Positions 1 to 44,021 of a DNA stretch of 44,021 nucleotides are shown piece by piece. A model generated the notes under the pieces. The model saw only the letters and a list, made by a program, of their open reading frames with translations, was not told where the DNA came from and ran no database searches. Both the position numbers and the translations under genes were made by a program. Source of the DNA: Oscillospiraceae bacterium (GTDB lineage Bacteria; Bacillota; Clostridia; Oscillospirales; WRJC01); assembly GCA_009777355.1 (NCBI GenBank), contig WRMA01000005.1:1-44021 (forward strand). The letters are read 5' to 3'. How positions within the stretch are numbered: the first letter of the stretch is position 1; the number at the start of each line of letters is the position of its first letter.

Positions 1-20
1 TTTAGGGAGAGTATAAATAT

Positions 21-908
21 ATGAAATTAAAACTCGGAACAAATTTAGGCTTCGCGATTAACAGATATATCGAGCCTGAAATATGGGCGAAAATAGTCGC
101 TCGAGATTTAGGCTTAAACAGCGTTCAGTTTGTTGCTGATTTATTAAATCCGTTTCTGCCCGAAGATTATATAAACAAAATGACAGAGCGTATTATTGAT
201 TCTCTAAATAAATATAATATTAAAATAGACAGTATGTTCACGAGCGCGTACACGAGAGTGAATCACTTAATGCATCCCGATAAGCAGGCGAGGGAAATCT
301 GGCTTGACTGGTTTAAGAAATTTATTGACATGGGACAGAAATTCGGGGCGAAAACACTCGGAAGTCACTTTGGGATTTTGACGTTTGACGGCTTTGAGAA
401 TAACTATGATTTTTTAGTCGAGGAAGGCGTGAAGAACTGGCAGAAGCTTAGTTTTTACGCGAAAGACGCGGGCTATGACGCATTGATTTTTGAACCGATG
501 AGCGTACCCAGAGAGATGGCGCATACTATACCCGAAGCAATAGAACTCATGGACAGAGTGAACGCAGATTGCGGCGTGCCTATGAGATTATGCCTTGACG
601 TGGGACACGCTCCGCACCCTGATTACAGAGACCCGTATCCGTGGGTGGAAAAACTCGGGAAATACAGCCCGATTATTCACATACAGCAGACAGTTTTACA
701 CAAGAGTAATCACGCGCCGTTCACAGAAGAACATAATAAAACGGGGATAATAAGCGGTGAAAAATTAATAGAAGCGATGAAAAAATCAGGGCTTGACGAA
801 ACGATATTAATGTTTGAAATCGGTCATAGAGAACATTACGACACAGAGTTTAAAATTATAGAAGATTTGAAAGAAAGCGCAGATTACTGGAAAAAATGGG
901 TTAAATAA
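21..908 (+). CDS. Sugar phosphate isomerase/epimerase (xylose isomerase-like TIM barrel)
   Basis: 295 aa ORF; TIM-barrel epimerase-like motifs (GAKTLGSHFG, LCLDVGHAPHPDYRDPYPWVEKLG, HIQQT, EIGHRE). Confidence 0.8.
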   Translation: MKLKLGTNLGFAINRYIEPEIWAKIVARDLGLNSVQFVADLLNPFLPEDYINKMTERIIDSLNKYNIKIDSMFTSAYTRVNHLMHPDKQAREIWLDWFKKFIDMGQKFGAKTLGSHFGILTFDGFENNYDFLVEEGVKNWQKLSFYAKDAGYDALIFEPMSVPREMAHTIPEAIELMDRVNADCGVPMRLCLDVGHAPHPDYRDPYPWVEKLGKYSPIIHIQQTVLHKSNHAPFTEEHNKTGIISGEKLIEAMKKSGLDETILMFEIGHREHYDTEFKIIEDLKESADYWKKWVK

Positions 909-933
909 TCAATAATTAAAAGAGGATAGTAAT

Positions 934-2070
934 ATGTTTACAGACGCGAAATTAACTCACAGACAGCGTTTTCTTAACGTAATGGATTATAAAAGCGTGG
1001 ACAGAGTGCCAAATATCGAGGTCGGCGCATGGGGGCAGACGATAGAACGCTGGGAAAAAGAGGGGCTTGATTTATCAAAAGTCCATTTTAACTGGTGGAT
1101 TGGAGAGAATAATTTTTCGATTGACCCGCGCGAATATATCCCCGTCAATTATCAGATGCGTCCTTTTTTTGAATATAAATTAATAGAAAAAACAGACAGA
1201 TATGAGATATTCAGGGATGCGCTCGGAGTCGTACATAAAGCCTTGATTGAGGGTACTGCAAGAGGCACGCGAATGTGCATGGACCAGTATATATCTTTTC
1301 CCGTGGAAAAGCCTGAAGATTTTAAAGAAATCAAAAAGCGTTATGTCGCAACGACGGATAGGTATCCGGCTGACTGGGAATCGAAAATCGACGGCTGGAA
1401 AAACTGCGACGTGCCGTTGATTCTCGCGCATAACTGCCAGACTTTGGGATATTACTGGCGTATGAGGGAATGGATGGGAACGGAAGGATTATCATACGCA
1501 TGGTATGACTATCCTGAATTATGTCATGAAATGTGCGAATTTATCACGGATTTTACGATTGAAGTGTCAAAACCAATTTTGTCGCATAAAATTCCGATTG
1601 ATTACGTCATGATAAATGAAGATTTATCAATGAAAACCGGACCTCTCTTATCTCCGTCTGTTTATAAAAAATTTATCGCGCCCGAAATGCGAAGGCTTGT
1701 TGATTTCTTTAAGTCAAACGGCGTAAAATATGTCTTTCTGGATACAGACGGCAACTGCGAGGTATTAATAAAAACTTTTATGGACTGCGGAGTCGACGCA
1801 ATATGGCCGCTTGAACGGGTAGCCGGAATGGACCCTGTCAGAATACGTAAAGAATACGGCAGGGATTTAAGATTATACGGCGGGGTTGATAAAATGCGGC
1901 TTGCTCTCGGGAAAAAAGAAATCGACAGGCATCTTGCCGAGCTTTGCCCGCTTATCGAGGAAGGCGGATTTATTCCCACCGTTGACCATACTGTATCTCC
2001 CGAGATTTCCCTTGAAGATTTCTATTATTATATCGAGAGAAAAAACGCGGCGCTTTCGGGGAAATTCTAA
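934..2070 (+). CDS. Uroporphyrinogen decarboxylase (URO-D) family protein, probably a methyltransferase/demethylase-type paralog
   Basis: 378 aa; N-terminal LTHRQRFLNVMDYKSVDRVPNIE, and DYVMINEDLSMKTGPLLSP/GGVDKMRLALGK typical of UroD-like catabolic paralogs. Confidence 0.75.
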   Translation: MFTDAKLTHRQRFLNVMDYKSVDRVPNIEVGAWGQTIERWEKEGLDLSKVHFNWWIGENNFSIDPREYIPVNYQMRPFFEYKLIEKTDRYEIFRDALGVVHKALIEGTARGTRMCMDQYISFPVEKPEDFKEIKKRYVATTDRYPADWESKIDGWKNCDVPLILAHNCQTLGYYWRMREWMGTEGLSYAWYDYPELCHEMCEFITDFTIEVSKPILSHKIPIDYVMINEDLSMKTGPLLSPSVYKKFIAPEMRRLVDFFKSNGVKYVFLDTDGNCEVLIKTFMDCGVDAIWPLERVAGMDPVRIRKEYGRDLRLYGGVDKMRLALGKKEIDRHLAELCPLIEEGGFIPTVDHTVSPEISLEDFYYYIERKNAALSGKF

Positions 2071-2112
2071 TAAAAATAATAAAATATAAAGGACTGCTTA
2101 ATTTTATTTATA

Positions 2113-4533
2113 TCATCTGACGACTATATTCACCAGTTTATCCTGAACCGCGATTTCTTTTACTATAGTTTTGCCGTTGAGCAGTTCCTTTACTTTTTCG
2201 CTGTTTTTTGCCGTATTAATTGCGTCCTGACTCGAAAGCCCCGCCTCTATTATAATTTTATCGCGGACTCTGCCGTTTATTTGAACGGCGATTTCGACCG
2301 CGTTCTCTTTTGTTTTGTTTTCGTCGTAATCTACCCAGTTTCCCAGAGACAGCAGACCCTTGCCTCCCGCCAAAAACCATAATTCCTCGCTTATGTGCGG
2401 CGCGAACGGACAGAGCAGGGTCAAAAATATTTTCAGCTCGTCAATCGTCAGGGAATTATTATCATAGATGTCGTTTACCAACGTCATCAAACCCGCAATC
2501 GCCGTGTTCATTTTCAAATTGTCTATATCATGCGTGACTTTTTTTATTGTCCGGTGAAATTTAACTTCAAGCTCCGGGGTAACTCCCCCGCCCTTTGCGA
2601 TATCTATCAGACCGTAAACCCTCTCGGCAAATCTCCGGCAGCCTTTCATGCCGCTTGTCGCCCACGGCGTGGATTTTTCAAAATCCCCGATAAACATCTC
2701 GTATAATCTGAACGTATCCGCGCCGTATTCCGCAATCACATCGTCGGGATTTACAATGCTTTCAGGCCGCGACTTTGACATTTTACCGCCGTCCTCGGCT
2801 AATATCATGCCGTGCGACGTGCGCTTTAAATAAGGCTCGGGACAGCTCATTACGCCTATATCGTGCAGAAACAGCGCCCAAAATCTCGAATAAAGCAAAT
2901 GCAGAGTAGTATGCTCCATGCCGCCGTTGTACCAGTCCACGGGCATCCAGTAATCGAGCTTTTCTTTCGAGGCTAAAAAATCTTTATTATCCGGGTCGCA
3001 GTATCTCAAAAAATACCATGACGAACCCGCCCACTGAGGCATAGTATCTGTTTCCCTCTCCGCGTCTTTGCCGCACTTCGGACATTTGCATTTAACCCAG
3101 TCCGTTATTTTAGACAGCGGCGATTCACCCGTGTCCGTCGGCTCGTAAGACTCGACGTCGGGCAGGAGCAGCGGCAGCTCGCTCTCGTCAAGGGCGACAA
3201 AGCCGCAATCATCGCATATTATTATGGGAATCGGCTCACCCCAGTATCTCTGACGCGAGAAAACCCAGTCTCTTAATTTATAATTAATTTTTTCTTCGCC
3301 GATTTTCTTATCTTCTAAAAACTCTGTGATTTTCTTCTTTGCTTCGTCCACTTCGAGACCGTCCAGAAAACCGGAGTTTACTAAAATTCCCGTTTCTGTG
3401 TCCGTAAAAGCGGCCTCTGTAATATCTCCGCCCTTTACGACTTCTATTATGGGCAGACCGAAAGTTTTCGCGAACGCATAGTCTCTTTCGTCATGACCGG
3501 GAACCGCCATAATCGCGCCCGTGCCGTAAGAAATCAAAACATAGTCTGAAACAAATACGGGAATTTCCTGATTATTCACAGGATTAACCGCTTTAATTCC
3601 CGATATTTCAACGCCGGTTTTTTCTTTATCGGCGATATTTGACAGTTCAGACCTTTCAAAATCCGATTTTTTAAGCGCCGCGTTTCTGTAAGCTTCGATT
3701 TCAGAATAATTTTCTATTTTGTCTTTTAAATTATTTATAATCGGGTGTTCGGGAGCTATGACCATATACGTCGCGCCGAAAAGAGTGTCCGGACGGGTCG
3801 TGAACACCCGGAGTTTATTCTCGCTGTCTTTGATTGCAAAATCGACCTCCGCGCCGACGGAACGCCCAAGCCAGTTCGCCGTCTGCGTCTTTACCCTGTC
3901 GATAAAATCGAGATTTTCCATGCCGTCCAGTAATTTTTGGGCGTAAGCCGTGATTTTCAGCATCCATTGACTTTTCTCACGTCTTACAACCTCGCTGCCG
4001 CACCTCTCGCAGCCGTTGTCCACGACTTCTTCGTTTGCGAGAACGCATTTGCACGACGTACACCAGTTGACCGCCATTTCCTTTTTATACGCTAAATTAT
4101 TTTTAAAAAGCTGTAAGAATATCCATTGCGTCCATTTATAATATTCGGGGTCCGTCGTGTCTACTTCTCTCGACCAGTCGAGAGAAAGCCCGAACGCCTG
4201 CAGCTGCCTTTTAAATTTTACTATATTATCTTTAGTAACGGGTTTCGGGTGAAGCTTATTTTTAATCGCGTAATTTTCAGTCGGCAGACCGAAAGCGTCC
4301 CAGCCCATAGGGAACAGGACGTTAAAGCCTTCCATTCTTTTTTTGCGCGAGACGATATCCATCGCGACGTAGGGCCGGGGGTGTCCGACGTGAAGCCCCT
4401 GACCCGACGGATAGGGAAACTCTATTAAAACATAATATTTCTGTTTATTTTTGTCTTCAGTAACCTGAAACGCTTTCTCTTCGTTCCATTTAGCCTGCCA
4501 TTTCTTTTCAATTAATTTAAAATCGTACGCCAT
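2113..4533 (-). CDS. leuS: Leucine--tRNA ligase
   Basis: 806 aa; HVGHPRPY (HIGH), KMSKS, MGWDAFGLPTENYAIK, editing domain with TTRPDTLFGAT. Confidence 0.97.
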   Translation of the reverse strand: MAYDFKLIEKKWQAKWNEEKAFQVTEDKNKQKYYVLIEFPYPSGQGLHVGHPRPYVAMDIVSRKKRMEGFNVLFPMGWDAFGLPTENYAIKNKLHPKPVTKDNIVKFKRQLQAFGLSLDWSREVDTTDPEYYKWTQWIFLQLFKNNLAYKKEMAVNWCTSCKCVLANEEVVDNGCERCGSEVVRREKSQWMLKITAYAQKLLDGMENLDFIDRVKTQTANWLGRSVGAEVDFAIKDSENKLRVFTTRPDTLFGATYMVIAPEHPIINNLKDKIENYSEIEAYRNAALKKSDFERSELSNIADKEKTGVEISGIKAVNPVNNQEIPVFVSDYVLISYGTGAIMAVPGHDERDYAFAKTFGLPIIEVVKGGDITEAAFTDTETGILVNSGFLDGLEVDEAKKKITEFLEDKKIGEEKINYKLRDWVFSRQRYWGEPIPIIICDDCGFVALDESELPLLLPDVESYEPTDTGESPLSKITDWVKCKCPKCGKDAERETDTMPQWAGSSWYFLRYCDPDNKDFLASKEKLDYWMPVDWYNGGMEHTTLHLLYSRFWALFLHDIGVMSCPEPYLKRTSHGMILAEDGGKMSKSRPESIVNPDDVIAEYGADTFRLYEMFIGDFEKSTPWATSGMKGCRRFAERVYGLIDIAKGGGVTPELEVKFHRTIKKVTHDIDNLKMNTAIAGLMTLVNDIYDNNSLTIDELKIFLTLLCPFAPHISEELWFLAGGKGLLSLGNWVDYDENKTKENAVEIAVQINGRVRDKIIIEAGLSSQDAINTAKNSEKVKELLNGKTIVKEIAVQDKLVNIVVR

Positions 4534-4544
4534 AGTTTTTATAA

Positions 4545-5462
4545 TTACTCCTCGTCCTGATTACTTTCCGTGTTTTCTGAATTTTCTGAATCTAAATTTA
4601 TTTCTAACTCTGAATCCGTTTCTGAATCTATATCTGAATCTTCTGCGGCTTTTTTAATCGGATTATCCCGGGATATAAGAAGCTCAACCCGTCTGTTTCT
4701 CTGTCTTCCCTCGGGCGTTTCGTTCGTGTCGATGGGCATTTCCTCGCCGTATCCCTGCATATAGAAATATCTCGAGGCTATTTCGCTTTCGGATATCAAT
4801 ATACCCATAAAATTATTCGCTCGTCCGCTGCTTAGTTCCCAGTTGTTTCTGAACTGCGCCGAATACTGCGGGACGTCGTCCGTGTGTCCGCTTACGACTA
4901 CCCTGAACGGATTCTCTTCGTCGTGGTTATTTTTGAGAAGCTCGGCAAATTCAAGCGCGACGCCGCGCATTTCCTCCGATACTTCCGCGCTTCCCGACGC
5001 GAACCAGACGTCGCTCGTGAGAGTTATGAGCAAATGGTCTCCGTCTCCGTCGCCTTCGTGGAGAAAAATACTCTCGTGCAGGTCGTTTTCAATCAGATAA
5101 AAATTAAGCTGCTGAAACAACGCTATAAGGTCCGCGTTTTCGTCCTCTATTTCTTCGCCGTCCTCCGTTTGCGCGAGGGAATTATTTATATCGGTGCCGG
5201 GAGGAGGCGGAGGCGGGTCTATGTTGAGTTCGTCTCCCGGACCCCAAATTTCCATGCCGTGCTTTACTCTTATCGCCATAAATTCTTCAGAGGTCATTCC
5301 CCCGGGCTGAAACGCAGTAAAAAGCAGTTCAAACTTACCTTTGTCCATCGACGACATCGCGATTAACAAAACAAAAAACGTCAGCATCAGAGTCACCATA
5401 TCCGCGTAAGTAGTCAGCCAGCCTGCGCCGCCGTCCGAATCGTTCCGGTTTCTTCTTCTCAT
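4545..5462 (-). CDS. motB: MotB-family stator protein with OmpA-like peptidoglycan-binding domain
   Basis: WLTTYADMVTLMLTFFVLLIAMSS N-terminal TM with conserved Asp; VVVSGHTDDVP...NWELSSGRAN OmpA domain. Confidence 0.93.
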   Translation of the reverse strand: MRRRNRNDSDGGAGWLTTYADMVTLMLTFFVLLIAMSSMDKGKFELLFTAFQPGGMTSEEFMAIRVKHGMEIWGPGDELNIDPPPPPPGTDINNSLAQTEDGEEIEDENADLIALFQQLNFYLIENDLHESIFLHEGDGDGDHLLITLTSDVWFASGSAEVSEEMRGVALEFAELLKNNHDEENPFRVVVSGHTDDVPQYSAQFRNNWELSSGRANNFMGILISESEIASRYFYMQGYGEEMPIDTNETPEGRQRNRRVELLISRDNPIKKAAEDSDIDSETDSELEINLDSENSENTESNQDEE

Positions 5463-5465
5463 TTC

Positions 5466-6281
5466 CTAATCTCCTCCCCTGTTTCCCCTCGGGTTCGTTA
5501 CGTTTTTTCTTCTCTCTTTATTGAGCTGCTCGCACAAAAGCTCGTATATAAACGACGGACTGCTTCCGTGCTGCAGGGCCATAACCCCGGTGCATATCAG
5601 AGTCTTGTTGAACATCTCCCTCTGGTGGAGAATTTTTAGTCTCGCGGCAATCGGCAGAAAAATAACGTTAGCTAAAATACAGCCGTACAGAGTCGTAATC
5701 AGCGCGGCCGCCATAGCGGCGGTCAGGTTAGCAATCGCGCCTTCCTGGTCAAAGTCCATCGACCCGAGCATGATAATCAGCCCGACGACCGTTCCGACCA
5801 TTCCGAAAGCGGGAGCGAACGAACCCGCCTTCTCATACATCGATACGACTTCGCCGTGTCTCGTGTCGATACTGTCCAGACTGTCCTCGAGAGCTTTTTT
5901 TATTTTCTCTTCCTGTATTCCGTCGACTATCATGCGTACGCCGTACTGCATGGTCGGCTCGGGGATTTGCTCCTCTTCGAGAGCGAGTATCCCCCCGCTT
6001 CGGACTTTGTTCGCCAAATCCACGATTTTTTCGATTTGAGCCTCGGGGGTTTGTTCCTTTCTGACTATAACTTTAAAATGAGCGGGTATTTTGGCGATTT
6101 GCTGAATCGGCACCGTCGTTATCAAAGAGCCGAACGTCGGCGCGATAACCAGCAGAATACTCGGCAAATCGGCAAATCCGCCGACGAGCCCCATATCAAA
6201 ATCGGCAAGAAACATAATGCCGAATACAATCACCGCCAGGCTGAACAGTATTGCGGCCAAAGATAATATTCCTAATCCCAT
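5466..6281 (-). CDS. motA: MotA-family stator/proton channel protein
   Basis: 271 aa; GSFAPAFGMVGTVVGLIIMLGSM and AAMAAALITTLYGCILANVIFLPIAARLK motifs; 4 TMs. Confidence 0.93.
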   Translation of the reverse strand: MGLGILSLAAILFSLAVIVFGIMFLADFDMGLVGGFADLPSILLVIAPTFGSLITTVPIQQIAKIPAHFKVIVRKEQTPEAQIEKIVDLANKVRSGGILALEEEQIPEPTMQYGVRMIVDGIQEEKIKKALEDSLDSIDTRHGEVVSMYEKAGSFAPAFGMVGTVVGLIIMLGSMDFDQEGAIANLTAAMAAALITTLYGCILANVIFLPIAARLKILHQREMFNKTLICTGVMALQHGSSPSFIYELLCEQLNKERRKNVTNPRGNRGGD

Positions 6282-6374
6282 AAAAAAACTTTCTCCTTAA
6301 TGTGATTCTGTTTTTCCGACTTCCTTAATTTTTAATATTTGTTTGAAGTCTGATAAAGTTACTCTGTTTATACT

Positions 6375-6403
6375 ATTATAACACAGCATAATAAATTAAG
6401 CAA
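6375..6403 (-). promoter_or_regulatory. Sigma-A-type promoter for motA-motB-leuS: TTGCTT-N17-TATAAT
   Basis: Minus-strand TTGCTT (6398-6403), 17-nt spacer, TATAAT (6375-6380), upstream of motA. Confidence 0.6.
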
Positions 6404-6447
6404 GTAAATTTTTATTTTTTATTTATATTTAATAATACCGCGCGGTT

Positions 6448-6673
6448 TTTGAATGAGTTAAATTTTTGTGAACAAATAATGGATTTATTCTTTGCCCTCT
6501 TTCGCAAAGAGGGTGCCGTCCGCAGACGGCGGGTGTTTTCGTCTCCCCGTACGCCACATCAAATTTCAAAAACACCCGTCAGCCGCTTACGCGACTGCCA
6601 CCCTCTTTAAAAAAGAGGGCTTTCCGCGATAATTTTCACATTTGTTCATAATTTGTTTACTCGTTCAAAAACC
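6448..6673. repeat. MITE-like palindromic element (family B)
   Basis: Inner inverted ends gccctcttt...aaagagggc (6494-6620), gccgtccgcagacggc hairpin, and imperfect outer inverted repeats tttttgaatgagt / actcgttcaaaaa. Confidence 0.65.
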
Positions 6674-6695
6674 TTAAATAATACCCGATTATTTA

Positions 6696-6724
6696 TTGAT
6701 TTGTTTAAAATATTATGTTATAAT
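6696..6724 (+). promoter_or_regulatory. Sigma-A-type promoter TTGATT-N17-TATAAT
   Basis: Upstream of the 6783 ORF. Confidence 0.5.
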
Positions 6725-6782
6725 ATAAAATAACATAAAAATAAAATTTAATTTTTTAATTTTACGGAGGAAAAGTATATTT

Positions 6783-7571
6783 ATGAAAAAAGGGGTACAG
6801 CTTTTTACGGTCAGGGATTACATGAAGGACAGAAAGCAGGTCGAGGAATCGCTGAAAAAAATCAAGGCTCTGGGCTACGACAGCGTACAGAACGGAACGC
6901 CGCACTTTATGACCGATTCTGAAATTAAATCGATGCTCGACGATATCGGACTGGCTCCGTGTTCGGCGTACGGGGATTTTATGGCTATGCTCGCAAATCC
7001 CGGGGCAATCAAAAAAGCCGTCGCGGCGGCGAAAACGTACGGCGTGAAATACGTCGGAGTGGGAACTCTGCCCAACGAGTGGCGCGAAAGCGCGGACGGT
7101 TACAAAAACTTCGCCGCGGGCATGAACAAAATAGGCAAAGAGTTAAGCAAAGAAGGCTGCGGCATTTTATATCACAACCACGCGCTCGAGTTTTTTTCTC
7201 TGGGCGGAGGAAAGCACGGCATGGATATATTATTCGGCGAAACCGACCCGTCCTGCGTTTTCTTTTCCCACGATACGCACTGGCTTACTTCGGGAGGAGT
7301 AAATCCCGTCGACTGGATTTACAAATCGAAAGGGCGTATGCCTATAATTCACTTTAAAGACTACGCGATAGTCGGCGGCGCGCAGGTCGTCGAAGGCGTA
7401 TGCAAGACTTTTGCCGAAGTCGGCGAAGGCAATCTCGACTGGGCGAATATTGTCAAGGCTTGTCACGACACGGGCATAGAATACGCGATAGTGGAGCAGG
7501 ACGTTTGCAGGGGCTGTCCGTTCGACAGTCTGGAGACGAGCTATAAAAACATGGTTAAATTCGGGGTTTGA
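6783..7571 (+). CDS. Sugar phosphate isomerase/epimerase (TIM barrel)
   Basis: 262 aa; MKKGVQLFTVRDYMKDRKQVEESLKKIKALGYDSVQ..., LYHNHALEF, HFKDYAIV. Confidence 0.85.
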   Translation: MKKGVQLFTVRDYMKDRKQVEESLKKIKALGYDSVQNGTPHFMTDSEIKSMLDDIGLAPCSAYGDFMAMLANPGAIKKAVAAAKTYGVKYVGVGTLPNEWRESADGYKNFAAGMNKIGKELSKEGCGILYHNHALEFFSLGGGKHGMDILFGETDPSCVFFSHDTHWLTSGGVNPVDWIYKSKGRMPIIHFKDYAIVGGAQVVEGVCKTFAEVGEGNLDWANIVKACHDTGIEYAIVEQDVCRGCPFDSLETSYKNMVKFGV

Positions 7572-7672
7572 TTTACAGAACGATATGATTTAAATATCAC
7601 CGGGGGCCGATTCGGCAGACGACGAATCGGCTTCCGCCGTTTATTAAAACAACAAAACATACAGAAAATATT

Positions 7673-9601
7673 ATGAAATATTATTTTAAGATAATTAAAA
7701 AATTTTTTTCGGGGAAATCGCAGCTGCTGACCTCCGCCGTTTATCTGGCGATTACTTTTTTCGTATTGGCTCTGATTCAGAGTTTCGGAGCGGGCGCGCC
7801 GAATATAAAAGAGGCGGACGCTGCCGAAGGCATTGCGGATTTAAGGGATTTCGACTTTGTTTCTTCAATCGCGCGCGTCGGCGGGGCGGAGTTTTTCCCC
7901 GGCGTTCTTCTGCCGCCGGAAGAAACGGAAACGGCGCTCCCCGGCGTCCGGAGCGTCCCCGAAAAATATATCACGGCGAGGGTTCGGCTTCTCGTACCCG
8001 ACGGCGAATATTTAATATACGGCAAGGGTCCGGACTATGCGTCGAGGATTTTCGTGAACGGGAAATTGACCGGCGCGGTCGGATTTATAGACGAGGAGGA
8101 CGAAAGCGGGAATATTTATCAGATGACCCAGTTCAGAAGCGCGGCCCGTCCTGACGACGGGGTTATCGAGGTCGTCTTTCATATAGCGGGCATAATCCGC
8201 GGCGACCCGTCCTATCACGGTTTGTTTATCGGAGAATCCGAGCCCGTAAGCTCCCGTCTTATCCGGGATACGGTATACGGTCTGATTCCCGTGATTATCT
8301 TTATCACCTGCGCCCTGTTTTATTTCGGATATTTTCTGTTTATCCCGTCGCAGAAGGCAAATTTATGGTTCGCGCTCATTTCGCTCACTATCGGGGTTTT
8401 CGCGTCGTATAACTGGAAAATAGGCTATAATATTTTCCCGGAGGTGGACTACGGGGTCGAATACGTCGGGTTGCACGTCGCCCTGCTTTTGATTTGCGCG
8501 TTTTATTCGCTGTTTACGCAGTCGCTGTTTTCGACCTCAAAAACAGTTCCGGCCGCGATTTGCGCGGGAGGCGCGCTGCTTGCGGTTTCGTTCGCGGCGC
8601 TTCCGATTTCGGTTACGTCCCGGTATTTACTGGCGCATACGCTTTTTGTCTTTTCTGTCATGTCCGCGAATATACTGCTGATTGTAATGAAATTCAAACA
8701 ATTTAAAACTGAACACACGGTATCTTTCTGCGGTCAGGTTATTTTTATAATCGGCGGCGTACTCGATATGTTCGGTTTCAGATTTATCGATTTCTGGGAT
8801 TTTACGAACGTCGGCATGATTGTATTTTTGTTTACCCAGATGACTTCGCTGTATATCGTGAACAACCGGACCGTGGAAAGCGAGCAGAGGCTGAAGGCCG
8901 ATTATGCCGCTCTGGAAAAACAGAGCGAATGGAAAGCCGAACTCCTCGGGAATTTATCCCACGAACTCAAAACCCCGCTTACGGTCATATCGAACGTGGC
9001 GCAGCTGGCGCAGCTGCGTTCGTCGGAGGATTACGTACGGACGAAACTTGACACGGCGGTCGCCGAGGTCGAGCGTATGAAGCTCACGGTGGGGCAGATA
9101 TTGGCGCTGGCGAGGCTTGAAGACAACGGTCAGCCGCTGAATTTCGGGCCGGTCGATATGAAAATACTGATAAAGAACACGCTGTCGCATTATTTTCAGG
9201 CTCTCAACGAGAATAATAATAAACTGACTATCGAATATCCCGAAAGTTTACCCGAGGCGAGGGCGGACGCGGAACAGGTCGGGAAAGTTCTGGTAAATCT
9301 CATAAACAACGCGATAAGATTCACCCGTAACGGGAACATAACGGTCGGAGTCCGGCATAATTCGATACCGGAAGATTCCGTTCTGGTAACCGTGGAAGAC
9401 GCCGGACGCGGTATAACGCCCGAGCAGAAAGAGCGCATATTCGAACGTTTTTTCACGGGAGACCGTTCGACGGGGACCGGGCTCGGTTTATATATATGCA
9501 AAAAGATTATAGACGCGCACGGAGGCGAAATCAGCGTCAGAAGCGAACCGGGAGAGGGAACCGCGGTCAGTTTTACTCTGCCGGTATGGAAAACCGAATG
9601 A
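7673..9601 (+). CDS. Sensor histidine kinase with extracytoplasmic beta-rich domain and 7TM-type membrane region
   Basis: H-box LLGNLSHELKTPLTVI; N-box NLINNAIRFT; G boxes VEDAGRGI / GTGLGLYICKKI; about seven hydrophobic helices mid-protein. Confidence 0.92.
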   Translation: MKYYFKIIKKFFSGKSQLLTSAVYLAITFFVLALIQSFGAGAPNIKEADAAEGIADLRDFDFVSSIARVGGAEFFPGVLLPPEETETALPGVRSVPEKYITARVRLLVPDGEYLIYGKGPDYASRIFVNGKLTGAVGFIDEEDESGNIYQMTQFRSAARPDDGVIEVVFHIAGIIRGDPSYHGLFIGESEPVSSRLIRDTVYGLIPVIIFITCALFYFGYFLFIPSQKANLWFALISLTIGVFASYNWKIGYNIFPEVDYGVEYVGLHVALLLICAFYSLFTQSLFSTSKTVPAAICAGGALLAVSFAALPISVTSRYLLAHTLFVFSVMSANILLIVMKFKQFKTEHTVSFCGQVIFIIGGVLDMFGFRFIDFWDFTNVGMIVFLFTQMTSLYIVNNRTVESEQRLKADYAALEKQSEWKAELLGNLSHELKTPLTVISNVAQLAQLRSSEDYVRTKLDTAVAEVERMKLTVGQILALARLEDNGQPLNFGPVDMKILIKNTLSHYFQALNENNNKLTIEYPESLPEARADAEQVGKVLVNLINNAIRFTRNGNITVGVRHNSIPEDSVLVTVEDAGRGITPEQKERIFERFFTGDRSTGTGLGLYICKKIIDAHGGEISVRSEPGEGTAVSFTLPVWKTE

Positions 9602-9733
9602 CCCTCTTGCAAAATCACGTTACCATGTAGGGGCGGCCATTGGCCGTCCGTCTGAAAAACGTCAAAACTGCGTTGGTTTTGCGGACGCGCAATGCGCGCC
9701 CCTACAATCAGGATTTTAATTTCGCAAGAAGTC
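9601..9733. repeat. MITE-like element (family A, GTAGGGGCG type) between the histidine kinase and response regulator genes
   Basis: Core tgtaggggcggccattggccgtcc...ggacgcgcaatgcgcgcccctaca (9626-9706) within outer inverted repeats ctcttgcaaaat / attt(t)cgcaagaagtct. Confidence 0.65.
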
Positions 9734-9762
9734 TAATAAAATAAAAGGAGATTGGATAACAA

Positions 9763-10443
9763 ATGATGAGCGCTATACTGCTTATAGAGGACAACGCCGT
9801 TATCATGGACTCGAACAGAGAATATTTGGAGATGCAGGGATACGAGGTATGCGCGGCCTTTACGATACGCGGGGGTTTGGAAATTCTTGAAAGCCGCCGG
9901 ATTGACCTGATAATACTGGATATTATGCTGCCGGACGGTTCCGGTATTGACTTTTGCGCTAAAATGCGGGAGAGTTTCAATATCCCGGTTCTTTTTCTGA
10001 CGTGCCTCGACGACGACGACGCGCTGATTGCCGGTCTGAAAGCCGGCGGCGACGAATATATGACGAAGCCCTACAGCCTTGCGGCGCTGTCCGCGCGAAC
10101 CGACGCGCTGCTGAGGAGGGTCAGGATAGAACGTTCGTCCGAGAGAAGCTTCAGTATAGGTCCCCTGACGATAGACTGCGGCAAACGCAGGGTATATCTC
10201 GACGGAGGGGACGCTCTGCTCACGCCTAAAGAATTCGACGTTCTGCTTATGCTTGCCAGGGATATGGGGAGAGGCTTCACGTCCGAAGAAATATATTCCC
10301 GGGTCTGGGGAGACGAACTGTTCGACAGCCGCACCGTTATCGTCCATATTTCGTCTATCAGGAAAAAACTGCGTATGGACGACGAGAGTCCGCTTACGAT
10401 AGCGACCGAAAAACGAAAGTATTATAGTTTGCGCCGGGAATAA
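9763..10443 (+). CDS. OmpR/PhoB-family response regulator
   Basis: Receiver LLIEDNAVIMDSNREYLEMQGYEV...LIILDIMLPDGSGID and winged-helix LTPKEFDVLLMLARDMGRGFTSEEIYSRVWG. Confidence 0.93.
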   Translation: MMSAILLIEDNAVIMDSNREYLEMQGYEVCAAFTIRGGLEILESRRIDLIILDIMLPDGSGIDFCAKMRESFNIPVLFLTCLDDDDALIAGLKAGGDEYMTKPYSLAALSARTDALLRRVRIERSSERSFSIGPLTIDCGKRRVYLDGGDALLTPKEFDVLLMLARDMGRGFTSEEIYSRVWGDELFDSRTVIVHISSIRKKLRMDDESPLTIATEKRKYYSLRRE

Positions 10444-10559
10444 TTTCTGTAATAATAAAATAAAAATACGGTCAAATTTTGTTGATTTAACGGTTTCCCG
10501 TTTTAATTATAGTGTATAATTAATAAAATTAATTATATTATAAAGAAAGGTACTGATTA

Positions 10560-12803
10560 TTGAAGATGAGGACGAAACTGTTTAGGATTTCTAAAATTTT
10601 TCGCGCGTTTGCCTTGGCGCTGACGGCGGCCGCGGTAATATCGGCGGCGGGATGCGGGGAAACGGCGGAGACTCCCGGAGGAGTAAACGCCGAAAACGCG
10701 AATATCGGCGCGCTGACCGGTTCTACGGGGGAAATGTTCGTCGAGGCAAACTACCCGGACGCGGGATTGTACCGGTACGATTCGATTCCGGACGCCGTGG
10801 TCGCCCTGAAGAGCGAGAGGCTGGACTATGTTGTTACCGCGTATACTATTGCGCTGGGTTTTGTCCGGAGCAACCCCGACCTTGAAATTATGCCGGGTAT
10901 TCTGGTCGAAGAAGGGGCCGCAATCGCCGTTAAAAAAGACGAAACGCAGCTTTTAAGCGATATTTCGGAGGTTCTGGAGCGTTTCAGAGGAGACGGAACT
11001 CTGGACGATATAATAGAAAGGTGGATTAAAGAAGACGGGGGCGCTTATGAACAGAGGGAAATCCCCGTACATACCGACGCCCCTGTTTTAATGGTCGGAG
11101 TAGCCGCTAACAGGGAGCCTATGTGCTTTATCGAGAGAGGCGGGATTATCGGCCTTGACGCGGAGCTGATTGAGCGCATCGCCTATGAACTGGGCATGAG
11201 GGTGGAATATATGGATATGCAGTTTTCCGCTTTAATAACGGCTCTGGAGAGCGGGCGCGTCGGCGCCGTGATTTCAAACGTGACCCCGACTGAGGAGCGC
11301 AGACTCATGGTAAATTTCACGGAGGATTATTTCAAGAACCCGCAGATTCTGCTGGGAAGAAAGCCTCATGATTCTGATAACGGCGCGCCGCGTACTCTCA
11401 TAATAGAGGAATGGGAGGGGAAAACCATCGGTGTCGTAACCGGAACCGTCAACGACCAGGTAGTAGCCGAGTTTATACCCGGCGCGGTTCCCGCTTACTT
11501 CAACGACGTTACGGACGCGGTACTCGCGCTGAGAAACGGCCGGATAAACGGCGTGCTGACCGATACGGAGGAATTTAAGATATCCGGGCCGAAAAATCCC
11601 GGACTCAGAATACTTGAGCCTTATTTTAACAATACCGACGCCGGTATGCTCGTATCGAAAGAAAAGCCCGAGCTGCTTGCGAAGCTGAACGACTTCATAG
11701 CCCTAATCAAGTCCGACGGCGTATACGACGAAATGTACGACCGCTGGATAGGAGGAGACGAGACTATGCCGTACATACCCGAGGGAAACGGCGAAACGCT
11801 TATATTCGGGACAAGCGGGGTCTCCGATGGTTTCGCTTACTATAAAGACGGGGAAATTGCCGGATTTGATATCGAGTTCGCCAAACGGTTCGCGGCGCAT
11901 GAAGACATGAAGCTTGACATAATTGTCATGGATTTTTCGGGGTTAATCCCCGCCCTTCAAAGCGGGAGGGTAGATTACGCCGCAAGCTGCTTCGCCATCA
12001 CGGAGGAGCGGAAGCAGAGCGCGAATTTTACCGACCCTTATTTCACGACCGCGAGAGCGATAGCCGTGTTTGACCGCAATTCGGACGCGCAAGCCGGGGG
12101 TAATAATGCCGGAGGATTCTGGAACGGTTTAAAGACGAGCTTCGAGCGGAATCTGATACATGAAGGGCGCTGGAAGATGATTGCGGACGGGCTTCGGGTC
12201 AGTATAATAATCACGATTTTTTCTTTCGCGCTGGCGACCCTTCTAGGTTTCGGGGTATGCGCCCTGCGCATGAGCGGATACGGCGTACTCAGAGTTATAG
12301 GCAATATTTACATAACGGTTCTGCGCGGTACTCCGGTCGTCGTTCTGCTGATGATAACTTTTTACGTGATATTCGCCAGGAGCGGCATGAACGGAACTAT
12401 GGTCGCGGTTATCGCCTTCGGATTCAACGGGGCGGCGTTTATCGGCGAAATTATCCGGAGCGCGATTATGACGATAGACAAAGGACAGGTAGAAGCGGCG
12501 CGCAGTATGGGGTTCTCAAGAGCCGGCGCGTTCTTCACGGTGACTTTCCCGCAGGCGGCCAGGGTTGCGTTCCCCGTGTATATGTCCGAGTTTATATCGA
12601 TGTTCAAAATGACTTCGGTCGTAGGTTATATAGCGGTAGTAGACCTGACAAAAGCGGGGGATATAATCAGAAGCCGGACATACGACGCGTTTTTCCCGCT
12701 GATTATGGTCGCCCTGGTATATTTAACCGCGGCTTCCCTGATGATTTGGCTGTTCAACTATATCAGCCGCAGGACAAACAAACGATTGAGGAGGGCGAAA
12801 TAA
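10560..12803 (+). CDS. Amino-acid-type ABC transporter substrate-binding/permease fusion (half SBP + full SBP + half SBP + HisM-like permease)
   Basis: Lipoprotein-like N-terminus (AAGC); SBP_bac_3-like segments; permease with [26 protein letters not shown]...[30 protein letters not shown] (EAA loop). Confidence 0.88.
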
Positions 12804-12807
12804 TAAT

Positions 12808-13896
12808 ATGATTACCGTAACTGATTTAAAAAAGAGCTTCGGCAGTCTCGAAGTGATTAAGGGTATTACCGCGACTATAAAAAAGGGCGAGATTATAACT
12901 ATAATCGGCCCGTCGGGAACGGGTAAGAGCACTTTTCTGCGCGCTTTGAATATGCTCGACCCGCCTACCGGGGGTTCGGTTGAGTTCGAGGGAAAAAATC
13001 TCACGGATAAGAAGACCGATATCAACGAAGTCAGAAAGAGAATGGGCATGGTATTCCAGAGTTTTAATTTATTTTCCCATATGAGCGTACTGGATAATCT
13101 ATGCGTCGGGCAGACGAAACTGCTGGGAGTATCCCGTTTAGAAGCCGAAAAAACCGCGCGGGAGCTGCTGTCGACCGTCGGGCTCGCCGAAAAAGCGAAC
13201 GCATACCCCGACGAGTTGTCGGGAGGGCAGAAACAGCGCGCGGCTATCGCCCGGTGTTTGTCTATGAAGCCTGATATTATGCTCTTTGACGAGCCGACGA
13301 GCGCTCTCGACCCGACGATGGTCGGAGAGGTCACGTCGGTAATTAAGCGCCTGGCGCAGAGCGGCATGACGATGGCTATCGTCACCCATGAGATGGAATT
13401 TGCCAGAAACGTTTCAACCCGGGTTATATATATGGACGAGGGGGGAATTTATGAGGAAGGGCCGCCGGAGGTTATTTTCGGTTCGCCCGCGAGGGATAAG
13501 ACGAGGGCGTTTATTAACCGGGTAAAGAGTTACAGATATGAAATAATCTCTGAAAATTATGATTTTATCGAGATGATGAACAATCTTATTCGTTTCTGCG
13601 AAGCGAACGCTTTGAGTAAGGCGAACGCATATAAGGCGCAGCTTACTATTGAGGAACTGGCGAATATTATGCCGAAGTCCGAACCGTCGGAAATCAGCCT
13701 GAGCTTCCCGGAGAATCAAAGCCTGTTTACGGTTACGGCAAGATACGGCGGGGAGAATCTGAATATTCTGGACGATAAAGATAATAAAGATAAAAGAGAT
13801 AAAATGGAAGCGGCGATAATCAAAGGCGGAGCGGACAGCGTTACGCATATGAACGACGGGCAGAATTATCTGACCGTAACGTGGAAATCAAAGTAA
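12808..13896 (+). CDS. Amino-acid ABC transporter ATP-binding protein (GlnQ-like) with ~120 aa C-terminal extension resembling a degenerate HATPase/RsbW-type domain
   Basis: Walker [10 protein letters not shown], signature [15 protein letters not shown], Walker [15 protein letters not shown]; extra C-terminal [26 protein letters not shown]...[23 protein letters not shown]. Confidence 0.88.
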
Positions 13897-13924
13897 GAAT
13901 TAATTAGGGGGGAGAAAAATATCT

Positions 13925-15481
13925 ATGTCTGATTTAACTTACGACAGCGCCTTAAACGCGGACGAACTGACGATTATTGTCGGAGGAAGGGCAGATTCGG
14001 ACAATTCGAGGGAACTGTCCGAATACTTCGCCGAAGAATGTAAACAGGCTCACGGTTACTTAACGCTGGATTTAGAAAATTTGGAGTATATATCGAGCGC
14101 GGGCCTTCGGGTACTGCTGTCGGTTATTAAAAAAGAGCCGAAACGGGTGAAAGCCGTAAATGTAAGACCCGAGGTATACGATATTCTGGAGATGACGGGG
14201 TTTTCCCAAATGCTCGATACGAGCCGGGCCATGCGCCGGGTTTCGGTCGACGGCTGCGAAAAAATCGGTCAGGGAGGTCAGGGCAGCGTTTACCGTCTTG
14301 ACAAAGACACTATTATAAAAGTGTTCAGCCCGCAGATGCCCCTTGAAGAAATCGAGAAGGAGCGAAGCTCCGCGCAGAAGGCTTTTATGCGCGGGATTCC
14401 GACGGCAATCTCGTACGATATAGTTAAGTGCGGGGACAGTTTCGGCGTGGTATATGAAATGCTCAACGCGGACACGGTAGCGGCGCTGATTAATAAAGAA
14501 CCGGACAAGTTAGAAGATTACGTGAAAGAATATGCGAAGATGGTAAAAAAAGCGCACGGCGTCGATATGTCCGGTTCTGGATTTCCTGATGTAAAGGCGA
14601 TGCGCGGGGGAGGTTTCGAACTGGCGTATATGAACGGTATGCTGAGCAGAGAACAGGCCGACGGGTGCGCCCGGCTTTTCAATACGCTTCCGGAAAGGAC
14701 GACTTTTCTGCACGGCGACATTAATCCGAACAACGTGATGATGCAGGACGGCGAGATGCTGCTGATTGATATGGGCGCGGCCGGGTACGGACACCCTCTT
14801 ATCGACGTTGCGAGCATATATCTGACGACGGGATTTATGGGAAGGCAGGGAAAGAGTCTGGGAGACAAAGTAACGGGAGCGACAAACCCGCTCTCTCCGG
14901 AGCGTTCCGTTCGTATATGGGAAATTTTTATCCGCGAATACTTCGGAACCGACGACAGGGAAACGCTTGAATCTATCGAATATCAATGCGAGACCTTTAC
15001 CCTTCTCACGAGCGTATTTATTTTCACGTTCGGCGCGCAGATGGGTATGGCGCCGGAGCTTACGGAATCTTCCCGAAGAATGTGCGAAAAAATGCTTTTC
15101 CCGAAGATAGAGGAACGGCTGAGGAATATAAAGCCGGACGGAAAGCTCCGAGGGGATTACGCCGACGCCGCGGCGCAGACCGGTGAAAAAACTCCGGAAG
15201 CCCAGGAGCAAAAGAAGAGCCTTCTCGATAAAATATTGGGGAAACGTAAAAAGCCGGAGGCGTCAGCCGCAAAATTAATAACGGCGGACAGCAAAATCAG
15301 GGATATTATAGAAAACGAAGCGGCGAAATCCATACTGGAGCGTAATATTCCGGGGATAACGGAGAACAGTCAGCTTAAAATGGCGTACGGCATGACGCTC
15401 CGCGCCTTGCAGAAATTCCCGCAGGCAAAGATTTCAAAGGAGCGGCTCGACGAAATAGAAAAAGAATTCGCCGGGTTGTAA
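13925..15481 (+). CDS. STAS (anti-sigma antagonist-like) domain fused to a phosphotransferase/APH-like kinase fold plus small helical C-terminal domain
   Basis: N-terminal LTLDLENLEYISSAGLRVLLSVIKK (STAS); IGQGGQGSVYRLDKDTIIKVF, FLHGDINPNNVMMQDGEMLLIDMGAAGYGHPLIDVA (kinase/APH HxDxxxxN...D); C-terminal IRDIIENEAAKSILERNIPGITEN. Confidence 0.85.
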   Translation: MSDLTYDSALNADELTIIVGGRADSDNSRELSEYFAEECKQAHGYLTLDLENLEYISSAGLRVLLSVIKKEPKRVKAVNVRPEVYDILEMTGFSQMLDTSRAMRRVSVDGCEKIGQGGQGSVYRLDKDTIIKVFSPQMPLEEIEKERSSAQKAFMRGIPTAISYDIVKCGDSFGVVYEMLNADTVAALINKEPDKLEDYVKEYAKMVKKAHGVDMSGSGFPDVKAMRGGGFELAYMNGMLSREQADGCARLFNTLPERTTFLHGDINPNNVMMQDGEMLLIDMGAAGYGHPLIDVASIYLTTGFMGRQGKSLGDKVTGATNPLSPERSVRIWEIFIREYFGTDDRETLESIEYQCETFTLLTSVFIFTFGAQMGMAPELTESSRRMCEKMLFPKIEERLRNIKPDGKLRGDYADAAAQTGEKTPEAQEQKKSLLDKILGKRKKPEASAAKLITADSKIRDIIENEAAKSILERNIPGITENSQLKMAYGMTLRALQKFPQAKISKERLDEIEKEFAGL

Positions 15482-15551
15482 TATAAATAACAATCATAAA
15501 AAACAAAAAATAATTATTTTTATATTTATATTTTCAGGAGGATAAGGATAA

Positions 15552-16118
15552 ATGATGAAACTTTATAAATTCAGGGGTTTGCTGTTAATACTGCTTACGG
15601 CGGCGCTGCTCGCCGGCTGTTCGGGAGACGGAAAACCCGCGTCGGCGGATATTTTTGATACGCTTACCGGCGATACGTATCATTTAAAGGGAACTTTCGG
15701 CGGGATAACGATGGAGGCTTACTGCAAAGACGGAATGACGGCTATGATAATCGAGGACAGTTCGGGAGACGTTACCCGCATGATTAACAGAGACGGCAAA
15801 AATCACGGGATAAACGACGCCGAAAGATTGATGTATATTTATGAAGCGGACGAACCGCCGAGCGTCGCGCTGCCGTCCGCGGACCTCGCCTATGTAGTGA
15901 GCGGAGAAAGCGATTTCAACGGGAAAACGCTGCCTTACGACGAATATTCAGACGGCGGCGAGGTTAAAGTATGGCTCTTTATCGACGGAAACTCGCTTGC
16001 GGGCCTGCGTATTCTTGAAGACGGCGAATCGAACGACATAACAATACTGATTTTGGACAAGAACGTTCCGGACGGGGTGTTCGACCTGCCGGAAGGATAC
16101 GACGAAACGGAGATATAA
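15552..16118 (+). CDS. Putative secreted lipoprotein of unknown function
   Basis: Lipobox LLAGCSGDGK; 188 aa; RBS aggaggataagg upstream. Confidence 0.7.
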   Translation: MMKLYKFRGLLLILLTAALLAGCSGDGKPASADIFDTLTGDTYHLKGTFGGITMEAYCKDGMTAMIIEDSSGDVTRMINRDGKNHGINDAERLMYIYEADEPPSVALPSADLAYVVSGESDFNGKTLPYDEYSDGGEVKVWLFIDGNSLAGLRILEDGESNDITILILDKNVPDGVFDLPEGYDETEI

Positions 16119-16129
16119 ATTGCGGCGTC

Positions 16130-16202
16130 GAAACTGCGTTGATTTTGCGGACGCGCAATGCGCGCCCCTACAATCAAGATTTCAATTTCGCAAGAGGTCT
16201 AA
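16130..16202. repeat. Partial (3'-half) family A MITE-like repeat
   Basis: aaactgcgttgattttgcggacgcgcaatgcgcgcccctacaatcaagatttcaatttcgcaagaggtctaa, nearly identical to 9671-9733. Confidence 0.7.
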
Positions 16203-16208
16203 CATACA

Positions 16209-16236
16209 AAAACCCCCGTAAAACCGGGGGTTTTAA
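16209..16236 (-). terminator. Intrinsic terminator for tRNA-His (possibly bidirectional)
   Basis: aaaacccccgtaaaaccgggggtttt hairpin with T-run. Confidence 0.7.
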
Positions 16237-16241
16237 ATTTA

Positions 16242-16319
16242 TGGGGTGAACGACGGAAGTCGAATCCGCGACCTTCAGGGCCACAACCTGACGCTCTAAC
16301 CGACTGAGCTACGCCCACC
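16242..16319 (-). tRNA. tRNA-His (anticodon GTG)
   Basis: Reverse complement GGTGGGCG TA GCTC..GAGC TCAGG TTGTGGC CCTGA ... GCGGA TTCGACT TCCGT CGTTCACC CCA; full cloverleaf, extra G-1 pair, encoded CCA. Confidence 0.95.
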
Positions 16320-16398
16320 GTTTTATTTTTGCGAACCAACGCAACTCTCACATTATATCATATTACCGCGTCCGTGTCAATACAAAATTTAAAATATT

Positions 16399-16935
16399 TT
16401 ATTTTTGATTTTTATATTCAGCTTTATATCTGTCGTATTCGCTGAATATGCAGCCGCAGTATTTCTGCATATATAAACTTTTCTCTTTCGCCCGTTTCTG
16501 CCCTTCTCTGAAATTCCCCCTGAAATCGCCGGGGAAAAATTCGACGCCGTATTTCCGCGAATATTTCTCCCCGGTCTCTTTTATTTTTTCGCGGTTCTGA
16601 TACGGACTGCAAAGCAGCGTCGTCGAAAACATATTAAACCCATTTATTTTCGCGCGCTTTGCCGTTTCTTCGAGCCGGATATCATAACAATACGCGCAGC
16701 GTTCGTCCGGATTTAACCCGATAAAATCCATGAGCCCGTAAAAATCTTCTGTAATCAGCCGGATATTATTTTCAAACGCATAATCCGACAAACAGTCAAG
16801 CCTTGATTTATATTCCGAAAACGGGTGAATATTCGGATTATACCAAAAGCAGGACAGTTCAAATTCAGAGACGAACGGCTCCGTACATATAAGACACGGA
16901 GCGCAGCAGACGTGCGTTAAAATCTTATATTTCAT
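16399..16935 (-). CDS. queH: Epoxyqueuosine reductase QueH
   Basis: ILTHVCCAPCLI, FWYNPNIHPFSEYKSR, DERCAYCYDIRLEETAK, FSTTLLCSPYQN, YCGC motifs. Confidence 0.92.
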   Translation of the reverse strand: MKYKILTHVCCAPCLICTEPFVSEFELSCFWYNPNIHPFSEYKSRLDCLSDYAFENNIRLITEDFYGLMDFIGLNPDERCAYCYDIRLEETAKRAKINGFNMFSTTLLCSPYQNREKIKETGEKYSRKYGVEFFPGDFRGNFREGQKRAKEKSLYMQKYCGCIFSEYDRYKAEYKNQK

Positions 16936-16954
16936 TAAATTTAATATTTTATTC

Positions 16955-17578
16955 TTAATTTTTCGGTTTCGGTATAATTTCGCCGATTCTTCTGAATTCC
17001 GCGGGTTCAGAACGATTGCGGGTTGACGCGTCGTAAACGGGCGCGTCGTGCATAGGCGTTTGTTTCACCAGTTCGACGGCTTTGAAAACGGCCGCGGTGA
17101 TTTTCGTCCGCATCTCTATATTCAGCAGATTATTCGCTTTTCTGATAAGCTCCCCCTGTTCGGACGTCGCGTAATACGACGGAAACTCGTTTAAAGCCAG
17201 CGCGCATATGTCATAAAAGCATTTTTCGCATCTGCAAACGTCCGGTATATGCTTCAGCGAAGCGACCGTTTCTTCAATCACAGCGTCTTCGAGAGTGTTT
17301 TTCAGATAATATTTCGACTGCGTTCCGAGGTCTTTTGATTTATACGGATTATACCCGCGCTCTTCTTTTACTGTTTCTCTTGTTTCTATTATCCCTTCAG
17401 GTTCTCTTATTTCTTTTATCTGTTCTATTTCTCCGGATTTTCCAATTTCAACGCCGCCGTCAAGACCGCCGTTTTCTTCTTCCGGAGGTACTTCCGAACT
17501 TATAAATCTCCGGACGACCGACGCCGAACCCTCTCTCGCGTTAAAATCGGCTGATAATTTATTTTTCTTCGCTGACAA
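16955..17578 (-). CDS. ComFB-family protein with variable N-terminal extension
   Basis: LKNTLEDAVIEETVASLKHIPDVCRCEKCFYDICALALNEFPSYYATSEQGE matches the ComFB C-x-C-x2-C / ALALN pattern. Confidence 0.75.
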   Translation of the reverse strand: MSAKKNKLSADFNAREGSASVVRRFISSEVPPEEENGGLDGGVEIGKSGEIEQIKEIREPEGIIETRETVKEERGYNPYKSKDLGTQSKYYLKNTLEDAVIEETVASLKHIPDVCRCEKCFYDICALALNEFPSYYATSEQGELIRKANNLLNIEMRTKITAAVFKAVELVKQTPMHDAPVYDASTRNRSEPAEFRRIGEIIPKPKN

Positions 17579-18323
17579 TTCTGTCTACCTCCCGGGCAAG
17601 TTTTTTGTACGCGTTCGCGCCGGAGAAATTCTCCTCGGCAAAATCTCCGACGGGGAGTCCGGCGATTGCCGCGTTTGAAAATTTTACGCTTCTTTTCACC
17701 ACTATATTCAAATACGGGAAATTATCCTGGATTTTGTCCAGAACCATTCTCGCGTGCTTCGTTCTCGGGTCGTACATAGTTATTATAGTTCCCAAAAATC
17801 TTATTCTTTTATTATATTTTCTTATATCGCCCAAAGTCTGGTCTATGATTTCCAGTCCTTTGTACGACAGAAACGACGGTTCTACCGGGACAATCACATA
17901 ATCCGAAGCCATAAAAGAATTTACCGTTAAAATCCCGAGCGACGGCATATTGTCTATAATCGCGTAATCGTAATATTCCGATACTTCCCTCAGTTTTTCC
18001 CTCATCACGTACTCCCGGTTCATAAACGGGATAATCTCGATTTCCGCGACCGACAAATCTATCGACGCGGGAATTATATCGACGTTTTCGAGACCCGTTC
18101 TTATTATCACGTCTTTTGCCGAACACTTGCGGGTTATGAGATGATACGCGCTCTGTTCGAACTGCGCCGGGTCGAATTTCAGATATATAGTAAGCGACGC
18201 CTGAGGGTCGAGGTCGACGAGAAGAACGCTTCTCCCCATTTTTCCCAGTTCGGCGGCAAGATTCAGCGTCGACGTCGTTTTCCCCACCCCGCCTTTATTA
18301 TTTGCAATAGAAATAACTTTCAT
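17559..18323 (-). CDS. ParA/Soj-family ATPase
   Basis: Deviant Walker A NKGGVGKTTSTLNLAAELG; LVDLDPQASLT; 254 aa; overlaps the ComFB-family gene by 20 nt. Confidence 0.92.
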   Translation of the reverse strand: MKVISIANNKGGVGKTTSTLNLAAELGKMGRSVLLVDLDPQASLTIYLKFDPAQFEQSAYHLITRKCSAKDVIIRTGLENVDIIPASIDLSVAEIEIIPFMNREYVMREKLREVSEYYDYAIIDNMPSLGILTVNSFMASDYVIVPVEPSFLSYKGLEIIDQTLGDIRKYNKRIRFLGTIITMYDPRTKHARMVLDKIQDNFPYLNIVVKRSVKFSNAAIAGLPVGDFAEENFSGANAYKKLAREVDRIVSEEK

Positions 18324-18412
18324 ATCCGTACCAAACTAATTTAAACGAATTTAAATTAACAACTTTCTGTAAATTATATTTATAATCCCCCGCCGGATTA
18401 TTATATTAGACC

Positions 18413-18570
18413 TCTTTCAAAACCGAAATACGACCACCCCGCCGTCTGCGGACGGCACCCCTCCACAGAGGGGAATGGAGAACAAACGACCGAAAGTGAT
18501 TAAATTCCCCTCCGTGGAGGGGTGGCGCGACGCGTAAGCGGCGTGACGGGGTGGTTTTGAAAGAAGTTCA
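18413..18570. repeat. MITE-like palindromic element (family B variant)
   Basis: Outer inverted ends agacctctttcaaaacc / ggttttgaaagaagttc; inner ccaccccgccgtctgcggacggcacccctcc / ggaggggtggcgcgacgcgtaagcggcgtgacggggtgg. Confidence 0.75.
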
Positions 18571-18599
18571 TTAATTTGCGAACAAAACAAACCCTTGCC

Positions 18600-18626
18600 G
18601 TAGGGCGATTAATAATCGCCCCTACA
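18600..18626. repeat. Short family A palindrome
   Basis: gtagggcgattaataatcgcccctac. Confidence 0.6.
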
Positions 18627-18719
18627 TTTTATTTGCGGTTTATATTATATTAATTTTATCAGAAAATAACATAAAAATCTATGACTTTATCTAATAATAT
18701 ATATATTTTTACAAATAAT

Positions 18720-19118
18720 TCAAAAAATATTATTATTTCGTTTATATTCTTCGAGTTTTTGCGCGTCTTTGATTTCAAGCCCTCTTTCTCCCGCCAGCGA
18801 CTCTATATGATGCGTAAACTCGTGAATAAGCGTCCTGCGAAGTTCCGCTTTTTGTCCGTCGGGAGAAAGATGCGAGTATAATCTGACGAAAGACCCGTAA
18901 TATATCGCTATATATCTGCCCAGACCTCCCATGCCTTTCCTGTCGTTGTGATATTCGCCCAGAATAAACAGATTCCCGGCTATACTCCTGACCGCTCCCC
19001 TGTGACGCTTTGTCTCGGGCATCAAAATAATGCCGCCGTTTAAATCCCGGTAAAATTCCTCCGGGATTTCTTCGGCTATTTCGTCGAGCATCGCTCCGGC
19101 TTCCTCAAAACTAATCAT
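18720..19118 (-). CDS. Small metallopeptidase-like (zincin) protein
   Basis: HEFTHHIESLAGERG zinc-binding motif in a 132 aa ORF. Confidence 0.75.
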   Translation of the reverse strand: MISFEEAGAMLDEIAEEIPEEFYRDLNGGIILMPETKRHRGAVRSIAGNLFILGEYHNDRKGMGGLGRYIAIYYGSFVRLYSHLSPDGQKAELRRTLIHEFTHHIESLAGERGLEIKDAQKLEEYKRNNNIF

Positions 19119-19125
19119 AACTGCG

Positions 19126-20244
19126 CTACACGCGGCTGACGTCGCCGTAAACCGGAGGCAGCGCGTGAGGTCTGACCAAAGCTCCGCCGTTCTCGTACGA
19201 TTCGATTGCAGCGAATATATATTCGATTGTCGCCAGCGCGTCTCTTCCCGACGCCCTTAAATATTCTTTAGGGACTTCGTTCGATACGTCCTCTAAATAA
19301 GCGTGTATTCTCATCGGGAAAGTCGCGTTGAAATCAGACACGCCGCTGTCATGAACGACCGCTTCTTCGTTCGTCTGCCAGTAGGTGAGCTTTTCGACGC
19401 AGTTCTCTATGCACGCCGTGCCTTTCGTTCCCGCGAGTTCATACGTCCACGCGAGAGAAGACGTACAGCCCATGCCGAAGTGCGCGTCGCCTCTCTGGGA
19501 TAATAAATATCCCACGCTGCCGTTTTGGAATCTCATGTGTACGCTCTGTATAGACAGCATTAAATCCTCGTTCGATTTTCTTACGCCGGGTTTGTCCATA
19601 AACGCCTGAATATGCGTTACGTCTCCCTGGAACGCTCTCATGACAGAAAACGGATGGGTTAAAAAAGCCTTCGTATGAGAATACGGCCTGTTCCATTTCG
19701 CGCCGCCGCTTCCGCCGTAAAGCGCCGAACTTCCGTTAAATCCTACTTTGTGTATAGAATTGATTTGCTCGCCTATGCCGCCGTTTTTGATATACTCGAA
19801 TAATTTGTCAGCCGGCGCTGAAAAATAGTGATTGAGATTACAGCCCAGATAAACGTCTTTTTTCGCCGCGTACGCGACAAGCTCTCTCGCGTCCGTGACT
19901 TCGTGGCAGATAGGCTTCTCTACGAGGACGTTTCTGCCCGCGTCGATTGCCTGCATAGCCGGCTCAAAATGCATCGACCCGTTATCGTAACCCGACGTAG
20001 CGATATCCACAATATCGAGCTCCGGATAAGCCGACAGCATTTCTTTAAGAGAATAAAACGCCGGAACGTTAAATTTTTCAGCAGCCGCGTCGGCTTTTTC
20101 TTTGATAATATCGCACACCGCGACAAGATTCGAGAGTTCGTCGTTTGTGTGGCAGGTAGCGTGGAGATTGCCAATGCCGCCCATGCCGACCACTCCCACG
20201 TTTAATTTTTTAGAATTTTCACCCATAATAATTTTACACCTCAT
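19126..20244 (-). CDS. Gfo/Idh/MocA-family oxidoreductase
   Basis: NVGVVGMGGIGNLHATCHTN Rossmann motif; VLVEKPICHEVTDARELVA. Confidence 0.93.
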   Translation of the reverse strand: MRCKIIMGENSKKLNVGVVGMGGIGNLHATCHTNDELSNLVAVCDIIKEKADAAAEKFNVPAFYSLKEMLSAYPELDIVDIATSGYDNGSMHFEPAMQAIDAGRNVLVEKPICHEVTDARELVAYAAKKDVYLGCNLNHYFSAPADKLFEYIKNGGIGEQINSIHKVGFNGSSALYGGSGGAKWNRPYSHTKAFLTHPFSVMRAFQGDVTHIQAFMDKPGVRKSNEDLMLSIQSVHMRFQNGSVGYLLSQRGDAHFGMGCTSSLAWTYELAGTKGTACIENCVEKLTYWQTNEEAVVHDSGVSDFNATFPMRIHAYLEDVSNEVPKEYLRASGRDALATIEYIFAAIESYENGGALVRPHALPPVYGDVSRV

Positions 20245-20265
20245 GTTTTAAAATATTTAATATTT

Positions 20266-20466
20266 TATTAGAACTCTTGCATAACCCCGGAATCTAATTT
20301 CCCCACCCTCTTTTTTAAAGAGGGTGCCGTCCGCAGACGGCGGGTGTTTTACACCATACGCAGCATCAGATTCTAAAAACACCCGTCAGCCGCTTACGCG
20401 ACTGCCACCCTCTTTAAAAAAGAGGGCTTTCCGTGGTGATTTTCAAGTTATGCAACAGTCTGTTTA
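20266..20466. repeat. MITE-like palindromic element (family B)
   Basis: Inner accctctttttt aaagagggtgccgtccgcagacggcgggtgttt...aaacacccgtcagccgcttacgcgactgccaccctctttaaaaaagaggg (20305-20427); outer agaactcttgcataac / gttatgcaacagtct. Confidence 0.75.
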
Positions 20467-20467
20467 C

Positions 20468-21976
20468 TCACTCCATCGACATAAAAGTTTCGACGATTCT
20501 TTCTATATCCCGTTCCATTCTGGCCAGTCTTCCCTCGTAAAACGATATTATATTTCTGTTGTTGTTTCTCGACAGTTCTATGAAATCCCTCCATACTCCG
20601 CCGAAAGAATACACGCCGCCTATGTCGTAAACCCTGGAGTTGAATATAATATCCAGCATCTCGCTTGATTCTTCGTCCCTCATGTGCTTTCTCTGAAGGG
20701 TAACGTCGTAATAGGCGGGCTGAAGGGTATATCTGCTCTCCGCCGACAACGCTTCGAGAACTATACTCACCCTTTCCAAATCCTCCGCGCTTTTGGGAAC
20801 TCCGAGAAGAACTCCCGTGTACGGGTTCACGACGCTGTGATAATTTTCCTGGTTTTCGTCGAATTTGGGCATCGGGATAATTCCGAAGTTGCCTTCCATT
20901 CCCCTCAGGCTTTCGACCACTCTCATGCGCATCCATAAAAACAATACCCTGCCGTCCTCGAACATAGAGTGATAATCGCCGTATTCTTCTCTGGTATGAA
21001 TATTTACGACATATTCCGGATTATATAACAATTCCATAGTTTTGTCGAGAATCAAGAGGTTTTTCGGGTTCGTGAAAGTCATATACGGCACGTCGTTCTC
21101 GTCCTTTTCTGCAAGCAGACCGCCTCCGCTTACGAGAAGCGCGTGGAGAACGTCGATTCCGACTACAAAACCCCACCTGTCCTCGGGACCCATCGTTCCG
21201 TCGCCGTTCAAATCGGCCTCCGCGCCTTTTATCATATCGTGCATCGCGTCCATCGTCCATTTGCCGCTTTTCACTAAATTATACGGCAGTTCGATTCCGA
21301 AATCGGCCATTAAATCTTTGTTGAATAAAAGCCCGTTCGTCGCTTCGTTGTCGAGTATCAGCAAATCCCCGCCCAGTAAATAATTCTGGTTCGCAATCGA
21401 CATTTCCTTTACCGCGGGGTCCCACCAGGGCTTATCTATATCCACGAACGGCAGGTTATCTATATTGACGAGCAGATTATTAGTGACCACTCCGGGTATA
21501 TTATTGTTAAAAATCACGGCCGCGTCGTAAGTCGAGTCTCCCGAACCGACAGCTCTCCTCAATATTCCGACGTCGTCCGGACGGGCTATCATTTCGATAT
21601 TTATGTTATATTCCGCTTCGATTTTACGGTTTCTGATATACACCGCGTCGTTAATCGGGTCCGCGTTTTCTTCCTCCGCGACGATTTCCCTGGGGTCGGA
21701 GTCGCCTACCCAGTCTCCGGGATAATCGATTTGATGCGCAAAAAAAGTGAAAGTATAATTCTCAAAGTCTTTTTCGGGAAGTTCGGGTTCGATTCTCGCT
21801 TCGCCGACCGACGGATTTTCGCCGTCCTGATTTACCGAATCTCCGCTGCCGCTAATATTGTTATTAGGGTTATCTCCGCCGTCCTGATTTGCTCCGCCGC
21901 CGTCGCCGCACGATATTAAAACGGCGGGGAACAGGCACAAGGCCAAAATTATTATCAGCGCCGTAAATTTTTTCAT
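20468..21976 (-). CDS. Extracellular solute-binding lipoprotein (family 1-like, ABC sugar transport)
   Basis: Lipobox LISCGDGGG; SBP-like YDAAVIFNNNIPGVV...SGGGLLAEKDEN...; low-complexity linker. Confidence 0.78.
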   Translation of the reverse strand: MKKFTALIIILALCLFPAVLISCGDGGGANQDGGDNPNNNISGSGDSVNQDGENPSVGEARIEPELPEKDFENYTFTFFAHQIDYPGDWVGDSDPREIVAEEENADPINDAVYIRNRKIEAEYNINIEMIARPDDVGILRRAVGSGDSTYDAAVIFNNNIPGVVTNNLLVNIDNLPFVDIDKPWWDPAVKEMSIANQNYLLGGDLLILDNEATNGLLFNKDLMADFGIELPYNLVKSGKWTMDAMHDMIKGAEADLNGDGTMGPEDRWGFVVGIDVLHALLVSGGGLLAEKDENDVPYMTFTNPKNLLILDKTMELLYNPEYVVNIHTREEYGDYHSMFEDGRVLFLWMRMRVVESLRGMEGNFGIIPMPKFDENQENYHSVVNPYTGVLLGVPKSAEDLERVSIVLEALSAESRYTLQPAYYDVTLQRKHMRDEESSEMLDIIFNSRVYDIGGVYSFGGVWRDFIELSRNNNRNIISFYEGRLARMERDIERIVETFMSME

Positions 21977-22016
21977 GAGTTTTTCCTCCCAACTATTAAC
22001 TATTAATTATTAATTA

Positions 22017-24065
22017 TTAATCATCAAGTTCGTATCCCCTGCCGGTATCGAGAGTGATAATTCCAAGCGCTCCGTCCCAGCCTACGTAAACGTCGAGAGC
22101 CTGCATAACGTCCCTGAGTTTAAAATAATTGGAGCCGTTTATTAAATACCCCGCGAACCACACTCTGTCTCCGTCAAGATAAATTACGGACGACGTTCTC
22201 TCCGGGGTATACGGCGTTCTCTCAGGGTTCAGCTCCATTTCGACGCCCGTCCGCGTGTACGGCTCGCCGCTTTTGAGCAGAATCGCGTTCGCCTCTTCGC
22301 TCCAGACTATCTCAAGCCGCTTTTCGGCGGCGTCCAGAATATAAGCCATATCCCTAAGCTTTAAATAATTACTTCCGTTTATTAAATAAGCGTCGAGACC
22401 GACTTCCCTGCCGTTTACTGAAATTCTCTGCGCGGACGGGGAAGCTGTGACGGCCGGGTCGTTCGGGATAAATTTTATATTATTAACCTCTGCGTAATAC
22501 TCCGCGAAAGAACCCGTCGGAGCGTATATTACTAAATTTTCGCCGTGTCTCCAGAACGCGTCGCCGCCGATATTCTTAACGCTGTCGGGTATCGTTACGG
22601 AGAATAAATTTAAGCATCTCGCGAATGCGTAATCGCCTATATTTTCGACTCCGTCCGGTATTACTGCAGAGACTATCAAACTGTTATAAAACAAATCCGT
22701 ACCTATCGTTACAATCCCCGCGTCGCCGGGTATGACTATGTTTCTCGAGATTCCGCCGTAATCTGTCAGAACGCCGTCTTTTATGTAAAAGTCGCCGATT
22801 TTGAGAGTGCCGTCGCCCGACCTCTGGTTTGTTCCGTCTGAAAAATCTATATTGTTTGACAGAGCGTATTTATCAGCGTACGAATCGGCGCGCGCGTATA
22901 TAATCATATCCCGGTTTCCCCCGAAAGCGTTCTCGCCGATACTCGTAACATAGTCCGGGATTTCAATATATTTTAAATTAATGCAGCCCTGAAACGCGCC
23001 CTCGCCTATAGTTCTTACGCTGTCCGGTATATTGACCGACGTAAGCAGCGCGCAGCCCGAAAAAGCGTCCGCTCCGATACTTCTTACGTTGTTTGATATA
23101 ACGGCCGACGTTAAAGCCATATTGTTCATGAACGCCCCGTCGCCTATGCCCGTGATATTACCCGGCATAACGACCCTGCCGTCGCTTCCCAGATATTTTA
23201 TTAATATATCGTTTCTTATTACAAATTCTTCTTTTTGGTTCGTGACGGTAAGACCGTTCCAGACCGTTCCCGCAGCTCCGTAACCCGGGGAGTTCAGGGG
23301 AACGACCGCCATGGCGTATAAATTCACGCCGTCGAAAACCCCGCTGCCGGCAGATACTGCCGGAGGGGTAACGGACCTGAAATAAATATAAGTCAGCTCA
23401 CGCGAGTTCATAAAGGCTTCGCGTCCTATACTCGTTACGCCTCTGCCTATAGTTACGCTTTTAAGACCCGCGCAGTTCGCGAACGACAGCGCGCCGATAC
23501 CCGTAACCCCGTCGGGAATAACAATCTCCGTCAGACCTCCGCAGTTTTCAAACGCGCCGTAGCCGATTTCCCTCAGGGTGTCCGGCAGGGTTACGCCGGT
23601 GAGATTCTCGCCGCCGTAAAAAGCGTAGCCGAAAATCGAGGTAACCCCTCTGGGAACGCTGTAGCTCGACGCGGTTCTCGCCCCCGGATATTTGACAAGC
23701 TGCGTCTGCGTCTTATTAAAAAGTATGCCGTCCGTATCTGAAAAATGCTGGTTATTTCTGTTGACCGTAATCGAAGTGAGGGAAGGCGTGTTCATAAACG
23801 CCCTGAACTCGACGCTCGTCACGTTTGCGTGCAGCTCCACGGACCTCAGAGACGCGCTGCCCGTAAACGCGAAAGCGCCGATACTCGTAACTCCGCCCGG
23901 GATAATGACGTCCGAAGCCGTTCCGTTGTATTTGATAAGCGCGCCGCCGACAATCTCAAAATCGTCCGAAGCGGATACGTTTAAGTTTAAGTTTAACCCC
24001 GCGGGCATAACGGCCAGCGTCATAACAAATACAAGAACAAAACCGATAAATTTTTTTCGTTTCAT
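22017..24065 (-). CDS. Secreted BspA-type leucine-rich-repeat protein with C-terminal stalk-type repeats
   Basis: Signal peptide; repeated IPDGVTGIGALSFANCAGLKSVTIGRGVTSIG (LRR_5); two YLINGSNYLKLRDMAYIL / YLINGSNYFKLRDVMQAL repeats. Confidence 0.88.
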   Translation of the reverse strand: MKRKKFIGFVLVFVMTLAVMPAGLNLNLNVSASDDFEIVGGALIKYNGTASDVIIPGGVTSIGAFAFTGSASLRSVELHANVTSVEFRAFMNTPSLTSITVNRNNQHFSDTDGILFNKTQTQLVKYPGARTASSYSVPRGVTSIFGYAFYGGENLTGVTLPDTLREIGYGAFENCGGLTEIVIPDGVTGIGALSFANCAGLKSVTIGRGVTSIGREAFMNSRELTYIYFRSVTPPAVSAGSGVFDGVNLYAMAVVPLNSPGYGAAGTVWNGLTVTNQKEEFVIRNDILIKYLGSDGRVVMPGNITGIGDGAFMNNMALTSAVISNNVRSIGADAFSGCALLTSVNIPDSVRTIGEGAFQGCINLKYIEIPDYVTSIGENAFGGNRDMIIYARADSYADKYALSNNIDFSDGTNQRSGDGTLKIGDFYIKDGVLTDYGGISRNIVIPGDAGIVTIGTDLFYNSLIVSAVIPDGVENIGDYAFARCLNLFSVTIPDSVKNIGGDAFWRHGENLVIYAPTGSFAEYYAEVNNIKFIPNDPAVTASPSAQRISVNGREVGLDAYLINGSNYLKLRDMAYILDAAEKRLEIVWSEEANAILLKSGEPYTRTGVEMELNPERTPYTPERTSSVIYLDGDRVWFAGYLINGSNYFKLRDVMQALDVYVGWDGALGIITLDTGRGYELDD

Positions 24066-24113
24066 TAAATTTTTTCTCCTTCTGTTTCTTTTTTCTTTAC
24101 GCGCGTTTAAAAA

Positions 24114-25220
24114 TTATATTGTTTCGGCGCATTTCCGGACAAATTCTCTCATAACGTCCAGTTTTTCAATCATATCTTCGGCCAGTTTCATCTGGCAGCG
24201 CGCCCTGTCAAGATTATGCCCCTCCCTGTGAACGGCGAAATATTTATCCCCGTCTATATAATCCGCAAGAAATCTCGACGCGAGTTCAAGAGTTATCGTC
24301 GGCGCGCCCAGCGCGAGGGTTTCGGTTTCAAGCTCCGTCATAGATTTCCCGACCGCGCTTATAAATCCCCGGGTAAATTCTTTGAAATAATCGAAATCAA
24401 GAAAAACTTTGCTTAAATCAGTTTCGTCTTCAGAGGCTCTGTTTGCGGCGAATCTTATGGCGTCGCCGAAGTCGTGAGCGACGAGACCGGGCATAATAGT
24501 GTCGAGGTCAAGCACGCAGACCGGCTCGAAAGTATCTTTGTTTAATAATATATTATTATATTTAGTGTCGTTATGCACGGGTCGCAGGGGCAGTTCCCCC
24601 CTGTCCGTCATATCCGTCAGTTTACAGCAGAAATCATAATACTTCTCAAATATTTTAATTTCGTCCTTAACGTTTTTCACCCTGTCGTTTTCGTCCGCTT
24701 CGACTATCCTGAAAAAATTATCCAGACGTTTTTTCGTATTGTGAAAATCGGGAATAGTTATGTTAAGCTTGTCTGCCGGAAAATCTGATATGACGTTCAA
24801 AAAATCTCCGAACGCATATCCCGAGCTTCTTAAAACCGCAGGATTTTCGACAATCTCAAAAGTGATTGTATTCTCTTCAAATATGCAAATACGCCAGAAC
24901 TCCCCGTCGTCTGTAACCGTATAATTTTTATAGTCTCCGTTGACGAGAAAATTAATAATCCTGCACGCGCTTTTCTTATTATTATTTTTAATAAAATTAT
25001 CGAGCATCATAATATTATTCATGACCGCGGCGGGATTTTTAAACACATAAGTATTGACTTTCTGGAAAATATACGGATTTGCAGTTTCAGAAAGTCCGTT
25101 GTTATTTTCTACGAGAACATAATAAGTTTCGTTTATGTGACCGTTCGTGATTTTCCTGTATTCTTTTACTTTGCCGTTAATGCCGTAAAGGTTCATCAAA
25201 AGCTGAATTTTCCGTTCCAT
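24114..25220 (-). CDS. Aminoglycoside-phosphotransferase-fold sugar kinase (NahK-like)
   Basis: GHINETYYV; RPVHNDTKYNNILLNKDTFEPVCVLDLDTIMPGLVAHDFGDAIR. Confidence 0.82.
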   Translation of the reverse strand: MERKIQLLMNLYGINGKVKEYRKITNGHINETYYVLVENNNGLSETANPYIFQKVNTYVFKNPAAVMNNIMMLDNFIKNNNKKSACRIINFLVNGDYKNYTVTDDGEFWRICIFEENTITFEIVENPAVLRSSGYAFGDFLNVISDFPADKLNITIPDFHNTKKRLDNFFRIVEADENDRVKNVKDEIKIFEKYYDFCCKLTDMTDRGELPLRPVHNDTKYNNILLNKDTFEPVCVLDLDTIMPGLVAHDFGDAIRFAANRASEDETDLSKVFLDFDYFKEFTRGFISAVGKSMTELETETLALGAPTITLELASRFLADYIDGDKYFAVHREGHNLDRARCQMKLAEDMIEKLDVMREFVRKCAETI

Positions 25221-25245
25221 TATTTATTTTCTCCTGTTTGTTTCT

Positions 25246-25671
25246 TTATTTCTGTAGGGATTTCATAAAATCTAAAAATTCTGAAGGCTTGACCGCTTTT
25301 ACGGGTGAGTTTAGAAAATGCTTTACATTTCTTGTAATAATATAATCCGCTTTTGTTTTTTGCGCGCAGACCGCCAACAGAGAGTCCTCATAATCGCTTA
25401 CTTTCAATTTCAGAGCGTTCAGGCAGTCTGTTTTGCTTACCGATGCAATCTGAAAAGAATCTACAAGAATCTTTATGACGTTTTTTGCGGCGTTATTGTC
25501 TTTTAGATATTTGAGCGCAAAATAATGAATATCAGTAACGGTACTCGCCGTTAAATACGATTTAATATTATTTTCATCGAGATATTCTATGCATTTTCTG
25601 GAAGTCTCGGCGAAATTTTCGCGTTCCAAAATATAATCCAGAATAATATTCGTATCAATCATTACCGTCAT
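25246..25671 (-). CDS. PIN-domain toxin (VapC-like)
   Basis: MIDTNIILDYILERENF; DYEDSLLAVCAQKTKADYIITRNVKHF. Confidence 0.85.
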   Translation of the reverse strand: MTVMIDTNIILDYILERENFAETSRKCIEYLDENNIKSYLTASTVTDIHYFALKYLKDNNAAKNVIKILVDSFQIASVSKTDCLNALKLKVSDYEDSLLAVCAQKTKADYIITRNVKHFLNSPVKAVKPSEFLDFMKSLQK

Positions 25672-25918
25672 ATCGTTTATTCCTTTCCTCGCGGATAATT
25701 TTTTTTACTTCGACGTCTGATAATTTTGATAATTCGGGAGATTTAAGAATACCGTATAAAGAACGTATATTATTTAAATTATTCTTTTCTTCTTTTTTTT
25801 CTTTTATAATTTTAGCTATTTTTTTTCCGTTTTCTGTAATAATAATATCTCCTTTACCTAATAAATTAAGATATTTATTTATATTTTTCGTGAGTTCCGC
25901 CGATGTTACTGTCATCAT
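25655..25918 (-). CDS. Phd/YefM-type antitoxin
   Basis: TVTSAELTKNINKYLNLLGKGDIIITENGKKIAKII; overlaps the PIN gene. Confidence 0.8.
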   Translation of the reverse strand: MMTVTSAELTKNINKYLNLLGKGDIIITENGKKIAKIIKEKKEEKNNLNNIRSLYGILKSPELSKLSDVEVKKIIREERNKRYDGND

Positions 25919-26769
25919 AAAAATTTCCCTCCGGCTTTCCCGACAAACTTTTCCACTCTTTCGTTCGTTATGTCCGTCGTTTCTTCGTTCGTGTATTCCA
26001 GTATAAACGGTATATCCGGAGTGAATTTAAAATAATTCGCGAAAAACTTTGCCCAGTCGATTTCGCCGTCGCCGAGTATCCTCCCGTAGCAGTCGTTTAC
26101 TTTCCTGTCCTTTCCGTGGAAATACGCGATATGCGGCGTAAGATATTTGAAAACGTCGTCCTCGTCTGAATTTGCGATAAAATTCGCCATATCCATAAGA
26201 ACTTTTATATTTGTCAGTCCGGATTCCTTTTCTATCTGCCCGATAAAATCCCGGAGTCTTTTCGCCGACGGTATAACGTCTATCGCGCAGGCCTCGACGC
26301 ATATATCGAGACCGCGTTCCTTTGCTTTATGCCCGAGTTCGGTAAAGCTTTCTTTTAAACGCCGGAAATCAGACTCGTAATTTTCCGTCGTGATTCCCCT
26401 GTATTCATCTCTGAAGCCCAGTTCGGTCGAGAGGTTTTTAATCCCCGCGTATTCGGCCATATCCATGCACCTGACAAAAGTTTCGATGCATTTGTTCCTG
26501 AAACCGTCGTCCGGAGACAAAAGATTCGTGAATATGCCGAGCGCCGTAACTTCAATCCCGCAGTCTCTCATTATATCCGCCTTTTCTTTCATGATTTCTT
26601 TCGTTATGCCGTTTTCGTCGATACCGGGAACGCCGTTATAAGCCCAGCCGCCGAAATCGGGGTGGGTCATGCACAGTTCCGTGCAGTTATATCCTTTGGA
26701 CCGCATAAATTTTGCCGCTTCCGTTACGGTCATATTCCCGTAACTTCTTGAAACTATACCGTATTTCAT
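25915..26769 (-). CDS. Sugar phosphate isomerase/epimerase (TIM barrel)
   Basis: 284 aa; LDICVEACAIDVIPSAKRLRDFI, VLMDMANFI, HGKDRKVND, GDGEIDWAKFF. Confidence 0.85.
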   Translation of the reverse strand: MKYGIVSRSYGNMTVTEAAKFMRSKGYNCTELCMTHPDFGGWAYNGVPGIDENGITKEIMKEKADIMRDCGIEVTALGIFTNLLSPDDGFRNKCIETFVRCMDMAEYAGIKNLSTELGFRDEYRGITTENYESDFRRLKESFTELGHKAKERGLDICVEACAIDVIPSAKRLRDFIGQIEKESGLTNIKVLMDMANFIANSDEDDVFKYLTPHIAYFHGKDRKVNDCYGRILGDGEIDWAKFFANYFKFTPDIPFILEYTNEETTDITNERVEKFVGKAGGKFL

Positions 26770-26967
26770 AAAAACAAATCTCCGTTTTTTAAATTTTTTT
26801 AATCAGGCAACAATATATAACATAGATTATATACTATTTCAATTTATTCTGCAAGCATAAAATTATATATTTATCTAAAATTTTTAATTTATTAACTTTT
26901 ATGTGGTATATTTAAAAATACAAACAAAAAAAATATATAAAAAAACGCAGAGGAAAAATTAATTTAT

Positions 26968-27756
26968 ATGCTTAAAAACAAAAAAATTTTTGTCTTCGAC
27001 ATGGACGGGACTATTTACCTCGGAGAAAAAATCCTGCCGAACGCCGTCGAATTAATCTCGAAAATAAATTCCGGCAAAAATAAACGCATAGTTTATTTTA
27101 CGAACAACGCCTCAAAAAATCCCGCGCATTATCTTGAAAAACTGAACCGTCTGGGATTTGACGCTTCAGAAAACCAGATTTTAACCTCCGCGGATATTTT
27201 AATAAAATTTCTGAAATTACACAGAAAAAACAAAAAAATATATCTTCTCGGAACTCCCGAACTCAAAGAAATGTTTGAGCAGAACGGCATAACTTTAACT
27301 TCTGATACGCCCGATATAACGGTTACGTCGTTCGACACGACCCTGACTTACGACAAACTTGCGGAAGCCTGTAATTATATCAGAAACGGCTGCGAATGGC
27401 TGACTACGCATCCCGATATAAACTGCCCCGTCGAAAACGGATATATCCCCGACTGCGGCGCAATCAACGAATTAATCCGGGCGTCGACGGGCAGAGAACT
27501 GCCCAAAGCGTTCGGCAAGCCGTCCGGCGAAGTCGTTAAGAGCCTCGAGGAAATCTATTCTGAAAAGCGGGAAAACATGGTAATCTTCGGCGACAGACTA
27601 TACACAGACATAGCTCTCGGCAAGAAAAACGGCATGACCGCGGTTTTACTTCTCACAGGGGAGGCGACTCTTGAGGAAGCTTTGGCTCTCCCCGAAGATT
27701 TGCGTCCGGATATAATCTGCAAAGATTTATCCGAGGCTGAAAAATATATTTTCTGA
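26968..27756 (+). CDS. HAD-IIA family hydrolase (NagD-like)
   Basis: FDMDGTIYLGEKILP, YFTNNASKNP, FGDRLYTDIALGKKNGMTAVLLLTGE. Confidence 0.92.
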   Translation: MLKNKKIFVFDMDGTIYLGEKILPNAVELISKINSGKNKRIVYFTNNASKNPAHYLEKLNRLGFDASENQILTSADILIKFLKLHRKNKKIYLLGTPELKEMFEQNGITLTSDTPDITVTSFDTTLTYDKLAEACNYIRNGCEWLTTHPDINCPVENGYIPDCGAINELIRASTGRELPKAFGKPSGEVVKSLEEIYSEKRENMVIFGDRLYTDIALGKKNGMTAVLLLTGEATLEEALALPEDLRPDIICKDLSEAEKYIF

Positions 27757-27765
27757 CAAACACCC

Positions 27766-29559
27766 CTAATCTATCCTGATAAGATTTATCAGACCGCCCG
27801 GGGTTATTTTAAACGTCATCGTTAAAGTTTTATATATATCCGGCGATTTTTGATATGCCTGCTTTATATAGTCGAGCTCCGGGTCGATTTCCAGTAATTT
27901 ATAAAATCTCGAATAATGACGTTCCGATTCGTTTACTATACTTTCAAAAATATCTTCGGGCAAAAGCTCCTGAAGATTATATCTCTCGCCGTTATTTATT
28001 CCGGCAATATATACTTCGGGGATTTCAAAATGTTCGTCGCTTTCCTCGATAACCGCCAATACTTTCGCTTCGTATATTTCCCCGTCCTTTTGCTCTGTTT
28101 CCAAAACTATATGATGCAGAAAATGCGAAGAGTGAAGACCCATAGCATAAAATATATAGTCGTTCGTCGCGGGTCTGTACTGACCGTAACCCGCCATACG
28201 GTCTCTTTTTTCGGGCGTAAAATAAGACTCGTCAAGATTATATTTATAAGAGAGCATACGTTTCATGACGATTTCCGGAACTATTTCAGAGCTTATTCTT
28301 ATTATATCGGGTACGGACATATAAAAAATCTCTTCAAAAAGATTTGATTCGGCCGACACGCCGTTTACATGACCTCGGTAAAACGACAAATATTTTTTTA
28401 TTTTTTCCGTTATATCAGTTTCAAATAAATAATCCGCTTCAAACGCATTGCTGCTTCCTGATATCTTTCTCAGCGTTTCTATAGGTATTTCAGAAATATC
28501 TTTTCTTTTTCCCGATTCGTCTATATAAAACGCTTCGCCGCCGTTGATAACGAGAGCGTAGCCGGATATAAAAATATCCATTAAATCATATATCGGCGGT
28601 GTAATTTCCGTAAAATTATTTTGGTCGAGAACGCAGAATTTACCGTCTCTGAAAGCCGTCAGCGGCATATTATTCGGGGAATACGCAAAAAATATTCCGT
28701 CGTATATATGTTCTGAAATCCGCTCGCCGTCTCTGCCGCCTATATAATATTCGCCGTCTTTTACAAATATAAAATTTTTCATATCGTCATAGTCGAGAGG
28801 TCTTATATAATCGTAAACGGGCGGGATTATTAAATTAAAATCAAAATCGACATAGCCGTATTTATAATATTCAGTTTTATTATAATAATCGTCAGCGTCA
28901 ATAAGAGTAGGGGTTTCGGCATTTTTTGATATAGTATTTTTTTCTTCCATTCTCTCAAGCCAGTCTGTAATAACCGGGTCGTCCTGTAAATAATATTCGC
29001 GTCTCTTCTCGCCGAAATTATAACGGCTGTACGAAGAATACGAGATATTCAACGGAATTAAATCTCCGTGACGATAAAAGTCAAAAGGCGCGTTTAGATA
29101 TCTTTTAATTACTTCGCCGCTTTCCGCGTCTATTATATCGGTAATATAATTTTCGGGAAAATTCTGATATATAAAATAATCCTGTAAATCCAGTCGGCAT
29201 TTTAAATATTTAACTTTGCCCGAATAATTCACGTTGTGTTCGTCAATCGAATTATAACATAATTCAGTCAGAACCCGGCCGTTTTCGTCAATTAAAACAA
29301 CTCCGCCGTCAAGATTGGCGATAATATTTCCGTTCTGCAGCGTTCTCGCCGACGACGATTCGCGCTTAATATTTAAATCCAGGACTAAATTCTCTTCGAG
29401 AAAATATTTTTCGTCGGGAGTAAAAAGCGACGGGTCGCCGTATATCGGAGATTCTTCGCCGGGATTCTCTTCGTTAATATTTTCATCGGCGCATGAATTT
29501 AAAGTTAGTAAAAATATAAATATAAGAGTAAAAACTATAATAATCTTTGCGCGTTTCAT
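27766..29559 (-). CDS. Lipoprotein with WG-repeat-like segments
   Basis: Lipobox LNSCADE; YGYVDFDFNLIIPPVYDYIRPLD-type repeats; C-terminal unknown domain. Confidence 0.65.
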   Translation of the reverse strand: MKRAKIIIVFTLIFIFLLTLNSCADENINEENPGEESPIYGDPSLFTPDEKYFLEENLVLDLNIKRESSSARTLQNGNIIANLDGGVVLIDENGRVLTELCYNSIDEHNVNYSGKVKYLKCRLDLQDYFIYQNFPENYITDIIDAESGEVIKRYLNAPFDFYRHGDLIPLNISYSSYSRYNFGEKRREYYLQDDPVITDWLERMEEKNTISKNAETPTLIDADDYYNKTEYYKYGYVDFDFNLIIPPVYDYIRPLDYDDMKNFIFVKDGEYYIGGRDGERISEHIYDGIFFAYSPNNMPLTAFRDGKFCVLDQNNFTEITPPIYDLMDIFISGYALVINGGEAFYIDESGKRKDISEIPIETLRKISGSSNAFEADYLFETDITEKIKKYLSFYRGHVNGVSAESNLFEEIFYMSVPDIIRISSEIVPEIVMKRMLSYKYNLDESYFTPEKRDRMAGYGQYRPATNDYIFYAMGLHSSHFLHHIVLETEQKDGEIYEAKVLAVIEESDEHFEIPEVYIAGINNGERYNLQELLPEDIFESIVNESERHYSRFYKLLEIDPELDYIKQAYQKSPDIYKTLTMTFKITPGGLINLIRID

Positions 29560-29653
29560 AAATAAAATTCTCCCATTTTATTATTTTTATTTTGATAATA
29601 TCATAAATTTAAAAACTTATATATATTTTTTTATTAAATTTTATTAAAATTGC

Positions 29654-29682
29654 TTGACATATATTAAAATTTATGATATAAT
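29654..29682 (+). promoter_or_regulatory. Consensus promoter TTGACA-N17-TATAAT upstream of rplJL
   Basis: TTGACA 29654-29659, 17-nt spacer, TATAAT 29677-29682. Confidence 0.8.
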
Positions 29683-29694
29683 TTCAGAAGTTAT

Positions 29695-29850
29695 GAAAAA
29701 TATCCTGAGACAACAGGCGCGCATGCCGCGCATAATTTTGCCTGTCGAGGACAATAATTCTTAAATAATATTATAATATTTATAGTTTATTTTGTCGTTT
29801 TATTGTTTGTCTCTTACGGTTTTTTCGCCGAAAGGGATTTTTTTATTTTA
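29695..29850 (+). ncRNA. Candidate ribosomal protein L10 leader
   Basis: cctgagacaacaggcgcgc...gcctgtcgagg just after the promoter and upstream of rplJ; gagaca / tgtctc long-range complementarity. Confidence 0.6.
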
Positions 29851-29866
29851 TTAAAAATCAAGAAAA

Positions 29867-30039
29867 CATGAGTTACGCAGTTGATAAAGTTTGCCCAAAG
29901 CCCCCCTTGTTAAAGGGGGGTGTCACGAAGTGACGGGGGGATTCCGGACAACAGAAGTAATCCCCCCTGCGGCTTCGCCGCTTTCCCCCCTTTAACAAGG
30001 GGGGCGAAAATGGCAAATACGTCAAGCGCGTAACTCGTG
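29867..30039. repeat. MITE-like element inserted in the rplJ 5'UTR
   Basis: Perfect 20-nt inverted arms ccccccttgttaaagggggg (29901-29920) / cccccctttaacaagggggg (29985-30004); outer imperfect inverted repeats catgagttacgc / gcgtaactcgtg. Confidence 0.75.
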
Positions 30040-30075
30040 GAAAATAAAAAACGGATGAGAGGTGAATAAAGAAAA

Positions 30076-30612
30076 ATGCCGAGTGTAAAAGTGCTTGAGG
30101 AAAAAAAGCAAATGGTCGCCGACGTCGCCGGTAAGCTCAAAAAAGCGTCCGCCGGGGTTCTGGTCGATTATCAGGGCATAAACGTCGAGCAGGATACCAA
30201 AATGCGCAAAGAATTAAGGGAAGCGGGCGTGGATTACTTCGTGTTTAAGAACACCCTGTCGAGACTCGCGGTAAAAGACGCCGGATTCGACGGACTCCTG
30301 CCGGTTCTCGAAAAAGGCATGACCGCTATCGCGGTGAGCGAGAACGACCCGGTCGCGCCGGCTAAAATACTTGCGTCTTACGCGGACAAAATCGAGACGT
30401 TTAATATTAAGGCGGGTTTCGTCGACGGAATGGTTATAGACGTGGGCGGCGTAAGCCAGCTTGCGACCCTGCCGTCGAAAGAAGAGCTCGTCGCGAAAGT
30501 TCTGGGCAGTCTGCAAGCTCCGATTTACGGGCTTGTCAACGTACTCAACGGCAATTTGAGAGGTCTGGCTTGCGTTCTGCAGGCTATACATGACAAAAAA
30601 GCGGCTGAATAA
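30076..30612 (+). CDS. rplJ: 50S ribosomal protein L10
   Basis: VADVAGKLKKASAGVLVDYQGINVEQDTKMRKELREAGVDYFVFKNTLSRLA. Confidence 0.97.
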   Translation: MPSVKVLEEKKQMVADVAGKLKKASAGVLVDYQGINVEQDTKMRKELREAGVDYFVFKNTLSRLAVKDAGFDGLLPVLEKGMTAIAVSENDPVAPAKILASYADKIETFNIKAGFVDGMVIDVGGVSQLATLPSKEELVAKVLGSLQAPIYGLVNVLNGNLRGLACVLQAIHDKKAAE

Positions 30613-30677
30613 AAAAATTAAAAAATAATTAAAATTTAAAATTAAAATATTAAGAATATTATTGGAGGAAAATTAAA

Positions 30678-31061
30678 ATGGCGTCTGAAAAAACATTAAA
30701 ATTAATAGAAGAAATAAAAACCCTGACGGTTCTTGACCTTGCCGATTTGGTTAAAGCCCTCGAAGAAGAATTCGGAGTATCGGCGGCGGCTCCCGTAGCC
30801 GTGGCGGCGGCTCCCGCGGGCGCGGCGACTCCCGCAGCCGAAGAACAGACCGAGTTCGACGTTATTCTCACCGGAGCGGGCGAGAGTAAGCTCAACGTTA
30901 TAAAAGTCGTGCGCGAGGTGCTTACCCCTCTCGGACTGAAAGAAGCGAAAGAGCTCGTCGAAAGCGCGCCTAAAGCAATCAAAGAAGGCATAACGAAAGA
31001 AGAAGCGAACGAAATCAAAGACAAACTGGTCGCTGCGGGAGCGGCGGTCGAGATTAAATAA
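30678..31061 (+). CDS. rplL: 50S ribosomal protein L7/L12
   Basis: [24 protein letters not shown]... [46 protein letters not shown]. Confidence 0.98.
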
Positions 31062-31149
31062 TTTGTCTGCAGAAACAAAACGCCATGCGATTTATATTTG
31101 CGCGGCGTTTTATTTTTTGTATTATAAGCGGGGGTAAAATAACGCGCCA

Positions 31150-31356
31150 TGTAGGGGCGGCCATTGGCCGTCCGTGTGAAAAACATTAGAAACTCCCCCA
31201 GTCGCCTGCGGGCGACAGCCCCCTCAAAGAGGGAGCCAGGGAAATTACGTCCGAAGCCTCCCTCAGCCGCGAAGCGGCGATTGAGGGGGGTGCTGCGAAG
31301 TGACGGGGGGAGCGGATTTACGTTGATTTTGCGGACGCGCAATGCGCGCCCCTACA
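31150..31356. repeat. Family A element interrupted by a nested family B element
   Basis: tgtaggggcggccattggccgtcc ... [ctcccccagtcgcc...gtgacggggggag, ~31192-31312] ... gcggacgcgcaatgcgcgcccctaca. Confidence 0.75.
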
Positions 31357-31412
31357 TTTATATAAAAATCAAGCTATTTTTGGTAAAATTCAGCTTTGTT
31401 TAATAAAACCTG

Positions 31413-31441
31413 TTGACAGGATTCTGCAAACGTGATATTAT
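31413..31441 (+). promoter_or_regulatory. Promoter TTGACA-N17-TATTAT upstream of the 57-aa ORF
   Basis: TTGACA 31413-31418; TATTAT 31436-31441. Confidence 0.7.
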
Positions 31442-31505
31442 ATTAATACAATAGTAAATAATATTTACTTAAAAATATTAAATTATATACGGGAGGATTT
31501 TATTT

Positions 31506-31679
31506 ATGTTAAAGAGTGTCCAAATTGTCAGAATAGGGGTGGCTGTTACCGCAATTTCGCTGATTATGGCTCATGTCGCGGGCTTTCCTCACGAACTTAC
31601 GTCGTTTTTGATGGGTATGGGCTGCAGTTTAAGTATAATCGGCGAAGGAAAACGTTTTGCAGAAATACGTTCAGTATAA
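31506..31679 (+). CDS. Small (57 aa) hydrophobic protein, not in the supplied ORF track
   Basis: RBS gggagg; MLKSVQIVRIGVAVTAISLIMAHVAGFPHELTSFLMGMGCSLSIIGEGKRFAEIRSV; strong promoter upstream. Confidence 0.65.
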   Translation: MLKSVQIVRIGVAVTAISLIMAHVAGFPHELTSFLMGMGCSLSIIGEGKRFAEIRSV

Positions 31680-31716
31680 GCAAATTATTAATTAAACAAA
31701 GGCGAGGTGTAAAATC

Positions 31717-32568
31717 ATGAAAAATAATAATAACAATAATTCAGTTAAACTTGCGGCGTATCTCAATTCTTATATCACGGCGGGGGTATTGTTCGGCATA
31801 ATATATATATTATCAATGATTTTGTTCGGTCTGGTTACGGAACAGGCTTCCGGCGTTATGCTTTATTTTATAAGCGGCGCGGCGTACATATCGGCTTTTA
31901 TAATTGCCGGAATAACGGCAGTCAGGTGCGCGAAAGCGAACAAAATCAAAAACCCCGATATTTTTACCTCTCCCCGCGACACGGCGTATTATTTTAAGCG
32001 CGTAGCTTTTATCGCCATTATGATTATCCTGATGAATCTTGCCGCTTCTCTTGTGGGAATGTTCGCGAACGCGATTTTAGCGTCGGTTTTTCTCAGAATC
32101 GAAAATATATTTTTCAGAGAATTTTTTATTAAACTTCCGGTGTTTATTTTATATATTATATTTGTCTATAAAATGCTTGTTCGCTATGGATTCATGGATT
32201 CGCAGCGAAAAATATTCAATAAAAATATAAAAACCCTCGCCTTTATTATTGCGCTTTTGGTTTTACTTCCCTCTCTTGTTTATGACAATTATTTCTACTC
32301 GCCGACTTTTTCAAACGAATCGCTGGCCGTCGTGAACGTCCAGACGATTTTAAGCCCTGCCGAAGGCTCTTATATTTTTGAATACGACGGCATGATAGAA
32401 AACGAAAACTTCGGCGTTTTAAATATAATATTAATCGGCTTATCCGTTTTGGCGACGTTTATAATCCAGATATTTATATTCAGGTTCGCATATAATAAAG
32501 GGAAGAAAATTTTTATAAAACAGCACATAAGAGAAGTCGGCGAATACGAAACGGACGAGAATATTTAA
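31717..32568 (+). CDS. Multi-pass membrane protein of unknown function
   Basis: 283 aa with several TM helices; RBS gaggtg. Confidence 0.65.
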   Translation: MKNNNNNNSVKLAAYLNSYITAGVLFGIIYILSMILFGLVTEQASGVMLYFISGAAYISAFIIAGITAVRCAKANKIKNPDIFTSPRDTAYYFKRVAFIAIMIILMNLAASLVGMFANAILASVFLRIENIFFREFFIKLPVFILYIIFVYKMLVRYGFMDSQRKIFNKNIKTLAFIIALLVLLPSLVYDNYFYSPTFSNESLAVVNVQTILSPAEGSYIFEYDGMIENENFGVLNIILIGLSVLATFIIQIFIFRFAYNKGKKIFIKQHIREVGEYETDENI

Positions 32569-32591
32569 TATCAGCGCGCAAACAAAACGAA

Positions 32592-32617
32592 TGTAGGGGC
32601 GATTACTAATCGCCCGT
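32592..32617. repeat. Short family A palindrome
   Basis: tgtaggggcgattactaatcgcccgt. Confidence 0.55.
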
Positions 32618-32649
32618 GAAAAACGACGAATATAAGGGTAAAATAAATT

Positions 32650-32895
32650 ATGATGATAATTATAAAATATATCGGCGGATTTATAAAAAATCTCGCGAAA
32701 GAATTTACGGATATTTATCTTGACGAGAAAAATATCAGGGAATCTTACGGCGACGAATACGCCGACAGGTTTTCCGTAATCAATCCGAAAACGGGCAGAC
32801 GAAAACTCTCGGCTTTGAAATTAGCCAAGAGAATCGTTATAGTTTTAATCGTTGCGTTCTGGGCGCTTATTATATACAGGATTGCGTCGGTTTGA
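32650..32895 (+). CDS. Small single-TM protein of unknown function
   Basis: 81 aa with C-terminal hydrophobic helix IVIVLIVAFWALIIY. Confidence 0.5.
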   Translation: MMIIIKYIGGFIKNLAKEFTDIYLDEKNIRESYGDEYADRFSVINPKTGRRKLSALKLAKRIVIVLIVAFWALIIYRIASV

Positions 32896-32904
32896 TTATA
32901 TAAT

Positions 32905-34206
32905 TTACGCCGTCAGGCTTTCTATATACGCCAGCTTTATGCATACGCACAGAGCGTCTACCGCAAGGGTCAGGTCGTCTATTGACGGGAACGTCGGCGC
33001 GATTCTTATATTGCTGTCGTCCGGGTCTTTTTTATAGGGATACGTCGAACCCGCGGGAGTCAGGGCGACGCCCAGTTCGGCCGCGAGAGCGATAGTTTTC
33101 TTCGCGCAGTTTTCGGGAACGAACAGGCTGATAAAATATCCGCCGTTGGGTTTATTCCACTTTGCGAGATTCGTTCCGCCCAGATTTTTTTCAAGACCAA
33201 TATTCACGGCTTCGAATTTCGGCTTTAATATTTCCCTGTGCTTTGCCATATGGGCTTTTATTCCCGCTTTGTCTTTTAAGAATACGGCATGGCGCAGCTG
33301 ATTTAATTTATCCGGGCCTATCGTCTGGATAAATACTTTCGAGCTTATGTATTTAATATTTTTTTCGCTTGCGACAAGCGCGCATATGCCGCCCCCCGCG
33401 AAAGTTATTTTTGAAGTCGATATAAACATATTGAGCATATCTTCTTTTTTGTTTTTCTTCAGTTCTGCTAAAATATCGAGAAGAGCGTCGCCTTCGTCCG
33501 TTAAATCGTGGACGAAATAAGCGTTGTCGTAATATATCCTGAAATCGTCGGCGGCGGGGGATAAATCCGCGAGTCTTTTAACGACTTCGTCCGAATAAGT
33601 AATACCGTCGGGATTCGAATATTTCGGCACGCACCATATGCCTTTTACTAACGGGTCGCCGTTCACTAATTTTTCTACTTCGTCCATATCCGGACCGTCA
33701 GAGTTTAATTTTATATTAATCATTTCTATGCCGTAATATTCGCATATAGAGAAATGCCTGTCATATCCTGGAACGGGGCATAAAAACTTCGGCTTTTGAT
33801 TATCCCCGAGTTTACTCCAGGGAGTCGAGCCTTCATAAACTCCGAGAAGCATAGAACGGACTATATTGTCGTGCATGATATTAAGCGACGAGTTTCCGAA
33901 AAGCATGATTTCGTTTACGCTCCCGGCTCCCGTCAAATCCCTGAACATTTCCCTCGCTTCAACTATTCCGGTAAGACCGCCGTAATTTCGGCAGTCGCCC
34001 GCGTCTTTTGAACTGTAATCGATTTCGCTTAAATCCATTTTAAGCATAGGATTCGACAAATCGAGCTGTTCTTTGCACGGAACTCCTCTGGTCATGTTCA
34101 GTTTAAGATTTTTCGCCTTGTATTCGCCGAAAACATTCGTTAATTTTTGTTTTTCCTCAAATAATTGATTTTGACTGAAATCAGAATAAATATTTTTTTG
34201 CGGCAT
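32905..34206 (-). CDS. PLP-dependent aminotransferase (fold type I; aspartate/alanine aminotransferase-like)
   Basis: NLKLNMTRGVPCKEQLDLSNPM; STSKITFAGGGICALVAS; RIAPTFPS. Confidence 0.88.
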   Translation of the reverse strand: MPQKNIYSDFSQNQLFEEKQKLTNVFGEYKAKNLKLNMTRGVPCKEQLDLSNPMLKMDLSEIDYSSKDAGDCRNYGGLTGIVEAREMFRDLTGAGSVNEIMLFGNSSLNIMHDNIVRSMLLGVYEGSTPWSKLGDNQKPKFLCPVPGYDRHFSICEYYGIEMINIKLNSDGPDMDEVEKLVNGDPLVKGIWCVPKYSNPDGITYSDEVVKRLADLSPAADDFRIYYDNAYFVHDLTDEGDALLDILAELKKNKKEDMLNMFISTSKITFAGGGICALVASEKNIKYISSKVFIQTIGPDKLNQLRHAVFLKDKAGIKAHMAKHREILKPKFEAVNIGLEKNLGGTNLAKWNKPNGGYFISLFVPENCAKKTIALAAELGVALTPAGSTYPYKKDPDDSNIRIAPTFPSIDDLTLAVDALCVCIKLAYIESLTA

Positions 34207-34257
34207 AATTTTTTCTCTCCTCTTTTTATTTTATATAAATTTATTTTTTTGCTGAAA

Positions 34258-35658
34258 TTAAAATCCGGCGTTTCCCGATGTTCTCGGGAAAGCGCAGACG
34301 TCGCGTATATTTGAAACCCCCGTAAGATACATGACGAGACGTTCGAAACCTATGCCGAATCCGGCGTGTTTTGTTCCTCCGTATTTACGCAGTTCGAGAT
34401 ACCATCTGTAATCTTCTTCTTTCAGGCCTTTATTTTTTATCGCATCGATAAGCCTGTCGTGTCTTTCTTCTCTCTGCGAACCTCCAATTAATTCGCCTAT
34501 ACCCGGAACGAGCAAATCGACCGACGCGACCGTTTTGTTAATTTTATCATCGTCGCCGTCGTTTTGACGCATATAAAACGCCTTGATTTCTTCGGGATAA
34601 TCCGTTACGAACACCGGACCGTTAAATATTTTATCAGTCAGATATTTTTCGTGCTCGGTCTGGATATCCATACCCCATTTTACGGGATATTCAAATTTGA
34701 CCCCTGAATTTACCGCTTCTTCGAGTATTCCGACCGCTTTGGTATAAGTTATTCTGGAAAATTTTTGATTTGCGGTTTTATTAAGACGCTCAAGAAGCGA
34801 ATTATCGATAAATTGATTTAAAAATTCAAGCTCTTCTTTGCAGTTCGTTAAAATATAGTCAGTTATAAAAACAAGACATTCTTCCATTAGGTTTATGTCG
34901 TCGTCCAAATCGGCGAACGCGATTTCAGGTTCAATCATCCAAAATTCCGCGGCGTGCTTCTGCGTGTTTGACTTTTCAGCCCTGAACGTCGGACCGAAAG
35001 TATAGACGTTCGCGAAAGCCATCGCGAAACATTCGGCGTTCGTCTGTCCCGAAACCGTCAGAAACGCTTCTTTGCCGAAGAAGTTTTCCCTCTCTTTTTT
35101 TGTCTCGCCGTCCGTTATAACCCGGAACATATTGCCCGCGCCCTCGCAGTCGGAAGTTGTGATTATGGGCGTGTGAACATAGATAAAATTTTTTTCGTTA
35201 AAAAATTTATGGACGGCGAACGACGCGAGCGACCTTATTCTGAAAATCGCGGAATATAAATTAGTCCTCGGACGGAGATGCGCGATTTCGCGCAGAAATT
35301 CGGGCGAGTGACGTTTTTTCTGTAGGGGATAATCGGGCGTCGACGTTCCCTCGATTTTTATTTCCGCGGCGTTTAACTCAAAAGGCTGTTTCGACTGCGG
35401 CGTTAAAATCAACTCGCCGGTTATGACAAAACCCGCGCCGATATTCTGCGAAGATATAAGAGAGTAGTCTCCGGGTATTTTCTGACTTTCAAAAACTACC
35501 TGAAGATTTTTGAAAAAACTCCCGTCGTTAAGCTCGACAAAGCCGACGGACGCTCCCGCGCGCAGCGAACGCGCCCAGCCCGCGACCGTTATGATTTCCC
35601 CGCCGAATTTTCCGGGAGATTTATATATATCTTTTATTTGCGTTCTGATTCCGGTCAT
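34258..35658 (-). CDS. asnS: Asparagine--tRNA ligase
   Basis: [72 protein letters not shown]. Confidence 0.95.
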
Positions 35659-35732
35659 TTTTATACCCCCTATGCGTTTTTTTTAATCGCTGTATTACAG
35701 CATATTATATATGCCGCCGTCAATTAAATTTA

Positions 35733-37127
35733 TCAAATTTTTCTGCCTTTAAGCAGCTGGTTTTTTACCCATTCTATCATTGGGTCGCCGCATTTTTTTA
35801 GTTCGTTATATAATTTTATTCTGAGTTCAGAAATTAATCCGGCCTTCGATTCGTCGTATATTATATTATCTAATTCGTGAGGGTCTGCGTTTAAATCGTA
35901 AAATTCGTCAATATCAGATAAATTCCAGACGTATTTATAATTATCGTCTGTTTTTATGCACCGGGAAGAATATAACCCGAACTGCTGGCCGTTATAGCTT
36001 GACACGGCGCAGTCTCTTTTATGATATTCGCCGCCGTTCGTCAAAGCTCCGGCGAGGCTCTCGCCGTGGAAAATCCCCTCGGGCTTATCTATGTTAAGCA
36101 AATCCAGAATTGTCGGGGCGAAATCGAGGCAGTTATGTACGTATCCGTCGAATATCCCGGGTTTGATTATCTCTTTGCAGCTGATTATAAACGGAACATG
36201 CGTTAAATCTTCATACATGACGTAATGCTTGTCGAGCATTTTATGGCTGCCGCATAAATCTCCGTGGTCGCACGTGTAGACTATAATAGTGTTTTCAAGC
36301 TGTCCGGTATCTTCGAGATTTTTTAAAATCCTGCCGATTGCGTCGTCGTACTGGCTTATACAGCCATAATATAACGCGACCGTTCTCGACCATTCTTCCC
36401 ACGTTCTGTCTTCAAGCTCCCAGTTTATGACCTGCTGTCTGTGCATATACGGCTTGTTCTTAAATTCGTCGCCGAAGCTTCCCCATATTTCTATCTCCTC
36501 GGGTTTATACATAGCGTCGAAAGGCGAAGAAGGCCGGCACGGGAGATGAGGCTCCGAAAAATCTATATTTATAAACCAGGGTTTATTTTGTTTTGCGAAA
36601 TTATTTATTATTTTATTTGCTTTTTTGGCTAAAATATGCGTATGCGAATCTTCGAGGGGGATTGGCGACGGGTCGCCGAAATATCCGTTTTCATATATAA
36701 TATCCGGGTATTTTTTATTTATCGCGGCGTTTATCTCGCCGTCTCCCAAATAAATATCAAAGCCGAACTTATCAGGCGCAAGAGACGCCGAAACGTTCCA
36801 TTTTCCGCAGAACGCCGTGTTATACCCGTTTTGTTTTAAGTGACGGGGATAAGCGTAATCTTCAGTTGAAAGTTCGCGGACCAGATGGGTGATGTGAAAA
36901 TTCCAGAGAGCTCCGAAGACCTCGGGGCGTCTGCCGGTTATGAGCGACTGCCTCGCGGGGGCGCACACGGGAATCGGCGTATAGGCGTTTTTGAACCATA
37001 CGCCGTTCTTCGCGATTCTGTCGATATTAGGGGTTTTCACGGGGCGTATCCCCGCAAAGCCTATGCAGTCGTATCTTTGCTGGTCGCACATTATAAAAAG
37101 CAGATTCTTGTCGTTTTGATTATTCAT
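35733..37127 (-). CDS. Sulfatase (arylsulfatase type)
   Basis: PVCAPARQSLITGRRP (C-x-A-x-R sulfatase signature); YTCDHGDLCGSHKMLDKHYVMYEDLTHVPFI. Confidence 0.92.
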   Translation of the reverse strand: MNNQNDKNLLFIMCDQQRYDCIGFAGIRPVKTPNIDRIAKNGVWFKNAYTPIPVCAPARQSLITGRRPEVFGALWNFHITHLVRELSTEDYAYPRHLKQNGYNTAFCGKWNVSASLAPDKFGFDIYLGDGEINAAINKKYPDIIYENGYFGDPSPIPLEDSHTHILAKKANKIINNFAKQNKPWFINIDFSEPHLPCRPSSPFDAMYKPEEIEIWGSFGDEFKNKPYMHRQQVINWELEDRTWEEWSRTVALYYGCISQYDDAIGRILKNLEDTGQLENTIIVYTCDHGDLCGSHKMLDKHYVMYEDLTHVPFIISCKEIIKPGIFDGYVHNCLDFAPTILDLLNIDKPEGIFHGESLAGALTNGGEYHKRDCAVSSYNGQQFGLYSSRCIKTDDNYKYVWNLSDIDEFYDLNADPHELDNIIYDESKAGLISELRIKLYNELKKCGDPMIEWVKNQLLKGRKI

Positions 37128-37168
37128 GATATTTTAATATTTTTGTTTATTAAATTAAAAATTGTGTG

Positions 37169-37199
37169 TGTAGGGCGCGGCATCTTGACGCGCCCTACA
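37169..37199. repeat. Short family A palindrome
   Basis: tgtagggcgcg gcatcttga cgcgccctaca, perfect 11-bp arms. Confidence 0.65.
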
Positions 37200-37203
37200 A
37201 TTT

Positions 37204-37620
37204 TTATACGACGCTTACCGCGCCGTAAGCGTATAGTTTTTCTTTGACGTATTCGTAATTGTCGTCCGCGACGTCGGCTTCGAGAGCCGAACGTCCGCCA
37301 AGGCTCGAACGGCTTGAATACGGGAAAGCGCGGGCGTGTCTGTCGGTAACGCCGTAAACTCCGTAAAGTCCGGGAGTCCAGTTCGAAATCATTCCGAAAC
37401 CTCCCAGACCGAAATATCCCATCTCCGGAAATCCCGCGAAATCACCGCCGCGGAGATATCCGTAATCCATATAGCCGTCGTAGCCGTCGCCGTAATCTCC
37501 CGCCGTTCCCTGCGTTATCTTTATATTTGAGCAGTATTTATTTATTTCGTCCATTGCCGAATTAGCTTCTTTTTCGGTCAGAAATTCGCTTCTTATTTTT
37601 TTCAATTTTTTCAACTCCAT
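37204..37620 (-). CDS. Small protein with Tyr/Gly-rich central region (possibly stress-protein-like ends)
   Basis: KIRSEFLTEKEANSAMDEI N-terminus, DYGDGYDGYMDYGYLRGGDF central segment, DNYEYVKEKLYAYGAVSVV C-terminus. Confidence 0.55.
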   Translation of the reverse strand: MELKKLKKIRSEFLTEKEANSAMDEINKYCSNIKITQGTAGDYGDGYDGYMDYGYLRGGDFAGFPEMGYFGLGGFGMISNWTPGLYGVYGVTDRHARAFPYSSRSSLGGRSALEADVADDNYEYVKEKLYAYGAVSVV

Positions 37621-37816
37621 TTTTTTATTTTTATTTTCAAAATCTTAATTATATTTATTTTCTGCAGAATACGCGAAAAAAATACTATAAATTTTAAATC
37701 TAAAATTAAAACGGAATTGATTCCGAAATCAAAATATTCAAAAAAGGCGGGGACGCTTATAATCGCCGCCCCCGCGGTTTTTAATTTTTAATTATTATAA
37801 TTAAATTATTTAAGAA

Positions 37817-38692
37817 TCAGTAATCAATTTTGAGCGCCGCTTTCTCGTTATCCGCAGTCGAAGGGAACACATACGCTACTATGCCGCCGATTTCAAATTC
37901 CTGAATCCCGTAGCCCATATAGAAATTGAAACCCATTACTGAAGACTGCGGCTCGTCGTTCACGACCCGTCCGGTGAATATTACTCTTTCCCATTCGTCT
38001 TCGGGAGGGGTTTGCTCTCTTGCGGGCTGCATGTCGCCTTCCGAAGCCCAGTTATCCGTGGGGGATTTTATCGCGAGATAATAAGTCGCGGGGTCGTCTG
38101 CCATATACTGTTCGGATTCCTCCGTTCTTCTGCCCTTTATCCAGAACACGCCCGCGACCAAATCGTCCTCTTCGGTTTCGAGATTACCCTTGAACGACGC
38201 GGAATAGCCGACCGCCCAAAAATCGTCGACGTCTCTCGAGGTAGAGATTTTATACGCGGCCGAGAACGGCACGCCGTCGCCGCTTACGTCGATTTCTTCA
38301 CGTTTCGTGGCGTTCGGCGAGAATCTTCTCATAAGCTCGGCTTCGTCTTCGCCGTTAAAGACCGCGACGCCGCCGGACAGTCCGTACCATTCGAGCTCCT
38401 GATATACCTGTTCCCAGTAGGACAGGCTGGGGTCTACTTCAAACGGTTCCGTCGGGGGTTCTGTAGGAGGAGGTTCGGTCGGGGGAGGCGGAGGAGTCGG
38501 TTCGGGGGTAGGCTCGGGGGTTGGTTCTTCGCCCGCGGACTCGCCGTTATTATTTACGTCGCCGGTTGCCGCGGAGCCGTCGTCGTTGTCCGCGGCTTCG
38601 CCGCACGCCGCGATAAACAGCGGCAGCGCCGCTAAAATGATAATTATAAGCAGCGCGGGCAGTTTAAATTTCAAAGATTTTGCGTTTTTCAT
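37817..38692 (-). CDS. Lipoprotein with Pro/Thr/Glu linker and a single beta-sandwich-like (CBM-type) domain
   Basis: Lipobox FIAACGEA; PTPEPTPEPTPPPPPTEPPPTEPPTEP linker; globular C-terminal domain. Confidence 0.55.
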   Translation of the reverse strand: MKNAKSLKFKLPALLIIIILAALPLFIAACGEAADNDDGSAATGDVNNNGESAGEEPTPEPTPEPTPPPPPTEPPPTEPPTEPFEVDPSLSYWEQVYQELEWYGLSGGVAVFNGEDEAELMRRFSPNATKREEIDVSGDGVPFSAAYKISTSRDVDDFWAVGYSASFKGNLETEEDDLVAGVFWIKGRRTEESEQYMADDPATYYLAIKSPTDNWASEGDMQPAREQTPPEDEWERVIFTGRVVNDEPQSSVMGFNFYMGYGIQEFEIGGIVAYVFPSTADNEKAALKIDY

Positions 38693-38992
38693 TTAAAATA
38701 TCTCCTTCTGTATAATAATTTAAAAATATAAATATAAATTTATATTAGATTCTATCACAAAATTTTTAAATTGTCAAATATTTTTTTGTAAACAATAAAA
38801 AATTATAAAAATCACAAAAATTATTTAAGAAGATAAAGAAATATTTACGGCCGCCGTTTCACGGCAACTATTTTGTTTTTTCTGCATATACTATAATTAT
38901 ACGCTATAAAATTATAATATGCGGCAGTCGGAAAAAACGTTAAAATATTTAAATTTATAAGCGCATTGCCGAATATAGGGGGAATTTTTTTC

Positions 38993-39196
38993 ATGTTACT
39001 TGAAACGGTCGCCGCGGTAATTATAAACTGCACTTATTTGTTTTTAAAAGTCTCGTCAAACGGGGAGTTTCCCTCGCCGTTGAGTTCGGCGAAAGAGAGG
39101 GAGCATTTTTTAAGATATAAAGACGGCGACATTGAATCAAGAAATATATTGATTGAGCGGAATTTAAGACTTGTCGCGCACATTGTTAAAGCATAG
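38993..39196 (+). pseudogene. sigK: 5' (N-terminal) fragment of pro-sigma-K, interrupted after LVAHIVK
   Basis: ATG at 38993 with RBS aggggg: MLLETVAAVIINCTYLFLKVSSNGEFPSPLSSAKEREHFLRYKDGDIESRNILIERNLRLVAHIVKA*; sigma-K-like sequence ending abruptly before region 2.2; followed by a large serine recombinase. Confidence 0.85.
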
Positions 39197-39331
39197 TGAT
39201 TAAAAAACATAGTTGAAAAATGGCGTAAAACCGCCGTTTTACACGGTTTGTATAGTTTTTTGAGGAATATTAAAACCCTTGTTTAAATAAGTATTTTACT
39301 AAATACTTTTAACTTTATAGGGGGCTAAAAT

Positions 39332-39529
39332 TTGAGCGGAGAAAAAATAATAATATCAGAAGAATTACAAAAAGAGATGTTAGAATTTTTTTTAAAGACT
39401 TCTATTCCGAGAAAGAAAAAACTAAAAGCAGAACAAGAAAAAGCTCGTTTACTGTCTGAAATTGAAAATCAAAATTCAGATAGGAGTGTTGAAAATGGCA
39501 GTAAAAACGGGAATATATGTAAGAGTTAG
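39332..39529 (+). CDS. Small charged protein overlapping the recombinase start
   Basis: TTG start with RBS aggggg; 65 aa; overlaps the recombinase ORF by 35 nt. Confidence 0.5.
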   Translation: MSGEKIIISEELQKEMLEFFLKTSIPRKKKLKAEQEKARLLSEIENQNSDRSVENGSKNGNICKS

Positions 39530-40976
39530 TACAGAGGAACAAGCCCAAGAGGGATATTCAATAAGAGGGCAGACAGAAAAATTAAAATCGTATTCGCTAC
39601 TCAAAGACTGGATAATTCACGGCATTTACTCTGATGAGGGTATTTCTGGTAAAAATATTGTAGAGCGACCTGCAATCAACAGATTAATTCAAGATATTAA
39701 ATCAGGTAAAGTAAATAATGTTCTTGTTTTCAAAGTTGACAGATTAACAAGAAGTACAAAAAATTTAATTGAACTTGTTGAATTGTTTGATAAATATAAC
39801 TGTACTTTTAATTCTCTTACAGAAAGCATAGACACAGAAACACCGTCAGGACGTATGTTTTTAAAGATTATCGGCATATTCGCAGAGTTTGAACGTGAGA
39901 ATTTAGTCAGCAGATTAAAATTAGGGTTTGAGAGAAAAGCTAAAGAGGGTTACAGTTTAGCGAGTTTCGGGGCAAGTTTCGGCTATGATTTAAAAAAAGG
40001 TGAAAAGATACAGACTATAAATCAATCAGAGGCAAAAATCGTCAGAGAAATTTTCGATTTATATGTAAATCAAAATATATCAATGACAAAAATAACGGAG
40101 ATGTTAAATAACAGAAAAATAAAGCCGAAAAGAAAGGGTGAAAAATGGAGCGGAACTTCTGTAAGAAATATTTTACTAAATCCAAATTATATTGGTAAAA
40201 TTCGTTACTCAACACAGGATAAAGACCGTTATTTTGAAACAGACGGACATCATGAGCCTATTATTGAAAATAAAGTTTTTGAGTTGGCGCAGGAAAAGCT
40301 GATTAAAAATAATGCAAGATACAATAAGAAAGCTCCTGACGAAAATAATTATTTCTGCGGATTTCTATATTGTGAAAAGTGCGGAAGTACATACACGACA
40401 CATCATAGCTCGCAGATTTTAAAAAACGGCGAAAAAAAAGAATATACTTCGTATAAATGTAACGGGATAAAATATAAAGACTGCGTAACGCCTCAAATAA
40501 TCAGGGAAAAAATGAATTTTTTATTTGAAGATTATATTAAAAACACAAATATAAATGATTTTGATAATCTTAAATTAAATGCTGATAATAATAATCATGA
40601 TTTATTAAATTATATTGCAGAATGTGAAAATAAACTGAAATCATACGAAAAAAAGAAAAAACGTCTTATGGAACGGTTTATAGCAGAGGAAATAGAATTT
40701 GATAATTATAAACAGTTAATTGAAATGATTGACAGTCAATATGCAGATTTAGAAAATGAATTTATAAAAGTTAAATCTGAAATTAACGCAGAAACAAATC
40801 CTGTTATTTCAAGAGAAGATATAATTTTAAATTTAAAAGAAAACTGGCAGTATTTAGACAGTAAAGAACGAATGATTTTTCTACAGCGGTTTGTTAAAAA
40901 GATTGTGATTAACGGAGAGAAAACAAAAGATAAAAATATATTAAGTATAAAATCAGTTGAATTTAATTCTAAATAA
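39495..40976 (+). CDS. Large serine recombinase (SpoIVCA-like site-specific recombinase)
   Basis: GIYVRVSTEEQAQEGYSIRGQTEKL, VLVFKVDRLTRSTKNLIELVELF, recombinase domain GEKWSGTSVRNILLNPNYIGKIRY, zinc ribbon CEKCGSTY...YKCNG, coiled-coil; ATG 39495 with AGGAG RBS preferred over the 39462 start in the track. Confidence 0.93.
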   Translation: MAVKTGIYVRVSTEEQAQEGYSIRGQTEKLKSYSLLKDWIIHGIYSDEGISGKNIVERPAINRLIQDIKSGKVNNVLVFKVDRLTRSTKNLIELVELFDKYNCTFNSLTESIDTETPSGRMFLKIIGIFAEFERENLVSRLKLGFERKAKEGYSLASFGASFGYDLKKGEKIQTINQSEAKIVREIFDLYVNQNISMTKITEMLNNRKIKPKRKGEKWSGTSVRNILLNPNYIGKIRYSTQDKDRYFETDGHHEPIIENKVFELAQEKLIKNNARYNKKAPDENNYFCGFLYCEKCGSTYTTHHSSQILKNGEKKEYTSYKCNGIKYKDCVTPQIIREKMNFLFEDYIKNTNINDFDNLKLNADNNNHDLLNYIAECENKLKSYEKKKKRLMERFIAEEIEFDNYKQLIEMIDSQYADLENEFIKVKSEINAETNPVISREDIILNLKENWQYLDSKERMIFLQRFVKKIVINGEKTKDKNILSIKSVEFNSK

Positions 40977-40992
40977 TTATGATTTAAAAAAG

Positions 40993-41031
40993 CAGAGAAA
41001 AGTTAGATAATTTAAACTTTTCTCTGTTTTT
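40993..41031 (+). terminator. Intrinsic terminator after the large serine recombinase
   Basis: cagagaaaagtt agataattta aacttttctctg ttttt. Confidence 0.8.
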
Positions 41032-41045
41032 CAAAAGGAGTTGAG

Positions 41046-41327
41046 ATGATTATAAACACACCAGAAATAACAGATATTGATACAGTAATAAGTATATATT
41101 ACCGTTATCCAGAAATAGGTACAAAACAAATTGAGCAGATTTTCAGTAAACGCTCAAAAGCTACTGTCAGCAGACTTAAAAAATCGGCAAAAAAACAAAT
41201 GGCAGAAGATAATATTTATACTTATGGCATGTATAAAATAAATACAGAATGTGCGTATAAGGTATGGGGTATTGATGTTTTAGATTTAGAAAGGCGAAGA
41301 AATAAATTACAGAAATTAGGGTTATAA
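41046..41327 (+). CDS. Small HTH-like protein of unknown function in the mobile element
   Basis: RBS aaggag; YPEIGTKQIEQIFSKRSKATVSRLKKSAKKQ helix-turn-helix-like segment. Confidence 0.55.
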   Translation: MIINTPEITDIDTVISIYYRYPEIGTKQIEQIFSKRSKATVSRLKKSAKKQMAEDNIYTYGMYKINTECAYKVWGIDVLDLERRRNKLQKLGL

Positions 41328-41341
41328 AAAAATACAGCAGA

Positions 41342-41402
41342 GGTCTTGTTTTGAATTAAGTTTATATGATATATTACAAATATATAATTCAAGTGCAAGC
41401 CT
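41342..41402. repeat. Imperfect ~60-bp dyad upstream of the tyrosine recombinase
   Basis: ggtcttgttttgaatta...taattcaagtgcaagcc; right half recurs inverted at 42830-42851. Confidence 0.6.
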
Positions 41403-41423
41403 CTATAAAAGGAGGTTTGAAAA

Positions 41424-42564
41424 ATGCCGATATACAGGGCGAAAAATGCCAAAAAAGAGGGCTTGCAAAAATATTATGTGCGTGTAAATTATGTTTCAGA
41501 CAGCGGAGAGTATAAACAAATCACTCGTACAGCTTATGGAATTGATGTTGCAAAAGATTTAGAACGCAGGTTAGAGTATGAAATCAAAGAGCAACAAAAA
41601 ACATCTATACATAAAATGACAGTTCAACAGTTATATGAGGAATATATTTCAGTAAAAAAATATGAGGTCAGAGGAACAACTATCAATAAAACAGAAAAAA
41701 CTTTTAAAAAACATATATTGCCGATTATTAAGAAAATTAAAATTGATAAATTATCTGTTTCAGTATTGCAAGAATGGAAAATATCTATTGAAGAAAAAAA
41801 TTTAGCATTAGCAACAAAGAAAGGTTTATATTCAGAATTAAGGACAATGCTAAATTATGCGGTAAGAATGGACTATATTCCCAAACATAATTTGTCAAAA
41901 GTACGGAAATTTTAAAGATACTATGGCTATCAAAAGAGAAATGAAATTTTACACACCTGAAGAATTCAGAAAGTACATTGATATTGCGAGAAAAATCGCA
42001 TTAGAAGAACAGGAGAAGAACAAAAATCTCTATGAATGGAATTATTATGTGTTCTTTAATATTGCATTTTACACAGGATTAAGAAAAGGCGAAATACACG
42101 CTTTACGTTGGAGTGATATTGACAATAATTATTTAAGTGTTAAACGCAGTATAACGCAAAAGCTACATAAAACATATATTGAAACTCCACCTAAAAACAG
42201 GTCGTCTATGAGGACAATTCAAATTCCGTTACCGCTTATTAAGATATTAAATGAACATAAAGAAAGGCAGAAATTTTTAGGATATTTGAGCGAAGATAAC
42301 AGGGTTTTAGGTGATGAAAAATGTATAAGAGATGGTGTCATTGACAAAAGAAACAATCTTTATTCTTCATTAGCAGGGGTAAAACGAATACGAATACATG
42401 ATTTCAGACATTCTCACGCTTCATTACTTGCTAATATGGGTATAAACATTCAAGAAGTGGCTCGAAGATTAGGACACGCAAGAGTTGAAATGACATGGAA
42501 TACTTATTCCCATTTATACCCAAGAGAAGAAGAAAAGGCGATTGCAGTATTAAATGCAGTATGA
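41424..42564 (+). pseudogene. Tyrosine recombinase/integrase split by an apparent 1-nt frameshift
   Basis: ORF 41424-41915 (arm/SAM-like N-terminal) and 41923-42564 (catalytic: TGLRKGEIHALRW, HDFRHSHASLLANMG, RRLGHARVEMTWNTYSHLY). Deleting c at ~41904 restores SKVGNFKDTMAIKREMKFYTPEEF. Confidence 0.85.
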
Positions 42565-42571
42565 AAAATCG

Positions 42572-42594
42572 TACACGAATTTTACACGAATAAA
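42572..42594 (+). repeat. Integrase arm-type repeat copy 1
   Basis: tacacgaattttacacgaataaa; 21/23 identical to 42788-42810. Confidence 0.7.
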
Positions 42595-42787
42595 GTATAA
42601 TTCACTTAAATATGATTGAAATCTAAAAATGAAATTACAGGCTGAAACGATATAAAACAGGGTAGTTATGAGGATTATTTAAACCAAAATGAAACCGTTT
42701 GAAATGCTAAAAATGATTGGGTAGGAACGACCTAATTTTTTATAAAATCGTTTAAAACAGTATATTACAGAGATTAAAAATCAATCA

Positions 42788-42810
42788 TACACGAATTATA
42801 CACGAATAAG
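42788..42810 (+). repeat. Integrase arm-type repeat copy 2
   Basis: tacacgaattatacacgaataag. Confidence 0.7.
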
Positions 42811-42829
42811 AAATTTTAAAATATTAATG

Positions 42830-42851
42830 GGCTTGCATTTTGAATTATATA
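42830..42851 (-). repeat. Inverted copy of the sequence at 41381-41402
   Basis: ggcttgcattttgaattatata versus reverse complement of 41381-41402 (aggcttgcacttgaattatata). Confidence 0.65.
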
Positions 42852-42872
42852 ATTGAATAGTAAAAAAATATC

Positions 42873-42916
42873 AAGGTCAGTTTTGAAAATAAAATTTCTA
42901 AAACCGACCTTTTTTA
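42873..42916 (+). terminator. Intrinsic terminator-like hairpin
   Basis: aaggtcagtttt gaaaataaaatttct aaaaccgacctttttt. Confidence 0.6.
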
Positions 42917-43057
42917 TTGCGGAAATTTAAATCCGATAAAATTTTATCTGAAACAAAATATTCCCTCAAAAAGATATAAAAACAGTCAGCCATACAGAAA
43001 ATATGCCGTGTTTTTTATTATGTGGTTATTTCTATAATTTTATTTTAATAGAATTAA

Positions 43058-43709
<652 letters not shown>

Positions 43710-43711
<2 letters not shown>

Positions 43712-43739
43712 CTCCGTAAATGTACACATTTACGGAGTT
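43710..43739. repeat. Palindromic site 1, candidate invertase crossover site (also terminator-like)
   Basis: AACTCCGTAAATGT-AC-ACATTTACGGAGTT, perfect 14-bp arms around the dinucleotide AC. Confidence 0.7.
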
Positions 43740-43753
43740 GTTTTTATAAGAAA

Positions 43754-43782
43754 ATGTTAATTCAAAAAAGTGTTTTTGTCAA
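43754..43782 (-). promoter_or_regulatory. Minus-strand promoter inside the putative invertible segment: TTGACA-N17-TAACAT
   Basis: TGTCAA at 43777-43782 and ATGTTA at 43754-43759 on the plus strand, 17 bp apart. Confidence 0.6.
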
Positions 43783-43864
43783 CAGTTTTCGCAAAAATTA
43801 ATCGGAATTTAAATATAAATTAACAAAATTTTCTTTTTTAGGCTGTAAACTTAGTTAAAACAGG

Positions 43865-43896
43865 CTATTTCGTAAATGTGTACATTTGCGAAGTAG
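43865..43896. repeat. Palindromic site 2, candidate invertase crossover site in inverted orientation
   Basis: CTATTTCGTAAATGT-GT-ACATTTGCGAAGTAG; 17-bp CGTAAATGTGTACATTT is the exact reverse complement of 43718-43734. Confidence 0.7.
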
Positions 43897-43935
43897 TACA
43901 TTGAAAAATATAAAATTTATAAAAAGAGGTACTTT

Positions 43936-44021
43936 ATGAAACGGAAATTTACAAAGAGATTTATCAGTTTTATTTTGACAGTTGTTATGTTAATGACTTT
44001 AATTCCTTTAGCAAGTACAAC
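43936..44021 (+). CDS. Secreted protein, N-terminus only (runs off window)
   Basis: RBS aaagagg; MKRKFTKRFISFILTVVMLMTLIPLAST... signal peptide. Confidence 0.7.
   Translation, partial: MKRKFTKRFISFILTVVMLMTLIPLAST

What the first reader, a model, noticed from the sequence alone, without database searches (positions are those of the whole stretch)
38993..39300. sigK interrupted by a skin-like intervening element
The ORF at 38993-39196 reads as pro-sigma-K (hydrophobic pro-sequence, then FLKVSSNGEFPSPLS...NILIERNLRLVAHIVK) and then stops with A-TAG where intact sigma-K normally continues KKYY... into region 2.2. About 300 bp later a large serine recombinase begins on the same strand, and base composition shifts to AT-rich. 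Interruption of sigK by a recombinase-encoding element excised in the mother cell is established for B. subtilis skin (SpoIVCA) and C. difficile skin. The break here, right after region 2.1, seems earlier than the classical split as I recall it, so it may be a different insertion site. No sigK 3' fragment is present in the window, so the element is larger than 4.8 kb.
Basis: partly seen in the sequence, partly recalled or inferred. Interest (0 to 1): 0.87.

Follow-up and report, generated by a model that had tools for sequence, protein, structure and literature searches.

The report
Spore gene sigK split by element
In an uncultured termite-gut bacterium the gene for the late spore regulator sigma-K is cut at codon 66 by a mobile element with its own recombinase, and relatives carry this and other spore genes cut at up to three places at once, which suggests that some bacteria must splice several DNA elements out before they can finish a spore.

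Summary
Confirmed: window 38993-39190 encodes SigK residues 1-66 (TIGR02846, E 2e-16), then leaves SigK at ...HIVK|A-stop. A small ORF and a 493-aa large serine recombinase (LSR) follow on the same strand. The rest of sigK is absent from the contig and from the 91%-complete assembly. There is no other sigK. Spore genes sigE, sigG, spoIVA and dpaB are present.

Best reading: an LSR element sits in sigK and is excised precisely, as with skin. Two same-genus genomes have sigK uninterrupted at codon 66. In one, a relative of this element (56% LSR identity) splits dpaB; both halves are on one contig, its left arm resembles the window's, and this genome's intact dpaB is the empty site. LSRs of the family also abut sigK pieces at codon 84 in two other genomes and sit in dpaA and sleC-like genes. 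Excision was not tested; the right end is unseen.

Codon 66 is not a new site: Bacillus cereus bv. anthracis has an excisable island at sigK nt 195. I found no report of the extent seen here: about eight sigK sites, LSR clades mostly following the site, and genes holding two or three elements at once. The same genus has an old insertion at codon 212.

The parts
38900..38992 (+). sigK upstream region, conserved in the genus (GCATATA...TATAAAATTATAATATG), probable sigK promoter region
   Evidence: Similar sequence upstream of sigK in G001 and G002; promoter role inferred.
38993..39190 (+). sigK 5' piece, codons 1-66 (ORF runs on to the TAG ending at 39196)
   Evidence: TIGR02846 positions 4-66, E 2.3e-16; 85% identical to G002 SigK 1-66.
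39188..39190 (+). Predicted crossover core AAA; the element begins at 39191
   Evidence: Identity to sigK ends here; AAA plus a similar left arm at the dpaB junction of a related element in G001. Core length is inferred.
39191..39331 (+). Left arm of the element, with an inverted repeat at 39218-39249
39332..39529 (+). Small ORF (65 aa), conserved upstream of LSRs of this family; candidate directionality factor (untested)
   Evidence: tblastn hits just upstream of the LSR in most family loci.
39495..40976 (+). Large serine recombinase, 493 aa
   Evidence: PF00239 3e-38, PF07508 3e-23, PF13408 1e-5.
40977..44021 (+). Rest of the contig, AT-rich, probably element DNA; its membership and the right end are not established
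   Evidence: GC 25-34%; contig ends at 44021.

Best explanation
A mobile element is integrated by its own large serine recombinase into codon 66/67 of sigK, with crossover at a short core (probably AAA). This leaves a 66-codon 5' piece; the 3' piece lies past the element, outside the assembled contig. In the mother cell the recombinase, with a directionality factor, is expected to excise the element and rejoin ...HIVK|KYY... in frame, as skin does. Shown here: the split, the LSR, the empty site in sister genomes, and the in-frame rejoinability of relatives of this element. Inferred: excision, its timing in sporulation, the small ORF as directionality factor, and possible read-through from the sigK promoter into the small ORF and LSR, which run in the same direction.
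For: SigK 5' piece with LSR behind it. Empty codon-66 site in G001 and G002. A related element (LSR 56% identical) splits dpaB in G001, with both halves on one contig, in-frame rejoining at TTT and the empty site in G000. Similar left arms. The same LSR family abuts sigK at codon 84 in G065 and G078, and the G065 pieces rejoin in frame. Family members sit in dpaA and sleC-like genes. G073 splits sigK at codon 66 with both halves found. sigK in G001 and G002 has stayed under strong selection although both carry the codon-212 insertion. Spore genes are present in G000.
Against: The sigK 3' part and the element's right end are not in the assembly. Other copies of the family sit in non-spore genes such as feoB, including one on C9 of this genome. 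No excision junction, directionality factor or sporulation-specific promoter is demonstrated.
Confidence: 0.7

Rival explanations
1. A plain mobile-element insertion that happened to land in sigK. It is excisable in principle but not developmentally controlled, and is perhaps a recent strain-level event that blocks sporulation.
For: The family also enters non-spore genes (feoB and others). Congeners lack the codon-66 insertion. The low amino-acid change in the 66 codons also fits a recent insertion.
Against: The nearest LSRs lie mostly in spore genes (dpaA, dpaB, sleC-like), the family hits sigK at a second site, and other elements have stayed in sigK of congeners while the gene remained under selection.
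Confidence: 0.2
2. sigK is irreversibly broken here (3' part deleted) and the lineage is losing late sporulation.
For: Neither the middle nor the tail of sigK is in the assembly.
Against: Only 90.9% complete, and the contig breaks inside the element. The 5' piece and its upstream region are conserved; sigE, sigG, spoIVA and dpaB are present.
Confidence: 0.07
3. Assembly chimera joining sigK to an unrelated element.
For: Metagenome assembly; the GC step lies near the junction.
Against: The break lies at an AAA-plus-left-arm junction that resembles the family's dpaB insertion. Independent assemblies show the same LSR family abutting sigK at codon 84, and another genome splits sigK at codon 66.
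Confidence: 0.03

Closest known systems
skin of Bacillus subtilis (SpoIVCA)
   Same: sigK split by an LSR-encoding element next to the 5' piece; excision restores the gene.
   Different: skin uses an AATGA core (PMC10745906) near codon 112 (codon from my own knowledge); here codon 66 with a probable AAA core and an LSR that does not group with most site-112 LSRs. SpoIVCA itself was not compared.
Island IV in sigK of Bacillus cereus bv. anthracis (PMC10745906)
   Same: Insertion at sigK nt 195, within one codon of the window's break if the N-termini align without gaps; excised late in sporulation; no phage genes reported.
   Different: There the recombinase runs opposite to the sigK 5' piece; here it runs the same way. 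Different host; LSR relatedness not compared directly.
skin-Cd of Clostridioides difficile (CD1231 recombinase, CD1234 directionality factor; PMC5025042)
   Same: LSR element in sigK of a clostridium, with a small directionality factor (53 aa, PMC10747680).
   Different: There the LSR lies just upstream of the 3' piece of sigK; insertion site differs; no homology of the small ORFs was tested.
vfbin in spoVFB of B. weihenstephanensis and gin in gerE of B. cereus (PMC10747680, PMC5595907)
   Same: LSR elements in spore genes; spoVFB (dpaB) is also split by the window's LSR family in G001; gin is non-phage and uses a 42-aa directionality factor.
   Different: Relatedness of the LSRs was not compared directly. 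In G002 dpaB is in at least three pieces.

Membership tests
sigK-intervening (skin-type) element | sigK coding sequence split into a 5' and a 3' piece | tested here: inconclusive
   5' piece clear; 3' piece not in the assembly.
sigK-intervening (skin-type) element | Site-specific large serine recombinase next to a sigK piece | tested here: met
   39495-40976, Resolvase + Recombinase + Zn ribbon domains.
sigK-intervening (skin-type) element | Short core repeat at both ends so that excision restores the frame | tested here: inconclusive
   Only the left end is seen; related elements in G001 (dpaB) and G065 (sigK) rejoin in frame.
sigK-intervening (skin-type) element | Excision in the mother cell during sporulation | not testable with these tools
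   Needs reads or culture.
sigK-intervening (skin-type) element | Directionality factor encoded in the element | not tested
   The conserved small ORF 39332-39529 is a candidate by size and position only.
sigK-intervening (skin-type) element | Recombinase groups with the LSRs at sigK codon 112 (a feature of the site-112 elements, not of all sigK elements) | tested here: not met
   The window LSR groups with the dpaA/dpaB/sleC and site-84 LSRs (100/100); six of seven site-112 LSRs form another clade. SpoIVCA itself was not included.

The most novel reading that the evidence does not exclude
In this genus sigK is a multiply interrupted gene: two or more independent elements (codon 66 in this genome, codon 212 in its congeners, codon about 144 in a termite contig with a closely related sigK) must each be excised before sigma-K can be made, a serial DNA lock on late sporulation. 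In this genome sigK would be in at least three pieces.
Probability: 0.4. Interest if true: 0.82.

Novelty: new variant of a known kind. Interest (0 to 1): 0.64.

Why it matters
Programmed excision of elements from spore genes is known from a few Bacillus and Clostridium strains, and a 2016 paper calls skin elements an exception in clostridia (PMC5025042). In these uncultured gut clostridia sigK is hit at about eight sites by several recombinase lineages, and some genes hold two or three elements at once. That makes two questions testable: why late mother-cell genes attract such elements, and whether serial excision works as a timing device. It also warns that a sigma-K called absent from a metagenome assembly may only be split.

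Tried and rejected
Searched the genome for the sigK middle and tail with SigK and sigma-70 HMMs, a relative's protein, a tail peptide and a degenerate DNA pattern: only paralogues. First took the odd SigK C-termini of G001 and G002 for decay; they are element junctions, and the tails sit directly after LSR stop codons. An IMG/VR search with the sigK 3' part found nothing. G079, whose contig begins and ends inside sigK, was left out as ambiguous. Considered SigE instead of SigK: rejected on scores. A longest-shared-word search at the junctions was uninformative except at site 212. Phage and plasmid collections hold only distant LSRs, under 60% identity.

Full report
WHAT IS THERE. The window is contig C5 (44021 bp) of a 2.01 Mb assembly in 143 contigs, 90.9% complete. 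Its nearest relatives are metagenome genomes labelled Oscillospiraceae (G001 = Nt197P3bin116, G002 = Emb289P4bin38, identified by shared contig lengths); that they come from termite guts is my reading of the isolate names. ORF 38993-39196 is the start of pro-sigma-K: TIGR02846 positions 4-66 at E 2.3e-16, SigE models far weaker. Identity to sigK ends at 39190 (Lys66). A 65-aa ORF (39332-39529) and a 493-aa large serine recombinase (39495-40976) follow on the same strand. GC drops from 41-50% to 25-34%.

THE REST OF sigK. It is not in the window, and searches of the whole assembly with SigK and sigma-70 HMMs, a relative's protein and the tail peptide return only paralogues. There is no intact sigK. 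Other spore genes are present: sigE and sigG (assigned by me from their translations), spoIVA and dpaB. A 9% incomplete assembly that breaks inside a mobile element can hide the missing part, so its absence is weak evidence of loss.

EMPTY SITE AND BOUNDARY. G001 and G002 read through codon 66 (HIVKKYYTTYK). The converse case is in dpaB (dipicolinate synthase B): a copy of the window's element family (LSR 56% identical) splits dpaB in G001. Both halves are on one contig 8.8 kb apart and join in frame at TTT, while G000 keeps dpaB whole. In LSR orientation the dpaB junction is AAAGCTCCGTTAATAAAAAAC and the window is AAAGCATAGTGATTAAAAAAC (15 of 21 bases agree). This places the window's core at or next to AAA, 39188-39190, and predicts that excision restores HIVK|KYY. 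The prediction is inferred; the right end is unseen.

THE FAMILY AND ITS TARGETS. Loci with the same small ORF and LSR are common in these gut clostridia. Genes at the LSR-proximal end include sigK in G065 and G078 (codon 84), dpaB (G001), dpaA (L111), sleC-like cortex-lytic enzymes (L092, L097) and a collagen-repeat protein (L153). Other targets are not spore genes: feoB (a Ruminococcus group and a copy on C9 of this genome) and several others. In a tree of 21 LSRs the window groups with the dpaA, dpaB and sleC-like copies (86/91) and, at 100/100, with the site-84 and feoB copies.

sigK IS A HOTSPOT. A SigK HMM search of 29 genomes that carry this LSR family, read with junction sequences, shows breaks near codons 21, 60, 66, 84, 112 and 128. 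Codon 212 is broken in G001, G002 and G055. A contig of IMG/VR sample 3300006045 with a closely related sigK (L317) adds about 144, as do several IMG/VR prophages. Where both sides are known they rejoin in frame with short shared words: 66 AAGAA (G073), 84 ACA (G065), 112 AATG or AAATG (G054, G055, G059, G070), 128 GACC (G074), 212 ATGT (G001), longer at 212 in G002 (11 bp) and G055 (16 bp). The junction words were chosen as the best-scoring of 128-350 candidate fusions, so for the shortest cores the exact base is uncertain, and an in-frame join by itself is weak evidence. LSR clades mostly follow the site: 212, 128, 84 and six of seven site-112 LSRs each cluster; the LSR at site 66 in G073 is only distantly related to the window's. 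Some genes hold several elements: G055 sites 112 and 212, G078 84 and 112, G065 21, 84 and 112, G074 66, 112 and 128 (in G078, G065 and G074 some ends are read from one side only). These genomes were chosen because they carry the LSR family, so the frequency is not a survey of clostridia.

WHY EXCISION IS THE LIKELY MECHANISM. G001 and G002 share the codon-212 insertion: related LSRs (78% over 242 aa), homologous left ends, and a detached tail of about 20 residues right after the LSR stop codon in both. Yet sigK codons 1-211 show dN 0.05 and dS 2.0 between them. The insertion probably predates their split, so an interrupted sigK has stayed under strong selection, as expected if it is reassembled when needed. 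In the window's 66 codons, 50 nucleotide differences from G002 change 10 residues, against 32 expected by random substitution; alone this also fits a recent insertion.

COMPARISON WITH WHAT IS KNOWN. Excision of LSR elements from sigK, spoVFB, gerE and other spore genes is established (PMC5025042, PMC5595907, PMC10747680). The codon-66 site has a precedent: the 22-kb island in Bacillus cereus bv. anthracis lies at sigK nt 195 and is excised late in sporulation (PMC10745906); the correspondence assumes that the N-termini align without gaps. Differences here: an LSR lineage apart from most site-112 elements, an LSR co-directional with the 5' piece, and a host group with many insertion sites. My literature searches found no report of two or more elements in one sigK, but the library lacks most subscription journals.

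WHAT IS NOT SHOWN. Excision, its timing, the directionality factor, the right end, and whether G000 also carries the codon-212 element.

Noticed in passing
L058 (G001:C8) 1245-5904; L059 2281-2967 and L298 4629-4691 (G002): Same-genus sigK is interrupted at codon 211/212 by an LSR element (about 4 kb in G001); the last 20-odd codons sit directly after the LSR stop codon.
   Followed up: yes
L314 5420-5560, L315 1393-1605, L316 6178-6507 (G002): dpaB in G002 is in at least three pieces, each with an LSR gene close by.
   Followed up: partly
L281, L279 (G065); L274, L275 (G074); L300, L301 (G055): sigK with two or three elements in one gene.
   Followed up: partly
L287 (G062), L289 (G059): SigK 5' pieces whose ORF starts with a charged N-terminus instead of the hydrophobic pro-sequence, from ATG codons in frame.
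   Followed up: no
L283 (G079:C69): An 8.2 kb contig begins and ends inside sigK (codons 103/105), as a circular molecule might; not resolved.
   Followed up: no
41424-42564: Tyrosine integrase reading in two ORFs (41424-41915 and 41923-42564), apparently a broken gene, downstream of the LSR.
   Followed up: no
43082-43711: Second, small serine recombinase of the resolvase/invertase type near the contig end.
   Followed up: no
G000:C9:35322-36794, C23:3-392, C50:252-578: Three further copies or fragments of the same LSR family in this genome, each at or near a contig end; the C9 copy lies next to a feoB fragment.
   Followed up: partly
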